Below, piece after piece: positions 1-64,000 of a stretch of DNA of 64,000 nt. The notes under the pieces were generated by a model, which was not told where the DNA came from, did not search any database, and was given only the letters and a program-made list of their open reading frames with translations. Every line of letters begins with the position of its first letter. The stretch's first letter is position 1. The position numbers and the translations under genes were made by a program. Source of the stretch: Streptomyces griseus (GTDB lineage: Bacteria; Actinomycetota; Actinomycetes; Streptomycetales; Streptomycetaceae); assembly GCF_001715295.1 (NCBI RefSeq), contig NZ_MDKB01000003.1:575954-639953 (forward strand), written 5' to 3'.

Positions 1-156
1 GGCGGCATCTCGTCCGCCTCCGCGTCCTCGTACCTCGCCCTGCCGAACGTCGGTTGCGTGGGCGGGAGCTGGATGGTTCCGGCCGACGCGTTGGCGGCGA
101 AGGACTGGCCCCGGGTGGAGCGCCTGGCCGCCGAGGCGTCGGCCCTGCGCGGCTGA
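1..156 (+). CDS. eda: 2-dehydro-3-deoxy-phosphogluconate (KDPG) aldolase, C-terminal fragment
   Basis: Only the last 51 codons lie in the window; the gene starts upstream. The visible tail carries the family pattern [15 protein letters not shown] followed by an Asp/Trp-containing helix, which is the end of the class I KDPG/KHG aldolase barrel. The enzyme cleaves 2-keto-3-deoxy-6-phosphogluconate to pyruvate and glyceraldehyde-3-phosphate in the cytoplasm. The Schiff-base lysine and the rest of the barrel are outside the window, so activity cannot be judged. It converges on the RNase H gene with about 24 bases between stop codons. Confidence 0.85.
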
Positions 157-180
157 CGCCTCGGCGGCCGGCCCGTCACC

Positions 181-1431
181 TCACCGCAGGTGCGAGGTGT
201 CGTTGAGGAGCCTGAGGGAGGCGTTGCCGTCCGCGTAGTACGCGACCGTCGAGACGGAGGCGGGCAGCAACTCCATGCGGAAGAGCGACTCCGGCGGGGC
301 GCCCAGCGCCAGCCTGACCAGGGTCTTGATCGGGGTTACGTGCGTGACCAGCAGCACCGTGCGCCCGGTGTAGCGGGAGATCAGCCGGTCGCGGGCGGCC
401 GACACCCGCTCGGCCACCTCGGCGAAGCTCTCGCCGCCGCCCGTGGGAGCCGCGTCGGCGGACGCGAGCCAGGCGGTCAGATCAGGGCCGTAGCGCTCGC
501 GCACCTCGGCGAAGGTGAGGCCCTCCCACGCTCCGAAGTCCGTCTCGCGCAGGCCCTCCTCGACACGGACCTCCAGGCCGAGGGAGTCCGCCACGACCGC
601 GGCCGTCTCGCGGCAACGGCGCAGCGGGGAACTGACGATCTCCTGGACCGTGCCCTGTGCGGCGAAGGCCTCCGCCGCACAGGAGGCCTGGTGGCGGCCG
701 GTGGACGAGAGCTCGGGGTCACCGCCGCCGCTGCCGGAGAACCGCTTCTCGGGGGTGAGGGCCGTCTCACCGTGCCGGAGCAGGAGGAAGGTGGCGGGCG
801 CGCCCAGGTCGGGTGCGCTCGCCCAGCCCACCTGCGGGGTGACCACCGGGGGGCGGGCCGCCCCCGGCCGCGCCGCCGCCATCGCGGCCCGGACCTTCGC
901 GGCACCCGCGACGGCGTCCCCGGGCGGACCCGAGGGCGGCTCGGGGTGCGCCGGCGTACGCGGTCTCTCCAGGCCGGCCGCCGAGGAGGCCGGGTCCCAC
1001 CGCTCACCCCGCCTGCCCGCGTCCATCGCCTCGTTGGCCAGCCGGTCGGCGTGCTTGTTGCTCTCGCGCGGGATCCACTCGTACGTGACGGCGGAGGCGG
1101 GCAGGATGCGCGCGGCCTCCGCCGCGAGCGGCTTCATGTCGGGGTGCTTGATCTTCCAGCGACCCGACATCTGTTCGACCACCAGCTTGGAGTCCATCCG
1201 GACACGGACCTGGACGGGCGTGTCCGGGAAGAGTTCCTTCACCGCCTCGAGACCGGCGATCAGGCCCTTGTACTCGGCGACGTTGTTCGACGCGAAGCCG
1301 ATGTACTCGGCGGTCTCGGCGAGGGTCACGGCCTCGGCCGGGTCGATGACGACCGCGCCGTAGCCGGCGGGTCCCGGGTTGCCCCGGGAGCCACCGTCGG
1401 CCTCGACGACCAGCTGGCGCGGAGCCGTCAT
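181..1431 (-). CDS. bifunctional RNase H / acid (histidine) phosphatase
   Basis: This 416-residue protein has two domains. Residues 1-140 form an RNase H type I fold with the acidic set D12 (in VVEADGGSRGNPG), E53 (NNVAEYKGL), D80 (RMDSKLVV) and D129 (ESNKHADRLA). After a Pro/Ala-rich linker (about 141-205), a histidine-phosphatase domain starts at LLLRHGET (RHG at 219-221), continues with SPLRRCRETA and ends with LLVTHVTP. It resembles the mycobacterial Rv2228c type, known to hydrolyse RNA of RNA/DNA hybrids and to have a CobC-like phosphatase half. The ATG overlaps the stop of the upstream zinc-ribbon gene by one base (TAATG), so it is the last gene of the Nif3 / zinc-ribbon / RNase H operon, an order also known in mycobacteria. 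Confidence 0.93.
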   Translation of the reverse strand: MTAPRQLVVEADGGSRGNPGPAGYGAVVIDPAEAVTLAETAEYIGFASNNVAEYKGLIAGLEAVKELFPDTPVQVRVRMDSKLVVEQMSGRWKIKHPDMKPLAAEAARILPASAVTYEWIPRESNKHADRLANEAMDAGRRGERWDPASSAAGLERPRTPAHPEPPSGPPGDAVAGAAKVRAAMAAARPGAARPPVVTPQVGWASAPDLGAPATFLLLRHGETALTPEKRFSGSGGGDPELSSTGRHQASCAAEAFAAQGTVQEIVSSPLRRCRETAAVVADSLGLEVRVEEGLRETDFGAWEGLTFAEVRERYGPDLTAWLASADAAPTGGGESFAEVAERVSAARDRLISRYTGRTVLLVTHVTPIKTLVRLALGAPPESLFRMELLPASVSTVAYYADGNASLRLLNDTSHLR

Positions 1432-2174
1432 TACAGGCCCGACTCCGCGGTGCGGACGAGGATGCGGTGGCAGTTCTCGCAGCGCAGGACGGTGTCGGGG
1501 GACGCGGCCTTCACGTCGTTGACCTCCGTGATGTTCAGTTCCAGGCGGCAGCCCTCGCAGCGCCGCTGGTAGAGCCGGGCGGCGCCGACGCCACCCTGCT
1601 GGGCGCGCAGCTTGTCGTACAGCTTGAGCAGATCGGCGGGGACGGCACCGGCGACGACCTCACGGTCCTTGGCGACGGTGGCGGCCTCGGCGTCCAGCTC
1701 CGCGGTCGCCGCGTCCCGGCGTGCGGTCGCGTCGTCGACCTTGGCCTGGACGGCGCTGACGCGCTCGGTCAGTTCGGCGACACGCTCCTGCGCGGACTCC
1801 CGGCGCTCCATGATCTCGAGGACCACGTCCTCCAGGTCGCCCTGGCGCTTGGCGAGCGAGGTGATCTCGCGCTGCAGGCTCTCCAGGTCCTTCGGGGAGG
1901 AGACGGCGCCGGAGTCGAGCCGCTGCTGGTCGCGCACGGCGCGCTGGCGCACCTGGTCGACGTCCTGCTCCGCCTTGGTCTGCTCGCGGGTCGTGTCGCT
2001 CTCCTCGGTCTGGGAGGCGACCAGCAGGTCGCGCAGCTGGGCGAGGTCGCTGCTGAGCGCGTCGATCTCGGCGTGCTCGGGCAGGGACGTGCGCTTGTGG
2101 GAGAGCTGCGACAGACGTACGTCGAGGGCCTGGACTTCGAGGAGTCGGATCTGGTCGGCGGGCGCGGCGTTCAG
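1431..2174 (-). CDS. C4-type zinc-ribbon coiled-coil protein (DUF164 family)
   Basis: About 247 residues. A long heptad-rich coiled coil (from LLEVQALDVRLSQL to about residue 170) is followed by a C-terminal zinc ribbon with two Cys pairs, CEGC and CENC, about 30 residues apart. The family is conserved in actinobacteria with no settled role; nucleic-acid or nucleotide second-messenger binding has been suggested for relatives. Homologues start at (M)NAAPADQIRLL; here that position is a CTG codon at 2174-2172, with GGAG six bases upstream, overlapping the Nif3 stop as CTGA. Reading further upstream to an ATG at 2306 would overlap Nif3 by about 135 bases and add a non-conserved Arg-rich tail, so CTG is preferred. 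Confidence 0.85.
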   Translation of the reverse strand: MNAAPADQIRLLEVQALDVRLSQLSHKRTSLPEHAEIDALSSDLAQLRDLLVASQTEESDTTREQTKAEQDVDQVRQRAVRDQQRLDSGAVSSPKDLESLQREITSLAKRQGDLEDVVLEIMERRESAQERVAELTERVSAVQAKVDDATARRDAATAELDAEAATVAKDREVVAGAVPADLLKLYDKLRAQQGGVGAARLYQRRCEGCRLELNITEVNDVKAASPDTVLRCENCHRILVRTAESGL

Positions 2175-3007
2175 TTGGGGGCTCCAGAAGAGTGGTGGGT
2201 GGTCCAGGGGTCGGTGACCTGCTTCGAGACGTGGACCCGCAGGTCCCATCCGTGGCGGTCGGAAATCGCGTCGAGTTCCGCGGCGGCCTGCTCGCACCAG
2301 GGCCATTCGGTGGCCCAGTGCGCGGCGTCGACCAGGCCGAGCGCCGAGTGCTGGACGGCCTCGGAGGCCGGGTGGTGGCGCAGGTCCGCGGTGAGGAAGG
2401 CGTCGACGCCCGCGGCGCGTACGGCGTCGAAGAGGCTGTCGCCGGAGCCGCCGCTCACCGCCACACGCCGTACGACGGCGTCCGGGTCACCCGCGAGGCG
2501 GATGCCCTGCGCGGTGGCGGGCAGCCGGGCGGCGGCGCGGGCGGCGAACGCGCGGAGGGTCTCGGGGTGGTCGAGCTCGCAGATCCTGCCCAGTCCGCGC
2601 CGGCCCTCGGGGTCGCCGGGGTCCGGCACGAGCGGGCCGGTGACCCGCAGGTCCAGCGCGGCGGCGAGGGCGTCGGAGACCCCGGGGTCGGCGGTGTCGG
2701 CGTTGGTGTGCGCGACGTGCAGGGCGATGCCGTGCCGGATGAGGTCGTGCACGACCCGGCCCTTGAAGGTGGTCGCCGCGACCGTCGTCGTACCGCGCAG
2801 GTAGAGGGGGTGGTGGGTGACGATCAGCTGGGCGCCGAGCGTGCGGGCCTCGTCGGCGATCTGCCGGACGGGGTCGACGGCGAAGAGGACCCGGTCGATC
2901 TCCGCCTCGGGGTCGCCGCAGACCGTGCCGACCGCGTCCCAGCCTTCGGCCCGCTCGGGAGGCCAGAGGGCGTCGAGCTCGGCGATGACTTCAGACAGAC
3001 GGGGCAC
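2171..3007 (-). CDS. Nif3-like dinuclear metal centre hexameric protein
   Basis: About 278 residues of the Nif3/DUF34 family, from the N-terminal LSEVIAELDALWPP to the C-terminal GLVDAAHWATEWPWCEQAA. Metal ligands are visible as the HH of VTHHPL, the HTN of VAHTNADTAD and the late H/E of DAAHWATEWP. The protein assembles into toroidal hexamers with a di-metal site; GTP cyclohydrolase-like or metal-chaperone roles have been proposed but the cellular function is unsettled. The GTG at 3007 (PRLSEV) is chosen because residues before it (Gly/Arg/Pro-rich) are not part of the fold. It is the first gene of the operon with the zinc-ribbon and RNase H genes. Confidence 0.88.
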   Translation of the reverse strand: MPRLSEVIAELDALWPPERAEGWDAVGTVCGDPEAEIDRVLFAVDPVRQIADEARTLGAQLIVTHHPLYLRGTTTVAATTFKGRVVHDLIRHGIALHVAHTNADTADPGVSDALAAALDLRVTGPLVPDPGDPEGRRGLGRICELDHPETLRAFAARAAARLPATAQGIRLAGDPDAVVRRVAVSGGSGDSLFDAVRAAGVDAFLTADLRHHPASEAVQHSALGLVDAAHWATEWPWCEQAAAELDAISDRHGWDLRVHVSKQVTDPWTTHHSSGAPN

Positions 3008-3091
3008 GGGGGAAAGGCTACCTGTCCGCCGTGCCCCGCCGCCCCCGCCGGCCGGAGCCCGTACGGGCGGGCTCCGGTCGGACACGAACCG

Positions 3092-4132
3092 TTACTTCAC
3101 GAGGTCGGCGCGGAGGTCGTCCAGCACCAGGTCGGCCGAGGTGACCCCGAGGCCGAGGTACCAGGTCTCGTCCGGGACGTCCTTGGCCCGGCCGGCCTTG
3201 ACCGCGTCGAGGTTCTTCCACAGGGGGTTCGCCCGGGCGGTGTCGCGCTGGGTGGCCTTCGCGTCCCCGTAGACGCCCGTGAAGATCCAGTCGGCGTCGG
3301 CCTGGTCGATGTTCTCCGGGCTGATCTCCGTGGCGAGGTCGTCGATCTGCTGGTTCTCGGGCCGGGGCAGACCGACGTCCTCCAGGATGGTGCCGATGAA
3401 GGAGGCCTTCGCGTACAGGCGGATCCGGTCGGGGAGGTAGCGGACCATGGAGATGGTCGGCTTGTCCGGGCCGATGTCCTCGCCGAGCTTCCTGGCCTTC
3501 GCCTCGTAGGCGGTGAGTTCGGCCTTGGCCTTCGCGGTCCTGTCGAGCGCTGCCGCGTTCAGGAGGTAGTTCTCCTTCCAGGTGAAGCCCGGGCGGATGG
3601 AGAAGACGGTCGGCGCGATCTTGGAGAGTTCGTCGTACTTGTCGGCGGCGCGCAGCTGGCTGCCCAGGATCAGGTCGGGCTTCAGGCCCGCGATCGCCTC
3701 CAGGTTCAGGCTGTTGATCGTGCCCACGCTCTTCGGCTCGCCCGCGTCCTTCTCCAGGTACGACGGGATGGCCGCGTCCCCCTCGGACGGCGCGTAACCC
3801 ACGGGCTTCACTCCGAGCGAGACCACGTTGTCGAACTCACCGACGTCCAGGACGACGACGCGCTCGGGCGCGGCCTTGATCTCGGTGCTGCCCATGGCGT
3901 GGGTGACCGTGCGGGGGAACTCGCCGGCCGCCGCGTCCGTGCCGTACCCGGCGGTCTTCTTCGCGGCGTCGCCGAAGTCCTTGCCGCCCGTGGCGACGGC
4001 CGCCTTCCTGTCGCCGCCGGCGTCGGCCGAGGTGGAGCCCCCCGACGTGTCGTCACCACCGCAGGCCGACAGGGAAAGAGCGGCAGCCACCGCCAGGCCG
4101 ACTGCGGCGGTACCGCGGCGTCGAAGGGACAT
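3092..4132 (-). CDS. iron-siderophore ABC transporter substrate-binding lipoprotein
   Basis: About 346 residues. The N-terminus is a lipoprotein signal ending in the lipobox LSAC, followed by a Gly/Ser/Thr linker, so the protein should be anchored outside the membrane. The body is a FecB/FhuD-type (cluster A-II) binding protein: RVVVLDVGEFDNVVSLGVKPVGY, LEAIAGLKPDLILGSQ and the long connecting helix around LDRTAKAKAEL. It should bind ferric siderophore and deliver it to a permease/ATPase encoded elsewhere, since none is adjacent. Two consecutive ATGs exist; the second (4132) has better spacing (six bases) from GGAG. An iron box lies about 36 bases upstream, so induction under iron limitation is expected. 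Confidence 0.9.
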   Translation of the reverse strand: MSLRRRGTAAVGLAVAAALSLSACGGDDTSGGSTSADAGGDRKAAVATGGKDFGDAAKKTAGYGTDAAAGEFPRTVTHAMGSTEIKAAPERVVVLDVGEFDNVVSLGVKPVGYAPSEGDAAIPSYLEKDAGEPKSVGTINSLNLEAIAGLKPDLILGSQLRAADKYDELSKIAPTVFSIRPGFTWKENYLLNAAALDRTAKAKAELTAYEAKARKLGEDIGPDKPTISMVRYLPDRIRLYAKASFIGTILEDVGLPRPENQQIDDLATEISPENIDQADADWIFTGVYGDAKATQRDTARANPLWKNLDAVKAGRAKDVPDETWYLGLGVTSADLVLDDLRADLVK

Positions 4133-4167
4133 CATTCGCTCCAGTTCGGGACTCTCGCAGGAAATTC

Positions 4168-4186
4168 TTAGGGAAGGCTAACCTTT
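4168..4186 (-). promoter_or_regulatory. iron box (IdeR/DmdR1-type operator)
   Basis: The plus strand reads TTAGGGAAGGCTAACCTTT. Compared with the actinobacterial iron box TTAGGTTAGGCTCACCTAA it matches at 14 of 19 positions, including the TTAGG, AGGCT and ACCT blocks. It sits between the siderophore-binding lipoprotein gene (minus strand, 36 bases away) and the divergent unknown gene at 4329. Binding of Fe-DmdR1 here should repress the lipoprotein gene; whether it also affects the plus-strand gene is unknown. Confidence 0.75.
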
Positions 4187-4328
4187 CACACGTGTCACCG
4201 TCAGCACAGGCACCCCCTCCTCTTCAGGCAAACCGGGACACCGCCACCCGTATGTGTGAAGTGCGATGTCTCGCGTTGTCCGGCAGGAAGTGCGAAAACT
4301 AGCTTCGGTGGCCGGAGGTGACCGCACC

Positions 4329-6317
4329 ATGACTGTCTGTACTGCCGAGAACGGGACCACGGGGGCCGCGAAGGCCGCCCCGACGGTGGACCTCGCGCCC
4401 GGGCCCGCGGAACCGGAGGCACCCGCCGGGCCCGGCGAACCCCTCGCCCACCGGGGGTCGGACCTGTCCGACGGAGGCCGGTCCCACGGGACCGCCGGGG
4501 TGCGCGGCAGGGCGCGCGGAGGCGGCTGGTCCCGCGCGGCGACGATGCCCGCCGGGGCGGCCGCCTACATCGGGACGGCAGGATCGCAGCCCGTCGGCGG
4601 CGGCGCGGGGATCGCCACGGCAGACGCTGCGGCCACGGCGGCGGACGTCGGCGGGGCCGTCGGTGCCGGTGCCGGTACCGGTGCAACAGGGTTGTTCGGT
4701 AAGGCCTTCGCGGCCCGGGGAGCCGTCGGGGCACCAGGAGCCGCGGCGACCTCCGGAGCTGTCGGAACCCCAGGAGCCGTGGTAACCCCCGGGGCCGTCA
4801 GGACCCCAGCAGCCGCGGTAACCCCCGGAGCCGTCAGCGCCCGTGCAACCGCGGCAACTCCCGGAGCCCTCAGGACCCCGGCAACCGTGGCGTTCCCCGC
4901 AGCCGTCGGCGTCCCAGGAGCCGTGGCAACTCCTGGAGCCATCGAGGCCGGCGCGTCCTGCGTGCTCGGGGGTGAACATCCGGAGCACGGCCCGCTCGGC
5001 AGGCCGGTGGCCTTCGCGCCGGCCGGCCCTCCGCCCCGGACGGCCGAGCAGAGCCCGCCGGGAGAGGCCACGCCCAGGCCCACACCCCGGGACGCGGACG
5101 CCCCGCAGGCCGGGCCCACACCCCGGGAAGCGTCCGCGCCCCAGGCCCGGTCCGCACCCGGGGCGGCCGGAGCCGGCGCGCACGCCCGGCCCGTCCCGCC
5201 CCCGCGGCTCGTCCCGCCGGCCCTCACCCTCGCCGCCGACCACTCCTACGCCGCCCGGCTCACGACGGCAGCCGGGAACGGTGCCGCCGGGGAGAGCGGC
5301 GATCCGGCCTGGTTCACCGAGCGGTGGAGCCTCGACGGCCCCGAGCCCTACGCCGTACCCCTCCCCCTCGACCAGCCGGAGGAGGCCGACTCCGACGTGC
5401 TGCCCCTCGCCGACGGACGGGTCCTGATCCGGCGGCGGGTGGCCGACCGTCACGCGTTCTCGCTCCTCTACCCGACCGGGCCGGGAACGGGCGAACTCTC
5501 CCTCGGCTCCCTCGCGTGCGAAGCACCGGTCCTCCTCCCTCCGTCCCCCGACGGCATGAGCGCCTACGCCCTGCTCCCGGGTCGGCGCTCCACCGCGGTC
5601 TGGCTCGTGACCGGCGCCGACGGACCCGAACACGTCGCCGACGTAGCGGGCCTCTGCTCGGGTGGCTCATGGCTGGACCGGGAGGGCCGGCTGCTCGCCC
5701 TGGACCGGCGGCTGCCGGGCGGCGGTCCGGTGAAGGCCGTCGCCGTGGACCTGGGCCGGGGCGGCGTGGTGACACCGCTGCTGCAGATCGCGCCGGAGAG
5801 CAACGACCGGCTGCTGCTGGCCGACCCGGACAGCGGACTGCTGCTGATCCGCTCGGACGCGCCGGGACACGACCGCCTCGGCTGGGGGGTGCTCGGCAGC
5901 TGTCTGCCGGTGCGCTTCCCCGAGTGCCTGCACCCCCCGGACGTGACCGTGACGCCGTTCGCCGTACAGCCGGGCCGGATGCTGATGCCCGAGAGCTGCG
6001 CGGTGGCGCTGCGGATGGACGGGCCGGCGGGCAGCTGGATCGGGCTCTGGCGCCCGCAGGGGCGCCGGCTCCACCTGTGCGCCGCGCCGGAAGGATGGCT
6101 GACCGGGACGGGGTTCTGGACGCGGGAAGGGGTGCTCCACCTGCCGTACGCGCAGGAGGGTGTGCCGTGCGCCGTGGCCCGGGTCGAGGCACCGGGGGAA
6201 GAGACGTGCCGGCCGGCCGCGCACGGTACGGGACGTCCACCGGCGGGCTCTCCCCCCGTGTGCAGGCCGGTCCCGCTCGGCCAGGCGCCGCTGACCGGCC
6301 GCACGGCGACTGGATAA
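4329..6317 (+). CDS. unknown protein with Ala/Pro/Gly repeat region and WD/propeller-like C-terminal half
   Basis: About 662 residues, family not recognised. Start chosen at the ATG preceded by GGAGGTGA with good spacing; a longer reading from 4266 lacks this. Residues about 1-130 are low complexity. Residues about 130-210 are a degenerate repeat of a TPGAV-type unit (TPGAVRTPAAAVTPGAV). Residues about 210-300 are Pro/Ala-rich. From about 310 the sequence becomes regular with repeated beta-type segments (VLIRRRVADRHAFSLLYPTG, AVWLVTGADGPEHVADVAG, LLALDRRLPGGGPVKAVAVD, WIGLWRPQGRRLHLC), suggesting a beta-propeller. No signal peptide or membrane segment is evident. It diverges from the iron-box-controlled lipoprotein gene. 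Confidence 0.72.
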   Translation: MTVCTAENGTTGAAKAAPTVDLAPGPAEPEAPAGPGEPLAHRGSDLSDGGRSHGTAGVRGRARGGGWSRAATMPAGAAAYIGTAGSQPVGGGAGIATADAAATAADVGGAVGAGAGTGATGLFGKAFAARGAVGAPGAAATSGAVGTPGAVVTPGAVRTPAAAVTPGAVSARATAATPGALRTPATVAFPAAVGVPGAVATPGAIEAGASCVLGGEHPEHGPLGRPVAFAPAGPPPRTAEQSPPGEATPRPTPRDADAPQAGPTPREASAPQARSAPGAAGAGAHARPVPPPRLVPPALTLAADHSYAARLTTAAGNGAAGESGDPAWFTERWSLDGPEPYAVPLPLDQPEEADSDVLPLADGRVLIRRRVADRHAFSLLYPTGPGTGELSLGSLACEAPVLLPPSPDGMSAYALLPGRRSTAVWLVTGADGPEHVADVAGLCSGGSWLDREGRLLALDRRLPGGGPVKAVAVDLGRGGVVTPLLQIAPESNDRLLLADPDSGLLLIRSDAPGHDRLGWGVLGSCLPVRFPECLHPPDVTVTPFAVQPGRMLMPESCAVALRMDGPAGSWIGLWRPQGRRLHLCAAPEGWLTGTGFWTREGVLHLPYAQEGVPCAVARVEAPGEETCRPAAHGTGRPPAGSPPVCRPVPLGQAPLTGRTATG

Positions 6318-6430
6318 ACTCCGGGCCGGGCTACGCGGCCGTTCCGTGCGGTACCGACGGTGACCGCGTCGGGTGGCGGTGGCGGGCCCGGTGCACCCAT
6401 GTAGGCGATTTCAACGGGGAGAATGTCCAC

Positions 6431-6607
6431 ATGTCTGAGGTCCGAACCGACACGACCCGGACGCGCCCGCCGACAGCGGACGCGGAACGGGCCGACGCCG
6501 GCGGCTCCGGAAAACACCGAGGGGGCGCGTCGGCGGAGAACACCGCCGCGCAGCCGCACGGACGCCATCGGCGTCCCTCCCAGGGGAGCGGCAGCGCGGC
6601 GGCCTAG
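6431..6607 (+). CDS. small basic hydrophilic protein, unknown
   Basis: A 58-codon reading frame starting MSEVRTDTTRTRPP and ending SQGSGSAAA, with a GGGGAGAA ribosome-binding sequence upstream of the ATG and a strong hairpin 20 bases after the stop. It is rich in Arg, Ala, Gly and His (HGRHRRP) and is probably disordered. No function can be suggested. A transcript unit of this size, bounded by a ribosome-binding site and a terminator, makes it plausible, but the frame could also be a chance one in high-GC DNA. Confidence 0.5.
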   Translation: MSEVRTDTTRTRPPTADAERADAGGSGKHRGGASAENTAAQPHGRHRRPSQGSGSAAA

Positions 6608-6626
6608 AACCTCGCCGCTCGCACAC

Positions 6627-6658
6627 GAGGGCCGTCACAGCCTGCTGTGACGGCCCTC
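6627..6658. terminator. strong bidirectional terminator hairpin
   Basis: A perfect 14-bp inverted repeat, GAGGGCCGTCACAG and its complement, around a CCTG tetraloop. It lies between the small plus-strand frame ending at 6607 and the convergent MFS gene ending at 6827. Confidence 0.85.
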
Positions 6659-6826
6659 CTCGTCGTCCGGACGACGTCATCGGTCACCGGGGACGGCCGT
6701 CAGGGGCCCCGCTGCCGGGGCCGCCCCCTCGTCCCGGCCGTGGCGTCCTTCGCCGGGCCGCAGTCGCGGACGACGCCGCCGCGCGCACCGTCGAGGCGGC
6801 CGGGTACGGCACTCCGGGACCGCCGG

Positions 6827-8329
6827 TCAGCGGGAGGGGTCCTTCGACGGGTGGGCCGGCACGGCGTCCGTGCGCTCCGATTCCTCCGCGCTTCCGCTCA
6901 GGTGCGCCCCCGCCCGGCGCTCAGTTCGTCCCGGCAGCCACACGAGCATCAGCACCACTCCTGCCAGCAGCACCCCGGTGGCCGTGCGGAAGGCCGCCGC
7001 GTAGCCGGCCGTGATGTCCGCCGCCGCGGTGGAGCCCCCCGTGCGTGCCGCGGCGACCGTGGAGAGCACCGCGAGACCCAGCGCGCCCCCCATCGTGCGG
7101 GAGGTGTTGACGAGCCCGGAGACGAGGCCGGCGTCACCGGGTGCGGCGCCGGAGGTGGCGAGCGTGGCCAGCGGGGTGGAGGCCAGTCCGGCTCCCGCCA
7201 TCATCAGGACGCCGGGGAGGCAGACGGCGGTGAGGTACGAGCCGTGCTCGCCCATCGTGGACTGCCAGCCGAAGCCGGCGGCGGTGACCAGGAAGCCGGT
7301 CACGGCCAGGGCCTTGGCGCCGGTCCGTGCCATGACGCGGGGTGCGGCCTTGGAGGCGACGACGACGGCGGCCGAACTCGGCATGAGGGCGAGGCCGGCC
7401 TCCAACGGCGTGTATCCCAGCACGTTCTGGGAGTACACGGTCATGAAGTACCACATGCAGAAGGTCGCCGAACCCATCATCAGCATCGACACGTTGGCCG
7501 CCGAGACGGCCCGCACCCCGAGAACGCGCAGCGGCATCAGCGGGGCCGCCGTGCGCGCCTCGACGAGGACGAAGACACCGAGCAGCGCGAGTCCGCCGAG
7601 CAGCGGCCCGAGGGTGGCGGCGGCCCCCCAGCCGGCGGCCTCGGTCTGCACGATGCCGTACGCGACCGAGGCGAGGCCCGCCGTGACGAGGACCGCGCCC
7701 GGCAGGTCGACGCGGCGGCGGTCGCCCGCCCGGCCCTCGGCCAGCCACAGTGCGGCACCGGCCAGGACGAGGGCGCCGACCGGCACGTTGATGAGCAGGA
7801 CCCAGCGCCAGGAGAGGGCGCCGGTGAGGACGCCGCCGATCAGCCCGCCCGCGGCCCCGCCGCCCGCCCCGACGGCCATCCAGGTGCCGATCGCTCTCGA
7901 TCGGGCCGCGCCCTCGGGGACGGCGGCCGTGAGGAGCGTGAGGGTCGCCGGGGAGAGGACGGCGGCGCCCAGCCCCTGCGCGGCACGGGCGGCCAGCAGG
8001 TGCCAGCCCTCCTGGGCGAGTCCGCCGGCCAGCGAGGCGGCGGTGAAGAGGCCGAGGCCGGTCAGGAACATCCGCTTGCGGCCGTAGATGTCGGCGGCCC
8101 GCCCGCCGAGCAGCATGAAGCCGGCGAAGGCGATCGAGTAGGCGTTGACGACCCACTGCAGCCCCGGGGCGCTCAGTGCGAGATCGCTCCGCATGGAGGG
8201 CAGCGCCACATTGACGACGGACACATCGAGGACGACCAGGAACTGGCCGGTGCAGGCCGCCACCACCACGGCCCAGGTGCGGGCTCTCGATCGGGCGGGC
8301 AGCCGTGTGGGCGTGGAGACGTCAACCAT
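6827..8329 (-). CDS. MFS multidrug exporter, DHA2 (14-TM, EmrB/QacA) family
   Basis: About 500 residues with about 14 hydrophobic segments. Diagnostic motifs are LDVSVVNVALPSM in TM1 (DHA2 motif D1), GGRAADIYGRKRMF in the first loop (motif A) and the motif-C-like GVLTGALSWRWVLLINVPVG. It should be a proton-driven exporter of small molecules. The ATG at 8329 (MVDVSTPTRLP) lies nine bases after GGAGG, whereas the ATG at 8338 touches the GGAGG directly, so 8329 is chosen. It diverges from a second MFS gene at 8616; the shared 286-base promoter region contains a palindrome at 8432. No local regulator gene is visible. Confidence 0.9.
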   Translation of the reverse strand: MVDVSTPTRLPARSRARTWAVVVAACTGQFLVVLDVSVVNVALPSMRSDLALSAPGLQWVVNAYSIAFAGFMLLGGRAADIYGRKRMFLTGLGLFTAASLAGGLAQEGWHLLAARAAQGLGAAVLSPATLTLLTAAVPEGAARSRAIGTWMAVGAGGGAAGGLIGGVLTGALSWRWVLLINVPVGALVLAGAALWLAEGRAGDRRRVDLPGAVLVTAGLASVAYGIVQTEAAGWGAAATLGPLLGGLALLGVFVLVEARTAAPLMPLRVLGVRAVSAANVSMLMMGSATFCMWYFMTVYSQNVLGYTPLEAGLALMPSSAAVVVASKAAPRVMARTGAKALAVTGFLVTAAGFGWQSTMGEHGSYLTAVCLPGVLMMAGAGLASTPLATLATSGAAPGDAGLVSGLVNTSRTMGGALGLAVLSTVAAARTGGSTAAADITAGYAAAFRTATGVLLAGVVLMLVWLPGRTERRAGAHLSGSAEESERTDAVPAHPSKDPSR

Positions 8330-8431
8330 GGGTGCCATCCTCCCAGGCGACCCGTGCCCGGTACATCGGTTTGCGGACGGTAGGGGACCGGGACCGGCGA
8401 CGTAGGACTCCCTGCCGCGGACCGCGCCCGT

Positions 8432-8451
8432 TTCCGGTCCGTTCACCGGAA
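8432..8451. promoter_or_regulatory. palindrome in the divergent MFS promoter region, candidate operator
   Basis: TTCCGGT-CCGTTC-ACCGGAA, with perfect 7-bp arms around six bases, lies 103 bases from the minus-strand MFS start and 165 bases from the plus-strand MFS start. The position suits a regulator of either or both exporters. No regulator can be named. Confidence 0.35.
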
Positions 8452-8615
8452 TACCGCGCGTGTACGGAAGCGTTCAGCGTGCACACAGTTCGTGGCCGGC
8501 GCCGCCCGCACGCGGCGATCCGGTGCTGCCCGTGCCCCGGCGCACGGGCGGCCCGTCGGCCGCGTTCCCGCATGTCCGGCCGATTTTTCCTTCCCCGCCC
8601 TCGGAGGCCCTACGT

Positions 8616-10154
8616 ATGCAACGGACGACGACCGGACAGCTCACCGGGGAACCCACCGGGCCACGACAGGGCCGTGGCGTCGTCCCCGTGCTCGCGTTCG
8701 CGGGGATCACCGTCGCGGTGATGCAGACACTGCTCGTCCCCGTCATCAAGGACCTGCCCGCGCTGCTCGGCACCGACCCCGCGAACGCGACGTGGGTGAT
8801 GACCGCCACCCTGCTCGCCGGAGCCGTCTCGACCCCGATCATGGGCCGGCTCGGTGACCTGTACGGCAAGCGCCGGATGCTGCTGGCCAGCCTCGCCGTG
8901 ATGGTGATCGGGTCGCTGGTCTGTGCCACCACCGACGATCTCGTGGTCATGATCGTGGGGCGTGCCCTCCAGGGCTTCGCCATGGGCGCGATACCGCTGG
9001 GCATCGGCATCATGCGCGACGTGCTGCCGCGCGAGAAGCTCGGTTCGGCGATAGCTCTCATGAGCTCGTCGATCGGGGTGGGCGGCGGACTCGCCCTGCC
9101 CGCCGCCGCGCTCATCGCCCAGCACGCCGACTGGCACACGCTCTTCCTGGCCTCGGCGGGGCTCGGGGTGGTGGCCATGGCCCTGACCGTCCTCGTCGTA
9201 CCGGAGTCCGCCCTGCGCGCCCCGGGCCGTTTCGACCTCGTCGGCGCACTGGGGCTCTCCCTCGGCCTGGTCTGCCTGCTGCTCCCCGTCACCAAGGGAG
9301 GGGACTGGGGCTGGACCTCGCCCCTGACCCTCGGGCTGATCGCGGCGTCGCTGCTGGTCCTGGTGGCATGGGGCCTCTTCGAGCTGCGCAGCCCGGCGCC
9401 GCTGGTCGATCTGCGCACCAGCGCCCGCCGCGAGGTGCTCCTCACCAACCTGGTCTCGATCATGGTCGGGGTCGCCTTCTACGCCGTGTCCCTGGTGCTG
9501 CCGCAACTGCTCCAGCTGCCCGCGTCCACGGGGTACGGGCTCGGGCAGTCGATGGTCGTGGCGGGCCTCTGCGTGGCACCGCTGGGCCTGACGATGATGT
9601 TCGTGGCCCCGCTGTACGCCCGGATCTCCGCCCGTCGCGGGCCCAAGGCCACCCTGATGCTCGGCATGCTGGTCATCGCGGTCGGCTACGGGGCGGGGCT
9701 CGGGCTGATGAGTGCCGCCTGGCAGACCGTGGTGATCGCGGTGGTGCTCGGGGCCGGCATCGGGCTCGCCTACTCCTCGCTGCCCGCCCTGATCATCGGC
9801 GCGGTCGACGCGTCGGAGACCGGCGCGGCCAACGGCCTGAACACGCTGATGCGTTCGATCGGCACCTCGTTGTCCAGCGCGGTGATCGGCATGGTGCTGG
9901 CGAACACCTCGGCGCGGATGGGCGCCGTGGAGGTGCCGACCATGGACGGCTTCCGGACCTCCTTCATGATCGCGACGGGTGCCGTGCTGGCCGGCCTGCT
10001 GCTGGCCGCGTTCCTGCCCTCGCAGCGGCCCGCCCGTCCCGTGCTGCTGGCGAGCAGCGCGGACGACGCGGCGTCCGCCGCCCGGCCCGCGCCGGAGCGG
10101 GACCGGGCCGCGGCCGCGGTCAGCGCCACGGAGCGCCGGACTCCCGCGCGGTGA
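8616..10154 (+). CDS. MFS transporter, DHA2-type
   Basis: About 512 residues and about 14 membrane segments. TM1 reads FAGITVAVMQTLLVPVIKDLP, followed by a motif-A loop GRLGDLYGKRRMLL and a mid-protein PLVDLRTSARREVL typical of EmrB-type 14-TM carriers. The TM1 acidic motif (LDxTIVNVALP) seen in classical drug:H+ antiporters is replaced here, as in a Streptomyces subfamily annotated as MFS transporters without known substrate. CGGAGG lies about ten bases before the ATG. The C-terminal 35 residues are Ala/Arg-rich and cytoplasmic. A hairpin at 10191 follows. Confidence 0.88.
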   Translation: MQRTTTGQLTGEPTGPRQGRGVVPVLAFAGITVAVMQTLLVPVIKDLPALLGTDPANATWVMTATLLAGAVSTPIMGRLGDLYGKRRMLLASLAVMVIGSLVCATTDDLVVMIVGRALQGFAMGAIPLGIGIMRDVLPREKLGSAIALMSSSIGVGGGLALPAAALIAQHADWHTLFLASAGLGVVAMALTVLVVPESALRAPGRFDLVGALGLSLGLVCLLLPVTKGGDWGWTSPLTLGLIAASLLVLVAWGLFELRSPAPLVDLRTSARREVLLTNLVSIMVGVAFYAVSLVLPQLLQLPASTGYGLGQSMVVAGLCVAPLGLTMMFVAPLYARISARRGPKATLMLGMLVIAVGYGAGLGLMSAAWQTVVIAVVLGAGIGLAYSSLPALIIGAVDASETGAANGLNTLMRSIGTSLSSAVIGMVLANTSARMGAVEVPTMDGFRTSFMIATGAVLAGLLLAAFLPSQRPARPVLLASSADDAASAARPAPERDRAAAAVSATERRTPAR

Positions 10155-10190
10155 GCGGCGGCCGGGAGCCGCCCGGCCGGGTCCCGTCCG

Positions 10191-10227
10191 CGTACGCCCC
10201 CGCCGACCCGTGCCGCGGGGGCGTACG
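10191..10227. terminator. terminator-like hairpin after the MFS gene
   Basis: CGTACGCCCCCGC and its perfect complement (13 bp) flank an 11-base loop, 37 bases after the MFS stop and before the ribosome-binding site of the methyltransferase gene. It lacks a T-run, as is usual in Streptomyces. Confidence 0.65.
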
Positions 10228-10275
10228 GCACGATGGGGCGCCGTCCCGATCCACCGTCCCACCAGGAGGAACCCC

Positions 10276-10962
10276 GTGGCCGTCGAGTGCGCTGCCGGGC
10301 CCACGCCGGAGATTCTCGCCGCGTTCGAGGCCGCCAAGGGCTTCATGCCGGTGCACGAAGGGCTCGCCCTGTACGCGGCGGCCGTCGACGCCGGCGCGCT
10401 CGGGCTGCCGCTGCTGGAGGTCGGCACCTACTGCGGGCGCTCCACGATCCTGCTCGCCGACGCCGCCCGGGCGGCCGGGGTGACCGCGCTCACCGTGGAC
10501 CACCACCGGGGCAGCGAGGAGCAGCAGCCGGGCTGGGAGTACCACGACCCGTCGGTGGTGGATCCCGAGGTCGGCCGGATGGACACCCTGCCCACCTTCC
10601 GCCGGACGCTGCACGCGGCCGGTCTGGAGGAGCACGTGGTGGCGCTCGTCGGACGCTCCCCGCAGGCCGCCGCCGTGTGGGGCGGGCGGCTCGGCCTCGT
10701 CTTCATCGACGGCGGGCACACCGACGAACACGCGAACGCCGACTACGAGGGCTGGGCCCCGAAGGTCGCCGAGGGCGGGCTGCTCGTCATCCACGACGTG
10801 TTCCCCGACCCGGCCGACGGTGGGCAGGCGCCCTACCGGATCCACCGGCGCGCCCTGGAGTCCGGCGCGTTCACCGAGATCTCGGTGACGGACTCGCTGC
10901 GGGTCCTGCGGCGTTCGGGGGCGGGCGTCCGAGGGGCACGGATAGCATCACGACGTGCGTGA
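10276..10962 (+). CDS. class I SAM-dependent methyltransferase
   Basis: About 228 residues, starting at GTG after AGGAGGAACCCC. The SAM-binding motif I is LLEVGTYCGRSTILLA (GxxxG type, residues about 50-65). A second block, LGLVFIDGGHTDEHANADYEGW, is the motif found in the Methyltransf_24 group, and LLVIHDVFPDP follows. Such enzymes act on small molecules or sugars; the substrate is unknown. The last eight bases overlap the next gene (amidase lipoprotein), so the two are probably co-transcribed. Confidence 0.85.
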   Translation: MAVECAAGPTPEILAAFEAAKGFMPVHEGLALYAAAVDAGALGLPLLEVGTYCGRSTILLADAARAAGVTALTVDHHRGSEEQQPGWEYHDPSVVDPEVGRMDTLPTFRRTLHAAGLEEHVVALVGRSPQAAAVWGGRLGLVFIDGGHTDEHANADYEGWAPKVAEGGLLVIHDVFPDPADGGQAPYRIHRRALESGAFTEISVTDSLRVLRRSGAGVRGARIASRRA

Positions 10963-11878
10963 CGACGACAGCTCATCTCCCCCGCAGCTCACGAGCGCCC
11001 TCGGGCGGGCGTGGCCGGCCACGGCGGTCCTGGCAGCCGTCTGCCTGACCGCCGCGGGATGCGCGGACGACGGCGGGGCCGGCCGGGCTGGGCCCCTCCC
11101 CGGCGGCGGGCCGGCCCCGGCCTCCGCGCCGGCGTCCACCGCACCCCCGGGCCCCACGGCCTCCCCGTCCGGCGGCGGTGCGTCCGCGAAGCCGCTGCCG
11201 CGTGGCCCGCTCACGGGCAGGACCGTGGTGATCGACCCCGGCCACAACCCCCGCAACCGCGACCACACCCGCGAGATCAACCGCCAGGTGGACATCGGCA
11301 CCGGGCACAAGGAGTGCGACACCACGGGCACGTCCACCGACTCCGGTTACGCGGAGGCCGGGTTCACCCTCGACGTCTCGCGCCGGCTGCGCACGCTGCT
11401 GGAGGCGCGGGGGGCGCGGGTCGTCCTCACCCAGGACGACGACCGCCCGTTCGGGCCGTGCGTCGACGAGCGGGCCCGGATCGGCAACGAGGCCCACGCC
11501 GACGCCGTCGTCTCGGTCCACGCCGACGGTTCGGCGGTCGGCAACCGGGGCTTCCACGTGATCCTTCCCGCGAAGGTGCGCGCAGGCGCCGCGGACACAG
11601 CGGGGATCGTGGCCGCCTCGCGTGATCTCGGCGAGCGCATCGCCGGGAATTTCGTACGGGTCACCGGAAGCGCCCCTTCCAATTACGTCGGCGCTCCTAC
11701 CGGGCTGGACACCAGAGACGATCTCGGCGGTCTGAATCTGTCGACCGTGCCCAAAGTCTTCATCGAATGCGGCAATATGCGTGATCCGAAGGACGCCGCC
11801 CTGCTCATGAGCGCGGACTGGCGCCGGAGCGCGGCTCTCGGTATCGCCGAAGGTGTCAGCAGCTATCTGGAGAGGTAG
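10955..11878 (+). CDS. N-acetylmuramoyl-L-alanine amidase (Amidase_3) lipoprotein
   Basis: About 307 residues with GTG start overlapping the methyltransferase gene. A lipoprotein signal (AVCLTAAGC) is followed by a Pro/Ala/Ser-rich spacer. From about residue 85 an Amidase_3 fold is visible: GRTVVIDPGHN (first Zn His), SGYAEAGFTLDVSRRL (Zn Glu), VVSVHADGS (second Zn His) and VFIECGNMRDPKDAALL (catalytic Glu). It should cleave the MurNAc-L-Ala bond of peptidoglycan on the outer side of the membrane, in cell-wall turnover or septation. The stop codon abuts the MITE-like repeat at 11878. Confidence 0.92.
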   Translation: MRDDDSSSPPQLTSALGRAWPATAVLAAVCLTAAGCADDGGAGRAGPLPGGGPAPASAPASTAPPGPTASPSGGGASAKPLPRGPLTGRTVVIDPGHNPRNRDHTREINRQVDIGTGHKECDTTGTSTDSGYAEAGFTLDVSRRLRTLLEARGARVVLTQDDDRPFGPCVDERARIGNEAHADAVVSVHADGSAVGNRGFHVILPAKVRAGAADTAGIVAASRDLGERIAGNFVRVTGSAPSNYVGAPTGLDTRDDLGGLNLSTVPKVFIECGNMRDPKDAALLMSADWRRSAALGIAEGVSSYLER

Positions 11879-12037
11879 GGGTGTCCCGCCATTCCCGGTG
11901 GATCAGCGCGCGGCGTCGGATGCGGCGCATCGCACGGCGGAGGGATGTCCGCGTACCGGATCCATGGGGACGTTCCGACAACGCGGCGAGGTGCCGGAGC
12001 TGTCGTCGCGCGCCCGCCGTGAAGTGCGGGACAGCCC
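11878..12037. repeat. MITE-like repeat, copy A (diverged)
   Basis: A 160-base element with imperfect terminal inverted repeats: left end 11878-11898 (GGGGTGTCCCGCC...) and right end 12017-12037, matching in inverted orientation at 17 of 21 positions. Its core 11929-11990 aligns without gaps to 13676-13737 (43 of 62 identical), sharing ATCGCA-GGCGGAGGG, TACCGG and AACGCGGCGAG. It contains no open frame of its own and sits directly at the amidase stop codon. The rest of the stretch up to 12224 (187 bases) is promoter/leader space for the next gene with nothing else recognised. Confidence 0.65.
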
Positions 12038-12224
12038 GTAGTCGAGCGGTGGGGGCGGCGACCCCGGGGCGGCCCGTCGGAGGTCCGGTCAGGGACACAA
12101 CCCGCCCGGGCAGACGATAGATTCATCCCTACGATGGGGAGTCGCCCCCGAGCTTCGCGCCGTACCCGCCGCACAGACGGCATCGACGACCGCCCCGACG
12201 AGACGACCGACTAAGGACCTTCAC

Positions 12225-13037
12225 GTGAATATCCGCTCCCTCACTCGAGGCGACGGCGTGGTGATCGGAGCAGCGGTCGTGCTGTTCATCGCCTCTTTCC
12301 TCGACCTCTCCGGTTTCGACTGCCCGTCGGGTGTCGACTGTTCCGCATACAGCGCGAACGCCTGGGACTCCCTCTCGCTCCTGATGAGCATCTACCTCGC
12401 CGGCATCATCGGCGCGGCGCTGCTGATCGTGGCCCGCGCCATGCCGGGCCGCAAGGTGGCCGGACTGGAACTCGCCCAGTTCGGCGCCGCGTTCACGGTG
12501 TTCTCGCTCTGGACGGCGTTCTGGACGATCATCGACGCCAATGACGCGGGCGCCGGTCTGATCCTCGGCCTGCTGGCCGCCGTCGTGCTGGCCGGCGGCG
12601 CTGTCGCCGGCCCGCTGGTCCCCGCCCTCAAGGGTCCGCTCGTGGGCGCCCCGCGCCCGGCCCAGGCGGTGCAGCCGCCGTACGGCCAGCAGCCCGGACA
12701 GGGTTACGGCTACCCGGGCGCCCAGCAGCCCTACGGCGCACAGCCGGGCCAGCCCCAGCCGTACGGCGGTGGCCAGCCCGGCGCTCCGGAGGCCCAGCAG
12801 GCGCCGCAGCAGTCGGCGCAGCAGGCGGCGCCGGCCGGGGACTTCACGCCCTTCTGGTTCGCGGTGCCGGTGGCCCGTCCGTTGTACGGCGAGGACGGCG
12901 CCCCGAACCCGATCGCCGAACTCGCCCCCGGTACCTGGTACCTGGCCGTCGAGCAGCGCGGTCCGGGGCTCATCGCCCAGACGCAGGACGGCCGTCGCGG
13001 CGTGCTGCAGGACACCACGGGCATCCAGCGCGGCTGA
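12225..13037 (+). CDS. four-TM membrane protein with PYG-repeat tail and C-terminal SH3-like segment
   Basis: About 270 residues from a GTG preceded by AAGGACC. Residues 1-135 hold about four membrane helices (VVIGAAVVLFIASFLDLSGF, LLMSIYLAGIIGAALLIV, FTVFSLWTAFWTII, LILGLLAAVVLAGGAVAGPLV) in the style of the DUF5336 family. Residues about 145-200 are a Gln/Pro/Gly/Tyr-rich repeat (PYGQQPGQGYGYPG, QQPYGAQPGQPQPYGG). The final 65 residues (FWFAVPVARPLYGEDGAPNPIAELAPGTWYLA) look like a small globular cytoplasmic domain. Function unknown. A very strong terminator follows. Confidence 0.85.
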   Translation: MNIRSLTRGDGVVIGAAVVLFIASFLDLSGFDCPSGVDCSAYSANAWDSLSLLMSIYLAGIIGAALLIVARAMPGRKVAGLELAQFGAAFTVFSLWTAFWTIIDANDAGAGLILGLLAAVVLAGGAVAGPLVPALKGPLVGAPRPAQAVQPPYGQQPGQGYGYPGAQQPYGAQPGQPQPYGGGQPGAPEAQQAPQQSAQQAAPAGDFTPFWFAVPVARPLYGEDGAPNPIAELAPGTWYLAVEQRGPGLIAQTQDGRRGVLQDTTGIQRG

Positions 13038-13045
13038 CACGTCCG

Positions 13046-13086
13046 GCCGCCGGCCCCCCGCCCCTTCCGGGCGGGGGGCCGGCGGC
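13046..13086. terminator. very strong terminator hairpin
   Basis: A perfect 18-bp stem (13046-13063 with 13069-13086) around CTTCC, beginning nine bases after the stop of the membrane-protein gene. The next ~190 bases before 13284 are GC-rich with no recognisable gene. Confidence 0.88.
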
Positions 13087-13283
13087 GTTCCGGGGCCTCC
13101 GTACCCGGCCGGACGGCGTCCGCCCCGCGCCGGAAGGGGACGCGGGGAGCCGCACCGGCCGGACCTCTCAGGGCCGGTGACGGGCCGCGGGACTTCCGGC
13201 CGGGTCCGCCCGTGCGGGGACCGGCCGTCGGGCGGCGCGGCCCGTACGGGTTTCACTCACCGTGGAGCGGCAATCCGGAGAGC

Positions 13284-13574
13284 ATGTCTCCCAGAACAGG
13301 CACAGGAAGCAGTACCGCCGCACGTGTCATCGCCGTGGTCGCGGACATCATGGCGTTCATCATCATTCTGTGGATTTTGATGTACCTGCTCGACGCCAAC
13401 CGGGCCAACGAACTGGTGCAGTTCGTCCAGGACTCCGCCCGCTGGCTGGCCGGCTGGTCGTACGATCTGTTCACGTTCGACGCGGCGTGGGCCCGGGTCG
13501 TCGCCGGGTACGGTCTGGCCGCCGTCGTCTACCTGTTCGTCGGTCACGCGGTGGCCGGCCGGATCCGCCGCTGA
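13284..13574 (+). CDS. small membrane protein, two TM segments, unknown
   Basis: About 96 residues starting MSPRTGTGSSTAARV after CCGGAG. Two hydrophobic segments are clear: VIAVVADIMAFIIILWILMYLL and VVAGYGLAAVVYLFVGHAVA, separated by a loop with RANELVQFVQDSARWLAGW. A basic RIRR ends the protein. It is conserved in style among Streptomyces small membrane proteins but I cannot assign a role. The RBS-to-ATG spacing is short (three bases), so an upstream start cannot be ruled out. Confidence 0.75.
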   Translation: MSPRTGTGSSTAARVIAVVADIMAFIIILWILMYLLDANRANELVQFVQDSARWLAGWSYDLFTFDAAWARVVAGYGLAAVVYLFVGHAVAGRIRR

Positions 13575-13612
13575 GGACCGGCGGACGCCGTACCGGTCGC
13601 GGAGCGAGCTAA

Positions 13613-13784
13613 GGCGTGTTCCGAAAGTGGCGTCGTCTGCCCGGAGGGCGGGCCCGGCGGCGTCCGGTGCGGGCGATCGCAAGGCGGAGGGTCGCCTCGA
13701 TACCGGTGTACCGGGGCGATCCCGAGAACGCGGCGAGTGTGCGTGCCAGGCGTCGCCGGGCGGACGGGACTTTCGAGACGCGCC
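13613..13784. repeat. MITE-like repeat, copy B
   Basis: A 172-base element bounded by imperfect inverted ends: GGCGTGTTCCGAAAGT at the left and, on the other strand, GGCGCGTCTCGAAAGT at the right (17 of 22 matches over the longer arms). The core 13676-13737 is homologous to copy A. An internal arm pair TCGCC/GGCGA encloses TACCGG. It lies between the small membrane protein gene and the stop codon of the minus-strand toroid gene, which it touches at 13785. Confidence 0.68.
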
Positions 13785-14858
13785 CTACCGGCAGCACGCG
13801 GGTTCCAGGCCGGTCGGCAGCCGCTCGCCGCCGAACACCGCGGTGGTCGCCTCGTCCCCTCCGAGCGCGGCCACCGCGAGCAGCAGCGCACCGGCCGTCC
13901 AGGTGGTGCGTTCCTCCGGCCATACGGCCCGCTCGCCCTCGAAGACGTACCCCGTCCAGTACAGGCCGCCCTCGGCGCGCAGGTGCCGGACGGACTGCAG
14001 GATCTCCAGCGCCCGGTCGGACTCCCCCATGACCCAGAGCGCCAGGGCGAGTTCACAGCTCTCGCCGCCCGTCACCCACGGGTTGGGCACGACACAGCGC
14101 ACACCCAGACCGGGGACGACGAAGCGGTCCCAGCCGGCCTTGATCCGCCGGGTGGCGTCGGGCCCGGTGACCGCCCCGCCGAGGACCGGGTAGTACCAGT
14201 CCATGGAGTAGCGGCTCTTGTCGAGGAACCGCTCGGGGTGGCTGCGGATCGCGTGACCGAGCGCTCCGGCCGCGAGCTCCCAGTCGGGCTGGGGCTCCTC
14301 GCGCTGTTCGGCCAGCGCCAGGGCGCAGCGCAGCGCGTGGTGGACGGAGGAGGAGCCGGTCAGCAGGGCGTCGGTGACGGGGGTGCCGTCGGCCTCCCGT
14401 TTCCAGCCGATCTGACCGCCGGGCTGCTGGAGCCGCAGGACGAACTCGATCGCCGCGTAGACCGTCGGCCACATGCGGTCGGCGAACGCGTCGTCGCCGG
14501 TGGCGAGGTAGTGGTGCCAGACGCCGACGGCCACGTAGGCGCAGAAGTTGGTCTCGCGGCCGAGGTCGGTGGGGTGCTCCGGGTCGCCGTCCTGGTAGGC
14601 GGCGTACCAGGAGCCGTCCTCGTTCTGGTGCCGGGCGAGCCACGCGTAGGCGCGGGCGGCGGCGGTGTGCTCACCGGCCGCGTCCAGGGCCATGGCGGTC
14701 TCCGTGTGGTCCCACGGGTCGAGGTGGTGACCGCGGAACCAGGGCAGCGCACCGTCCTCACGCTGCTCGGCGAGCAGGGCGGCCACGGTCTCGACGGCCT
14801 GCGCGGCGGTGAGGACGCCGGGCAGGACGAGGTGTTCGGTCCTCTCGGGCGTGCTCAC
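13785..14858 (-). CDS. alpha/alpha-toroid protein (prenyltransferase/squalene-oxidase-repeat or glycosidase-like)
   Basis: 357 residues, cytoplasmic. The sequence is a series of paired helices with Gly/Trp/Asn-rich loops: HHLDPWDHTETAMALDAAG, LARHQNEDGSWYAAYQDGD, NFCAYVAVGVWHHYLATGD, TGSSSVHHALRCALALAE, YYPVLGGAVTG. NEDGSW resembles QW motifs of terpene cyclases and prenyltransferases, while the overall order (H..DPWDHTE, GSWY) also fits six-hairpin glycosidases, so the catalytic class is open. It overlaps the methyltransferase gene by four bases (GTGA) and is the last gene of the glycosyltransferase-methyltransferase-toroid operon, which suggests work on the same lipid- or sugar-linked product. 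Confidence 0.82.
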   Translation of the reverse strand: MSTPERTEHLVLPGVLTAAQAVETVAALLAEQREDGALPWFRGHHLDPWDHTETAMALDAAGEHTAAARAYAWLARHQNEDGSWYAAYQDGDPEHPTDLGRETNFCAYVAVGVWHHYLATGDDAFADRMWPTVYAAIEFVLRLQQPGGQIGWKREADGTPVTDALLTGSSSVHHALRCALALAEQREEPQPDWELAAGALGHAIRSHPERFLDKSRYSMDWYYPVLGGAVTGPDATRRIKAGWDRFVVPGLGVRCVVPNPWVTGGESCELALALWVMGESDRALEILQSVRHLRAEGGLYWTGYVFEGERAVWPEERTTWTAGALLLAVAALGGDEATTAVFGGERLPTGLEPACCR

Positions 14859-15595
14859 GCATCGGCCTTCGGAAGGTGCGGCTTGGTCGCGTACGCCACG
14901 AAGCTCTTGCCGAGGACGGGGTTGAGCAGCTGTTCGGCGACCCGGGTGGCCAGGGGCTTCTTCATGATGTCCCAGACCAGGAGCTTGTGGTACGCCCGTA
15001 CCGGCAGGGCGGCGTCCTCGCCGTCACGGCCGACCCCGAAGGCGCACTTGAGCCACCAGTAGGGACTGTGCAGGGCGTGCGCGTGGTGGGTGCCGTACGG
15101 CTTGAGCCCGGCCTCGCGGATCTTGCCGAGCAGTTCGTCGGCACGGTAGATCCGGATGTGGCCGCCCTCGACCTCGTGGTAGGCGTCGGACAGCGTCCAG
15201 CAGACCTTCTCGGGGCCGTAGCGGGGCACGGTGATCGCGATCCGGCCGCCGGGCCGCAGCACGCGGACCATCTCGGCCAGCACCCCCTTGTCGTCGGGGA
15301 TGTGCTCCATCACCTCGGAGATGATCACGACGTCGAAGGAGTCGTCGGGGAACGGCAGGTTGAGGGCGTCGCCCTCCATGGCGGTGGCGGTGGCGCCGTC
15401 GGGTGCCTCCCCCGCCTCCTTCATGGCCGCGAACCACTTCGCGACCTCGCGGATCTCCTCGCCGTTCCGGTCCAGGGCCACCACCTGGGCGCCGCGCCGG
15501 TAGCACTCGAAGGCGTGACGGCCGGCGCCGCAGCCCAGGTCGAGCACCCGGTCGCCTGCGGCGAGCGGGAAGCGGGTGAAGTCGACGGTCAGCAC
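14855..15595 (-). CDS. class I SAM-dependent methyltransferase (UbiE-like)
   Basis: About 246 residues; GTG at 15595 starts MLTVDFTRFPLAAGDRVLDL. Motif I is VLDLGCGAGRHAFE, motif II ends in VVALDRNGEEI, then GDALNLPFPDDSFDVVIISEVMEHI and LRPGGRIAITVPRYG, which is the Methyltransf_11 pattern. The C-terminal part (KLLVWDIMKKPLATRVAEQLLNPVLGKSFVAYATKP) has an amphipathic, possibly membrane-associating character. Middle gene of the operon: the glycosyltransferase ends about 52 bases upstream and the toroid gene overlaps by GTGA. Substrate unknown. Confidence 0.88.
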   Translation of the reverse strand: MLTVDFTRFPLAAGDRVLDLGCGAGRHAFECYRRGAQVVALDRNGEEIREVAKWFAAMKEAGEAPDGATATAMEGDALNLPFPDDSFDVVIISEVMEHIPDDKGVLAEMVRVLRPGGRIAITVPRYGPEKVCWTLSDAYHEVEGGHIRIYRADELLGKIREAGLKPYGTHHAHALHSPYWWLKCAFGVGRDGEDAALPVRAYHKLLVWDIMKKPLATRVAEQLLNPVLGKSFVAYATKPHLPKADA

Positions 15596-15647
15596 GGGGG
15601 CCTGCCTTCGCGGTCGGGGGTGGGGGTCGCACACGCCACGGGCGCGG

Positions 15648-16961
15648 TCATCTGCGCGCTCCCCGGGCTGCGATCGCCTGACGGTACAGCTCGGCGGTGC
15701 CGGCGGCGGCCCTGGCCCAGGTGAAGTTGGCCAGAATCCTGGCGCGGCCGGCCGCGCCGAGCCGGGTGCGCAGTTCACGGTCGCCGAGGAGCCGGCCCAG
15801 CGCGGCGGCCAGGGCGCCGGCGTCCCCGGGCGGCACGGCGAGGCAGGTCTCGCCGTCGGGGCCGGCCACCTCGGGGATGGCGCCGCCCGTGGTGGCCACG
15901 AGGGGGGTCCCGGTGGCCATGGCCTCGGCCGCGGGCAGCGAGAAGCCCTCGTACAGCGAGGGGACGCAGGCGATCTGGGCGCTGCGGACCAGGTCGACGA
16001 GCTCGGCGTCGCTGATGCCCTTGACGAACTGGACGGCGCCGTGGAGTCCGTGACGTTCGACGGCCCGGGCGACGGGTCCGTCCTCGGCCCGCTTCCCGAC
16101 GACCACGAGATGTGCCCCGGGTACCTCGGTACGGACCTCGGCCAGCGCCTCCACGAGGTGGACGAGGCCCTTGAGCGGCACGTCGGCGCTGGACGTGGTG
16201 ACGATCCGGCCGGGCACCTCGGCGACCGAGGGGTCGGGTGACCAGAGGTCGGTGTCGGCCCCGATGTGGACGACCCGGACGCGTTCGGGGCGTACCCCGA
16301 GGTGCTCGACGATCTCCTGCCGGGAGGAGCCGGAGACGGTGAGGACGGACGGCAGCCGGCGCGCGACCCGCTTCTGCATGCGGGTGAAGGCGTACCAGCG
16401 GCGTACGGACAGCCGCCGGGCCCTGGTCGCGGCGGCGGCGAGGTCGAGCTGCCGGTCGACGGTGATGGGGTGGTGGATGGTGGTGACGAGGGGGGCGCCC
16501 AGGTCGCCGAGGAGTCCGTAGCCGAGCGTCTGGTTGTCGTGGACGACGTCGAAGTCCCCGCGCCGGGCCTGGAGATGGCGGCGGGCCCGCAGGCTGAAGG
16601 TCAGGGGCTCGGGGAAGCCGCCGGTGCGCATGGTGGCGACCTCGGCGAGGTCGATCCAGTCGCGGTACTCGCCGCGTCCCGGGGTCCGGAACGGGTCGGG
16701 CTGGCGGTACAGGTCGAGACTGGGCAGTTCGGTGAGCGGGACGCCCTCGTCGAGTACGGGGTAGGGCTGGGCGCCGATCACCTCGACGCGGTGGCCCAGC
16801 CGGGCCAGCTCGCGGCCGAGGTGGCGTATGTAGACGCCCTGGCCGCCGCAGAAGGGGTTCCCCTTGTACGTCAGCAGCGCGATCCGCAACGGCCGTTCCC
16901 CGACGGTCTCCGGCGCGCCGCCGCCCGCGAAGGGGCCCGTCTCTATGGCCTCAGCGGTCAC
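15648..16961 (-). CDS. family 4 glycosyltransferase
   Basis: About 437 residues with two Rossmann domains. The N-terminal domain shows RIALLTYKGNPFCGGQGVYIRHLGRELARLGH, typical of GT4 acceptor-binding domains. The C-terminal domain shows PSLYEGFSLPAAEAMATGTPLVAT, the EX7E donor-binding motif of GT4 enzymes, and GAIPEVAG. It should transfer a sugar from a nucleotide donor to a lipid or glycan acceptor at the inner membrane face. The GTG at 16961 lies behind AAGGGGG; an in-frame start at 16979 is the alternative. First gene of the three-gene operon, directly downstream of the KstR-like operator. Confidence 0.9.
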   Translation of the reverse strand: MTAEAIETGPFAGGGAPETVGERPLRIALLTYKGNPFCGGQGVYIRHLGRELARLGHRVEVIGAQPYPVLDEGVPLTELPSLDLYRQPDPFRTPGRGEYRDWIDLAEVATMRTGGFPEPLTFSLRARRHLQARRGDFDVVHDNQTLGYGLLGDLGAPLVTTIHHPITVDRQLDLAAAATRARRLSVRRWYAFTRMQKRVARRLPSVLTVSGSSRQEIVEHLGVRPERVRVVHIGADTDLWSPDPSVAEVPGRIVTTSSADVPLKGLVHLVEALAEVRTEVPGAHLVVVGKRAEDGPVARAVERHGLHGAVQFVKGISDAELVDLVRSAQIACVPSLYEGFSLPAAEAMATGTPLVATTGGAIPEVAGPDGETCLAVPPGDAGALAAALGRLLGDRELRTRLGAAGRARILANFTWARAAAGTAELYRQAIAARGARR

Positions 16962-17015
16962 ACTCGGCCCCCTTCTCACTGCGTTTTCGCCGGAGCGTAA
17001 CCGGTCGCGCTAATC

Positions 17016-17029
17016 TGGAACAAGTTTCA
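17016..17029. promoter_or_regulatory. KstR-type operator
   Basis: TGGAACAAGTTTCA matches the mycobacterial KstR consensus TNNAACNNGTTNNA at every fixed position and extends to an 18-base palindrome-like TCTG...CAGA. It lies 55 bases upstream of the glycosyltransferase GTG and in the region diverging from the KstR-like regulator gene, so it should control the operon and perhaps the regulator itself. Confidence 0.78.
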
Positions 17030-17279
17030 GACTGGTGCGTTCAACAACCACCGAATCTACCGGCAGGTAGCGTCGGTGTGACGGCCGGATCAGGTGATTC
17101 GCGCCACGGGGGCGCCCTGCCGCACTCCGTACGCCCGGGGGCCGCCCGCCCACCGGACAGGGAACCCGTTCCCGTCCCGCCGGCGCGGAGCCCGGCGGAC
17201 GGACGCCTCCGCATGGATCCGCACGGATTCCCGGCGCGGACGTCACGGACTCCCCGGCGCCGGGGGCCGGAAGCCTTGG

Positions 17280-17897
17280 ATGGGACGGATGACAGCCGAA
17301 GCCAGACGGGCCGAGCCCCCCCTGACGGAACGTCAGGAGGCTCGCCGCCGCCGCATTCTGCGGGCCGCTGCCCAACTCGCCTGCCGGGGCGGGTTCGAGG
17401 CCGTGCAGATGCGCGAGGTGGCGGAGGCCGCCGGGGTCGCACTCGGCACGCTGTACCGCTACTTCCCCTCCAAGATCCACCTGCTGGTCGCGCTCATGGA
17501 GGACCAGCTCCAGGACCTGCGCCGGGCGCTCCGCAGGCACCCGCCCACCGGAGACGACGCCGCCGGGCGGGTCGCCGAGACCCTCATGCGGGCCTTCCGG
17601 GCGCTCCAGCGCGACCCCCACCTGGCGGACGCCATGGTGCGCGCGCTGACCTTCGCCGACCGCGGCGCGAGCGCCGAGGTGGAGGCCGTCTCGCGGCTGA
17701 CGACGAAGATCGTGCTGGACGCCATGGGGCTGGCCGAGCCCACGCAGGAGCAGTTGTCCGTGGTGCGCGTCATCGAGCACACCTGGCACTCGGCGCTCAT
17801 CACCTGGCTCTCGGGACGCGAGTCGATCGCGCAGGTGGGACGGGACATCGAGACGGTGTGCGGGCTGATCGGCCCGCGGCCCGCCGGCACCGGCTGA
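17280..17897 (+). CDS. TetR-family transcriptional regulator, KstR-like
   Basis: About 205 residues. The N-terminal HTH region (RRRRILRAAAQLACRGGFEA, VQMREVAEAAGVALGTLYRYFPSK) is very close to the cholesterol-catabolism repressor KstR of mycobacteria, as is the C-terminal pattern RDPHLADAMVRALTFAD and VIEHTWHSALITWLSGR. KstR binds acyl-CoA-type steroid intermediates and represses through TNNAACNNGTTNNA sites; exactly such a site lies upstream. The ATG at 17280 has GGAAG six bases before it; ATG 17289 is the alternative. No steroid-degradation genes are in the window, so ligand and regulon probably differ from mycobacteria. Confidence 0.88.
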   Translation: MGRMTAEARRAEPPLTERQEARRRRILRAAAQLACRGGFEAVQMREVAEAAGVALGTLYRYFPSKIHLLVALMEDQLQDLRRALRRHPPTGDDAAGRVAETLMRAFRALQRDPHLADAMVRALTFADRGASAEVEAVSRLTTKIVLDAMGLAEPTQEQLSVVRVIEHTWHSALITWLSGRESIAQVGRDIETVCGLIGPRPAGTG

Positions 17898-18024
17898 GGG
17901 GTGCCCATGTGCGGCGCCCACACCGGCACCGGCGCAGGTGAGGTGCCCTGCACCATGTCGAGGGTGCGGCGGTGTTCGTACGGTTCGGCCGACATCCCCG
18001 AACCACGCCGAGGAGCCGGTCACC

Positions 18025-19254
18025 ATGCGTCGCAGAGCCGTAGGCACCGTCCAGCACAGACTCACGACAGCGGCCGTGCTGGCCGCCGCCGGCCTGTTCC
18101 TGGCGGGATGCACCGCCGCCGGGCAGGCCGGCGGCGACCCGGCGTCCGGCGAGGACCAGGCCGTCAAGGTGGGCCTGGTCTACTCCCGCACGGGCCTGCT
18201 CGCCGCGTACGGGAAGCAGTACCGCGACGGCTTCATGGCGGGCCTCGACCACGCGACGAAGGGCACCGGCAAGGCGGGCGGCCACCCGATCGAGGTCACC
18301 GAGCAGGACGACGCGGGCGACCCCGGCAAGGCCGTCGCCGCCGCGAAGAACCTGATCGGCAAGGGCTACAAGGTGCTCGCGGGCACCACCGACTCCGGCG
18401 TCGCCCTCCAGATGGCGCCGCTGGCCGCCCAGAACAAGGTGCTGTACGTCGACGGCCCGGCCGCCACGGACGCGGTGACCGGGATCAACACCTACACCTT
18501 CCGCTCGGGCCGGCAGTCCTACCAGGACATCCTCACCGCGGGCGCCATGCTCGGCGACGCCGCCGGGAAGAAGGTCACCGTCCTCGCACAGGACTCCACC
18601 TTCGGCCAGGCCAACGTGGCCGCGGTCAAGGCGGTCCTGGGCGCCCGGGGCGCCACCGTCGGGTCCGTGCTCGCTCCGCCCAGCGCCACGGACCTGACCC
18701 CCTTCGCCCGGCAGGTCAAGGCGGGCGCGCCCGACCTGGTCTTCGTCGCCTGGGCCGGCGCCACCGCCCCCGCGCTGTGGACCGCGCTGGACCAGCAGGG
18801 CGTGCTGACGGCGGGCAAGGTCGTCACCGGGCTGGCCGGGACGGCTTCGTACCCGGTCTTCGGGGCCGCCGGCGCGAAGGTCTCCTTCCTCGCCCACTAC
18901 TTCCCCGGCGCGGGCGGCGGCAACGCGGTGGAGAAGGCGATGCTCGACGGCGTCCGCGAGGCCGGCGGCACGCCCGACCTGTTCACCGTGGACGGCTTCA
19001 CCGCGGCGCAGATGATCGTGCGCGCCGTCGAGGAGGGCAGCGCCACCGACACCGCCGCCATGGTGAAGGCCCTGGAGGGCTGGACGTTCGACGGGGTGAA
19101 GGGCGAGACGCAGGTCCGGGCCGAGGACCACGCCCTGATCCAGCCGATGTTCGTGGCCCGGCTGAACGGCAGGGGGGCCACCGCCCGGCCCGAGCTGGTG
19201 GACAGCCTGCCCATGGACAAGGTGGCGCCGCCCGCGAAGCCCTCGGCGGGCTGA
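18025..19254 (+). CDS. branched-chain amino-acid-type ABC transporter substrate-binding lipoprotein
   Basis: About 409 residues. A lipoprotein signal ends in LFLAGC at about residue 28; the mature part is a periplasmic-binding-protein type I fold: VKVGLVYSRTGLLAAYGKQYRDGF, IEVTEQDDAGDPGKAVAAAKNLI, VLAGTTDSGVALQMAPLAAQNKV, DLVFVAWAGATAPALWTAL. This is the LivK/Peripla_BP_6 family, with ligands ranging from amino acids to amides and acyl compounds. Start chosen after GAGGAG. First gene of a six-gene operon (binding protein, two ATPases, two permeases, hydrolase). Confidence 0.92.
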   Translation: MRRRAVGTVQHRLTTAAVLAAAGLFLAGCTAAGQAGGDPASGEDQAVKVGLVYSRTGLLAAYGKQYRDGFMAGLDHATKGTGKAGGHPIEVTEQDDAGDPGKAVAAAKNLIGKGYKVLAGTTDSGVALQMAPLAAQNKVLYVDGPAATDAVTGINTYTFRSGRQSYQDILTAGAMLGDAAGKKVTVLAQDSTFGQANVAAVKAVLGARGATVGSVLAPPSATDLTPFARQVKAGAPDLVFVAWAGATAPALWTALDQQGVLTAGKVVTGLAGTASYPVFGAAGAKVSFLAHYFPGAGGGNAVEKAMLDGVREAGGTPDLFTVDGFTAAQMIVRAVEEGSATDTAAMVKALEGWTFDGVKGETQVRAEDHALIQPMFVARLNGRGATARPELVDSLPMDKVAPPAKPSAG

Positions 19255-19257
19255 CCG

Positions 19258-20049
19258 GTGAGCACATCCGGCACCACCACCACGCGGGACGAGGGAGCGC
19301 GGACGGGGGCACCCGTGCTGCGGCTCGACGGGCTCGGCTGGCGCGTCGGCGGGGCGTCCATCCTGCGGGACGTCACCCTCGGCGTGCGCGAGGGCGAGTT
19401 CCTGGCCTTCATCGGACCCAACGGGGCGGGCAAGACGTCCCTGTTCAACCTGATCAGCGGGATCGTCCCGGCCTCCGAGGGCACCCTCGCCCTGGACGGC
19501 ACGGACCTGACGGCGCTGCCCGTGCACACCCGCGCCCGGCTCGGCATCGGCCGGACGTTCCAGACCTCCAGCCTCTGGCCGGAGATGACCGTCGCCGAAC
19601 ACGTCCGGCTGGCCGCGCAGGCGTGCGGCGGCGGCTCGTACCGGCTGTGGCGGCGCGCCGCCCCCTACACCGCCGAGGTCGACGGCGTGCTGGAGCGCAC
19701 CGGACTCGGCCACCGGGCCGCGGCCAGGGCCGCGGAGCTCTCCCACGGCGAGAAACGCAAGCTGGAGCTCGCGGTGCTGCTGGTCACCGAGCCCCGGGTG
19801 ATGCTGCTGGACGAGCCGATGGCCGGGGTGAGCGCCGAGGAGGTCCCCGCGCTCACCGAACTCATCCGCACGCTGCACCGCGACGAGGGCCGCACGGTCC
19901 TCATGGTCGAGCACCACATGGACGTCCTGCTGGGACTGGCCGACCGGCTCGCCGTGATGCACCACGGCCGGCTGCTCGCCCTGGACACCCCCGCCGCGGT
20001 GACCGCCGACCCCGTCGTCCAGCAGGCCTACCTCGGGGAGGGACTGTGA
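19258..20049 (+). CDS. ABC transporter ATP-binding protein (LivG-type)
   Basis: 263 residues with GTG start three bases after the preceding stop. Walker A is GPNGAGKTS, the signature is LSHGEKRKLELAVLL (a LivG-style variant), Walker B is VMLLDEPMAGVS, and the switch histidine is in MVEHHMDVLL. LivG family ATPases also carry FQTSSLWPEMTVAEH, seen here. It energises import through the LivH/LivM permeases encoded downstream. Confidence 0.93.
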   Translation: MSTSGTTTTRDEGARTGAPVLRLDGLGWRVGGASILRDVTLGVREGEFLAFIGPNGAGKTSLFNLISGIVPASEGTLALDGTDLTALPVHTRARLGIGRTFQTSSLWPEMTVAEHVRLAAQACGGGSYRLWRRAAPYTAEVDGVLERTGLGHRAAARAAELSHGEKRKLELAVLLVTEPRVMLLDEPMAGVSAEEVPALTELIRTLHRDEGRTVLMVEHHMDVLLGLADRLAVMHHGRLLALDTPAAVTADPVVQQAYLGEGL

Positions 20050-20792
20050 CACCGCCGCACGCCCTGCTCGCCGTGCGGGACCTGCGGGTCCTCATCGGTG
20101 GCCGGCACATCCTGCACGGAGTGGACCTGGACGTCGCCCCGCACGGGGTGACGGCGCTGCTCGGCCGCAACGGGGCCGGCAAGACCACGACCGTACGCGG
20201 CGTCCTCGGGCTCGTCCCGCGCGCGGGCAGCGTGCGGCTCGACGGCGAGGAGACCGTGGCGCTGCCCACCCACGCCCTGGTCCGGCGCGGCATCGGCTAC
20301 GCCCCCGAGGACCGCGGGATCTTCGCGGGCCTGACGGTGGCGGAGAACCTGCGGCTGGCCGAACGCCCCGGCGCGGGCACGCCCTCCTACGCCCTGGTCC
20401 ACGAGCTCTTCCCCGAACTGAAGCAGCGGGCCCGGCAGGTGGCGGGCACCCTCTCCGGCGGCCAGCAGCAGATGGTGGCCATCGGCCGCACCCTGCTGAA
20501 CAGCAACCGGCTGATCATCGCCGACGAACCCACCAAGGGCCTGGCCCCCAGGGTCGTCACCGAGGTCGCCCAGGTCCTCGAACGGGCCGCCGAGGCGGTC
20601 CCCGTGCTCCTCGTCGAGCAGAACCTCGCCGTCGTACGCCGGCTCGCCACCCACTGCGTGGTGCTCGCCGACGGCCGCACCGCCCACCAGGGACCGGCGG
20701 GCGGGCTGCTGGACGACGCGGAGGCGACCCGCGGGCTGCTCGGCGTGGGCCAGGGCCCGCTCGCCCCACACACCGCGGAGGCGGATTCCTGA
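20046..20792 (+). CDS. ABC transporter ATP-binding protein (LivF-type)
   Basis: About 248 residues, overlapping the LivG gene by GTGA. Walker A is GRNGAGKTT, the signature is LSGGQQQMVAIGRTLL, Walker B is LIIADEPTKGLAP, and the H-loop region reads LVEQNLAVVRRLATHC, where LivF enzymes commonly have Gln-Asn in place of the usual His. IGYAPEDRGIFAGLTVAENL is the LivF hallmark. The Ala/His-rich C-terminal tail is ordinary. Confidence 0.93.
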   Translation: MTPPHALLAVRDLRVLIGGRHILHGVDLDVAPHGVTALLGRNGAGKTTTVRGVLGLVPRAGSVRLDGEETVALPTHALVRRGIGYAPEDRGIFAGLTVAENLRLAERPGAGTPSYALVHELFPELKQRARQVAGTLSGGQQQMVAIGRTLLNSNRLIIADEPTKGLAPRVVTEVAQVLERAAEAVPVLLVEQNLAVVRRLATHCVVLADGRTAHQGPAGGLLDDAEATRGLLGVGQGPLAPHTAEADS

Positions 20793-21679
20793 TGTCCACC
20801 ATCGTGCTGCTCACCATGACCGGTCTCGGTCTGGGGGCGCTCTACTTCCTCATCGCGTCCGGACTCTCCCTGATCTTCGGGCTGATGGACGTGCTCAACT
20901 TCGCGCACGGGGCACTGCTCTCCATCGGCGCGTACGGCACCTGGTGGGCGGCGTCCGGGAACCTGCCCGGCGCGGGCCCGGGCGGCGGGGGCTTCGTCCT
21001 GGCCGTGCTGTTCGGTACGGCGGTGGGCACGCTGGCCGCCGTGGTGCTGGAACTGGCCGTCGTACGCCCGCTCTACACCCGGCCCCGCGAGCAGGTGCTC
21101 GCCACCGTCGGGGTGGGGCTCGCGGTGCCCGCCCTGCTGTCGGGCGTCTGGGGTTCGGACGCCCGGACGTTCCCCGGGCCCGAGGCCCTCTCCGGCACCT
21201 TCGGGCTGCTGGGCGCCGACGTGCCCGTCAACCGGCTCGTACTGATCGTCGCGGCGGCCGTCGTCCTGCTGGCCCTGCGCCTCTTCCTCGGCCGGACCCG
21301 GCACGGGCTGGTCGTCCGGGCCGGCGTGGAGGACCGGGCGATGGTGACGGCACTCGGTATCGACGTCCGCACGGCGTTCACGCTCGTCTTCGCGATCGGT
21401 GGCTGCGCCGCCGCCCTGGGCGGGGCACTCGGCGGGCTGTACTTCGGCTCGGTCGACCCCCGGCAGGGCACCTCGCTGCTGATCTTCGCGTTCGTCGTCG
21501 TGGTCACCGGCGGCATGGGCTCGGTGACCGGCGCCGCGGTCGCGGCCGTCGTCATCGGCCTGGTCCAGCAGTTCGCCAACTACTACACCGCAGCGGGCCT
21601 CGGCGACCTGGCCGTCGTCGTCCTGCTCGCCGTGCTGCTGCTCGTCCGGCCGCGCGGACTGACAGGGAGGCTCGCGTGA
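20792..21679 (+). CDS. branched-chain amino-acid-type ABC permease (LivH-type)
   Basis: 295 residues with about eight membrane helices. The N-terminus LGALYFLIASGLSLIFGLMDVLNFAHGALLS and GLVVRAGVEDRAMVTALGIDVRTAF (coupling loop) are LivH hallmarks. The ATG overlaps the preceding stop by one base (TGATG). Confidence 0.93.
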   Translation: MSTIVLLTMTGLGLGALYFLIASGLSLIFGLMDVLNFAHGALLSIGAYGTWWAASGNLPGAGPGGGGFVLAVLFGTAVGTLAAVVLELAVVRPLYTRPREQVLATVGVGLAVPALLSGVWGSDARTFPGPEALSGTFGLLGADVPVNRLVLIVAAAVVLLALRLFLGRTRHGLVVRAGVEDRAMVTALGIDVRTAFTLVFAIGGCAAALGGALGGLYFGSVDPRQGTSLLIFAFVVVVTGGMGSVTGAAVAAVVIGLVQQFANYYTAAGLGDLAVVVLLAVLLLVRPRGLTGRLA

Positions 21680-22782
21680 GCACCGCCACTCGGACACCCG
21701 GCCGCACGGACGGCACACCCGCCGCCGCTACGGCCCCCGCACCGGGCACCGGGAGCCGGCTGCTGCGCTGGTGGCCCGCCCCCGTCCTCCTGCTGCTGGC
21801 CGTCGCCCCCTACAGCGCCCTCCCCCTGCCCGGCCTCCTGGACGGCCCGGTCGGCAGTCCGGGGAGCCTGCAACTCCTCGCCACCTGCCTGATGTTCGGA
21901 GCCCTGGCCACCGGGTACGACCTGCTGCTGGGCCGGACGGGGCTGCTCTCCTTCGGGCACGCCCTGTACTTCGCGGCGGGCAGCTACGCGACCAACGTGT
22001 TCCTCCTGGAGGCGGGCCTGCCGTTCGCCGTCGCCGCCGTCCTCGGGCTGTGCTCCGGGACCGTACTGGCCCTCCTGCTGGGGTCGGTGAGCCTGCGGGT
22101 CACCGGTATCGGCTTCTCCATGGTGACGCTCGCCTTCGCCCAGGCCGGCTCCCTCCTGGTCTCCCGCAACCCGGGCGGATGGACCGGCGGCGAGGAGGGC
22201 AGGGCGGCGCCCGCCGAGGCGCTGCCGTCCTGGCTGGTCGGCATCGACCACACCGCGAACCTGTACTGGATCGCCCTGGCCTACCTCGTCCTCACCCTCG
22301 GCGTCGTCCGATGGGCGGTCCGCTCCCCCACCGGCCGGGTCTGGGAGGGCATCAAGGAGAACGAACGCCGGGTCGAGGTGCTCGGCCTGAGACCGTACGG
22401 CTTCAAACTGACGGCCTTCGTCCTGGCCGGGGCGCTGGCGGCGGTGGGCGGGCTCGTCCACCTGCTCCTCACCGGCGGCTCCACCCCGCAGACGACGACC
22501 TCGGACTTCACCCTGTCCCTGCTGGTCATGGTGGTCCTGGGCGGCTCCGGCACCCGCTGGGGCCCCATGGTGGGCGGCATCCTGTACACCTGGGCCGACC
22601 ACCGGCTCGGCGACCTCGCCGGGTCGGGCGCGGTCGCCGGCCTGCCGGCCGTCCTGCGGGTGCCGCTCTCCCAGCCGCTGTTCCTGCTCGGTGTGCTGTT
22701 CGTCGCCGTGGTACACCTGCTGCCCGGCGGCCTGGCCCGCCTGCCCTCCCGCCTGCGCAGGATCCGTGAGGAGAACCGATGA
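21676..22782 (+). CDS. branched-chain amino-acid-type ABC permease (LivM-type)
   Basis: About 368 residues, GTGA overlap with the LivH gene. After a Thr/Ala/Pro-rich cytoplasmic start of about 30 residues come about nine membrane helices including YDLLLGRTGLLSFGHALYFAAGSY and the coupling loop VWEGIKENERRVEVLGLRPYGFK, typical of LivM. It pairs with LivH to form the channel. Confidence 0.93.
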   Translation: MSTATRTPGRTDGTPAAATAPAPGTGSRLLRWWPAPVLLLLAVAPYSALPLPGLLDGPVGSPGSLQLLATCLMFGALATGYDLLLGRTGLLSFGHALYFAAGSYATNVFLLEAGLPFAVAAVLGLCSGTVLALLLGSVSLRVTGIGFSMVTLAFAQAGSLLVSRNPGGWTGGEEGRAAPAEALPSWLVGIDHTANLYWIALAYLVLTLGVVRWAVRSPTGRVWEGIKENERRVEVLGLRPYGFKLTAFVLAGALAAVGGLVHLLLTGGSTPQTTTSDFTLSLLVMVVLGGSGTRWGPMVGGILYTWADHRLGDLAGSGAVAGLPAVLRVPLSQPLFLLGVLFVAVVHLLPGGLARLPSRLRRIREENR

Positions 22783-23666
22783 CCCCGTACGAGGAGATAC
22801 GCGTCCCCGTCGCCGGCGGCGAACTGGCCGCGCTGCGCTGGCCCGCCGCCGATCCGGACGCCCCCGTCGCCGTGGCCCTGCACGGCATCACCGCCAACGC
22901 GCTCTCCTGGGGCCCGGTGGCCCGGATGCTGGACGGCCGGATCACCCTGGTCGCCCCGGACCTGCGCGGACGGGCCGACAGCGCGGCACTGCCCGGCCCG
23001 TACGGCATCACCGCCCACGCGGACGACACGGCCGCGCTCGCCGGGGCGCTCGGCCGGGAACGGGTGGTGCTGGCGGGCCACTCGATGGGGGCCTTCGTGG
23101 CGGCGCTCGCGGCCGTACGGCATCCGGGACGCTTCGGGCCGCCGGTGCTGGTGGACGGCGGGTTCGGCTTCCCGGCACCCACGCACCTGTCGGCGGACGA
23201 ACTGATGACGGCCGTGATCGGCCCGGCGATGGACCGGCTGTCGATGACGTTCGCCGACCGGGACGCGTACCGCTCGTTCTGGCGGGCCCACCCGGCGTTC
23301 GGGGGTGACGCCTGGTCGGCCGAGGTGGACGCCTACATCCAGCGCGATCTGACGGGCGAGGAGCCCGCACTGCGCTCCGGCTGCCGGCTGGAGGCGGTCC
23401 GGACGGACGGAGTCGGCCTGTTCGGTGCGGAGGTGCTCTCGGCGGTACGCGGACTCCCCGAAGGGACGGAGCTGCTGTGGGCCCGGCGGGGCCTGATGAA
23501 CGAGGAGCAGGGCCTGTACGACGAGTCCCGGCTGGCGGCGGCCGGCCTGCCCGGCACGGCGGTCCGGGCGGTGTGCGTGGAGGACGTCAACCACTACACC
23601 GTGCTGACGGGCGACACGGGGGCCGGCGAGGTCGCCCGCGCGGTGCTGCGGGCGGCGGCTCGCTGA
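22779..23666 (+). CDS. alpha/beta hydrolase
   Basis: 295 residues, ATGA overlap with the LivM gene, so in the same operon. The oxyanion region is ALHGITANALSWG, the nucleophile elbow is VVLAGHSMGAF (Ser), and a C-terminal VEDVNHYTVL supplies the catalytic His. No signal peptide, so cytoplasmic. Being translationally coupled to an importer, it probably hydrolyses the imported ligand (an ester, lactone or amide). Confidence 0.9.
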   Translation: MTPYEEIRVPVAGGELAALRWPAADPDAPVAVALHGITANALSWGPVARMLDGRITLVAPDLRGRADSAALPGPYGITAHADDTAALAGALGRERVVLAGHSMGAFVAALAAVRHPGRFGPPVLVDGGFGFPAPTHLSADELMTAVIGPAMDRLSMTFADRDAYRSFWRAHPAFGGDAWSAEVDAYIQRDLTGEEPALRSGCRLEAVRTDGVGLFGAEVLSAVRGLPEGTELLWARRGLMNEEQGLYDESRLAAAGLPGTAVRAVCVEDVNHYTVLTGDTGAGEVARAVLRAAAR

Positions 23667-23685
23667 CGGGAGCGGCCGGCCGGGC

Positions 23686-25698
23686 TCAGCCCACCCGGCC
23701 GTCCTCCCGCCCACCCGCCCGGCCTTCGGACAACAGGTGCAGACGGAGCGCGAGTTGGAGCTCCAGCGCACGGTCGGGTGCGTTCCAGTCGCGGCCCAGC
23801 AGCACCTGGACCCGGTCCAGGCGCTGCACCACCGTGTTCACGTGCACGTGCAGGTCGTCCTTGGCCCGTATCAGACTGCCCCCCGCCCCGAAGTACGCCC
23901 GCAGGGTCCGCACCAGGTGCGTGCCCCGCCGTTCGTCGTAGCGCAGCAGCGGTCCCAGCACGGCGTTCACGAAGCCGTCCACGTCCTTGGCGTTGCCCAG
24001 CACCACGCCGAGGAAGCCGAGTTCGCCGACGCAGGCCCCCTGACCCTCCCGTCCCAGCACCCGCATGGCGCGCAGGCAGCGGGCGGCCTCCTCGTAGGCG
24101 GCGGCGAGTGCGCGCACCCCGGCGGCCGGCCCCGTGCCGGCGACGGTGACGGGCGTCTGGACGAGGTGACCGAGCTGGACGGCCGCGGCGCGCGCGGCGT
24201 CTCCCGCGGCGTCGGCGGACGCCGGGGAGCGGCCGTCGCAGTCGATCAGCAGCACGACGGTGCCCGCGTGCTCGGCGCTCACCCCGCGGATGTCCCCGCC
24301 GAACAGGTAGCGCAGGGCGGCGCCTCCGAGCTTCTCCCGGGCCGCCGCCTCCGCCACGAGCAGCAGGTGCGGGCGGTCCAGGTCGATGCCCAGTCGGCGG
24401 CCCCGCTCGGCGAGCCCGGCAGGATCGCGTTCCGGGTCGCCGAGCAGGTCGCCGATGAGCTCGCCGCGGATCCGGTTCTCGGTCTCGGCGACCGTGCGGC
24501 GCAGCAGCAGGAGCAGTCCGGTGACCACGGCGGCGCGCTCGAAGAGCCGCCGGTCGGAGTCGTCCAGCCGGTCCGGCCGGTGCAGGACCAGGCTGGCGAG
24601 GAGTTCCTGGCCGGCGAGCACCGCGCAGATCCAGCGGCCGTCCCGGTGGACGGCGCGGGCCCCGTGGCGGGACTCCTCGGCGGTCCCGGCGAGCCATCCG
24701 GCGTCCATGCTGTCGGCGGCGAACCCGGAGGCGTCGGGCCGTACGGCGGCCAGCGGGCGCCCGCCCGGGTCGTGGATGGTCAGGGGGCTGTCGAGCAGCC
24801 CGGCGACGGACACGGCGACGTCCTTCACGTCCCCGCCGCGCAGCACCAGGTCGGTGAGCCGGTCGTGGGCCTCCTCGGCGCGCTGCATGGCGGCGGAGTG
24901 GGCGCGTACGGCGGCGTTGGCCCCGGCGAGTTCCGCGTTGGCCGAGGCGAGTTCCGCGAGGGCGCTACGGGTGTCGTCCAGGGCCCGGGCGGTGTCGATC
25001 GCGATCGCGGCGTGCGCGGCGAGCGAGCAGAGCAGCGCCACCTCGTCCGGGCTGAAGACGCGTGCGGCGCGGTCGGCGGCGAAGAGGACGCCGATGACCT
25101 TCCCGGTGCCGCCCCGGCTGGAGCCGAGGAGGAGGGGGACGCCCAGGATGGCGACGAGGCCTTCGTCCAGCACCCCGGCGTTGATGTTGCGGGTGTGGCG
25201 GAAGCGCTCGTCCGTGCGGTAGTCGGGGGTCGCGTACGGGCTCGCGGTCTGCGCCACCAATCCCCCGAGCCCTTCGCCCAGTTCGAGCCGCAGCCGCTGG
25301 AACAGGACGGACACCGAGCCGTCGGTCACCCGCATGTAGGTGTCCCCGGCCTCCTCGTCGGGGAGTGTGAGGTAGGCGGTGTCGGTCCCCAGCAGCATCC
25401 TGGCCCGCCGCACGATCGCCTTCAGCACGTCGTCCAGGTCCCGGGAGGCCGCCAGGTCTCCGGCCGTGTCGAAGAGGGCGGTGAGCTGGAGTTCCCTGCG
25501 CCGGTGCTGGCGCAGGGCGCCCCTGATCCGCAGGGCGGTGGCGGCCGCCCTCTCCACCTCGGCCAGTTCGGCGGCGGGCACTCCGGCGGCCCTGGCCTCC
25601 GAGGTGACGGCCCCCAGGTCCTCGGCGGGGGCGTCGTCGGCGAGCAGGTCGAGGAGGCGGGCCAGCAGGGGCGCGGCGGACGGGGGCGGTGGGGACAT
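23686..25698 (-). CDS. GAF-domain transcriptional regulator with PucR/CdaR-type C-terminal HTH
   Basis: 670 residues. An N-terminal helical part (1-65) is followed by a GAF domain (about 70-215: FDTAGDLAASRDLDDVLKAIVRRARMLLGTD, VIGVLFAADRAARVF), a coiled segment with heptads (about 220-275), a second sensory region (about 275-400) and a GGDEF-like/CdaR middle with the PucR C-terminal HTH (LVRTLRAYFGAGGSLIRAKDDLHVHVNTVVQRLDRV). PucR-type proteins act as activators of catabolic genes in response to small ligands. It lies 36 bases behind the 3-hydroxybutyrate dehydrogenase gene on the same strand. No good ribosome-binding site precedes the ATG. Confidence 0.88.
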   Translation of the reverse strand: MSPPPPSAAPLLARLLDLLADDAPAEDLGAVTSEARAAGVPAAELAEVERAAATALRIRGALRQHRRRELQLTALFDTAGDLAASRDLDDVLKAIVRRARMLLGTDTAYLTLPDEEAGDTYMRVTDGSVSVLFQRLRLELGEGLGGLVAQTASPYATPDYRTDERFRHTRNINAGVLDEGLVAILGVPLLLGSSRGGTGKVIGVLFAADRAARVFSPDEVALLCSLAAHAAIAIDTARALDDTRSALAELASANAELAGANAAVRAHSAAMQRAEEAHDRLTDLVLRGGDVKDVAVSVAGLLDSPLTIHDPGGRPLAAVRPDASGFAADSMDAGWLAGTAEESRHGARAVHRDGRWICAVLAGQELLASLVLHRPDRLDDSDRRLFERAAVVTGLLLLLRRTVAETENRIRGELIGDLLGDPERDPAGLAERGRRLGIDLDRPHLLLVAEAAAREKLGGAALRYLFGGDIRGVSAEHAGTVVLLIDCDGRSPASADAAGDAARAAAVQLGHLVQTPVTVAGTGPAAGVRALAAAYEEAARCLRAMRVLGREGQGACVGELGFLGVVLGNAKDVDGFVNAVLGPLLRYDERRGTHLVRTLRAYFGAGGSLIRAKDDLHVHVNTVVQRLDRVQVLLGRDWNAPDRALELQLALRLHLLSEGRAGGREDGRVG

Positions 25699-25734
25699 GG
25701 CGGCCAGCGATTCTTCCGGGAGCGGGTGGGGAGG

Positions 25735-26520
25735 TCAGTGGGCGGTCCAGCCGCCGTCCATCACGACGGAACTGCCGGTGACGTGGGCCGCGCCCGGGCC
25801 GCACAGCCACAGGACGGCCCCGGCGACGTCGCCGGGCTCGATCAGCGACTTCACGGCGCTGCGTTCCAGCAGCACCCGGCCCACCACCTCCTGCTCGGAG
25901 ATGCCGTGGCTGCGGGCCTGGTCGGCGATCTGGTTCTCGACCAAGGGGGTGCGGACGTAGCCGGGGCTGACGCAGTTGCTCGTCACCCCGTGCGGTGCCG
26001 CTTCGAGTGCGACCACTTTGCTGAGCCCCTCCAGTGCGTGCTTGGCCGAGACGTAGGCCGACTTGTAGGGGCTCGCGCGCAGCCCGTGCACGGACGAGAT
26101 GTTGACGACGCGGCCCCAGCCGCGTTCGTACATGCCCGGCAGTGTGCGGCGCAAGATGCGGAAGGGTGCTTCCACCATGACGCGGTGGATCAGTGCGAAG
26201 CGGTCCGGGGGGAACGCGTGCACGGGAGCCACGTGCTGCAGCCCCGCGTTGTTGACCACGATGTCCGCGTCGCAGGGCAGTTGGTCGACCGCTTCCGCGA
26301 CGGAGAGGTCGGCCACCCACGCGGTTCCGCCGATCCGTTCGGCCAGGCTCCTGGCGGCGTCGCCCGCCTTGTCCACCACCTGCACGTGGGCGCCGGCGGC
26401 CGCCAGCGCCTCGGCGCAGGCCAGGCCGATGCCGCTCGCCGCCCCGGTGACCAGGGCGGTGCGTCCGGCGAGGGCGGAGGGGGCGAGTGGTACGTGCTGG
26501 GGGGTACCGGAAGTCTCCAT
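25735..26520 (-). CDS. bdhA: 3-hydroxybutyrate dehydrogenase (SDR family)
   Basis: About 261 residues. The cofactor motif is TALVTGAASGIGLACAEAL; the catalytic set is S (NISSVHG), Y and K (SAYVSAKHALEG). The stretch ASPYKSAYVSAKH and the region NCVSPGYVRTPLVENQIADQA are diagnostic for D-3-hydroxybutyrate dehydrogenase, which oxidises 3-hydroxybutyrate to acetoacetate with NAD+. It is the first gene of a pair with the PucR-type regulator and diverges from the secreted PHB-depolymerase-like esterase; together they could convert extracellular polyhydroxybutyrate to acetoacetate. Confidence 0.9.
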   Translation of the reverse strand: METSGTPQHVPLAPSALAGRTALVTGAASGIGLACAEALAAAGAHVQVVDKAGDAARSLAERIGGTAWVADLSVAEAVDQLPCDADIVVNNAGLQHVAPVHAFPPDRFALIHRVMVEAPFRILRRTLPGMYERGWGRVVNISSVHGLRASPYKSAYVSAKHALEGLSKVVALEAAPHGVTSNCVSPGYVRTPLVENQIADQARSHGISEQEVVGRVLLERSAVKSLIEPGDVAGAVLWLCGPGAAHVTGSSVVMDGGWTAH

Positions 26521-26771
26521 GGGCGTCACCGTAAGGACGTCACCGCCCACATCACACGGGGCCGGTGCACACACCCGGGGGCCCCGGTGTGGTGGTGGCG
26601 TACATGGTGGCGGCCGGACGGCTCCCGGCGCGGCCGGGGCCCCGGGGAGGGCGCAAGAGGAGCGCCGCACACAGCGGCTCGCGGCGGATGTCCGCCCGGC
26701 ACATGGGCGGCTCCTGCCCGGACTCGTAGGTTCCGGCAGCAGTCACGCACGTCCACGAGGGAGGCCCCACC

Positions 26772-28256
26772 GTGCGCCCACCGATCCTGCGACGCCTGTT
26801 CAGGCGCGTCGCCTCCGTAGCCGTCTGCGGCCTGCTCGCCCTGCTCGCCGCGCGTCCCGTCACCGCCACCGCCGCTCAGGCGGCCCCGGCCGCCACCGGC
26901 CTGCGGCAGGTGACGGACTTCGGGACCAACCCGGGCAACCTGCAGATGTTCGCGTACACGCCCGACGGCCTGCCGGCGGGCGCGCCCCTCGTCGTGGCGC
27001 TGCACGGCTGCACCCAGACCGCCGACGCGTACTACGCGCACTCGGGCTGGGCCGGGTACGCCGACCTGTGGGGCTTCGACGTCGTCTTCCCGCAGACCAC
27101 GTCGGCGAACAACTCCCTGTCGTGCTTCAGCTGGTTCGACCCGGCCGAGGACACCCGCGGCAGGGGCGAGGCGGCGTCCGTCGTGCAGATGGTCGAGTAC
27201 GCGAAGCAGACGTACGGCTCCGACGGCCGCCGCGTGTACGTCACCGGGCTGTCGGCCGGCGGCGGGATGACCGCCGATCTGCTCGCCGCCTATCCGGACG
27301 TGTTCGCGGGCGGGTCGGTGGCCTCCGGCCTGCCGGCACAGTGCGCCACCAGCCAGGCCGCCGCCTCGGGCTGCCAGACGGGCCCGCAGAAGCTGTCGCC
27401 GTCCCAGTGGGGCGACAAGGTGCGGAACTCCTACCCGGGGTGGACCGGCCCCTGGCCCCGGGTCGCGATCTGGCAGGGCACCTCCGACTACACGGTGTAC
27501 CCGGCCAACGCCACGGCACTGCGCGACCAGTGGACCGACGTCTGGGGCATCGGGCAGACCCCGTCCAGCACGAGCAGCCTGCCCGGCAACACCACGCGGA
27601 GCGTCTACGACGACGCCTCCGGCCGGCCCGCGGTGGAGACGTACACGGTCTCCGGCATGGGTCACGGCCTGCCCGTAGACCCGGGATCGGGTACGGGGCA
27701 GTGCGGTTCGACGGCCGCGTACTTCCTGGACACCATCTGCTCGACCTACCACACGGGCGTGTTCTGGGGTCTGGACCGGGGCACTCCGGGCGGCGGACTA
27801 CCCGCCCCCTCCGGTCTGGCGGTCACCGGGGTCACGTCGGGCAGCGTCTCACTGGCGTGGAACGCGGTCGGGCAGGCGGCGTCGTACAGCGTCTACCGCG
27901 ACGGCGCGAAGGTGGCGTCCACGACCTCCACGGCGTTCACCGACACCGGGCTCGGCGCGGGGACCTCCTACCGCTACACCGTCGCGGCGGCGGACTCCTC
28001 CGGCACGGCCGGGGCCCTCTCCCCCGCCGTGACCGCGACGACGTCGGGCGGGACGGCCCCCGCCGCGTGCTTCACCGCGACGAACTACGCGCACGTGACG
28101 GCGGGGCGGGCCCGGACCTCGGGCGGTTACGTCTACGCGAACGGGTCCGGGCAGAACATGGGCCTGTACAACGTGTTCGTCACCCACACGCTCCGGGAGT
28201 CACCGGCGGGGTACTTCGTGATCGCCGACTCGGGCTGTCAGGCCGGATCCGTGTAG
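26772..28256 (+). CDS. secreted PHB-depolymerase-family esterase with fibronectin III and C-terminal domain
   Basis: 494 residues from a GTG. A signal peptide (about 1-38, two Arg pairs then a hydrophobic core ending TAAQA). Catalytic domain about 45-335: oxyanion VALHGCTQTADAYY, nucleophile VTGLSAGGGM, acid and His regions QGTSDYTVYP and SGMGHGLPVD; type LpqC/esterase_PHB. A fibronectin type III module (about 340-425: APSGLAVTGVTSGSVSLAWNAV) and a 55-residue C-terminal part with TATNYAHVTAGRARTSGGYVYANGS, which resembles a domain that binds short-chain polyesters or chitin in such enzymes. It diverges from the dehydrogenase gene. Confidence 0.9.
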   Translation: MRPPILRRLFRRVASVAVCGLLALLAARPVTATAAQAAPAATGLRQVTDFGTNPGNLQMFAYTPDGLPAGAPLVVALHGCTQTADAYYAHSGWAGYADLWGFDVVFPQTTSANNSLSCFSWFDPAEDTRGRGEAASVVQMVEYAKQTYGSDGRRVYVTGLSAGGGMTADLLAAYPDVFAGGSVASGLPAQCATSQAAASGCQTGPQKLSPSQWGDKVRNSYPGWTGPWPRVAIWQGTSDYTVYPANATALRDQWTDVWGIGQTPSSTSSLPGNTTRSVYDDASGRPAVETYTVSGMGHGLPVDPGSGTGQCGSTAAYFLDTICSTYHTGVFWGLDRGTPGGGLPAPSGLAVTGVTSGSVSLAWNAVGQAASYSVYRDGAKVASTTSTAFTDTGLGAGTSYRYTVAAADSSGTAGALSPAVTATTSGGTAPAACFTATNYAHVTAGRARTSGGYVYANGSGQNMGLYNVFVTHTLRESPAGYFVIADSGCQAGSV

Positions 28257-28756
28257 GCGCCCCGTACGGGCCCGGGCAGCGCGCAGCCGTCCTCCACGGC
28301 GGTGAAGGCCACGGTCTGCTCCCCGTCCGGGCCCGGCGGTGCGTAGTGCCGGGCGTACACCTTCCAGTTCCGCTTGACGAGGGTGCGGAAGGTGACGTCC
28401 CGCTCCGCGTGGCTGGAGACGATCTCCCAGTCGTGCTGGCGAAGCCTCTTCACCGTCGCCTCGAACGCCTCGGCGGCGTACGCGGCCGGAGCCTGGGCCG
28501 TCCACGGGGCGACGCACGCGCGCCACGAGCCCCTGGGCGCGCCCGCGGTGGAGGTGTCACCGCCGCGGAGTCCGGAGGCCTCGGTGACGGACGCTATCTC
28601 CGCGGCCGCCGTCTCCCTGGTATACGGCGCCGAGGGCGACGGCGAGGGCCCCGGCGCGGCCCCGCTCCCGTCGGCGAGGCCGCAGCCCGCCACCGTGGTC
28701 ACCGTCACGAACACACTCGCCACGGCGGTCGCGGCCGCCGTCCCACTTCTGCGCAC
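28238..28756 (-). CDS. small lipoprotein of unknown function
   Basis: About 172 residues. The GTG at 28756 (RRSGTAAATAVAS) gives a lipoprotein signal with lipobox VAGC and has GGAAAG upstream. The mature part has a Pro/Ser linker then a compact region with two Cys (WRACVAPW, EDGCALPG), probably a disulfide. Homologues are annotated only as hypothetical lipoproteins. Its 3' end overlaps the convergent esterase gene by 19 bases. Confidence 0.8.
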   Translation of the reverse strand: MRRSGTAAATAVASVFVTVTTVAGCGLADGSGAAPGPSPSPSAPYTRETAAAEIASVTEASGLRGGDTSTAGAPRGSWRACVAPWTAQAPAAYAAEAFEATVKRLRQHDWEIVSSHAERDVTFRTLVKRNWKVYARHYAPPGPDGEQTVAFTAVEDGCALPGPVRGAYTDPA

Positions 28757-28900
28757 AGCTTGCTTTCCGCCCGGCTCGTCCCTCTCCACGGGCGGGTGCC
28801 CGTGTGCTCCCCGCCGGAGTTTGGCACGGCTCTGACCTGCTGGGAAGCCCTCCCGTCGATGCGGCGGGCCGTCCGCCACGGGAGGGCCGGGAGCGCCCCG

Positions 28901-29075
28901 GTAGAGTGGGCGGGTCGTCATCATGCCCGTACGGGGGGAAGCCGGTGCGAATCCGGCGCTGGCCCGCAGCCGTGAGTCACCACGTAGGTGACGAGCCGGA
29001 ATGCCCCGTGCGTGAGCGTGACCGGCTCGTGCCGCCGGAGCCCCGGCGGCCGGCACCGTCGAGGTATACGGGGCC
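28901..29075 (+). promoter_or_regulatory. cobalamin (AdoCbl) riboswitch
   Basis: The conserved core is plain: GGGGAAGCCGGTGCGAATCC at about 28934-28953 with its closing complement GGC, followed by CTGGCCCGCAGCCGTGA (28959-28975), and the later element GAGCCGGAATGCC (28993-29005). The downstream hairpin 29029-29056 (GTGCCGCCGG / CCGGCGGC..GGCAC) is the likely expression platform. It lies upstream of the five-gene operon starting at 29134, so B12 should switch the operon off. Outer boundaries are approximate. Confidence 0.9.
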
Positions 29076-29133
29076 GGAGCCCGGTGCATCCGTGTGCCCG
29101 TGCCCGGTCCTCGCAGGAGAGGCCCAGCCCGCC

Positions 29134-30390
29134 ATGACCGTACGCCGCCGCGCGGCAGCGCTCGCGATCACCGCCGTGCTCTCAGCCACGGCCGCCGCCC
29201 CCGCGGCGGTCGCCGCGCCGAGCCCGCCCCCGTCCTCCCCGGCGGCCCTTCCGCCCGGCCTCTACGGCACCGCGGACCCGACGTACGACGGCGTGTGGCG
29301 CCAGTCGCTCGCCTTCCTCGCGCAGAAGATCGAACTCGTCACCCCCGCCGCGAAATCGGTGGACTGGCTCGTGGGCCAGCAGTGCGACAGCGGCGCCTTC
29401 CCCTCGTACCGCGACGCGTCCGTCCCCTGTGACGCGAAGACGGTGGCCGACACGAACGCCACCGCCGCCGCCGTCCAGGCGCTGGTCGAGCTGGGCGGGC
29501 GCGGCGAGACCGTCGCCAACGCCGTCAGCTGGCTGAAGTCCGTGCAGAACGAGGACGGCGGCTGGAGCTACAACCCGGGCGGCCCGAGCGACGCCAACTC
29601 CACCGCCGTCGTGATCGGGGCACTGGCCCGTGCCGGCGTACCGGTCGCCGAGGTCACCACCGAGGACGGCAGGACGCCGTACACCGCGCTGCAGACCTTC
29701 GCACTGCCCTGCGGGGGGAAGGACGGCGGTGCGTTCGCGTACCAGCCGGACAAGGACGGCAAGCTCACCGCCAACGCGGACGCCACCGCCGCGGCGGTGC
29801 TCGGCGCGATGGGCAAGGGCATGGCCGCCGGGAACTCCAACGCGGTGAAGGACCCCACCTGTGTGAAGGGCGGCGACCTCACCGCCGAGCAGTCCGCGCA
29901 GAACGGCGCCTCCTACCTCGCGGGCGCGCTCGCCGGGACGGGGCACCTGGACCTGCCGCCGATGCCGGGCGCCGAGGACACCGCGCCGCAGCCGGACTTC
30001 GGCAACACCGCCGACGCGGTCGTCGCGCTGGCGGCGTCGGGCCACAAGGACAAGGCGGCCGGAGCCGTCGCGTACCTGGAGAAGAACGCGAAGACCTGGG
30101 CCGCGGCGGGCGGCCCGGCCGCCACCGCTCAGCTGGTGCTCGCCGCGCACGCGACCGGCAACGACGCCCGTGACTTCGGCGGGGTGGACCTCGTCGGGCA
30201 GCTGAACGCGACGGGTCCCGCGCCCGCCGCCACCGCCGTGCCCTCGCCGACCGCGACGGAGCAGAAGCCGCGGGACACCACCAGCGACGACGGCGGGCTG
30301 GGCGTCTGGTGGCTCGTCGGCATCGGCCTGGCCTTCGGCGCGGGCATCGGCTTCCTGCTCAGCGGGCGCCGGAAGAACCAGCAGCTGTGA
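29134..30390 (+). CDS. membrane-anchored surface protein with alpha-toroid (prenyltransferase/squalene oxidase) repeats, cobalamin-regulated
   Basis: About 418 residues. Signal peptide 1-28; an ectodomain (about 35-350) of paired helices with QW-type loops (GQQCDSGAFPSYRD, VQNEDGGWSYNPGG, NADATAAAVLGAM, FGNTADAVVALAASG), i.e. an alpha6/alpha6 barrel; a Thr/Pro/Ser linker; one C-terminal TM (WWLVGIGLAFGAGIGFLLSG) with basic RRKNQ tail. The same fold forms the B12-binding alpha domain of vertebrate intrinsic factor and transcobalamin. First gene under the cobalamin riboswitch and in one operon with the ECF transporter genes, so it may be the surface receptor for the corrinoid; this is inference. 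Confidence 0.85.
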   Translation: MTVRRRAAALAITAVLSATAAAPAAVAAPSPPPSSPAALPPGLYGTADPTYDGVWRQSLAFLAQKIELVTPAAKSVDWLVGQQCDSGAFPSYRDASVPCDAKTVADTNATAAAVQALVELGGRGETVANAVSWLKSVQNEDGGWSYNPGGPSDANSTAVVIGALARAGVPVAEVTTEDGRTPYTALQTFALPCGGKDGGAFAYQPDKDGKLTANADATAAAVLGAMGKGMAAGNSNAVKDPTCVKGGDLTAEQSAQNGASYLAGALAGTGHLDLPPMPGAEDTAPQPDFGNTADAVVALAASGHKDKAAGAVAYLEKNAKTWAAAGGPAATAQLVLAAHATGNDARDFGGVDLVGQLNATGPAPAATAVPSPTATEQKPRDTTSDDGGLGVWWLVGIGLAFGAGIGFLLSGRRKNQQL

Positions 30391-31097
30391 GGCGTCCACC
30401 GGGTGCGGGGTTCCTGAGCGCCGTCCTGGGCGCCGCCCTCCTGACGGTGCTGGTGGCCGGCAACGCGCAGGCGGCCGGGTACCGCTACTGGTCGTTCTGG
30501 GAGGGCGACGGCGGACGGGGCTGGACGTACGCCACGCAGGGCCCGTCCCTGTTCCGGCCGGACGACGGGTCCGTGCAGGGCTTCCGCTTCTCCGTGAGCC
30601 AGGACTCCGAGGACGCCGCCCGCCCGCGGCACGCCCCGGCCTTCGGGGAGATCTGCGCGGGCACCCCGGCGAAGGACGGCCTCAAGCGGGTCGCGCTGGT
30701 CATCGACGCCGGCACCGCGGCAGACGCCCCGGACGGCGAGCGGCCGCCGGCGCCGCGCACGGCCTGCGCGCGGGTGGCGCCGCAGGCGAGTACGGCCGAG
30801 GCGCTGGCCGCGGTGGCGAAACCGCTGCGGTACGACAGTTCGGCGATGCTCTGCGCGATATCCGGCTATCCCACCTCGGGGTGCGGCGAGCAGGTCGCGG
30901 GCGACTCCGGGTCCGGCGGGTCCGTCGCCGCCTCCGGGGACCCCGGACCCGGGGACGCCGCTTCCGGCCGGGGTTCCGCCTCCGCGCAGCACTCCGGTGA
31001 CGAGGGCGTCGGCCCGTCGGCCGGGGTGCTCACCGGGATCGGTGCGGTGCTCCTCCTCGGCGTCGCCGCAGTGGTGCGGGCCCGCCGCCGCCGATGA
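30387..31097 (+). CDS. SCO2322-family surface protein, DUF4430-like, membrane-anchored
   Basis: About 236 residues, GTGA overlap. Signal peptide to NAQAA, ectodomain about 35-200 starting YRYWSFWEGDGGRGWTYATQGPS and containing four Cys (EICAGT, RTACARV, AMLCAISG, SGCGEQ), a Ser/Gly linker and a C-terminal TM with RARRRR. The YWSFW...GWTY opening resembles the DUF4430/beta domain attached to the alpha-barrel in B12-binding intrinsic factor proteins. Placed between the toroid gene and EcfT, it probably works with the toroid protein outside the membrane. Function is inferred. Confidence 0.85.
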   Translation: MRRPPGAGFLSAVLGAALLTVLVAGNAQAAGYRYWSFWEGDGGRGWTYATQGPSLFRPDDGSVQGFRFSVSQDSEDAARPRHAPAFGEICAGTPAKDGLKRVALVIDAGTAADAPDGERPPAPRTACARVAPQASTAEALAAVAKPLRYDSSAMLCAISGYPTSGCGEQVAGDSGSGGSVAASGDPGPGDAASGRGSASAQHSGDEGVGPSAGVLTGIGAVLLLGVAAVVRARRRR

Positions 31098-32269
31098 CCC
31101 GCTCCACCGGCCCGGCCCGGCCGCACCGCGCGCTGCGCGCACCCGAGGCCACCCGCACCAACGCCCTGCCCGCCGGGGCCTGGTGGCTGTGGGCGCTCGG
31201 CCTCGCCACCGCCGCCTCCCGGACGACCAACCCGCTGCTGCTCGGCCTGCTGGTGGGCGTGGCCGGCTACGTGGTGGCCGCGCGCCGTACGGACGCGCCG
31301 TGGGCCCGTTCGTACGGGGCGTTCGTCAAACTGGGGCTGTTCGTCGTCGGCGTGCGGCTGGTCTTCTCCGTCGTCCTCGGCTCACCGGTGCCGGGTACGC
31401 ACCTCCTGCTCACGCTCCCCGAACTGCCACTGCCCGGCTGGGCGCAGGGCATCCGGATCGGCGGCCGGGTCACTGCCGAGCAGGTGGTCTTCGCCGTGTA
31501 CGACGGGGCGAAGCTGGCCACGCTCCTCATCTGCGTCGGTGCGGCGAACTCCCTGGCCGACCCGGCCCGTCTGCTGAAGTCCCTGCCGGGCGCCCTGTAC
31601 GAGGCGGGGGTCGCGGTCGTCGTCGCGATGACGTTCGCCCCCCACCTGGTCGCCGACGTGCTGCGGCTGCGGACGGCCCGCCGGCTGCGCGGCCGTCCGA
31701 CCGGCGGCATCGGCGCGGTGCTCCGCATCGGTCTGCCGGTGATCGAGGGCGCGCTGGAGCGGTCGGTCGCGGTGGCGGCCTCGATGGACGCCCGCGGGTA
31801 CGGGCGTACGGCCCCGGTGCCGCCCGCCGTCCGGCACACCACGGCCGTCCTGACGCTCGGCGGCCTGCTGGGCGTGTGCGTGGGGACGTACGGTCTGCTG
31901 GCGGCGCGAGGGGCGCTGTACGGGCTGCCGCTGCTGCTGGCGGGCCTGGCCGCGGCCCTGGCCGGGCTCAGGCTGGGCGGCCGCCGCTCGGTCCGCACCC
32001 GCTACCGCCCCGACCGGTGGGGGGCACGCGCCTGGCTCGTCGCGGGCTCGGGGGTGGCCGTCGCGGCGGCGATGATCCGGGCGGCCGGTGTCGACCCGGG
32101 GGCCCTGCACCCGGGAGTGGTGCCGCTGACCGCGCCCGTGCTGCCGCTCTGGCCGGCCGCCGCGGTGCTGGTCGGGCTGCTGCCCGCCGCGGTGGCACCC
32201 GTGCCCGCCGCCCCTTCCCTCCCGCCTTCCACTCCCGCTCCCACATCCGCTTCCGAGGAGACCACGTGA
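31094..32269 (+). CDS. ecfT: ECF transporter transmembrane (T) component
   Basis: 391 residues, ATGA overlap with the previous gene. About six to seven membrane helices; the cytoplasmic coupling region contains ARRLRGRPTGG and SMDARGYGRT, the Ala-Arg-Gly type motifs through which EcfT contacts the two ATPase domains. An additional hydrophobic C-terminal region (WLVAGSGVAVAAAMI, LPLWPAAAVLVGLLPAAVA) makes it longer than typical EcfT (~265), which is usual in the CbrU-like actinobacterial form. Confidence 0.88.
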   Translation: MTRSTGPARPHRALRAPEATRTNALPAGAWWLWALGLATAASRTTNPLLLGLLVGVAGYVVAARRTDAPWARSYGAFVKLGLFVVGVRLVFSVVLGSPVPGTHLLLTLPELPLPGWAQGIRIGGRVTAEQVVFAVYDGAKLATLLICVGAANSLADPARLLKSLPGALYEAGVAVVVAMTFAPHLVADVLRLRTARRLRGRPTGGIGAVLRIGLPVIEGALERSVAVAASMDARGYGRTAPVPPAVRHTTAVLTLGGLLGVCVGTYGLLAARGALYGLPLLLAGLAAALAGLRLGGRRSVRTRYRPDRWGARAWLVAGSGVAVAAAMIRAAGVDPGALHPGVVPLTAPVLPLWPAAAVLVGLLPAAVAPVPAAPSLPPSTPAPTSASEETT

Positions 32270-33975
32270 TCCGGTTCGAACAGGTCTCCGTGCAGTACGA
32301 GGGCGCCGCCCGCCGCACCCTGTCCGGGGTCGACCTCACGGTTCCCGAGGGCGAGCTCGTCCTCGTCGTCGGCCCGTCCGGAGTCGGCAAGTCGACTCTG
32401 CTGAACGCCGTCTCCGGCCTCGTGCCGCACTTCACCGGCGGCCTGCTGACCGGCAGGGTCACCGTCGACGGCCGGGACACCCGCACCCACAGACCGCGCG
32501 AACTCGCCGATCTCGTCGGCACGGTGGGCCAGGACCCGCTCTCCCACTTCGTCACGGACACCGTCGAGGACGAACTCGCCTACGGTATGGAGTCGCTGGG
32601 TCTCGCCCCCGACGTGATGCGGCGGCGCGTCGAGGAGACGCTGGACCTGCTGGGTCTGGCCGGGCTGCGGGACCGGCCGATCTCCACGCTCTCCGGTGGC
32701 CAGCAGCAGCGCGTCGCGATCGGCTCGGTCCTCACCCCGCACCCCAAGGTCCTGGTCCTCGACGAGCCGACGTCCGCCCTGGACCCGGCCGCGGCCGAGG
32801 ATGTGCTGGCGGTGCTCCAGCGACTGGTGCACGACCTGGGCACCACCGTGCTCATGGCCGAGCACCGGCTGGAGCGGGTGGTGCAGTACGCCGATCAGGT
32901 CCTCCTGCTCCCGTCGCCCGGCGCCGCCCCGGTGATGGGCACGCCGGCGGACGTCATGGCGCTGTCGCCCGTCCGCCCGCCGGTGGTGGCCCTGGGCCGC
33001 CTGGCGGGCTGGGAGCCCCTGCCGCTGTCGGTACGGGACGCCCGGCGCCGGGCGGGAGACCTCCGCGAACGCCTGGCCGGGACCGAGCCGCCCGCCCGGG
33101 AGCCGTCGGCGGGCGCCCTCGCCCCGCTCCCCGCTCCCGCAGCCGCCCGTCCCGGCCTGCTCGGCCGGCTCTTCGGCCGCCGCCCGGCCGCGGCCGAGCC
33201 GGTGCCGGCGGACGGTGTCGTGGCCCGGACGGAGGGGCTCGGGGTGCGGCGCGGCCGGGTGGAGGCGCTGCGCGGGGTGACGCTGTCCGTCGCGCCGGGC
33301 GAGATCGTGGCCCTGATGGGCCGTAACGGGGCCGGTAAGTCCACCCTGCTGACGGCTCTCGTCGGGATGGTCGAGCCGGCCACCGGCTCCGTCCTGGTCG
33401 GCGGCCTGCAACCGTCGCGTACGCCGCCGCGCACCATGGTGCGCCGGGTCGGGCTCGTACCGCAGGAGCCCCGCGACCTGCTGTACGCGGAGACGGTCGC
33501 CGCCGAGTGCGCGGCGGCCGACGCCGACGCGGGGGTCCCGGCGGGCAGGTGCCGGGCCCTGGCCGGGGAACTGCTCCCCGGCGTGCCGGACGGCATCCAC
33601 CCCCGCGACCTCTCCGAGGGCCAGCGCCTCGCCCTGGCCCTCGCCGTGGTGCTCACCGCCCAGCCCCCGCTGCTGCTGCTGGACGAGCCGACGCGCGGTC
33701 TCGACTACGCGGCGAAGGCACGGCTCGTCGGTGTGCTGCGGCGGCTGGCGGCCGAGGGCCGTGCCGTCGTCCTGGCCACGCACGATGTGGAACTGGCGGC
33801 GGAACTGGCCCACCGGGTGGTGATCCTCGCCGACGGCGAGGTCGTCGCCGACGGCCCGACCCGTCAGGTCGTGGTCTCCTCCCCCGCGTTCGCCCCGCAG
33901 ACGGCGAAGATCCTCGCACCGCAGGGGTGGCTGACCGTGGGACAGGTGCGCGACGCCCTGGAGGTGCCCGCGTGA
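32266..33975 (+). CDS. ecfA: ECF transporter ATPase, fused A and A' components
   Basis: About 569 residues with two ABC domains in one chain. Domain 1 (1-245): Walker A GPSGVGKST, signature LSGGQQQRVAIGSVL, Walker B VLVLDEPTSALD. An Ala/Pro/Arg linker (about 265-315) carries domain 2: Walker A GRNGAGKST, signature LSEGQRLALALAVVL, Walker B LLLLDEPTRGLD. Both sites keep all catalytic residues. Energy-coupling factor ATPases usually come as two genes (ecfA, ecfA'); here they are one gene of a B12-regulated operon. Confidence 0.92.
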   Translation: MIRFEQVSVQYEGAARRTLSGVDLTVPEGELVLVVGPSGVGKSTLLNAVSGLVPHFTGGLLTGRVTVDGRDTRTHRPRELADLVGTVGQDPLSHFVTDTVEDELAYGMESLGLAPDVMRRRVEETLDLLGLAGLRDRPISTLSGGQQQRVAIGSVLTPHPKVLVLDEPTSALDPAAAEDVLAVLQRLVHDLGTTVLMAEHRLERVVQYADQVLLLPSPGAAPVMGTPADVMALSPVRPPVVALGRLAGWEPLPLSVRDARRRAGDLRERLAGTEPPAREPSAGALAPLPAPAAARPGLLGRLFGRRPAAAEPVPADGVVARTEGLGVRRGRVEALRGVTLSVAPGEIVALMGRNGAGKSTLLTALVGMVEPATGSVLVGGLQPSRTPPRTMVRRVGLVPQEPRDLLYAETVAAECAAADADAGVPAGRCRALAGELLPGVPDGIHPRDLSEGQRLALALAVVLTAQPPLLLLDEPTRGLDYAAKARLVGVLRRLAAEGRAVVLATHDVELAAELAHRVVILADGEVVADGPTRQVVVSSPAFAPQTAKILAPQGWLTVGQVRDALEVPA

Positions 33976-34838
33976 CGGCCCGGCCCGTGCGCCTCGGCCC
34001 CCGGGCCGTCGCCGCGCTCGTCCTGGTCGGCGTGGTCGGTGTGCTCTCCTTCGGCTGGCCGCTGCTGGCCGACGCCGACTTCGGCCGCGATCACGCCCAG
34101 GACGCGCCGTGGCTGTTCGCCGTCCTCCTCGTGCTCCTCGTCGGGGTGGTCGTCGCGACGATCGCCGATGCGGGCCTGGACGCGAAGGCCGTGGCCATGC
34201 TGGGCGTCCTCGCCGCAGTCGGCGCCGCACTGCGCCCGCTGGGCGCGGGGACGGCCGGTCTGGAACCGATGTTCTTCCTGATGGTCCTCAGCGGCCGGGT
34301 CCTGGGGCCGGGATTCGGCTTCGTGCTCGGCGCGGTGACGATGTCGGCATCGGCGCTCCTCACGGGCGGCGTGGGGCCGTGGATGCCGTTCCAGATGCTG
34401 TCGATGGGCTGGTTCACCATGGGCGCCGGGCTGCTCCCCGGTGCGCAGAGGCTGCGCGGCCGGGGGGAACTGATGATGCTCGGGGCGTACGGCTTCGTGG
34501 CCGCGTTCGCGTACGGCACGGTGATGAACCTCTACGGCTGGACGTTCGTGCCGGGGCAGGGCTCCGGGATCTCCTTCGTGGCGGGTGACCCGCTGCACGA
34601 GAACCTGGTCCGCTTCCTGGCGTACTGCGCGACCACCTCGCTCGGCTGGGACCTGGGCCGTGCCGTCCTCACCGTGGTCCTGACGTTCGCCGTCGCCCCG
34701 ACGCTGCTGAGGGCGCTGCGGCGGGCCACCCGCCGTGCCGCCTTCGACGCCCGGGCCACCTTCGAGGCCCCCGCGGACGCCCCGGCGACCGGCCCTGAAG
34801 CCCTTGCGGACACCTCGGAGGCCTCCGGGGCCCGTTGA
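33972..34838 (+). CDS. ECF transporter substrate-binding (S) component, probably for a corrinoid or precursor
   Basis: About 288 residues with GTGA overlap. About six to seven membrane helices; conserved stretches MFFLMVLSGRVLGPGFGFVLGAVTMSASALLTGGVGPWMPFQMLSMGW and an MNLYGW segment are those of the actinobacterial S component that is found with B12 riboswitches (CblT type). A 50-residue Ala/Thr-rich cytoplasmic tail follows. Specificity is inferred from the riboswitch, not from ligand residues. Last gene of the operon. Confidence 0.85.
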   Translation: MTARPVRLGPRAVAALVLVGVVGVLSFGWPLLADADFGRDHAQDAPWLFAVLLVLLVGVVVATIADAGLDAKAVAMLGVLAAVGAALRPLGAGTAGLEPMFFLMVLSGRVLGPGFGFVLGAVTMSASALLTGGVGPWMPFQMLSMGWFTMGAGLLPGAQRLRGRGELMMLGAYGFVAAFAYGTVMNLYGWTFVPGQGSGISFVAGDPLHENLVRFLAYCATTSLGWDLGRAVLTVVLTFAVAPTLLRALRRATRRAAFDARATFEAPADAPATGPEALADTSEASGAR

Positions 34839-34927
34839 CGCCCCGACCGGTCACCGGCCCGACCGGTCACCGGCCCTTCCGGTACCCGGCCCGCCGGAGG
34901 CCCCGGGGCGCGGGGATCATGGGGCGC

Positions 34928-35890
34928 ATGCACGCCCTGCTCTCCGCTTTCGCCCCCATCTGGACGCTGACCGCCGTCGGTTACGCGACCGGGCGCGGGC
35001 GGCTGCTGGGGGAGCAGGCGGAGGCGGTGCTCGGCCGGCTGGTCTTCCACGTGGCCATGCCCGCGGCCCTGTTCATGATGGTTTCCCGGGCGGACCTGCG
35101 CTCCTTCGTGAATCCTTCGCTGCTCGCGTTCGGCGCCGGATCGGTCCTCGTCTCGGTGGTGGGACTGCTGGTGGTCCGGCGCTTCTTCGGCCGCAAGAGG
35201 GCTGACGGGGCGATCGGATCGATGGCCTCGGGGTATGTGAACTCCGCCAACCTCGGTGTCCCCGTCGCCGTCCAGGTCCTCGGCGACGCGTCGTTCGTCG
35301 CCCAGGTCATCCTGTTCCAGGTGCTGGTCATGTCGCCGGTGATCCTGACCCTGCTGGACACCGGCACGGACCGGGGGCGCCCGCACCGGTGGGTGGGGCT
35401 GCGCCGCACGCTGACCATGCCGGTCCGCAACCCCGTGATCCTCGCCTCCCTGCTGGGGGTCGCCGTCTCGGCGGCCGGACTGCGGCTGCCCGCCGCCCTC
35501 GGCCGTACCTGCGACCTGCTGGGCGCCGCCGCCGTGCCGACGGCCCTGATCGCACTCGGCCTGTCGCTGCACCGGAGCCCGGACCCGGACGGGACGGTCT
35601 CCGCGCCGGGCAGCCGTGCGGAGCTGGGTGCGGTGGTCGCCCTGAAGACCCTGGTGCACCCGGCCGTCGTCTACGCCGTCGGTGGCCCCCTGCTCATGGA
35701 CCTGCCCGGACACCAGCTCCTGGCGGTGGTCCTGTGCTCGGCGCTGCCGACCGCCCAGAACGCGTTCCTCTACGCCCGCGAGTACGGCCTGGACACCACG
35801 CTCGCCCGCGACTCCGTGGTGGCGTCCACGGTCGTGTCACTGGTCACGCTGTCCGTGGCCGCCTGGGCCCTGGGCCCCTCCCCGGGCTGA
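34928..35890 (+). CDS. AEC family (auxin efflux carrier-like) transporter
   Basis: About 320 residues and ten predicted helices, with APIWTLTAVGYATGRGRLLG at the N-terminus and GYVNSANLGVPVAVQVLGDA and SALPTAQNAFLYAREYG, the two Asn-containing crossover motifs of this family. Substrate unknown (carboxylates in relatives). Starts at ATG 34928; an ATG at 34919 is in frame. Two tandem copies of a 17-bp GACCGGTCACCGGCCC-type repeat sit just upstream (about 34849-34882). Confidence 0.88.
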   Translation: MHALLSAFAPIWTLTAVGYATGRGRLLGEQAEAVLGRLVFHVAMPAALFMMVSRADLRSFVNPSLLAFGAGSVLVSVVGLLVVRRFFGRKRADGAIGSMASGYVNSANLGVPVAVQVLGDASFVAQVILFQVLVMSPVILTLLDTGTDRGRPHRWVGLRRTLTMPVRNPVILASLLGVAVSAAGLRLPAALGRTCDLLGAAAVPTALIALGLSLHRSPDPDGTVSAPGSRAELGAVVALKTLVHPAVVYAVGGPLLMDLPGHQLLAVVLCSALPTAQNAFLYAREYGLDTTLARDSVVASTVVSLVTLSVAAWALGPSPG

Positions 35891-35963
35891 GCCCTCCAAG
35901 TGGCGGGCACGGCGGATCCGGCGGCGGGGGCCGCCCAGGGCGCCCGGGGACGCGTCCCGGATG

Positions 35964-38024
35964 TCAGGCCCGGCTCACCGGTTCCGCGGCCGGCTCCCCG
36001 GCGTGGCCCCGTGGCTCAGCGCTCCCCAGCCGCTCCTCGCGAGGGGCCGGCCGCTGTGCCACCAGCACCACCTGGAGCCTCCGGGGCCCGGACAGGACGT
36101 ACGTCAGTCCGAAGCCCAGGCCGACGACCACCGCCCCGCCGACCGCGTCCAGCACCCAGTGGTTGCCCGTCGCCACGATGGCGGAGACGGTGAACAGCGG
36201 GTGCAGCAGGCCGAGCGCCTTCATCCACCCCTTCGGCGCGAGCAGCACGATCACCACCCCGCACCACAGGGACCAGCCGAAGTGCAGCGAGGGCATCGCC
36301 GCGTACTGGTTGGTCACCGTCGTCAGGGTCCCGTAGTCCGGCTTGGCGAAGTCCTGGACCCCGTGCACGGTGTCGATGAAGCCGAGACCGGGCATGAGCC
36401 GCGGCGGGGCCAGCGGGTAGAGCCAGAAGCCGACGAGGGCGAGGATCGTGGCGAAGCCGATGGAACTGCGGGCCCAGCGGTAGTCCGTCGGCCGCCGCAC
36501 GTACAGCACGCCGAGAATGGCGAGCGGCACGATGAAGTGGAACGTCGAGTAGTAGTAGTCGAAGAACTCGCGCAGCCAGCCGATGCCGACGACCGTGTGG
36601 TTGACCCAGTGCTCGATGTCGATGTGCAGCCACTGCTCGAGGCCGTGGACCTGCCGCCCGTGCTCCTCGGCGGTGGGGCGGCCGGCGGTCGCCGCGAGAC
36701 GGACCTTCGCGTACGCGGAGTAGACGACCCTGATGAGCAGGAGTTCCAGCAGCAGGTTCGGGCGGCTGAGCACCCGGCGCCAGAACGGCAGCAACGGCAC
36801 CCGGCCGAAGCGGGACGCGACCGGCCGGGCGTGGTCGGCCGGAACCGGCTGCTGCCAGTACGGCGAGGTACGCGGCAGGAACGGCACCGCGCAGGCTGCG
36901 CCGAGGGCGACGATGAGCAGCGCGTTGTCGCGTAGGGGCAGGAGCGCGCCGACGTTCGGCAGCAGCATCTTCCCGGGCAGGGTCAGCACGAGCACCACGA
37001 CGGCCGGCCAGACCGGCCGGTCCGAGGCCCGGGTGCCGACCCGGCCGACGACCGCCAGGAGCACCCAGAGCAACTGGTGCTGCCAGGCGGTGGGCGAGAC
37101 GGCGACGGCGACGCAGCCGGTGACGGCGACCGCGAGGAGAAGCTGCCCGTCCCGTGCGTAGCGTACGGCCCGCCGCAGCCCGAGCACGGTGACGGTGACG
37201 GCCAGCGCCAGGAAGAGCGCGATCTCGGCCGGCCCTTCGAGCCCGAGGCGGAGCAGCGCCCCGTGCAGGGACTGGTTGGCGAGAGCGTCCGGACGTGCGC
37301 CGAGACCGGCGCCCGCCACGTGGTGGATCCAGTACGTCCAGGAGTCGCGTGGCATCGCCGCCCAGGCCAGTGCCGTGCAGAGGGCGAAGGCCGCTCCGCC
37401 CGTCGCGGCGGCCCGGCGTCTCCCGGTGAGCCACAGCAGGAGGGCGAAGAGCAGGATGGTCGGCTGCAGGGCGGCCGCGATCCCGGTCAGCACGCCCGCA
37501 AGGCGTTCACCGCGCGCCACGAAACAGGCGAGAAGCACCAGCAGGACGGGCAGGATGCTCGTCTGGCCCAGGTGCAGGGTGTTGCGCACGGGCAGCGACA
37601 CCATCAGCAGGGTGATCGCCACGGGGGCCGCGAGGAAGGTGGTCCGCCGGCTCACCGGCTCCGGCAGCGCCCGCACGGCCACGAAGCCGAGGACGGCGAC
37701 GAGCAGCAGGGATCCGAAGGTCCACGCGACGCCCAGCGCCTGCTCGGCCGAGGCCGTCAGCGGTTTCAGCACCAGCCCGGCGAACGGTGACCCGGTGAAC
37801 CTGCCGGGGTCGTACAGCGACCCGGCGACGTGCAGGAAGCCGTCCTCCCCGGTCCAGGTCTCCAGGTCGGTCAGGCGTTCGCCGGGCGGCCGCCGCAGCA
37901 CCACCGCCACCTGCCGTACCGCCAGTGCGGCCACGAGCACCCACAGGGCGGCACGGACCGCCGCGGCCCTCGCCCCCGGGTCCGTCGCCACGTTCCCCCG
38001 CACACTGCGCTCCGCATCTGTCAC
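35964..38024 (-). CDS. bifunctional GT87-type glycosyltransferase / PAP2 (inositol phosphotransferase-like) membrane protein
   Basis: 686 residues. The N-terminal ~430 are a GT-C glycosyltransferase of family 87 (polyprenyl-phosphate-dependent mannosyltransferase-like) with about ten helices and an acidic loop (DLETWTGEDGFLH). The C-terminal ~240 are a PAP2_3 domain: HTVVGIGWLREFFDYYYSTFHFIVPL, PSLHFGWSLW and TGNHWVLDAVGGAVV, holding the two catalytic His and the Asp. PAP2_3 includes inositol-phosphorylceramide/AUR1-like synthases. A fused glycan-lipid enzyme in actinobacterial envelope assembly fits; the product is unknown. GTG start. Confidence 0.88.
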   Translation of the reverse strand: MTDAERSVRGNVATDPGARAAAVRAALWVLVAALAVRQVAVVLRRPPGERLTDLETWTGEDGFLHVAGSLYDPGRFTGSPFAGLVLKPLTASAEQALGVAWTFGSLLLVAVLGFVAVRALPEPVSRRTTFLAAPVAITLLMVSLPVRNTLHLGQTSILPVLLVLLACFVARGERLAGVLTGIAAALQPTILLFALLLWLTGRRRAAATGGAAFALCTALAWAAMPRDSWTYWIHHVAGAGLGARPDALANQSLHGALLRLGLEGPAEIALFLALAVTVTVLGLRRAVRYARDGQLLLAVAVTGCVAVAVSPTAWQHQLLWVLLAVVGRVGTRASDRPVWPAVVVLVLTLPGKMLLPNVGALLPLRDNALLIVALGAACAVPFLPRTSPYWQQPVPADHARPVASRFGRVPLLPFWRRVLSRPNLLLELLLIRVVYSAYAKVRLAATAGRPTAEEHGRQVHGLEQWLHIDIEHWVNHTVVGIGWLREFFDYYYSTFHFIVPLAILGVLYVRRPTDYRWARSSIGFATILALVGFWLYPLAPPRLMPGLGFIDTVHGVQDFAKPDYGTLTTVTNQYAAMPSLHFGWSLWCGVVIVLLAPKGWMKALGLLHPLFTVSAIVATGNHWVLDAVGGAVVVGLGFGLTYVLSGPRRLQVVLVAQRPAPREERLGSAEPRGHAGEPAAEPVSRA

Positions 38025-38382
38025 GCCGCGCCGCCCCTCCCACCGTTCCGTGCACTGTCCCTCCGACCCGGGGTGTGCGGATGAAGCCTCGCACTGCCCC
38101 TTGGGGTAGACACAATCAACCCCCTCTTCACCTGACTGTCACCCCGCTCCGGCACGGGACCGCCCGCGCGACACCGGCGCCCGGCCGGTATCGCGCGGGC
38201 GGGCGGGCGGACAACCGGATGATCCGTCCAGGGGTCCGGCCGGGTGTGCGCCGGGACCTGACGCAGCGGTTCCACGCTCCCGGAGGGTGTCGTGGCCGCG
38301 GTGGGTGGCCCTGGTGGCTGCCGCCCGCGCACCCTGCGTCAATTCGTTCGGCGCACGATCGGGCCGGGACCAGAATGGCCGG

Positions 38383-38859
38383 ATGATGTGGACCGTCGCC
38401 CCCGAACACTTCGACACCCCGGACGCGGCGCTGCTGCGTCGCGACTACTACGACGAGGTGGCGAGCCGCTACTGGGAACGGCCCGCCACCGCGCGGGAGA
38501 TCGACGAGGGGCTGGCCGGTGACGGCGTCGAACGGCTCACCCCGCCCACCGGGGAGTTCTTCGTCGGCCGCTACGACGGCAAGCCGGCGAGCTGTGCGGG
38601 GCTGCTCCTGGTCGACGGGACGACCGCCGAGCTGACCCGGGTGTTCGTGCGCCCCGCGTACCGGGCCACGGGGGGCGGCGGGTTGCTGCTGGCGGCGGCC
38701 GAGAGCGCCGCGCGGGCCTTCGGCGTGCGGCGCCTGCGACTCGACACCCGCAACGACCTGGTGGAGGCGCGGGGGCTGTACGCCAGGCACGGGTACGAGG
38801 AGGTGCCGGCGTTCAACCGGGGGCCGTACGCGGACCACTGGTTCGCCAAGGAGCTGTGA
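38383..38859 (+). CDS. GNAT-family N-acetyltransferase
   Basis: About 158 residues, starting at the first of two adjacent ATGs. The acetyl-CoA-binding motif A is ELTRVFVRPAYRATGGGGLLLAAAESAARAFGV (R/Q-x-x-G-x-G/A variant), followed by LRLDTRNDLVEARGLYARHGYEEV. Substrate unknown. The upstream 360 bases, shared with the PAP2 gene, hold the promoters and show no gene. Confidence 0.88.
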   Translation: MMWTVAPEHFDTPDAALLRRDYYDEVASRYWERPATAREIDEGLAGDGVERLTPPTGEFFVGRYDGKPASCAGLLLVDGTTAELTRVFVRPAYRATGGGGLLLAAAESAARAFGVRRLRLDTRNDLVEARGLYARHGYEEVPAFNRGPYADHWFAKEL

Positions 38860-38949
38860 GCCGGGCGGGTCCGGGCGCGCGGGGCCGTGCTCCCGCCGCG
38901 CCTCGGGCGGGTCCCGCAGCCCGTGCCGGGGTGCCGGGCTGCCCAGGGG

Positions 38950-40992
38950 TCAGGCCGAGTGGTCGCGCCGCGGTTCGGGCATATGGGGCCGCTCCTTGCT
39001 GGACCCGCTCACCTCCGCGGTGAGCTCCGTCACGAGGTGGACCAGGTCGGTGGGCCGATCCGGGCCCCACCAGTCACCCAGCAGCTCGGCCAGCGACTCC
39101 TCGCGGGCGTGGGCGAGTTCCACCACGGCCTCGGCCCCCCGGTCGGTGAGCACCAGCAGCACGCCCTCGCGCCGGACGAGACCGCGCCCCTCCACCTCGC
39201 GGGCCGCCGCGATGATCTTGCTCAGCGGAACCGGGGCGACCTCCGCCAGTCGCGCGGGCTCCACGGCGCCGTGCCGCTTGATGCGCAGCAGCAGCCAGCT
39301 GGACGCGGGCAGCAGGTCGTACCCGGCCCGGGCGGTGATCTTCACGTAGATGTCCCGGCGTCCCTCGCGCGTGGCCAGTACGGACAGGGCGCGGGCGCAC
39401 TCGTCGTACGAGGAGCGCTGCACCGGATTGGACGCCAGGGTCTCGCTCGGGTCGGGCGCCGTCACCGAACCGCGCAGCGGGTCCTCCTTGAGGAACCAGG
39501 CGAGGAGGAAGGCCACGAGGACGACGGGGGACGCGTACAGGAACACGTCGGTGATCGCGGTGGAGTAGGCGCCGAGGACCGAGGAGCGCAGGTCCGCCGG
39601 GAGCCGGCCGACGGCCCGGGGGTCCGCCGCCAGGGCCCCGGCGTCGACTCCGGGCGGGAGCGCCCGGCCGGCGAGGGCCTCGCCGAGTTTGCCGGTGAGC
39701 CGGTTGGTGAAGATCGTGCCGAAGACCGCCACGCCGAACGAGGCGCCGATGGACCGGAAGAAGGTCGCCCCCGAGGTGGCGACCCCGAGGTTCTCGTAAC
39801 TCACGGCGTTCTGGACGATCAGCACGAGGACCTGCATCACCAGGCCGAGACCGGCGCCGAAGACGAAGAAGCAGACGCTCATCTCCCAGGTGGTGCTGGT
39901 CTCCGTGAGCCGGTGCAGGAGCAGCAGACCGATGGTGGTGACGGCTGTGCCGGCGATCGGGAAGACCTTCCAGCGGCCCGTCCTGCTGACGATCTGGCCG
40001 GAGGCCGTCGACGTGATGAGCAGGCCGAACACCATCGGCAGCATGTGCACACCGGACAGGGTCGGTGTGATGCCGTGCACCACCTGGAGGAAGGTCGGCA
40101 GGTAGGTCATCGCGCCGAACATCGCGAAGCCGATGACGAAGCTGATGGCGGCGACGAGGCTGAAGGTCCGCAGCCGGAACAGGGGCAGCGGCAGCACGGG
40201 TTCGGCGGCCCGCCGCTCGACCGCGACGAACCCCGCGAGGAGGACCGCCGCGAGCACGGCGAGACCGATGATCCGGGCGGACCCCCAGGCCCAGGTGGTG
40301 CCGCCCAGCGAGGCGACGACGACGAGACAGGTGGCGACGGCGGCGATGAGGAAGGTGCCGAGGTAGTCGATGGTGTGGCGGGTGCGGCGGATCGGGATGT
40401 GCAGGACGGCGGCGATCACGAGCAGGGCGACGATGCCCAGCGGCAGGTTGATGTAGAAGACCCAGCGCCAGCTGAGGTGCTGGGTGAAGAAGCCGCCGAG
40501 CAGCGGGCCCAGGACGCTGGTCACGCCGAACACCGCGCCGAACAGCCCTTGGTACTTGCCTCGTTCGCGCGGGCTGACGATGTCGCCGACGATCGCCATC
40601 GACAGGACCATCAGCCCGCCGCCGCCGAGCCCCTGGACCGCGCGGAAGATGATGAGCTGCGGCATGTTCTGGGCCATGCCGCAGAGGGCGGAGCCGATGA
40701 GGAAGATGACGATGGCCGTCTGGAAGAGCCTCTTGCGGCCGTACTGGTCGCCGAGCTTGCCCCAGAGCGGGGTCGCCGCGGTGGCCGCCAGCAGGTACGC
40801 GGTCACCACCCAGGACAGATGGTCCAGTCCGCCCAGTTCGCTGACGATCGTCGGCAGCGCGGTGGACACGATGGTCTGGTCGAGTGCGGCGAGCAGCATG
40901 CCGAGGAGCAGCGCGCCGATGGCCACCAGGACACTCCGCCGGGACCGTCCCTCGCCCGGGTCCAGGGGCGGAGGGCTCAGCTGCTGGGCCAT
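38950..40992 (-). CDS. MFS multidrug exporter (DHA2) fused to a C-terminal winged-helix domain
   Basis: About 680 residues. Residues 1-510 are a 14-TM drug:H+ antiporter: [17 protein letters not shown] (TM1), [12 protein letters not shown] (motif A), [18 protein letters not shown] (motif C) and [13 protein letters not shown] long cytoplasmic C-terminal part (about 535-680) reads like a MarR-type winged helix: [76 protein letters not shown] is six bases before the ATG at 40992; the ATG at 40998 is too close to it. It diverges from the peptidoglycan-binding gene. Confidence 0.88.
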
Positions 40993-41130
40993 GGGCATCT
41001 CCTCGGGTCCGCTTCACCCCTATCCTGGCGGTTGTGCCCGGTTATGGCCTGCCGAGTGGCGGTGCGGGCGTCGGGCCGCCCGCGGCGGCCTGCATAATCG
41101 CAGGCAGTTCAAAGGGGAGGGGAACCCACG

Positions 41131-42159
41131 ATGACCGGACATATGTGCCCGGAGTGCGGCGGCGAGCAGCGTGCGAGACCGGAGGCCGGGGCGGGGCCCG
41201 GGTGCGTCTGCGGGGGTCGCGCGGACCGCCCGGCCGGTGAGGAGTACCGGGCCGCGCGGTCGGCGGAGACGGCCGCGGCGGAGGACTTCGACCCACTGCG
41301 GATCAGGCCGTACGTGACGCTGGCGGGCGACGACGCGCCGGACCACCCCCTGCCCGACGCGGCCACGACGATGCCGCTCTTCCTGGGCGCCCCCGCCCCG
41401 GGCGGGGACAAGGCGGCGGGTGGTGGTGGCGCGACGGATGCGCGGGACCCGTCGGCCGGCCCCGCCGCCGTGGACGAGACCCGGCGGCTTACCGCGGCGG
41501 TCTACGCGGGCACCGGACCCGACCCCGTGCGGCCCCGCCGCCGGCGGCCGTTCGCGGCCGTCGCCGTGGGGGCGGCCGTGGCCGTGGTGGTGGGGACGGC
41601 GGCGTTCGCGGGCGGCCTGTTCGGCGACGGGGACCAGGAGGACGAGGCCCTGCCCGAGCTCACGAGCAGCATCCCGGACGCGAGCGACGGGCCGGCCCCG
41701 TCCGCGTCCGGGGCGCCCTCGGCCCCACCCTCGCCCACCGCACCCCCGTCGGCCTCCGCGTCTGTGTCGGCGTCGGCATCCGCCTCCCCTTCGCCGTCGG
41801 GAAGCCCGTCGGCGTCACCCTCGGCCGGCACGTCCGGGACGCCGTCGCCACCGCCCTCGGCGACCGCCTCCGCGTCGGAGCTCGCCGTGACCGCGACGCC
41901 CACGCCGCCGGCCCCGGAAGCGGGTACCACGCTGCGGCGCGGTGACAGCGGGCCCGAGGTGGCCGAGCTCCAGCGCCGCATGCAGGAGATCTGGGTCTAC
42001 CGGGGGCCCGCCGACGCCGAGTACTCGGGCCGGGTGGAGGACGCCGTGGCCGACTTCCAGCAGTGGGTCTCGGTCCGGAGCGATCCGCCGGGCGTCTACG
42101 GGCCCGAGACGCGCCGGGCGCTGGAGGCACGGACGACGGGAACGGGGCGCCGGTCCTGA
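41131..42159 (+). CDS. membrane protein with N-terminal zinc-ribbon-like and C-terminal peptidoglycan-binding domain
   Basis: 342 residues. Cys pairs at the N-terminus (HMCPECGGEQ, GCVCGG) suggest a small zinc ribbon inside the cell. One TM (AVAVGAAVAVVVGTAAFAGGLF) at about 150, then a 90-residue Ser/Pro/Ala linker and a PG_binding_1 domain (LRRGDSGPEVAELQRRMQEIWVY ... VEDAVADFQQWV ... YGPETRRALEA). This is a type II anchored cell-wall binding protein in Streptomyces style. Role unknown; it could link a cytosolic signal to the wall. Good RBS (AAGGGGAGGGGA). Confidence 0.82.
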   Translation: MTGHMCPECGGEQRARPEAGAGPGCVCGGRADRPAGEEYRAARSAETAAAEDFDPLRIRPYVTLAGDDAPDHPLPDAATTMPLFLGAPAPGGDKAAGGGGATDARDPSAGPAAVDETRRLTAAVYAGTGPDPVRPRRRRPFAAVAVGAAVAVVVGTAAFAGGLFGDGDQEDEALPELTSSIPDASDGPAPSASGAPSAPPSPTAPPSASASVSASASASPSPSGSPSASPSAGTSGTPSPPPSATASASELAVTATPTPPAPEAGTTLRRGDSGPEVAELQRRMQEIWVYRGPADAEYSGRVEDAVADFQQWVSVRSDPPGVYGPETRRALEARTTGTGRRS

Positions 42160-42513
42160 GCGACCGTTCCGGCTACCGGGTGCGCGAGACCGCTCCCCGG
42201 CCCGGGAGTGCGCTCCGGGGCCGGGGCCCGACCCGAAGGGCCGGAAGGAGCGGGCCTCGGGGCTGAGGGTCCACCCCGAGGGGCTCCATCCGTCGGCTCC
42301 GAGAGGGACGGAAGGGGCTCGGGCCTGCGTGATTGGCGTTCCGCCCCCCGTTTTTGTATCGTGATGGAACAAAGTAGCCTCCGCCCGTTCTCCCTGACCG
42401 GCGGGCGGGGCTGCTTGTTCCCGAGGGCGCCGCCCTTTCCGGAACGGCACCGCGTGCCGCCCAGCGCGCACCCGTGTGCCCCTACGCACTCCCCCGCGCC
42501 CTGGAGCCTGCCG

Positions 42514-43176
42514 ATGTCGGCCACCGTCCTCGAAACCCGCGCCCTCCTGCTGGACATGGACGGCACCCTCGTCAACTCCGACGCGGTGGTGGAACGCTGC
42601 TGGCGCCGGTGGGCGCTGCGGCACGGGCTGGACCCCGAGGCGGCCCTGAAGGTGGTCCACGGGCGCCAGGGGTACGCCACGATGGCCGTCCTGCTGCCGG
42701 ACCGCCCGATGGAGCAGAACTACGCGGAGAACCGGGAGCTGCTCGCCGAGGAGACGGCGGACACCGAGGGCGTCGTGCCCATCGGCGGCGCGGCCGCGTT
42801 CATGGCCGCGATCGCCGCACTCCCGCACGCCCTGGTGACGTCGGCCGACGAGGCGCTCGCCCGGGCCAGGATGACGGCCGCCGCGCTGCCGATGCCGGAG
42901 GTACGGGTCACCGCCGAGTCGGTCGGTGCCAGCAAGCCGGACCCCGAGGGCTTCCTCAAGGGCGCGGCCGAGCTGGGCTTCGACCCGGCGGACTGCGTCG
43001 TGTTCGAGGACTCCGAGGCCGGCATCGCCGCGGGCCGGGCGGCCGGCATGCGGATCGTGGGTGTCGGCCCCCGCGCCGCAGCCCTCGCCCCCGACGCCCA
43101 CGTCGACGACCTGACGCAGCTCCGGGTGGAGGCCCTCGCGGACGGTTCGCTCCGTCTCCACGTCGCCGGCCGCTGA
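42514..43176 (+). CDS. HAD-superfamily (IA) phosphatase
   Basis: About 220 residues. Motif I is LLLDMDGTLVNSD, motif II is ALVTSADE, motif III has SKPDPEGFLKGA and motif IV is VVFEDSEAGIAAGRAAG, the set of beta-phosphoglucomutase/sugar-phosphatase type HAD-IA enzymes. It should dephosphorylate a small sugar phosphate. The start follows GGAG with seven-base spacing. The 354 bases before it carry no gene; an A/T-rich run (GTTTTTGTATCGTGATGG) near 42349 may be part of its promoter. Confidence 0.88.
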   Translation: MSATVLETRALLLDMDGTLVNSDAVVERCWRRWALRHGLDPEAALKVVHGRQGYATMAVLLPDRPMEQNYAENRELLAEETADTEGVVPIGGAAAFMAAIAALPHALVTSADEALARARMTAAALPMPEVRVTAESVGASKPDPEGFLKGAAELGFDPADCVVFEDSEAGIAAGRAAGMRIVGVGPRAAALAPDAHVDDLTQLRVEALADGSLRLHVAGR

Positions 43177-43525
43177 GGGCGGCCCGCCCCGCTCCCGCCC
43201 GCAGCGGCACCCGGGCGCCCGCACCGCCACCGCGGGCCCACCCCCGAGTCCTCGGCTCCGGCGCGACGTCCGCACCGCATTCGGCGCCACCGGTACGAAC
43301 AGCCGCCCGGCAACCCCCACCCCCAGAGGCGGGACGCCGCCCGGTAGCGTGCCCGCGAAGGCGCCCGGCAGGATGACACACCGCCGCCCGGACCGGATCC
43401 CGGGCCTGAGCCCGCCCCAGGCCGGACCTGGACCCCCTGCGGACCCGGACCTGCAGACCTGGTCCCGACCGGGCCCCGCACCGGCACGTCGCCCCCTCCG
43501 GCCGGGCGGGCGGGCGCGCCGACCG

Positions 43526-43708
43526 GACGGTCACAGCGACCCACCGGCCTCCCCGTCCAGCACGACGAACCCCACGACCCCGGTCCCGGCCGCCAGCAGG
43601 CCGCGGCCCCCTCCGGCCGGTCACAGCGCACCACCGCCTCCGCCGGCCAGGACGACGAACCCCACGACCCGGGTCCCGGCCGTCACCAGCAGGCCGCAGG
43701 CCCCCTCC
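43526..43708. repeat. two ~90-base direct repeats
   Basis: Two adjacent related copies, beginning GGTCACAGCG at about 43527 and 43619. Both contain ACGACGAACCCCACGACCC..GTCCCGGCCG..CCAGCAGGCCGC and CCCCCTCCGGCC. They lie in a gene-poor, GC-rich stretch (43177-44176) in which I see no convincing gene. Confidence 0.75.
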
Positions 43709-43722
43709 GGCCGGGCACCCCC

Positions 43723-43778
43723 GGTCGAGCGGTCCCGGTCGAGCGGTCCCGGTCGAGCGGTCCCGGTCGAGCGGTCCC
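43723..43778. repeat. four perfect 14-bp tandem repeats
   Basis: The unit GGTCGAGCGGTCCC is repeated four times exactly, followed by GG. It follows the ~90-base direct repeats and precedes the HNH nuclease gene. Confidence 0.92.
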
Positions 43779-44176
43779 GGTAACCCGTCGGCCTCCACAC
43801 CCACCGGCCGCCGGGTTCCGGCGAGCGTCACCCGCACAGCACGGCCCGGCGGGGCCCGCCGGGCCGCACCACCCGCCGTTCGCGCCCCCGAACTCCCGCT
43901 CGGGTGAGCCTGGTTCGACACGGAACCAGCCGATCGGCCCCGTACCGTCCCCGCGTCACCGCAGACTCCTCCGTGCGGATGAATCTGTGGGTTTGTCAGT
44001 TCGTGTGCGCGAACGGACTTCGGACGGAACGTCAGAGCCATGGCCCCACCTCTTGAAGTGACGTGCGCATGTCGCCACTCTGTTACCTGACGACCACGCG
44101 GCGGAAACCCTGCGCCGACACGATGGCCCCGCCGCCGGTCGTCCGCTCGGCTTCCCCCCACGTCAAGGGAGTTCGC

Positions 44177-44821
44177 ATGTCCGGTATCTACGCGCGTCGC
44201 ATAGCCGTCGTCGCCGCCTCCGCCGCCCTCGCAGCCACCACCGGGCTCCTCACGGCCCCGACCGCCCAGGCCGCGATGCCCACGCCGGTCAGCGCCGCGA
44301 CCGCCCGTACGTATCTGGGGGAGCTCACGGTTTCCTCCGAGGGCTCCTCGACCGGCTACAGCCGCGACAAGTTCCCGCACTGGATCACGCAGTCGGGCGC
44401 CTGCAACACCCGGGAGGTGGTGCTGAAGCGGGACGGTACGAACGTCGTCCAGGACTCCGCCTGCGCCGCGACCAGCGGAAGCTGGTACTCGCAGTACGAC
44501 GGCGCCACCTGGACGGCCGCCTCCGACCTCGACATCGACCACATGGTCCCGCTCGCCGAGGCGTGGCGATCCGGGGCGAGCGGCTGGACCACGGCCCGGC
44601 GCGAGTCCTTCGCCAACGACCTGACCCGCCCTCAGCTCATCGCGGTCACGGACAACGTCAACCAGGCCAAGAGCGACCAGGACCCGGGCGAGTGGCTGCC
44701 GCCCCGCACCGCCTACCGCTGCACGTACGCACGCGCCTGGGTGCACGTGAAGCACTACTACGGCCTCAGTGTCGACTCCACCGAGAAGAGCGCGCTGCAG
44801 TCCGTGCTGAACGGCTGCTGA
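44177..44821 (+). CDS. secreted HNH-type nuclease (DUF1524-like)
   Basis: About 214 residues. An AAGGGAG RBS precedes the ATG; the signal peptide ends at QAA about residue 33. The mature domain holds the HNH motif with DLDIDHMVPLAEAWRSG (catalytic His), QLIAVTDNVNQAKSDQDPGEWLPP and a late HVKHYYGLS. It belongs to the HNH/DUF1524 group of secreted nucleases common in Streptomyces, probably degrading external DNA for nutrients. Cysteines (ACN, SAC, YRC, NGC) suggest two disulfides. Confidence 0.88.
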   Translation: MSGIYARRIAVVAASAALAATTGLLTAPTAQAAMPTPVSAATARTYLGELTVSSEGSSTGYSRDKFPHWITQSGACNTREVVLKRDGTNVVQDSACAATSGSWYSQYDGATWTAASDLDIDHMVPLAEAWRSGASGWTTARRESFANDLTRPQLIAVTDNVNQAKSDQDPGEWLPPRTAYRCTYARAWVHVKHYYGLSVDSTEKSALQSVLNGC

Positions 44822-44958
44822 CCGCCGGGGACCCGCCCGTCCGCCTCCCGGCCCACCCCGTGCCCGCACGGTGAGACCGCCCGGCGGAAGGCCCCGCCCT
44901 CCTCCGTCGTTCCGTACCCTACGGAACCACCGGTCACGGCGACGCGAGGAGGGCACAC

Positions 44959-46653
44959 ATGGCTGGGCTGCGCCTGGGACCACTGCTGCGGTACGTCGAC
45001 TGGGAGTCCGGCTCCCGGGCGACCGTCTGGGTGGAGACGAGCCGCGCCTGCACGGCCGAGGTCCGCTGCGCGGACGGGGCGTCGGGCTCCTCGCCCACCT
45101 TCGCGGTCGGCGGGCACCACTACGCGCTGGTGGTGGTGACGGGCCTGACCCCCGGCTCGACCACGGCCTACGAGGTACTGCTCGACGGTCTCCAGGTCTG
45201 GCCGCCGGAGGACTCCGGCTTCCCCGCGAGCACGATCACGACCCCCGCCGTGGCCGACCCGCCGGGGTCGGAGCCGGCCGGTCCGGTGCGGATCGCCTTC
45301 GGCTCCTGCCGCTGGGCGGCGCCGCCCGCCCGGGAGCACGACCCCGTGGGCCCCGACGCGCTGGACACCCTGGCCGCCCGGCTCGCCGCCGACCCCGACG
45401 CCGCACGCCCCGACGTCCTCCTCCTGCTCGGCGACCAGGTGTACGCGGACGAGACGTCGGAGGCCACGCGGCACCGGCTCGCGGCCCGCCGTGACCTGGC
45501 CGAGGCACCGGGGGCGGAGGTCGCGGACTACGAGGAGTACACGTACCTCTACGACGAGTCCTGGCGCGACCCGGACGTGCGGTGGCTGCTCTCCACGGTC
45601 CCCAGTTGCATGATCTTCGACGACCACGACGTGGTCGACGACTGGAACACCAGCGGAGCCTGGCTCGCGGACATGCGGCGCACACCGTGGTGGCACGAGC
45701 GGATCGTCAGCGGACTGATGTCGTACTGGGTCTACCAGCACCTCGGCAACCTCTCCCCCGACGACCTGGCCACCGATCCGCTGTACGCCGCCGTGCGTGC
45801 CGCCCCGGACGCCACGGAGACCCTGCGCCGGCACGCCGTCGCCGCGGATGCGGACCCCACGCACACGCGGTGGAGCTACCGGCGCGGCTTCGGCCGGGTA
45901 CGGCTGCTGATGGTGGACACCCGGGCGGCCCGCGTCCTCGACGAACAGCGTCGCGCGATGATCAACGCCGAGGAGGCCCGGTGGATGCGCGAGGAGGTCC
46001 TGGGCGACCCGGGCGCCTACGACCACCTGCTGATCGGCACCTCGCTGCCGTGGCTGCTGCCACCCCTCGTCCACGACGCCGAGGCCTGGAACGCCGCCCT
46101 GTGCCGGGGCGAGCGGGGCGGTCCCGACGGCCGCTGGGCGCGTGTCGGGGAGAAGGTGCGGCGCGCCGGTGACCTCGAACACTGGGCGGCCTTCCCCGCG
46201 TCGTTCCGGCAGTTGTCGGAACTGCTGCGCGAGGCGGGGTGCGCCCCGGACGCACCGGCGACCATATGCGTGCTGTCGGGCGACGTGCACCACGCCTACA
46301 TCGCGGAGCCCCGCTGGCCCGCGTCCGCCCCGGGCGGCGCTCCCGGCGCGCGCATCCTGCAGCTGACCTGCTCTCCCGTGCACAACTCCATCCCGGCGTA
46401 CGTCCGGGCCGGGTTCCGCTTCGGCTGGAGCCGGGCGGGCCGGTGGCTGGGGCGCGTGCTGGCCCTGCACGGGCGGGCCGGGGCCCCGGCGATGCACTGG
46501 CGGAAGACGGGTGGCCCCTGGTTCGGCAACCAGCTGATGACCCTCACGCTCCACGGCCGGAAAGCCGCGCTCACCCTGGTACAGGCCAGGAAGGGGCCGG
46601 CGGGCGCGCAGCTGGAGACGGTTCTGGAGCGCACGCTCACCGGGAACGGGTGA
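44959..46653 (+). CDS. alkaline phosphatase D (PhoD)-family metallophosphoesterase
   Basis: 564 residues. An N-terminal Ig-like domain (about 1-100: SGSRATVWVETSRACTAEVRC) is followed by the catalytic domain with LLLGDQVYADETSE, IFDDHDVVDDWNTSG, MVDTRAAR and VLSGDVHHAYIAE; these hold the Asp/His/Asn metal ligands. Unlike classical PhoD there is no Tat signal peptide, so it may act in the cytoplasm or lack export. The substrate may be a phosphodiester. A hairpin follows at 46832. Confidence 0.88.
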   Translation: MAGLRLGPLLRYVDWESGSRATVWVETSRACTAEVRCADGASGSSPTFAVGGHHYALVVVTGLTPGSTTAYEVLLDGLQVWPPEDSGFPASTITTPAVADPPGSEPAGPVRIAFGSCRWAAPPAREHDPVGPDALDTLAARLAADPDAARPDVLLLLGDQVYADETSEATRHRLAARRDLAEAPGAEVADYEEYTYLYDESWRDPDVRWLLSTVPSCMIFDDHDVVDDWNTSGAWLADMRRTPWWHERIVSGLMSYWVYQHLGNLSPDDLATDPLYAAVRAAPDATETLRRHAVAADADPTHTRWSYRRGFGRVRLLMVDTRAARVLDEQRRAMINAEEARWMREEVLGDPGAYDHLLIGTSLPWLLPPLVHDAEAWNAALCRGERGGPDGRWARVGEKVRRAGDLEHWAAFPASFRQLSELLREAGCAPDAPATICVLSGDVHHAYIAEPRWPASAPGGAPGARILQLTCSPVHNSIPAYVRAGFRFGWSRAGRWLGRVLALHGRAGAPAMHWRKTGGPWFGNQLMTLTLHGRKAALTLVQARKGPAGAQLETVLERTLTGNG

Positions 46654-46831
46654 GCGGCTTCCCCCCGGTGCAGGAAGCTGCAAACGGGAGGAGCGCTCAC
46701 CGGCAGGCTCCGCCCGGCCGGCCGGTAGGCGCGTGATCCAGCCCGCCGACGGCACCCCGGTCCCGCGGCGAAGCCCGCCCCCCGGGCAGACCCCCGCCGT
46801 TCGGGCCTGACCTGCCCAGCACCCCCGCTCC

Positions 46832-46873
46832 CGTACGCCCCGGCACGCCGTCCCGGATACCGGGGCGTACGGC
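46832..46873. terminator. hairpin after the PhoD gene
   Basis: CCGTACGCCCCGG and its perfect complement (13 bp) with a 16-base loop. It lies about 180 bases after the PhoD stop, in the 375-base gap before the next gene. Nothing else is recognised in that gap. Confidence 0.55.
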
Positions 46874-47028
46874 GTTCCGGGGCGCGCGTGACCTGCGCGA
46901 CACCGCCCACCATCGGGCGAATCCCCGGTGGACCGGAGGCGTATTCTGGACCGCTGGCCCTGCCGCTCCTGCCGCTCCCCTGCGACGTCGCGGCGTTGAC
47001 ACGGTGACACGGGAACGGGGAGTAGAAA

Positions 47029-47688
47029 GTGCTGGAGAGTGTGGGTGCGCTGACAGGCAGCCCATGGATCTACGCGGTGGTCGCCCTCTCGGTGCTCCTG
47101 GACGTCTTCCTGCCCGTCCTGCCCAGCGGGGTGCTGGTGATCACGGCGGCCACCGCCGCCGCGGCGAGCACGACGACGGTCACGGCGGCTGCCGGTCAGG
47201 TCACCCGTGAAGTGCCCTCCCTGCTCGTGCTGACGCTCTGCGCGGCCACCGCCTCCGTGCTGGGCGACCTCGTCGCGTACCGCCTCGCCTGGCGTGGTGG
47301 GGAGCGGCTGGACCGGGCCATCGCCCGCTCACGCCGCCTCACCACGGCGCAGGAGCGACTCGGCGCGGCCCTGAGCCGCGGCGGTGGCGTGCTCGTGGTC
47401 ATCGCCCGTTTCGCCCCCGCCGGCCGCTCGGTCGTGTCGCTGGGCGCGGGCGCGGCCCACCGCAGGGCCAAGGACTTCCTGCCCTGGTCGGCCCTGGCGG
47501 GGCTTGCCTGGGCGGGGTACAGCGTGGGCCTCGGCTACTTCGGCGGCCAGTGGCTCGGCGCCACGTGGCTGGGTACGGCCGTCTCGGTCCTCGCCCTGTT
47601 CGTGGCCGGCGCCCTGGCAGCGGTCGTCATCCGCCGGCCCTCCCCCGGCGTGCAGCCGGCCCCCGCAGGGATCCCGGCGGGCACCTGA
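47029..47688 (+). CDS. DedA/VTT-family membrane protein
   Basis: 219 residues starting at GTG after GGGGAG. Hydrophobic segments are WIYAVVALSVLLDVFLPVLPSGVLVI, LLVLTLCAATASVLGDLVAYRLA and a C-terminal pair. The family hallmark RFAPAGRSVVSLGAGAAH (R..PxxR...xAG) is present after a short re-entrant-type stretch. DedA proteins are lipid scramblases/flippases (polyprenyl phosphate) in several bacteria. Residues SPGVQPAP form a loose C-terminal tail. Confidence 0.85.
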   Translation: MLESVGALTGSPWIYAVVALSVLLDVFLPVLPSGVLVITAATAAAASTTTVTAAAGQVTREVPSLLVLTLCAATASVLGDLVAYRLAWRGGERLDRAIARSRRLTTAQERLGAALSRGGGVLVVIARFAPAGRSVVSLGAGAAHRRAKDFLPWSALAGLAWAGYSVGLGYFGGQWLGATWLGTAVSVLALFVAGALAAVVIRRPSPGVQPAPAGIPAGT

Positions 47689-47708
47689 CTCCAGGGCGGC
47701 CCGCCCGA

Positions 47709-47735
47709 GGACCCGCGGCGTCCGGCCGCAGGTCC
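47709..47735. terminator. possible terminator between DedA and DUF2277 genes
   Basis: GGACC-C-GCGG and CCGC-A-GGTCC arms around a seven-base loop, with one mismatched pair in the middle, sit in the gap between convergent genes. Confidence 0.4.
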
Positions 47736-47775
47736 CCCGGGCGGTCCCGGACGCGGCGCCTCTCCCGGCTCTCCC

Positions 47776-48012
47776 TCAGCCGGTCCCCTCCCTGACCCGG
47801 GCGGCGCCCCGGACCTCCAGGCCGTCGAGCAGCCGCCGGGTCGCCTCGGCGATCTCGTCGACGGCCCGGTCGAAGACCTCCTGGTTGTGCGCGGCGGGGG
47901 CACGGAAGCCCGACACCTTGCGCACGTACTGCAGGGCGGCGGCTCTCATCTCCTCCTCCGTGGCCTCTTCGGGGATGACTGGCGGGCGAAGTGTCTTGAT
48001 GCTGCGGCACAT
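47776..48012 (-). CDS. DUF2277 family small protein
   Basis: 78 residues beginning MCRSIKTLRPPVIPEEATEE and containing EMRAAALQYVRKVSGFRAPA, which is the family's diagnostic block. The function is unknown; relatives are small cytosolic, helical proteins. A GGAGG lies almost directly before the ATG. The next gene (DUF1254) is about 75 bases upstream on the same strand. Confidence 0.88.
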   Translation of the reverse strand: MCRSIKTLRPPVIPEEATEEEMRAAALQYVRKVSGFRAPAAHNQEVFDRAVDEIAEATRRLLDGLEVRGAARVREGTG

Positions 48013-48087
48013 GCCTCCAGTGTGGCCCGCGCCACCGACAACGCGCCCGGACACCGGGTCGCCGAGGCCGGCCGGAGGAGCCCCGGT

Positions 48088-49458
48088 TCACCGGATGCGC
48101 TCGACGGGCGGCAGGACGTAGCCGCCGTCGAGAGCCGCCTGGCCGGGCTGGTAGAGCCGGATCACCGGCCGGAAGCCCCCGAGGGGCGCCGGCAGCCAGT
48201 TCGCCGCCTGCGCGGGGTCCGTCGGCCGCTCCGCACCGAGGTACAGCGTCAGCGAGCCGTCGGCGTCGTGGACGAGTCCGGGTGTGCGGTCCCCGATGGC
48301 GTACCGGTCCGCCTCGTTGGCGACGAGGCGGTGCCCCGGGGTGTCGTACATCGTCACGGACCAGAAGCCGTCGACCGGTGGCGGCCGCCGGAAGCGCAGG
48401 GCGTAACGGTGGGCCCCGTCGAGCCGGTGCCCCCGTGCGTCGCGGTACGTCTGCGCGCACACCATCTCGTACCCGTGCGCCCCCCAGAGCTCCTGCCGCG
48501 CCGCGATCGCCCGGACCAGGTACGACGACTCCCGGTCGGGGATCTTCCACTCCGGCGAAGCGAGCGTGCCCACACCGGTGCGGTCCAGGTTGTAGTCGAA
48601 GAGGTGCGGGTGCATGGCCCAGGAACCGGGCGCCCGGCCCGTCCCCTCTGCCGGCCGGGCCGCCTCCGCCACCCGCGCCCTGCCCAGCCAGAGGCCCCGC
48701 GTCAGCGTACGGACGAGTCCGGGGGAGGCCGACACGTACGGGGAGACGCCCTCCTCCAGGAGGCCCAGGGGCTGGAAGCGGTCCTCGTAGGCGCGGTCGG
48801 CGTCGGCCGCCGGGAAGTCCGCCATCCACATCCGCAGCTGCTCGAAGAATCGCAGGGCCGCGGGGACGGCGGGATCGGGCGCGGGCAGTCCGGTGCGGTG
48901 GGCCCGGTCGCCCAGGTGGGTGAGCGTGAACTCCTGCTGGAGCGCCCGGACCCGGGGCAGGTCGGCGGGCCCGTCGCAGGCGATGCGGCCCACCACGGAG
49001 ACCACGGAGGTGGGCGCGTCGATCACGCCGGACACCTGGTCGGGCACCGTGCCGGACCAGCCGGGCGGCACGACAAGCCAGTCCCCCTCGCCCGTGCCCG
49101 TGGCGCGGCGGCCGATGTAGGCGAACGCGTTGGTCCACGCGTCCACGAACTGCAGGACGTAGTACGCCCCGCCGGTGTCCGGTACGTGGAGGCGGACGGG
49201 ACCGCCGGAGAGGTCGAGCTGGGCGAGCGCGGCGACGGCGTCACTCGCGGCTGACGGGACGTCCGTGCCGGGGGTGGCGGGCCCGGCGGCGTGGGCGAAG
49301 TCGTTGAACGGTGCGGGGCCCAGCCCTCCGCAGCCCTCCCGCAGGCAGGCCCGCACCGCGGACAGCTGCCGGACCAGCGGTGACCCGTAGACGTACGCGT
49401 CGGCGGCCAGCGCCGCCGAGGTGTCGGGGCGGCCCGGGCGGGCGCGTCCGCCGCCCAC
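48088..49458 (-). CDS. DUF1254/DUF1214 domain-containing protein
   Basis: 456 residues. The N-terminal DUF1254 part runs from YVYGSPLVRQL to HVPDTGGAYYVLQFVDAWTNAFAYIG and the C-terminal DUF1214 part from FRRPPPVDGFWSVTMYDTPGHRLV to NWLPAPLGGFRPVIRLYQPG. The family is widespread, often with a signal peptide, but here none is visible. Function unknown. Its GTG lies one base after the stop of the four-TM protein gene (TGACGTG), so translation is probably coupled. Confidence 0.85.
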   Translation of the reverse strand: MGGGRARPGRPDTSAALAADAYVYGSPLVRQLSAVRACLREGCGGLGPAPFNDFAHAAGPATPGTDVPSAASDAVAALAQLDLSGGPVRLHVPDTGGAYYVLQFVDAWTNAFAYIGRRATGTGEGDWLVVPPGWSGTVPDQVSGVIDAPTSVVSVVGRIACDGPADLPRVRALQQEFTLTHLGDRAHRTGLPAPDPAVPAALRFFEQLRMWMADFPAADADRAYEDRFQPLGLLEEGVSPYVSASPGLVRTLTRGLWLGRARVAEAARPAEGTGRAPGSWAMHPHLFDYNLDRTGVGTLASPEWKIPDRESSYLVRAIAARQELWGAHGYEMVCAQTYRDARGHRLDGAHRYALRFRRPPPVDGFWSVTMYDTPGHRLVANEADRYAIGDRTPGLVHDADGSLTLYLGAERPTDPAQAANWLPAPLGGFRPVIRLYQPGQAALDGGYVLPPVERIR

Positions 49459-49459
49459 G

Positions 49460-49897
49460 TCAGAGGGGAGCCTTCGAACGGTCCGCCGTGCACAGGGCCC
49501 AGATCACGAAGGTGTCGAGGGCGATCGAGACGACTGCCCACACCGGCTGGTAGGGAAGCCAGACGAAGTTGGCGACGATGCTCAACGCGGCCAGCCCGAC
49601 GCCCGCCACGCGGGCGCCCGGGACGTCGCGGAGAATGCCCAGGCCGACGAGGATCAGGATCACACCGAGGACGAGGTGGATCCACCCCCAGCCGGACACG
49701 CTGTACTTGAACGTGTAGTCGCCGACGCGTGCGTACACGGTGCCGGTGGCGATACCCGCGATGCCCGTGAAAACGGCGAGGACGCCCTCCACGAGCAGCA
49801 GAACACCGGCGAACATGGTGCCGCCGACCGCCCACGGGGAGTCGCGGCCGGCCCCGGTCGGCGAGGTGGTACCGGGTCGGGGGGCTGACTGAGCCAT
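49460..49897 (-). CDS. four-TM membrane protein (DUF7144-type)
   Basis: About 145 residues from an ATG with GGAGG five bases upstream. Four hydrophobic segments: MFAGVLLLVEGVLAVFTGIAGI, IHLVLGVILILVGLGIL, VAGVGLAALSIVANFVWLP, AVVSIALDTFVIWAL; this is the widespread actinobacterial small membrane family. Function unknown. It precedes the DUF1254 gene by one base. Upstream (49898-50313, 416 bases) nothing else is recognised. Confidence 0.82.
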   Translation of the reverse strand: MAQSAPRPGTTSPTGAGRDSPWAVGGTMFAGVLLLVEGVLAVFTGIAGIATGTVYARVGDYTFKYSVSGWGWIHLVLGVILILVGLGILRDVPGARVAGVGLAALSIVANFVWLPYQPVWAVVSIALDTFVIWALCTADRSKAPL

Positions 49898-50313
49898 GGG
49901 AACCTCCGCTCGGGCGGACGAGCGCCCGGCGGGTCGACGGGCAACACCGACCCTGCGCGACGCGCCGCCCCGGCACGACCCGGACGCGGCCGTTCGGGTG
50001 ACACGCCAGGTCATGGCACAGCCCGCTCGTACGACGCCCCGCCCACGGTGGAGAGGACCGTGAGGAAGGCGTGCAGTCGGTGGCTGACCGGCTGCCGGCA
50101 CCCGCAGGCCGCGGCCCTCCGGCCGGGACTCCGCCCGCCCCGGGTGGGCGGCCGACCGAGGGTGGACGCCCGACCTGTGACCCGGTCGAGGATCAACGCG
50201 TCAGCGTCCGCCGCGACGCGCCGGGGCGCCCCGGCCGGCCGGGCAGCATCCCCAGGACAGGCGCGCGGAGGGCGGGGCAGGGTCCCGGGACGCTCGACGA
50301 CGGCTCATGGACG

Positions 50314-50529
50314 TCACCCCCAGGTGTCGAGGTCACCGCCCCGCCACTCGATCAGATCCGGCTGGTCCAGGTCGATCTCCTCGACGCCCTCGGCCAGCCC
50401 CGCCCGCCGCAGGAGCGACGCCACCTCACCCCGCCCGTGGGCCAGCCCGACGATCCGCCCACGCACGGTCACACGCCGCCCACCGGTCGGTGAGGGTGGA
50501 TGCACGATCACAGGGGGATGCTCGGCCAT
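50314..50529 (-). CDS. small conserved Streptomyces protein, unknown
   Basis: 71 residues starting MAEHPPVIVHPPSPTGGRRV and ending PDLIEWRGGDLDTWG. Codon usage, the HPPSPTGGRRVTVRG block and the LIEWRGG ending are shared by small hypothetical proteins in Streptomyces. It is likely a compact cytosolic protein. GGAGG lies one base before the ATG. Function unknown. Confidence 0.72.
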   Translation of the reverse strand: MAEHPPVIVHPPSPTGGRRVTVRGRIVGLAHGRGEVASLLRRAGLAEGVEEIDLDQPDLIEWRGGDLDTWG

Positions 50530-50640
50530 GCCTCCACGTTCTCCCGCCGCCTGCCGCGACGCATCCCGGAAGCGGCCGGGGAGACCCCGGGGGCGAGCAC
50601 GGAACGCCGGGGGGACGCCGGAGGAACGCGGAGGCGGGCA

Positions 50641-50712
50641 CGGAACGCCGCGAGGCCCTCGCGGGGACCCGGGGCGAGCGCAGAACGCCGCGAGGCCCTC
50701 GCGGGGGGAACG
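50641..50712. repeat. tandem hairpin repeats, ~40-base period
   Basis: CCGCGAG-GCC-CTCGCGG hairpins occur at 50648-50664 and 50688-50704 inside related units (AACGCCGCGAGGCCCTCGC). Related GGAACGC/ACGGAACGCC words continue on both sides between about 50600 and 50740. The 290-base gap between the genes at 50529 and 50819 holds only these repeats. Confidence 0.7.
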
Positions 50713-50818
50713 TGGAGGCGGGCGCCGAACGTCGCGGGTATCCCGGGTACGGCTCGCACGGACCTCCGCACGCCTCGCGACCCGCGACCCGCGCCTCGCG
50801 CGGCCCCGGGGCCGCGGC

Positions 50819-51262
50819 TCAAAGCCCCCTGGGGTCTTCGCCGGCGGCCGTGGTCTCGGCCAGCTTCTTGAACTCGCCCAGGTCGTAGTTGGCCAGCGTC
50901 GAGTCCAGGTTGGTGAGCGCGCCCACGTGCTCCACGAACCCCTTCGGGTCGTACTCGATCTGCAGGGCGATCCGGCTCGACGCATCGTCGAGCCGGTGGA
51001 AGGTCACGACACCGGCGTGGTGGACTCCCTCGATGGTCTTCCAGGCGATCCTCTCCTGCGGGACGACCTCGGTGAGTTCGGCGACGAAGCTCTTCTCCGC
51101 GCCCGGCAGCGAGAGCTGCCAGGAGAAACGGCGTTCGTCCATCGGATCGACCCGCCGGACGTGGCTCAGGAACTTCGGCCATTGGGTGACATCGCTCCAC
51201 AGGGCCCAGGTGACGGCGACCGGGGCCTTGATGTCGACGGTCTCGACGAGGGAGGAGGACAT
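50819..51262 (-). CDS. SRPBCC (START-like) family protein
   Basis: About 147 residues. The ATG at 51262 is preceded by AGGGTGA; the body reads VETVDIKAPVAVTWALWSDVTQWPKF, GVVTFHRLDDASSRIALQIEYDPKGFVEHVGALTN, the fold of polyketide cyclase/coenzyme Q-binding COQ10-type proteins. It should bind a hydrophobic ligand. The partner is not evident. Confidence 0.85.
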   Translation of the reverse strand: MSSSLVETVDIKAPVAVTWALWSDVTQWPKFLSHVRRVDPMDERRFSWQLSLPGAEKSFVAELTEVVPQERIAWKTIEGVHHAGVVTFHRLDDASSRIALQIEYDPKGFVEHVGALTNLDSTLANYDLGEFKKLAETTAAGEDPRGL

Positions 51263-51431
51263 GGCACTCACCCTGCTTTCTCTCGATGACCCGATTGCTC
51301 GGCTTCCGCTGCCGACTACCCGGCCCTCACCGGCCCACGCCTCCCGAGGTTGCGACGTCGAGGACTGGCGGACCGCACCGCGCCCTGCGAAAGACCAGGT
51401 CGCCGAGCGCCCGGAGGCCCCCTCTTCTTGC

Positions 51432-51623
51432 TCAATCTGCAGGTGCCTCCGGCGGCTCGACGCCCCCGAAGTCGCCCGCCTCCGGACTGGTCAGCTTGCT
51501 GGAGCCATCAGAGGCAGCGCGTGCGGTCTCCATGAACTCGACGAGGAACTCCTGAACCGTCTTCTGCGGCAGGAAGCGGAACCACGGGAATGCCTCGGGG
51601 AAACTGCGGTCTCGCTCGTTCAC
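51432..51623 (-). pseudogene. remnant of a small conserved actinomycete protein (possible)
   Basis: A 63-codon frame from GTG, reading VNERDRSFPEAFPWFRFLPQ and KTVQEFLVEFMETARAA, then SPEAGDFGGVEPPE. The two ends resemble a family of small Streptomyces proteins but the middle appears lost, so it may be a decayed copy or a short protein of its own. It lies in a decayed mobile-element zone (51263-51860) next to the integrase fragment. Confidence 0.4.
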
Positions 51624-51651
51624 CCGTGCCGCAGGGACGGCCGGGCTTCGC

Positions 51652-51855
51652 GTGATCCGGCTGCACGATGCCCGGCACGGATGCGCGACTCTGCTGACCG
51701 CTGCAGACGTCCCGCCCGCCTCGTGACGGAGATCCGGGCGCCGTCGGATCGCGGTCACGGTGAACATCTATGCCCACGTCGCCCAGGACGTGCAGCGCGA
51801 GGCCGTGAGTCACCTCGACCGCATGTGGGAGCGGCAGCGGCCCGACCGTGGGTGA
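51652..51855 (+). pseudogene. tyrosine-recombinase (integrase) C-terminal remnant
   Basis: The frame reads VIRLHDARHGCATLLTAADV (box II with H-x-x-R-H), then is broken by a TGA at 51724, and resumes with IAVTVNIYAHVAQDVQREAV, the catalytic Tyr-containing end of phage/AICE integrases. Reading through the break needs compensating frameshifts, so it is non-functional. It reads toward tRNA-Val and its end lies ~70 bases from the tRNA 3' end, the classical place for an integrated element. Confidence 0.8.
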
Positions 51856-51885
51856 CCGCGCCCGTTGATGTCAGAGGTGGATGTC

Positions 51886-51919
51886 AAAGACCCCCGGCCA
51901 TGATCGGCTGGGGGTCTTT
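51886..51919. terminator. terminator of the tRNA-Val transcript (bidirectional)
   Basis: AAAGACCCCCGGCC and its complement GGCTGGGGGTCTTT (14 bp, one G-T) around ATGATC, located directly downstream of the tRNA 3' end on the minus strand and after the integrase remnant on the plus strand. Confidence 0.85.
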
Positions 51920-51923
51920 GTGC

Positions 51924-51998
51924 TGGTGGGCGCGGACGGTTTCGAACCGCCGACATCTGCTTTGTAAGAGCAGCGCTCTACCCCTGAGCTACGCACCC
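51924..51998 (-). tRNA. tRNA-Val (anticodon TAC)
   Basis: Minus strand, 75 bases including the encoded CCA. Acceptor GGGTGCG pairs with CGCGCCC (one G-T), D arm AGCTCAGGGGTAGAGC, anticodon arm CTGCT-CTTACAA-AGCAG with anticodon TAC, and T arm GGCGGTTCGAAACCGTC. It decodes GUA/GUG valine codons. Its 3' end faces a degenerate integrase gene, suggesting it served as an att site. Confidence 0.95.
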
Positions 51999-52196
51999 GT
52001 GGATGAAGGAACAGATTACATGGCTCCCGACCCCCCGCCGCAATCCGGTCGCCGGGCGGGCGGTCACCGGGCTCGGCCCGTGGATACGGGGGATATCCCT
52101 ACCCCCGGGACGGTAGCCGGCCGGATCGTTCCGGGGGTGCGGTGTACGTACGGTGAGGACTCATCGGCGGCGTCACAGCAGGGGGACTCGATCACC

Positions 52197-52967
52197 ATGA
52201 CCATCCGTAACCGCACCACCGCACTCGCGGCTGCCGGGGGCACCCTCCTTCTCGTCGCCGGGCTCAGCGGCTGCGGCAGTGCCGATGTGGAGGACGCCCC
52301 CCGGGAGCACAAGTCGTTCGCCTTCAGCGGGAAGACGCTCACGATCGCTTCCGAGAACTCGAGTCTGGAACTCGTGCCGGCCGATGTGGACCGGATCGAG
52401 GTGACCCGCCGTGTCGACGGGTGGGTCGTGTTCGGCAGTGGTCCTGATCCCGTGTGGACGCTCGACGGCGACACGCTGACGCTCCGTGTGACGTGCCGCG
52501 CGGTGATCAACAACTGCGCCTCCCACCACCAGGTGAAGGTCCCCCGGGGCCTCTCCCTCTCCGTCGACGGCGACAACGGCGAGATCACCGCTTCCGGGTT
52601 CACCACCCCGCTGACGCTCTCGTCCAGCAACGGTGCGGTGCGGGTACGCGACTCGGAGGGGCCGCTGAATCTGGAGAGCGACAACGGCTCCGTCGTGGCC
52701 GAGCGGGTCTCCGGGGCCTCCGTGATCGCGCGCTCCGACAACGGGACGATCGACCTCTCCTTCACCCGGGCACCGAAGCTGGTGGACACCTCCAGCGACA
52801 ACGGGCGCGTCACGGTCGACCTGCCGTCGGGCACGGGACCGTACGCGGTGTCCGCGTCGGCCGACAACGGGGACGTATCCGTGGACGTGCCGCGGAGCGA
52901 CACCAGCCCGCGCGTGGTGAAGGCGCGCAGCGACAACGGCGAAGTCACTGTCCGAAGTGCGAACTAA
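52197..52967 (+). CDS. DUF4097 beta-repeat lipoprotein
   Basis: About 256 residues. Lipoprotein signal ends in LSGC. The rest is a ladder of short beta repeats ending in a (S/G/A)(D/S)NG(x)(V/I) turn: GDNGEI, SSNGAV, SDNGSV, SDNGTI, SDNGRV, ADNGDV, SDNGEV, seven in all, at ~20-25-residue spacing. This is the DUF4097 (putative adhesin-like) single-stranded right-handed beta-helix. Position outside the membrane suggests a structural or binding role. RBS GGGGGA. Confidence 0.88.
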   Translation: MTIRNRTTALAAAGGTLLLVAGLSGCGSADVEDAPREHKSFAFSGKTLTIASENSSLELVPADVDRIEVTRRVDGWVVFGSGPDPVWTLDGDTLTLRVTCRAVINNCASHHQVKVPRGLSLSVDGDNGEITASGFTTPLTLSSSNGAVRVRDSEGPLNLESDNGSVVAERVSGASVIARSDNGTIDLSFTRAPKLVDTSSDNGRVTVDLPSGTGPYAVSASADNGDVSVDVPRSDTSPRVVKARSDNGEVTVRSAN

Positions 52968-53037
52968 TCGACCCGTGTGTTCGTCCTTACCGGTGGGAGA
53001 ATGAACCGGGCAGGGCGAATCGGCACGGGAGAGGGAT

Positions 53038-54423
53038 GTGACGGCGACACACGCGCGGCCGCGGGCGAAAGCGAGTGGGAATCGCGCCGTCAAGGACGTC
53101 GTGGTGCTGATGCTGCTCCCGGTTCCGCTGATCGTCGCCGCCGCGCTGCCTGCCGCCTTCGCCGGCGGGGGCACGCGGCGCTGGTTCGGGGGCCGCGGTG
53201 AGAACCAGCGGGCCGACGCGCAGGCGGCGAAGGACGCGGCGGCCGAGGCCTTCTACGAGCTGGACACCGCCCAGCGCGATCTCAGGATCTCCGTCGAGAC
53301 GATCACCGCCGTCGACGGTTCTCCCCGCGCCCGCCGCGCGGCGGAGGACTTCGCCGCGCTCGGCCGGCGCATCGACGAGGTGAGCCACAACTACATCACC
53401 GCGGTGGACGCCCACGACCTGGACCGGGACGATCTGGAACCGTCGGTGGCCGCCGGTGCCAGGACCGAGCTGACGCGGGCGAAGGACGAGCTCGTGCGGG
53501 TGAAGGGCGAGCTGGACCGGTTCGCCGAGGGTCTCGGGCCGCTGCTCGGCAGCGCGGAGACTCAGCTCGCACGGCTCGCCCCCGCCGTGGAGCGCGCCCG
53601 GCAGGCTCTGCTCGGGGCCAGCAACGCCCTGGACGCGGTGAGGGCGTCCGGACTGCGCGCGGAAGATCTCGCGGCCCGGCTGGCTGCACTGGCTCCCGAG
53701 CTGACCAAGCTGAACCAGGGTGCGGGACGCCACGGCGTGGCGGAGACGCTGCAGCGCGCGGACCTGGTGCTGCGCGACGCCGAGGCGGTGCGCGCGGAAG
53801 CCGATCGGCTCCCGGAGCGGGCGGCCGAGATCGACCGCAGGCTGGTCAGTCTGCGTACCCGGGCGCAGGCGTTGACGACCCGGGCCGGGCAGGTCGAGCC
53901 GGTGCTCAGCGAGCTGCGGCGCCGCTTCTCGGCCGCCTGCTGGCAGGACCTGCAGCCGGTTCCCGAGCAGGCCGCCGTCAACGTCCGGCAGGCCGAGGAG
54001 AAGCTGGTCGAGGCCGCCGCAGCGCGGGCGGAGCAGCGCTGGGCCGATGCGACGGCCCGGCTGAGCACGGTCCGTGCCCTGCTCAACGCGACCGACGAGG
54101 CGGTGTCCGCCGCCGGGGACCGGCTGCGGCGCCTGGACGCCGTCGCCAAGGACCCGCAGGCGGAGATCGACCGCACCCGGTTCGCGATCCGGGACGCCCA
54201 GCGGCTGGCCATGGCCGGCCGCAACACACCCGATCCGCGCCACGCCCGCCCGCTGGACGACTCGGTCGCCCGGCTGGACCGGGCGATCGCCGGACTGGAG
54301 GGGCGGCATCCCGACTACTGGCACTTCCTCACCGAGACCGAGGCGGTGCGGCAGGCGGCGACCCGCGTGGTCACCGCGATCCGTGAGGACCTGGGCGGTG
54401 GCGCGGGGGCCGGCGGCGGTTGA
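53038..54423 (+). CDS. coiled-coil membrane protein, unknown
   Basis: 461 residues from a GTG. One TM near the N-terminus (VVVLMLLPVPLIVAAALPAAFAGG) then about 400 residues of heptad-rich helix (AQAAKDAAAEAFYELDTAQ, LTRAKDELVRVKGELDRFAEGL, LRRLDAVAKDPQAEIDRTRFAI). It resembles chromosome-segregation-type or stress-envelope coiled coils, without any catalytic motif. Found 70 bases after the DUF4097 gene. Function unknown. Confidence 0.8.
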   Translation: MTATHARPRAKASGNRAVKDVVVLMLLPVPLIVAAALPAAFAGGGTRRWFGGRGENQRADAQAAKDAAAEAFYELDTAQRDLRISVETITAVDGSPRARRAAEDFAALGRRIDEVSHNYITAVDAHDLDRDDLEPSVAAGARTELTRAKDELVRVKGELDRFAEGLGPLLGSAETQLARLAPAVERARQALLGASNALDAVRASGLRAEDLAARLAALAPELTKLNQGAGRHGVAETLQRADLVLRDAEAVRAEADRLPERAAEIDRRLVSLRTRAQALTTRAGQVEPVLSELRRRFSAACWQDLQPVPEQAAVNVRQAEEKLVEAAAARAEQRWADATARLSTVRALLNATDEAVSAAGDRLRRLDAVAKDPQAEIDRTRFAIRDAQRLAMAGRNTPDPRHARPLDDSVARLDRAIAGLEGRHPDYWHFLTETEAVRQAATRVVTAIREDLGGGAGAGGG

Positions 54424-54894
54424 GGAGCCGGGCACCGCAGGAGGGGCAGGCAGACCGATCAGGGCCGCCTACGTGCGTGAGAGGCCGCGCACGCGGGGGT
54501 ACGGGCAGACGGGGCAACGCCGTACGAGCCGAGAGCCGAACGCGGCGGTAGGAGCCGAGAGGGCCGGGCAAGGGCCGTACGAGCCGAGAGGCCGGGCAAG
54601 GCCGAGGAAGCCTCGCCCGGCTGACCGTCCGGGCTCCGAGCCGACATGCGGCCCCGGGCGCCGACCCGATACGCGGTCACCGGCGGGGACACCCGTACGC
54701 CGGCCTCGGCAGCCTGCACCGGCCGTGCGCACCCCCGCATGGCCGAGCACCACCGGAAGACCCGGACACCGGCCGGTCGGCTCGGCCGGCCGGCCAGGCA
54801 CACGCCGCCGAGGCGGGCACCCCGACCGGAAGGCTGCTCCGGTCGGGAGGCCCGCCGTCCGGTTGTACCCCGCCCCCGATGAACCGATCCTGGA

Positions 54895-54912
54895 CATACG
54901 CATACGCATACG
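54895..54912. repeat. CATACG microsatellite (3 copies)
   Basis: Three exact copies of CATACG in the gap 54424-55126, which also contains repeated GTACGAGCCGAGAG words near 54520-54600. No gene is evident in this 703-base gap. Confidence 0.8.
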
Positions 54913-54987
54913 CGGGGCTTACAGCCGCCGCCGGGTGCCGCCGCCGCAAGGCTCAGGTGGGTGACAGCCCGGAGGACGGCGAAGGCT

Positions 54988-55019
54988 GGCACCCAGGCAC
55001 CCAGGCACCCAGGCGCCCA
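54988..55019. repeat. four tandem copies of GGCACCCA
   Basis: An 8-bp unit, GGCACCCA, is repeated three times exactly and once as GGCGCCCA. It is in the same gene-free gap as the CATACG repeats and could change copy number by slippage. Confidence 0.85.
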
Positions 55020-55126
55020 GGCCGCCGGTCACGGCCGTAGGCCGGGCACACCGCTCGGGAGCCGGCCGCAGGCGCGGCCCGGCGCGAGGCATGACATACG
55101 GCCGGACACGGCCGGAGGAGGCCGGC

Positions 55127-55765
55127 ATGGCCACACACGTCACACACACCACGCATGCGGGGGACAGGCGCCCCACGGACAGGCATCCGACCGACCGCCG
55201 TGCCACCCGCGGCCTGCCCAGGGGCTGGCGGCGTGAGGTCACCCGCCTGGACGAACACCTACCCGTGGACCACCGGCTCAGCCAGGTCTACCGCGCGGGG
55301 GCGGGCCTGATGGGGCTCGTGCTCGTCGCCTTCGGCATCCTGGGGCTGACCGACAACATCGGCTTCTTCGACACCGGCGGCGACAGGGTGGCGGGCCTGA
55401 ACACCAACGGCGCGCTCAGCGTCCTGTCCATCTGCGTCGGACTGCTGCTCTTCGCCGGCATGGTGATCGGCGGCAACTTCGCCTCGACACTGAACATGGT
55501 GCTGGGCGTCGCCTTCCTCGTCAGCGGCTTCGTGAATCTGGCGCTGCTGGACAGCGGGCTCAACTTCCTGGCCTTCCACATGCAGAACGTGCTGTTCAGC
55601 TTCGTGGTGGGGCTGATGCTGATGATCTTCGGCATGTACGGGCGGGTCAGTGGCGGCCTGCCCCACGACAACCCGTACTGGCGTGCCCGCCACCCCGAAC
55701 AGGTCGCGCTCGAGGAGCGCCGCAGGTATCCGGAGATGCCGGAGGTCCGGCGGAAGGGGCCCTGA
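55127..55765 (+). CDS. DUF4383 membrane protein
   Basis: About 212 residues. GGAGGAGG is well placed before the ATG. A His/Thr/Arg-rich 60-residue N-terminus leads to YRAGAGLMGLVLVAFGILGLTDNIGFF, SVLSICVGLLLFAGMVIG, TLNMVLGVAFLVSGFVNLALL and NVLFSFVVGLMLMIFGMYG: four helices of the DUF4383 family. A C-terminal DNPYWRARHPEQVALEERRR follows. Function unknown; it is common and single-copy in actinomycetes. Confidence 0.85.
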   Translation: MATHVTHTTHAGDRRPTDRHPTDRRATRGLPRGWRREVTRLDEHLPVDHRLSQVYRAGAGLMGLVLVAFGILGLTDNIGFFDTGGDRVAGLNTNGALSVLSICVGLLLFAGMVIGGNFASTLNMVLGVAFLVSGFVNLALLDSGLNFLAFHMQNVLFSFVVGLMLMIFGMYGRVSGGLPHDNPYWRARHPEQVALEERRRYPEMPEVRRKGP

Positions 55766-55805
55766 CCGGGGGCACGCCGGGGGGAGCCCGCATTAATCTG
55801 GCGCC

Positions 55806-56027
55806 ATGCCTCGTTACGAGTACCGCTGCCGCCCCTGCGGCGAGACGTTCGAAGTCAGCCGTCCGATGGCCGAGTCCTCCGCGCCGGCCTCCTGCCCCTC
55901 CGGGCACGACGACACCGTGAAACTGCTCTCCACCGTGGCCGTGGGCGGCTCCGCCGCGTCCGTGTCCGCCCCCGCACCGGCGGCGGGCGGTGGCGGGGGC
56001 TGCTGCGGAGGCGGCTGCTGCGGCTGA
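55806..56027 (+). CDS. FmdB-family zinc-ribbon regulator-like protein
   Basis: 73 residues. The N-terminal MPRYEYRCRPCGETFEVSRPM with CxxC and later ASCPSGH is the FmdB putative regulatory zinc ribbon, though the second pair has a Cys and His instead of CxxC. The C-terminus is unusual, GGGGGCCGGGCCG, four Cys in Gly-rich sequence, also seen in other Streptomyces FmdB proteins. Metal binding is likely. Function unknown. Confidence 0.85.
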   Translation: MPRYEYRCRPCGETFEVSRPMAESSAPASCPSGHDDTVKLLSTVAVGGSAASVSAPAPAAGGGGGCCGGGCCG

Positions 56028-56142
56028 CCCACCCCCTCGGCGCACCGATCCGCTGCGCACCGATCCGCTGCGTCCCGGTCCCGCAGCACCTCGGCCCGGG
56101 AAGGCTCCCAGCACCCCGGACCCGGACGCCGGGCCGGGCCGC

Positions 56143-57033
56143 TCAGCGCCCCGGCCCCGGAGGTCCCGGTCTCGCGGGGTCGGCGGCACGCAGGAAGCGG
56201 CGCAGGATCTCCTCGCCCGCAGCGACACCCCGCTGCCGGAGCACCTCCACGTGGGGTGCGCCCCAGCCGCTGTCGGCGAGTTCGCCGTGGCCCGGGCGCC
56301 AGCCGTGGTCGGCGGCGGTCAGCAGGTCGGCGTCGAGGAGCGAGTCGCCCGCGGCCAGGGTCGTGGTGGCGCCGCAGCGGCGGGCCACCTCGTACATCGC
56401 GGCGCTCTTGGTGAGCGGCTTGGGCACGGCGTAGATCTTGCGGCCCTGGAGGGACACGGTCCAGCCGCGGGGTTCCGCCCAGGCGGAGAGCTCCTTGACC
56501 CAGCTCCCGGGCAGGGCGGGCCGGTCGACCACCAGGTAGGCGAAGACGTTCTCCGCGACGCGCTCCTTGAGCAGCCACGCCGGGTCGGCCGTCGCGAGCA
56601 GGTGCGCCCGTACCTCCTCCAGCGAGGCGCACTCGTCGGCGAGCCTGGCCGCCACCTGCCCCTGCCAGTCCCGGTCCGGCACGCCGTCGACCAGGAGGTG
56701 CCCGCCGTTGGCGCAGATCGCGTACCGGGGTGCGGGGCCGGGGAGGTGGATGCGGCCGTACTGCTCCCGGGTCCGCGTCGTGGTCGGTACGAAGACCGTG
56801 GTGCGGGCGAGCTCGTCGAGCAGGCGGGCCGCCTGCTCGGTCATGTAGGAGAGCGGCTTGTGCTCGTAGACCTCCACGCAGAGCAGCCGGGGGGCCTGCT
56901 CGTCCGGCATCGGCAGCTGGAGCGCCGCCGCCGAGTAGATGAGGGTGCGGTCGAGGTCGCTGGCGACGAGCGTCACCGGAGGCGTCTGCCCGGGGAGGCG
57001 CGCGGGCACGGGCGGGAAGGCGGGCGTGGTCAC
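56143..57033 (-). CDS. HAD-superfamily phosphatase of the Ter cluster
   Basis: 296 residues with GTG start (GTGA overlap with the preceding gene). Motif I is LVASDLDRTLIYS, motif II is FVPTTTRTREQY, the C-terminal motif is LAAGDSLLDADLL, i.e. a Cof/MPGP-type HAD with a large cap. In tellurite-resistance (Ter) clusters such HAD enzymes go with PRTase-TRSP and CitE-like proteins, as here. Probably removes a phosphate from the intermediate made by its neighbours. Confidence 0.88.
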   Translation of the reverse strand: MTTPAFPPVPARLPGQTPPVTLVASDLDRTLIYSAAALQLPMPDEQAPRLLCVEVYEHKPLSYMTEQAARLLDELARTTVFVPTTTRTREQYGRIHLPGPAPRYAICANGGHLLVDGVPDRDWQGQVAARLADECASLEEVRAHLLATADPAWLLKERVAENVFAYLVVDRPALPGSWVKELSAWAEPRGWTVSLQGRKIYAVPKPLTKSAAMYEVARRCGATTTLAAGDSLLDADLLTAADHGWRPGHGELADSGWGAPHVEVLRQRGVAAGEEILRRFLRAADPARPGPPGPGR

Positions 57034-59690
57034 TTCCCCGTCACCGCCGTGCCGTCCGCGCCCGTCGCACCCCGGGTGAACTGCGGGTGGATCAGCCCGA
57101 CACAGGTGTACGGGAGCCCGTCGACCTCCTCCACGGGGACACCGCGCTGCTCGGCGAGCAGCCGTACGTGGTCGAGGTCCGAGCCTGCCCGCCGGTCGGC
57201 GAGGATCTTCCAGGGGACCCGGCGCAGCAGTACCCGGGTGGTCTCGCCGACGCCGGGCTTGACGAGGTTGACGTCATGGATGCCGTACTCCTCGCTGATG
57301 CGCTCGACCGCGGCCCACCCTTCCCAGGTGGGAGAACGGTCGGAGGCGATCAGTTTCCCGACCTCGGCGTCGACCGCGTCCGCGACCTCGTCGAACCGGG
57401 CGGCGACCGTGTCGACGAAGAGACCGGAGACGTCGGAGCCGGCGAGTTCCCGGTAGAACTTCCCGCCGTGGAAGTCGTTCGGCCCGACCAGGTCGGCGCG
57501 CAGCACGGTACGGGAGATCAGCCCGGACACCGTGGAGTTGAGGCAGGCGGACGGGATGAGGAAGTCCTCGCGGGTCCCGTAGGTCCGTACGCAGCCGCCG
57601 GGGTCGGCCAGTACGGCGATCTCCGGGTCGAAGCCTTCGAACCCGGCCAGGGCGGCGGCCAGTTCGCGGGTGATGGCACCCTTCCCGGTCCAGCCGTCGA
57701 CGAAGACGACGTCCGCCGGATCGTGGTGGGCGGCCAGCCAGCGCAGGGCGTTGGCGTCGATACCGCGCCCCCGGACGATGGAGACGGCGTAGTGCGGCAG
57801 GTCGAGCCCGTGGCGGCGCTGCGCCCAGCGGCGCATGAGGACCCCGACGGGTGTGCCCGCCCGGGCGAGGGAGACCAGCACGGGGCGTGCGTCGGGGCTT
57901 CCCCCGTGCGAGCCGGGCCGGGCGCGGGGATGTTCCGCGAGGACCGTCTCGGTGACCGTGCCGACGGCGCGGGCGATCCGGGCGGCCGAGGCGTCCAGGG
58001 CTGCCCGGAAGAGCTCCTGGTACTGCGCGGTGGGCTGGTATTCGACGGGCAGCGATTCGGCGTAGTGCGCCCCGCCGCTCTGTATCGCTTCCTCGCGCTC
58101 CTCGGTGGGGGCCTCCAGCGGGGTGTCCGAGAGGTCCTGGAGCAGCCAGCCGACGTCGTCCGCCGCGTAGGAGGAGAAGGCGGGGCCCCTGAGGGGGTCG
58201 GGCAGCATGGCGGTTTTCTGCTTTCCGGGAGCGGACGAGGACCGGCGTTGCGAGGCGTACGGGCGCACGGGCTCCGCGACGGACGGGCCCGCAGGCCCAT
58301 GGCGCGGAGGCGCGGGCTCCGGGACGTACGACGGGACGACGGCGAGCAGTACCCGGCCGGTGTGCGGGCGGAGCCGGTCCAGCAGCCCGCCGGGGGCGTG
58401 CAGGGCGGCCGTGTCGCCCGTGGAGTCGACCACGGCGACGACGGCGTCGAATCCGGCGCCCGCGACGTTGTAGGCGTACCGCTCGCCGGGCCCGTCGGCG
58501 GGGTCGTCGTGGGCGGGGAAGACCAGGCGGCTGCGTATGGCGTAGCCGGGGTCGTCGACGGCGAGCACGGGCGAGCGGGTGGTGGTGGAGTACCGCACCT
58601 CGGCGGTGGTGGCGTCCTCCAGGGCGGTGCCGAGCCGCAGCGGCGCGTACATCAGTTCCTCGAAGCCGAGGACGAGCACCCTCCGGGCGTCACCCAGCGC
58701 GTCGGCGATCCTGCCCGCCATGGCCGGGAGGGCGGCCTCCAGGGCCGCGCGGTGGACGGGGGTGAAGCCGTGGCGCCCGCCGTCGGGGACACCTGCCGGC
58801 CAGTCCAGTACGACGCGTACGGGCACCGGGCGCGGGCCCTCGGGCGCCCGTTCCTCCACGGCGGCGGGCGGGGCCGACTCCTGGGCTGCGACCAGGTCGC
58901 GGCCCTTCTCCAGGACCCCGTCCGGAAGGAGCACGGTGCCGGACGCGCGGGCCACCAGGTCGACCCGGGCGCCGATCTCCTGCGCGAAGCCGGTGAGCCG
59001 GCCCCGGTCCTCCTCGGAGCGCATGTCCACCAGGGCCACGATGACGTACCGGTCCCGGGGGTAGCGCCCGTGGAGGGCGCGGATGGTGTTGAGCACGGTG
59101 TTGCCGGTGGAGAACTCGTCGTCGACCAGTACCAGCGGGGTGGCCTGGTCGGCGGCGTCCAGCAGGCCGGGGTCCTCGGGGAGCAGCAGGTGCGAGGTGG
59201 CGTGCGAGTGCGCCTCCTCGAAGCCGCCCGCCCGGGCGACGCCGTCGACGGGTCTGCGGGTCGAGTGGAGGTACGGGGCCACTCCGAGGCCGTCCGCGAC
59301 CGCGTGCCCGAGGCCGGTGGCCGTCTCCGCGTACCCGAGGACGACCGCGCGGCGGGCCTCGGCCTCGCCCAGGAGGTCCCGTACCCGCTCGCCGAGCTCG
59401 AAGCCCGCGCCGTAGACCACGGAGGGCCGCTGCGGTACGTGCTTGCCCAGCACGTTCGACACGAGCAGATGGGCCCGCTTGGGATTGCGGCGCAGGGCGA
59501 GGCCCAGCAGTTCGCGGAGCTCCCCGTCACCGACGAGTTCCACTCCGAGCCGCCCGGCGACCCAGTCACCCGACCACTGCACGTCCACTGCCTCTTCTCC
59601 CTGCACACCCGGGCCGCCGGTCACGCCGGCCACGCCGGAATTACCGGATTCGCCGTTCTCGCTGATTACGCCTGAAATGTGCTCACCCAT
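57030..59690 (-). CDS. PRTase - TRSP - StiP fusion protein of the Ter cluster
   Basis: 886 residues. Residues about 35-270 are an orotate-PRTase-like domain with PRPP-binding motif TPLVLVDDEFSTGNTVL (185-200). Residues about 290-460 are the TRSP domain, named from TRSP (371-374). Residues about 496-886 are the StiP domain: AFSSYAADDVGWLLQDL, IQSGGAHYAE, VSLARAGTPVGVLMRR, DVVFVDGWTGKGAITREL. In plasmid ter loci the PRTase-TRSP and StiP parts are usually separate genes. This region should transfer a phosphoribosyl group in making a nucleoside-like product, but no member is biochemically known to me. Confidence 0.87.
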   Translation of the reverse strand: MGEHISGVISENGESGNSGVAGVTGGPGVQGEEAVDVQWSGDWVAGRLGVELVGDGELRELLGLALRRNPKRAHLLVSNVLGKHVPQRPSVVYGAGFELGERVRDLLGEAEARRAVVLGYAETATGLGHAVADGLGVAPYLHSTRRPVDGVARAGGFEEAHSHATSHLLLPEDPGLLDAADQATPLVLVDDEFSTGNTVLNTIRALHGRYPRDRYVIVALVDMRSEEDRGRLTGFAQEIGARVDLVARASGTVLLPDGVLEKGRDLVAAQESAPPAAVEERAPEGPRPVPVRVVLDWPAGVPDGGRHGFTPVHRAALEAALPAMAGRIADALGDARRVLVLGFEELMYAPLRLGTALEDATTAEVRYSTTTRSPVLAVDDPGYAIRSRLVFPAHDDPADGPGERYAYNVAGAGFDAVVAVVDSTGDTAALHAPGGLLDRLRPHTGRVLLAVVPSYVPEPAPPRHGPAGPSVAEPVRPYASQRRSSSAPGKQKTAMLPDPLRGPAFSSYAADDVGWLLQDLSDTPLEAPTEEREEAIQSGGAHYAESLPVEYQPTAQYQELFRAALDASAARIARAVGTVTETVLAEHPRARPGSHGGSPDARPVLVSLARAGTPVGVLMRRWAQRRHGLDLPHYAVSIVRGRGIDANALRWLAAHHDPADVVFVDGWTGKGAITRELAAALAGFEGFDPEIAVLADPGGCVRTYGTREDFLIPSACLNSTVSGLISRTVLRADLVGPNDFHGGKFYRELAGSDVSGLFVDTVAARFDEVADAVDAEVGKLIASDRSPTWEGWAAVERISEEYGIHDVNLVKPGVGETTRVLLRRVPWKILADRRAGSDLDHVRLLAEQRGVPVEEVDGLPYTCVGLIHPQFTRGATGADGTAVTGK

Positions 59691-59698
59691 GATCCCGT

Positions 59699-60859
59699 TC
59701 AGTCCGCCAGGCCCGCGGCCAACAGTTCGACGAAGCCGACGTTCTCACGCGCCACGCCGAAGACCTCGGCGCGTTGCAGCGTGCGTTCGGCCCACGCGCG
59801 GTGCGGTTTCACCTCGTTCATCTTGTTCGTGTACGCGGACCGCAGCACTCCGCCGCCGTCCCGGTCGGACCGCAGGATGTCCTGGGCGTCGCTGTACTCC
59901 TCGTGGCTGACCACGGACAACGCATGCACGGGCATCACGTGGGACGGGTGGATGCACGTCTTGCCGAGCAGGCCGTTGGCCCGGTCGAGCTCGATCTCGC
60001 GCAGCAGCCCGTCCAGGTCGTGCTCGATGAGGGCGGTGCGCAGTTCCTCGGCCCGGCCCATGAAGGGACTGCGGCGCAGCTGGGGCTTGAACATGCGCTC
60101 CTGGAGCCGGAAGTACTCCCACACGGGGCCGGTGATGGTGTACCCGCTGCCGTCGGCCCGTCCCAGGACGTTGACGACGTCGCCGATGACCGAGCCGACG
60201 ATCTGCACGTCGTAGGCCGTCATGTCGGGGGCCCGGCGCAGACCGTACGCCGAGCAGAAGTCGGTGACGCCGAGCCTCAGCGCGAGGATCCGGTCACGGT
60301 ACGTGTCGACGGTGCGGGCGATCCCCCGGAGGGTTTCGTGCCGGCTCTCCAGGTGCAGCAGCTCGGGGGATTCCAGCACCGGCATCGCGAACAGCCTTCT
60401 ACCGCCCGCGATTTCGGCGGTGGTGAGGGCCTCCAGAAAGAGCTCTCCCCGCTCCCTCGTGAATTTCGGAAGTACGAATCCGGACAACAACTGGACGGAA
60501 CTTCCGAGACGCTTCACGAGGTCCGTGATCTGCTCCGGCTCACGCACCCTGATGAACAGCAGCGGCACGGCGGCGGCCCGCCTCTCGAGTTCGGCGAACT
60601 GCTGGACCAGATTCGCCTCGGCACCCACCACTTCGGCGTCGTCGATGGAATCCTCCAGGCAGAGCACCATGGAGACCACTCCCCGCCCGGCGAGTTTGAT
60701 CACGTCGTCGGCCAGTCGGGGCCGGGTCGCGGGGCTGTAGAGCGTGGCACCCAGGGCCACCGAGAGCACCCGGGCCGGGGAGTCGGCGGTGAATACGCAC
60801 GGCTCCTCGAAGAACAGACCCTCCCGGGCGTCGGGCGAGATGTGCCCGAAATGACGCAT
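59699..60859 (-). CDS. HpcH/HpaI aldolase / citrate-lyase-beta-like (CitE) protein of the Ter cluster
   Basis: About 386 residues from ATG 60859, after GGGGGAATCAC. Key blocks are MVLCLEDSIDDAEV, FIRVREPEQI, LRLGVTDFCSAYGLRR (metal-binding region) and GKTCIHPSHVMPV, all typical of CitE-family lyases. It probably makes or cleaves a C-C bond in the Ter-cluster pathway. First gene of the operon with PRTase-TRSP-StiP and HAD; the TerD gene diverges from it. Confidence 0.9.
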   Translation of the reverse strand: MRHFGHISPDAREGLFFEEPCVFTADSPARVLSVALGATLYSPATRPRLADDVIKLAGRGVVSMVLCLEDSIDDAEVVGAEANLVQQFAELERRAAAVPLLFIRVREPEQITDLVKRLGSSVQLLSGFVLPKFTRERGELFLEALTTAEIAGGRRLFAMPVLESPELLHLESRHETLRGIARTVDTYRDRILALRLGVTDFCSAYGLRRAPDMTAYDVQIVGSVIGDVVNVLGRADGSGYTITGPVWEYFRLQERMFKPQLRRSPFMGRAEELRTALIEHDLDGLLREIELDRANGLLGKTCIHPSHVMPVHALSVVSHEEYSDAQDILRSDRDGGGVLRSAYTNKMNEVKPHRAWAERTLQRAEVFGVARENVGFVELLAAGLAD

Positions 60860-61079
60860 GTGATTCCCCCGTACTGCCTGAGAGGCCGGACAACGTATGG
60901 CCGGTAATAGTACGTACGGACAGGTGTCGGTAGTTCCCCGGCCGTATGAACTTCGGGTGACCCAGCCATTTCTCCCCCCGTTCACGGCGCGCCTGCGTGC
61001 CCGCCCGGACGCCCCCCTGGCCTACTGATGCGGACCCCCGCGTTGTCCGGGCGGCCCACCAGCAGGCAGGATGACCGGC

Positions 61080-61916
61080 ATGACGCACGCGATGCTGAAG
61101 GGCTCGAACGTCCCTCTCGACGCCATGGCCGTACGGGCCGTGCTGCGCTGGACACCCGGCGTCGGCGTCCCGGACGTGGACGCCTCCGCCCTGCTGCTCG
61201 ACGCCTCGGGCCGGGTGCGTTCCGACGAGGACTTCGTCTTCTACAACCAGCCCCGGCACCCGTCGGGCCTGGTGCGCCGTCTGCCCAAGCGCAGCACCCC
61301 CGAAGGGCTCACGGACGGCGTCGAGGCGGACCTCGCCGCGCTCGACCCCTCCGTGGATCAGGTGGTCATCGCCGCTTCCTGCGACGAAGCGGCCTTCGAA
61401 CACGTCAGGGACCTGCGCATATCGCTGTACGACGCCGCCTCGGCGGACGGTGAACCGCTCGCGGTCTTCGACGTGAGGGCCGAGACCGGCGAGGAGAGCG
61501 CCATCATCTGCGGTGAGCTCTACCGGCGCGGCGACAGCTGGAAGTTCCGCGCGGTGGGACAGGGCTATCCGAACGGCCTGGTCGGGTTGGCCACCGCGTT
61601 CGGGATCTCCGTCGACGAGACCGAGGCCACGGAGGAACAGACCTCCGGCTCCGGCACGCCGGCCGACGCAGCGGCCGCGCCCGGACCCGACACCGCCGCG
61701 GTTCCGGCTCCGGACACGCAGGCCACGATCCAGCACCAGCAGCCCGCGTACGGCTACCCGCAGCCCGCCTCGCCGCCGCAGCCCGCGTACGGCTACCCGC
61801 AGCCCGCCCCGGCCCCGCCTGCCTACGGCTACCCGCAGCCCGCGGCCGCGGCGGCACCGGCCGCCGACCCGCACTTCGTGCTGCCCCCGCAGGGTCCGCA
61901 GTTCCTCCGGTCCTGA
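61080..61916 (+). CDS. terD: TerD-family protein with YGYPQP tail
   Basis: About 278 residues. Starts [13 protein letters not shown], the usual TerD opening (GGCAGG nine bases before this ATG; an ATG three codons upstream touches it). TerD domain 1-190: [71 protein letters not shown]; Ca2+ ligands are expected in the acidic loops. The C-terminal 85 residues are disordered with three PAYGYPQPA repeats. Ter proteins act at the membrane in stress and tellurite resistance. Confidence 0.92.
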
Positions 61917-61949
61917 GCCGGAGCCGCGGCCGGCCCTCACGGCGGTCAC

Positions 61950-62684
61950 TCAGGCCCGTGTCTTGTAGCCGCGCCCCCACTGCATACCGAAGCCGTACAT
62001 CCGGTCCAACTCCGACTGGAAGCCGTACACGAACTTCACCTCGCGCCGCACGACCATCTCGCCCTTGGAGTTGTCCACGGTGAACACCGCGCAGGAGCGG
62101 GCCTGCGGGGCGCGCTCGTCCAACTCGATCTCGATCCGGGGGCCGTTGCCAGGGTAGAGCGTCACCTTGGCGTGCGTACGGTCGAACGCCGGGGTCTGGT
62201 CGTAGATGTACACGAAGAACAGCAGCCGTTTGATGTCGTCGCGTTTGTCGAGGTTCACATAGACGGTCTCGCCCGACGGAGCACCGAAGCGGTCGTCCCC
62301 GCTGAGCCGGACGTACGGCGGCGCGTGGAGGTCCCCTATCAGGTTGCCGAGCGGCTGCACCACGCCCTTGGTGCCGTCGGTGAGTTCGTACATGCAGCCC
62401 AGGTCCAGGTCGACGTTGACCATCCCCTGGGTGTGGGCCTGCACCACGTCGGGCTGGAAGAGCTTCAGCGGGCGCAGCAGCCGGCCGCTCTGCCGGGGCC
62501 TGCCCCCGATGTCGGAGGTGCGCATCCGCCACGACAGGTTGACGCGGAGGTTTCCCGACAGCGCCCCCTGCTTCTTGAGTGAGACCGTGGCATTGCGCCG
62601 GGAGAGCACGATGGAACTCGTCGCGGAGTTACCCGACTCGAACTGTGCCGCCCGCCCCGGCCGCAGGCCGTCCCAGAAGCCCAT
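61950..62684 (-). CDS. TerD-related (TerA-like) stress protein
   Basis: About 244 residues beginning MGFWDGLRPGRAAQFES. The N-terminal ~60 are atypical; the rest shows MVNVDLDLGCMYELTDGTKGVVQPLG, KRLLFFVYIYDQTPAFDRTHAK and ARSCAVFTVDNSKGEMVVRREV, which is TerA/TerD superfamily style. Convergent with the TerD gene (stop codons 34 bases apart). Role as in Ter: metal-linked stress response. A terminator at 62745 separates it from the DUF475 gene. Confidence 0.85.
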   Translation of the reverse strand: MGFWDGLRPGRAAQFESGNSATSSIVLSRRNATVSLKKQGALSGNLRVNLSWRMRTSDIGGRPRQSGRLLRPLKLFQPDVVQAHTQGMVNVDLDLGCMYELTDGTKGVVQPLGNLIGDLHAPPYVRLSGDDRFGAPSGETVYVNLDKRDDIKRLLFFVYIYDQTPAFDRTHAKVTLYPGNGPRIEIELDERAPQARSCAVFTVDNSKGEMVVRREVKFVYGFQSELDRMYGFGMQWGRGYKTRA

Positions 62685-62744
62685 CCCAACCCCCACACGC
62701 CTCGGTACCGCTCGATTCCGCCCCACGGACTCCCGCAGACCCCA

Positions 62745-62806
62745 GCGGGGCGGCCACGGGGCGGGACCGGGTCTTCCCGGGGAACCGCCTCCGTGGGCCG
62801 CCCCGC
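62745..62806. terminator. terminator after the DUF475 gene
   Basis: GCGGGGCGGCCACGG pairs with CCGTGGGCCGCCCCGC (15 bp, one bulged base), 30 bases downstream of the DUF475 stop on the minus strand. Confidence 0.6.
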
Positions 62807-62835
62807 AGAGAGAGCGTTCCTCATTACCTGCCGTG

Positions 62836-63987
62836 TCACACCCCGGAAGGGACTTCCGCCTTGGAGTCCGAGCTGTCGCCGCCGTCGCCGCCGGCCGCGG
62901 CGATCGCCTTGTTGCGCCGCACCGAGGACCAGAAGGACCAGGCGATCAGGATGACACCGACGGAGCCGGTGATGAGTTCGTTGATCTCGTACTGGATGGT
63001 GACGAGCAGGATGACCGACAGGGCGCCGATCGCGTAGTGGGCGCCGTGCTCCAGGTAGACGTAGTCGTCCAGGGTGCCCTGGCGGACGAGGTACACCGTG
63101 AGCGAGCGGACGTACATGGCGCCGATACCGAGGCCGAGGGCCATCAGCACGATCTCGTTGGTGATGGCGAAGGCGCCGATGACACCGTCGAACGAGAAGG
63201 AGGCGTCGAGGACCTCGAGGTAGAGGAACATGAAGAACGCGGCCTTGCCCGCGAGGACGACCGCGGAGGCCGGCTTGCCGGTCTTCCTGGCCTCTTCCTC
63301 GGCCTCGTGCTCGCGCTCCTCCTCCTCCTCGAGCTTGTTCTCGAAGAACCCGGAGAGACCGCCGACCACGAGGTACGTGATCAGCCCGGCGATCCCCGAC
63401 AGGAGGACGGTCTCCGCCTTGTCCGCGTGGCCGCCGCCGTGCTGGTGCGCCTGGGTGGCGAACGTCATGGCCGAGATCAGCAGGACGATGAGCGCGACGC
63501 AGACCGACAGCATGTCGACCTTGCCGAGCTTGGCGAGCGGGCGCTCGATCCAGCGCAGCCACTGGATGTCACGGTCCTCGAAGATGAAGTCGAGGAAGAT
63601 CATGAGCAGGAACATGCCACCGAAGGCGGCGATGGACGGGTGGGCGTCCGTCACCAGTTCCTTGTACCTGTCGGGGTTGTTGAAGGAGAGATCGATCGCC
63701 TCGATGGGTCCGAGTTTCGCGCTGACGGCCACGATCACGACGGGGAAGACCAGCCGCATACCGAAGACCGCGATGAGCACGCCGACGGTGAGGAAGATCT
63801 TCTGCCAGAAGGCACTCATCTTCTTCAGGATTCCGGCGTTGATCACCGCGTTGTCGAAGGACAGCGAGATCTCGAGGACCGACAGGATCGCCACGACTCC
63901 GAATGCCTGCCACCCCCCGTAGAACACCGCTGCGACCAGGCCGAGCGCGGTAATCGCGAACGACCAGCCGAAGGTTTTCAGAAGCAC
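62836..63987 (-). CDS. DUF475 (TerC-like) integral membrane protein
   Basis: 383 residues. About nine helices with acidic membrane motifs ISLSFDNAVINAGIL and DASFSFDGVIGAFAITNE, which in TerC-superfamily proteins bind divalent metal. A highly charged cytoplasmic loop (KLEEEEEREHEAEEEARK) and a His-rich loop (QAHQHGGGHADK) suggest metal sensing or export. Starts at GTG 63987; its full upstream region lies outside the window. In Streptomyces it sits with the Ter genes. Function probably Mn/metal handling. Confidence 0.88.
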   Translation of the reverse strand: MLLKTFGWSFAITALGLVAAVFYGGWQAFGVVAILSVLEISLSFDNAVINAGILKKMSAFWQKIFLTVGVLIAVFGMRLVFPVVIVAVSAKLGPIEAIDLSFNNPDRYKELVTDAHPSIAAFGGMFLLMIFLDFIFEDRDIQWLRWIERPLAKLGKVDMLSVCVALIVLLISAMTFATQAHQHGGGHADKAETVLLSGIAGLITYLVVGGLSGFFENKLEEEEEREHEAEEEARKTGKPASAVVLAGKAAFFMFLYLEVLDASFSFDGVIGAFAITNEIVLMALGLGIGAMYVRSLTVYLVRQGTLDDYVYLEHGAHYAIGALSVILLVTIQYEINELITGSVGVILIAWSFWSSVRRNKAIAAAGGDGGDSSDSKAEVPSGV

Positions 63988-64000
63988 TGGCTACCCCATC

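Follow-up and report, generated by a model that had tools for sequence, protein, structure and literature searches.

In this study, a 64,000-nucleotide stretch of the Streptomyces griseus genome (the window) was analysed, and it contains a five-gene operon preceded by a cobalamin riboswitch, with the following features.

28935..29006, + strand: cobalamin riboswitch aptamer (RF00174, model positions 45-169)
29134..30390, + strand: P0001, SCO2321 family, predicted secreted and C-terminally anchored alpha/alpha toroid (NF053823, 563.9 bits; AlphaFold)
29284..29847, + strand: toroid segment that unpermuted relatives carry at the C-terminal end (residues 51-238, HMM 136-325, E 1.1e-32)
29881..30213, + strand: toroid segment that unpermuted relatives carry at the N-terminal end (residues 250-360, HMM 27-126, E 7.4e-20)
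30304..30360, + strand: hydrophobic anchor at the C-terminus of P0001 (residues 391-409)
30387..31097, + strand: P0002, SCO2322 family, predicted secreted and C-terminally anchored protein with a permuted DUF4430/transcobalamin-beta-like domain (NF040672, 225.1 bits)
30468..30593, + strand: beta segment YRYWSFW..GWTY..DGSVQGFRF, which is C-terminal in the unpermuted form (HMM 71-112, E 4.1e-12, row L011)
30684..30896, + strand: beta segment KRVALVIDAG..AMLCAISGYPTSGC, which is N-terminal in the unpermuted form (HMM 2-72, E 2.3e-5, row L011)
31020..31076, + strand: hydrophobic anchor at the C-terminus of P0002 (residues 212-230)
31094..32269, + strand: EcfT (CbiQ-like) membrane component (PF02361 weak, 17 bits against a cut-off of 25)
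32266..33975, + strand: fused EcfA-EcfA' ATPase (two ABC_tran stretches, 2e-56; ECF_ATPase models, cbiO)
33972..34838, + strand: EcfS, CbrT-like membrane substrate-binding component (profile of 46 orthologues)

An earlier note, made from the letters alone, had placed a riboswitch core at 28934-29005 ahead of five overlapping genes for a toroid protein, a second anchored protein, EcfT, a fused EcfA-A' and EcfS. The RF00174 match on the + strand at 28935-29006 (40 bits against an Rfam gathering score of 31.5, E 1.2e-6) bears out the former, and the latter is confirmed by the gene identities and by four 4-base junctions (GTGA, ATGA, GTGA and GTGA). The five-gene order was identical in 70 of 80 Streptomyces loci retrieved through the SCO2322 relative, the remainder being nine loci that are short at contig ends and one odd locus. 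Of 78 of these loci, 42 had a strict riboswitch-core motif no more than 450 nt upstream, as against one same-strand match in 882 kb of the remaining sequence, and an Rfam scan of 12 Streptomyces loci found the riboswitch in six. Since gene order is kept in Streptomyces and the motif is enriched upstream, the arrangement does not look like chance. Rfam scans of further related regions gave an upstream riboswitch in 11/19 (20 regions minus L055), 5/9, 4/9 and 7/9, with 25 of the 58 related regions scanned having none upstream at the gathering threshold; in L093 and L097 it lies about 3 kb upstream. Three riboswitch families (RF00174, RF01482 and RF01689) are used across the related loci. The genome has five cobalamin-riboswitch loci, this operon among them, and also cob-like genes near riboswitches and a Peripla_BP_2 gene adjoining another riboswitch (L001), thus the need for the operon is not obvious; none of its own five genes encodes a Peripla_BP_2-type binding protein.

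EcfT, two EcfA domains and an S component are carried by this one operon, with the T and S components of the window below the Pfam cut-offs. The window EcfT matches the EcfT of the related locus L093, which scores 65.3 bits against PF02361, and the window EcfS stands just below the cut-off of ECF_trnsprt (28.9 vs 30.7); the L093 equivalents of the window's ECF proteins exceed the Pfam cut-offs. The profile of 46 EcfS orthologues had 6fnp_A as its sole PDB match up to E 10, at E 1.3e-11, and 6FNP is ECF-CbrT (PMC5997447). The identification of the S component as a relative of the B12 transporter CbrT is thus supported at the level of profile comparison; the type named in the earlier note was CblT.

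The toroid with a transmembrane anchor that the earlier note had read in the protein starting at 29134 agrees with the AlphaFold model of P0001, which is a toroid (pLDDT 83.9 overall, core blocks mostly above 90), and with hydrophobic segments at both termini, the N-terminal one being signal-like. The alignment behind this model was made without L176 (whose frame ran on), L140, L164, L180 and near-copies. In a structure search (VIA), the 50 matches listed were largely toroid folds with Z of 18.8-24.1, and transcobalamin was not among them, an absence that carries no weight. Transcobalamin 2bb5_A does match P0001 at rank 46 with E 1e-3, but terpene cyclases resemble P0001 more, and its nearest neighbours in both structure and sequence are squalene-hopene and drimenyl diphosphate cyclases. 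Of the proposed correspondence to the alpha half of the vertebrate B12 carriers, the toroid fold and a transcobalamin match are supported, with cyclases being closer. DXDD is the catalytic acid motif of squalene-hopene-type cyclases, and at the aligned site residues 105-108 of P0001 read ADTN, with D106 and N108 invariant in 76 sequences; the cysteines are conserved.

The second anchored ectodomain, recognised beforehand by its YWSFW...GWTY motif, likewise has a signal-like N-terminus, and its hydrophobic residues 212-230 are followed by basic residues. Its assignment as the beta half of intrinsic factor stands in part: homology to DUF4430 was recovered through intermediate relatives, but there was no direct Pfam or PDB match. 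Pfam DUF4430 did not hit P0002, ten relatives or the source genome directly, and as nine of the ten relatives missed by Pfam are unpermuted, divergence and not permutation alone hides the domain. By contrast, a profile of unpermuted beta domains compared with DUF4430 by hhalign gave a probability of 95.2 (E 2.7e-8) against at most 1.8 for ten reversed or column-shuffled controls, and a second build of the profile gave 90.8 (E 1.2e-6). The DUF4430 profile built here also matches the beta domain of the L044 fusion, and DUF4430 searched against the PDB had transcobalamin-1 as first match (E 8.9e-4). The DUF4430 alignment comprised 18 of 20 segments, and the toroid alignment comprised 16 of 17 profile toroids plus six from DUF4430 loci. 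The unpermuted beta profile itself found no transcobalamin in the PDB but only antibodies, at E 0.14 or worse, and the AlphaFold model of P0002 was poor (pLDDT 59.3) and had no PDB match. This model was built on 70 sequences, the window and 69 Streptomyces, without L112 (whose frame ran on), L140, L164, L180 and near-copies, and because this alignment is narrow, missing fold matches are no evidence against a beta-grasp fold. The chain of relatives supports P0002 as a putative DUF4430/transcobalamin-beta-type domain, and the SCO2321 and SCO2322 families are probably the two halves of a B12-carrier-like receptor.

Relatives also join the two domains physically. L040 and L044 encode single-chain toroid-beta fusions with CWB2 wall-binding repeats and are the only loci with both domains in one chain, toroid first, the window having two genes; in L234 and L239 the beta domain precedes the toroid in one open frame. 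In L093, L094, L097, L098, L099 and L100 a DUF4430 gene immediately precedes the gene for EcfT or for the ATPase and is followed by EcfS and a toroid. On the other hand, a beta protein accompanies ECF genes without an adjoining toroid in 15 permuted and 6 unpermuted regions once one row was corrected. Some of these regions are truncated by the end of a contig; even so, a toroid may be dispensable in certain loci. No family was found at L235:3000-3900.

Taken as a whole, the operon is likely best explained, as far as homology can tell, by an envelope-anchored two-part corrinoid receptor serving a CbrT-like ECF importer, which would take up vitamin B12 or a precursor. We propose that the leader RNA would permit expression when adenosylcobalamin is low, that the secreted and tethered P0001 and P0002 may hold a corrinoid between them in the manner of the transcobalamin alpha and beta domains and pass it to EcfS, and that the EcfS-T-A-A' module, with its CbrT-related S component, would move it across the membrane.

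Alternatively, the ECF module alone might import B12, with the toroid and beta proteins having another envelope role such as corrinoid storage, protection or display to other cells. Purified ECF-CbrT takes up B12 in proteoliposomes (PMC5997447), loci without a neighbouring toroid exist, and some toroids are wall-anchored (LPxTG, CWB2, SLH) and perhaps kept off the membrane; nevertheless, the gene order and the recurrent association with ECF genes in different classes, together with a C-terminal transmembrane segment in 29/40 unpermuted and 24/27 permuted beta-protein ORFs, make this unlikely. Somewhat more probable, but still doubtful, is that the substrate is another corrinoid or precursor (cobinamide, alpha-ribazole or another cobamide) and not B12 itself. 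CbrT takes both cobalamin and cobinamide (PMC5997447), and precursor salvage would make sense beside the cob-like genes near the genome's riboswitches, whereas CbrT is the one solved chain that the S-component profile matches, and a two-sided clamp would fit a large corrinoid. That the toroid is a terpene-cyclase-like enzyme present in the operon by chance would account for its top structural neighbours, but is extremely improbable given the signal-like N-terminus, the conserved cysteines, ADTN in place of DXDD, the conserved linkage to ECF genes and riboswitch, and the toroid-beta fusions of L040 and L044.

A further feature of the receptor pair, missed by the earlier note, is the order of its parts. 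P0001, judged by its profile matches, is a circular permutation of the toroids found in other classes, and the halves of P0002 match the unpermuted beta profile in swapped order; the half-order comparison for beta in the Streptomyces set gave 7/7 after three of the ten loci, read in the wrong orientation, were left out. Such matches show that the toroid and the beta domain are both circularly permuted, with respect to the domains of other relatives, in Streptomyces and in nine further families. Both states were resolved in 39 regions, two of which are one place (L055 and L086), with 28 unpermuted/unpermuted, 11 permuted/permuted and no mixed pairs; for 15 of the 28 unpermuted pairs the state holds by construction, as the profiles were built from their loci. 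L247 was called unpermuted automatically and is permuted on inspection, as are one Streptomyces beta row called unpermuted and three called unclear, and the state is unclear for L228 (beta) and for L218 and L095 (toroid). It is very improbable that the permutations are alignment artefacts arising from internal toroid repeats and weak beta matches. While toroids repeat similar hairpins, and the window protein's second beta match is weak (2.3e-5), the two toroid segments match at non-equivalent profile positions with E 1.1e-32 and 7.4e-20, hhalign gives the same half offset for the longer one, a tail motif ending in VC that follows unpermuted beta domains is recognisable by eye in the permuted linker, and the states of the two genes agree in 39/39 regions.

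Constant agreement within a locus is expected of two partners in one binding site, and we tentatively suggest that the receptor halves, as possible partners clasping the same ligand and docking to the same importer, have changed or moved as a pair. A single origin of the permuted state did not emerge from the EcfS tree, which needs six changes of the permuted label (5-7 in bootstraps; shuffled mean 18.4, none of 500 shuffles as low). Well-supported branches force at least two changes, and the permuted L220 nests with the unpermuted L221, L224 and L230 at 99/96, in a tree whose deep nodes have weak support and which contains one very long branch, L251. Permutation as an anchor swap was rejected on anchor counts, as 40 unpermuted toroid ORFs had 11 transmembrane, five LPxTG, three CWB2 and one SLH anchors with 20 scored anchorless, and 13 permuted ones had one transmembrane and four LPxTG anchors with eight scored anchorless. 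The transmembrane rule, also used for the beta proteins, asks for two basic residues after the segment, and the hydrophobic-ended L093, L099 and L243 are thus scored as having none. With an anchor swap not supported, the reason for permutation would lie in binding or docking geometry.

The earlier note knew of no description of this arrangement; however, the general idea is already present in Burroughs 2007 (PMC1796856), whose passages on these systems describe bacterial toroid and transcobalamin-like proteins in operons with CbiO-like ATPases and CbiQ-like membrane proteins, predicted to scavenge B12. The operon resembles those systems in its toroid and transcobalamin-like domain, its CbiO/CbiQ-like genes and its Gram-positive anchors. 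The same passages place them in low-GC Gram-positives, planctomycetes and, less often, euryarchaea, and mention neither an actinobacterial protein in the transcobalamin clade nor SCO2321/SCO2322, permutation or a riboswitch. A circularly permuted beta-grasp is on record in E1 enzymes, in their UFD domain (PMC1949818), though the SLBB passages of that paper do not mention one. Like transcobalamin and intrinsic factor, with their SLBB/DUF4430 beta domain, the operon combines a toroid and a putative DUF4430-type domain that are predicted to be secreted and have conserved cysteines, and the putative clamp round one corrinoid would be shared with them; unlike them, it has two separate anchored proteins, linked to an ECF importer and both circularly permuted in comparison with their bacterial relatives. 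In Lactobacillus delbrueckii, ECF-CbrT (6FNP) has a homologous S component (E 1.3e-11) and an ECF energising module, but that module is common to several S components (PMC5997447), whereas here T, A-A' and S are encoded in one operon together with the surface pair. BtuFCD imports B12 as well, but via the periplasmic BtuF, and the operon has no such protein.

What is new here is the probable receptor role for SCO2321 and SCO2322, the CbrT match of the S component, the concerted permutation and the single-chain fusions in relatives. A testable function is thereby offered for two conserved actinobacterial families without an NCBIfam role and for the adjoining ECF module, and the bacterial counterparts of the animal B12 carriers would come to include Actinobacteria. 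As Pfam DUF4430 misses this branch, permuted or not, its B12 systems are probably under-annotated. The pair also provides an uncommon opportunity to study concerted circular permutation of two partner proteins in nature and, if true, it would represent coupled topological rewiring of a protein-protein-ligand interface with both states present in living relatives. SCO2321-SCO2325 are listed in PMC9237094, where SCO2321 appears twice.

The cobalamin riboswitch core and five overlapping genes described in the earlier note were confirmed. The leader matched RF00174 with 40 bits against a gathering score of 31.5, and the downstream genes, encoding a toroid protein (P0001), a beta protein (P0002), EcfT, a fused EcfA-A' and EcfS, are joined by 4-base overlaps. 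The features concerned, with three neighbours named by reading only, are as follows.

26772-28256, neighbour resembling a secreted esterase/depolymerase
28238-28768, neighbour resembling a divergent lipoprotein
28935-29006, cobalamin riboswitch core (RF00174)
29134-30390, + strand, P0001, SCO2321 family
30387-31097, + strand, P0002, SCO2322 family
34835-35890, neighbour resembling an AEC-type permease

RF00174 matches five sites in the genome of this Streptomyces-like organism (6.87 Mb, 16 contigs), the operon leader among them; the others adjoin a Peripla_BP_2 binding-protein gene (region L001) and, with names read from translations, genes for cobD/cobQ (L002), ribonucleotide reductase (L003) and cobG/cobN (L004). 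The closest relatives of the SCO2322 and SCO2321 proteins, 86% and 87% identical, respectively, are Streptomyces records throughout, bar one filed as [Kitasatospora]. Of the 58 related regions scanned, 33 had an upstream riboswitch (11/19, 5/9, 11/18 and 6/12), three families being represented; a distant match on the opposite strand in L216 is not counted. The nine-region set was chosen by DUF4430 hits, and of its four negative regions L086 begins inside the operon and L089-L091 are without the full module.

It had been proposed in the earlier note that the two anchored proteins correspond to the alpha and beta halves of intrinsic factor. P0001 matched NCBIfam SCO2321_fam, a family without assigned function, with 563.9 bits, and prenyltransferase/squalene-cyclase toroid models weakly, under cut-off. 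Its AlphaFold model is a confident helical toroid (pLDDT 83.9, pTM 0.79), but terpene cyclases lead its PDB neighbours and human transcobalamin (2bb5_A) ranks 46th (E 1e-3), thus the fold suits an intrinsic-factor alpha domain without being specific to it. P0002 matched SCO2322_fam, likewise without function, with 225.1 bits; its AlphaFold model was poor and no Pfam match was found. The beta half of the proposal is supported through homology of unpermuted relatives to DUF4430. The SCO2322-type domain has its halves in the opposite order in relatives from other classes. A profile built from 23 of these unpermuted domains matched the Streptomyces proteins and L015 as two swapped pieces in 7 of 7 correctly oriented rows, three wrongly oriented ones being set aside (in P0002, positions 71-112 first, 4.1e-12, then 2-72, 2.3e-5). 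When this unpermuted profile was compared with one made from 20 genuine actinobacterial DUF4430 segments, 95 columns aligned with a probability of 95.2 (E 2.7e-8), and none of ten controls, reversed or column-shuffled, exceeded 1.8. A second DUF4430 build from 18 segments gave 90.8 and 1.2e-6. The best solved relative of the DUF4430 profile is transcobalamin-1 (E 8.9e-4), followed by the putative metal-binding protein 3u7z (9.3e-4) and transcobalamin-2 (8e-3). Taken together, the swapped match, the alignment and the transcobalamin-1 relationship make a circularly permuted DUF4430/SLBB domain the best reading of SCO2322. The C-terminus of P0002 (31011-31094) also resembles the GPS-CTERM model, under cut-off (18.6 bits vs 28), and in one Streptomyces (L112:5938-9354) the SCO2322 frame runs without stop far into the following genes, by fusion or frameshift.

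At the level of sequence the P0001 toroid is also circularly permuted: a profile of 17 unpermuted toroids matched positions 136-325 first (1.1e-32) and then 27-126 (7.4e-20), and in profile-profile comparison the longer segment was likewise offset by half. Among 80 fetched regions and the window, pairs with both proteins resolved comprised 28 unpermuted, 11 permuted (window included) and no mixed ones; L055 and L086 are one place, leaving 27 distinct unpermuted pairs. Since their loci supplied the profiles, 15 of these are unpermuted by construction, and the state is free of profile construction in the 13 others (12 if L086 is dropped) and in the 11 permuted pairs, which span ten families (f1, f71, f72, f81, f91, f93, f95, f96, f98 and f101). 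At Streptomyces loci the beta protein was permuted in 80/80 (76 automatically, 4 on inspection) and the toroid in 79/80, with one unclear. This paired permutation was unexpected and appears well supported. For the beta domain, agreement with DUF4430 makes the unpermuted order the probable ancestral one. In an EcfS tree of 56 rows, weak at depth, the permuted state is clustered without forming a single clade (6 changes against a shuffled mean of 18.4), at least two changes are forced, and the permuted L220 is nested among unpermuted relatives; repeated change of the pair, or its transfer as one unit, would account for this. Anchor type showed no correspondence with permutation state.

A profile of 46 EcfS orthologues gave a single PDB match up to E 10, chain 6fnp_A (1.3e-11). 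6FNP is ECF-CbrT, for which cobalamin and cobinamide transport has been demonstrated (PMC5997447), and this homology constitutes substrate evidence independent of the riboswitch. In the most likely mechanism, a corrinoid, putatively B12 or its precursors, would be clamped between the toroid and beta proteins on the outer side of the membrane and passed on to the CbrT-like EcfS, with expression presumably released when adenosylcobalamin is scarce. The inference of the earlier note is mostly right; its statement that no description was known is incomplete, the idea being partly anticipated in print. The SLBB superfamily was described by Burroughs, Balaji, Iyer and Aravind (2007), who reported bacterial toroid/transcobalamin-like domain fusions, Gram-positive anchors and operons containing CbiO- and CbiQ-like genes, and suggested that B12 is scavenged and that transfer to animals took place (PMC1796856). 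Transcobalamins were noted in a 2014 paper to bear DUF4430 in their C-terminal region (PMC4350170). The receptor concept is therefore not new. No earlier description of the SCO2321/SCO2322 assignment, the CbrT link or the concerted permutation was found in the open literature searched.

The five genes also occur together in other actinobacterial classes. L093, L094 and L097-L100 have a genuine DUF4430 protein ahead of EcfT or the ATPase, with the toroid after EcfS, and L088 reads riboswitch, DUF4430, toroid, SCO2322-like protein, EcfT, EcfA. Toroid, beta domain and cell-wall-binding repeats share one protein in L040 and L044, L234 and L239 hold a single open frame with beta and toroid matches, beta first, and SLH repeats or LPxTG motifs are present in further toroids. 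SCO2322_fam-type matches were found in 44/296 genomes phylum-wide (10 over the curated cut-off) and in 144/345 of a class sample (118 over cut-off). SCO2321_fam matched 164/345 of the latter (32 over cut-off), the weak matches probably including unrelated toroids, because the model also matches 3/14 control genomes (0 over cut-off). In two genomes of family f92 (sizes listed for the family 1.3-2.2 Mb), an AdoCbl riboswitch (RF01482) precedes ECF genes and an SCO2322-like protein of the permuted type (L212:7549-11456, L213:4244-8322), with no toroid adjoining, no SCO2321 match in G317 and no C-terminal anchor by the rule applied; we guess that these two genomes may be streamlined aquatic actinobacteria. 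Four cobalamin riboswitches lie within 18 kb both in L051, where the toroid/beta cassette is doubled, and in L233, which has an additional beta gene. Open frames of 1839-1944 codons contain several DUF4430 matches (G142:C1:1276715-1277683, G249:C13:116445-117065, G054:C51:41423-42358). A short genuine DUF4430 protein containing GTWYASFDD is also present in two genomes of the window's genus (L086:6436-7137, also in L055; L087:8595-9278), and one of these genes sits after an unpermuted toroid ending LPLTG.
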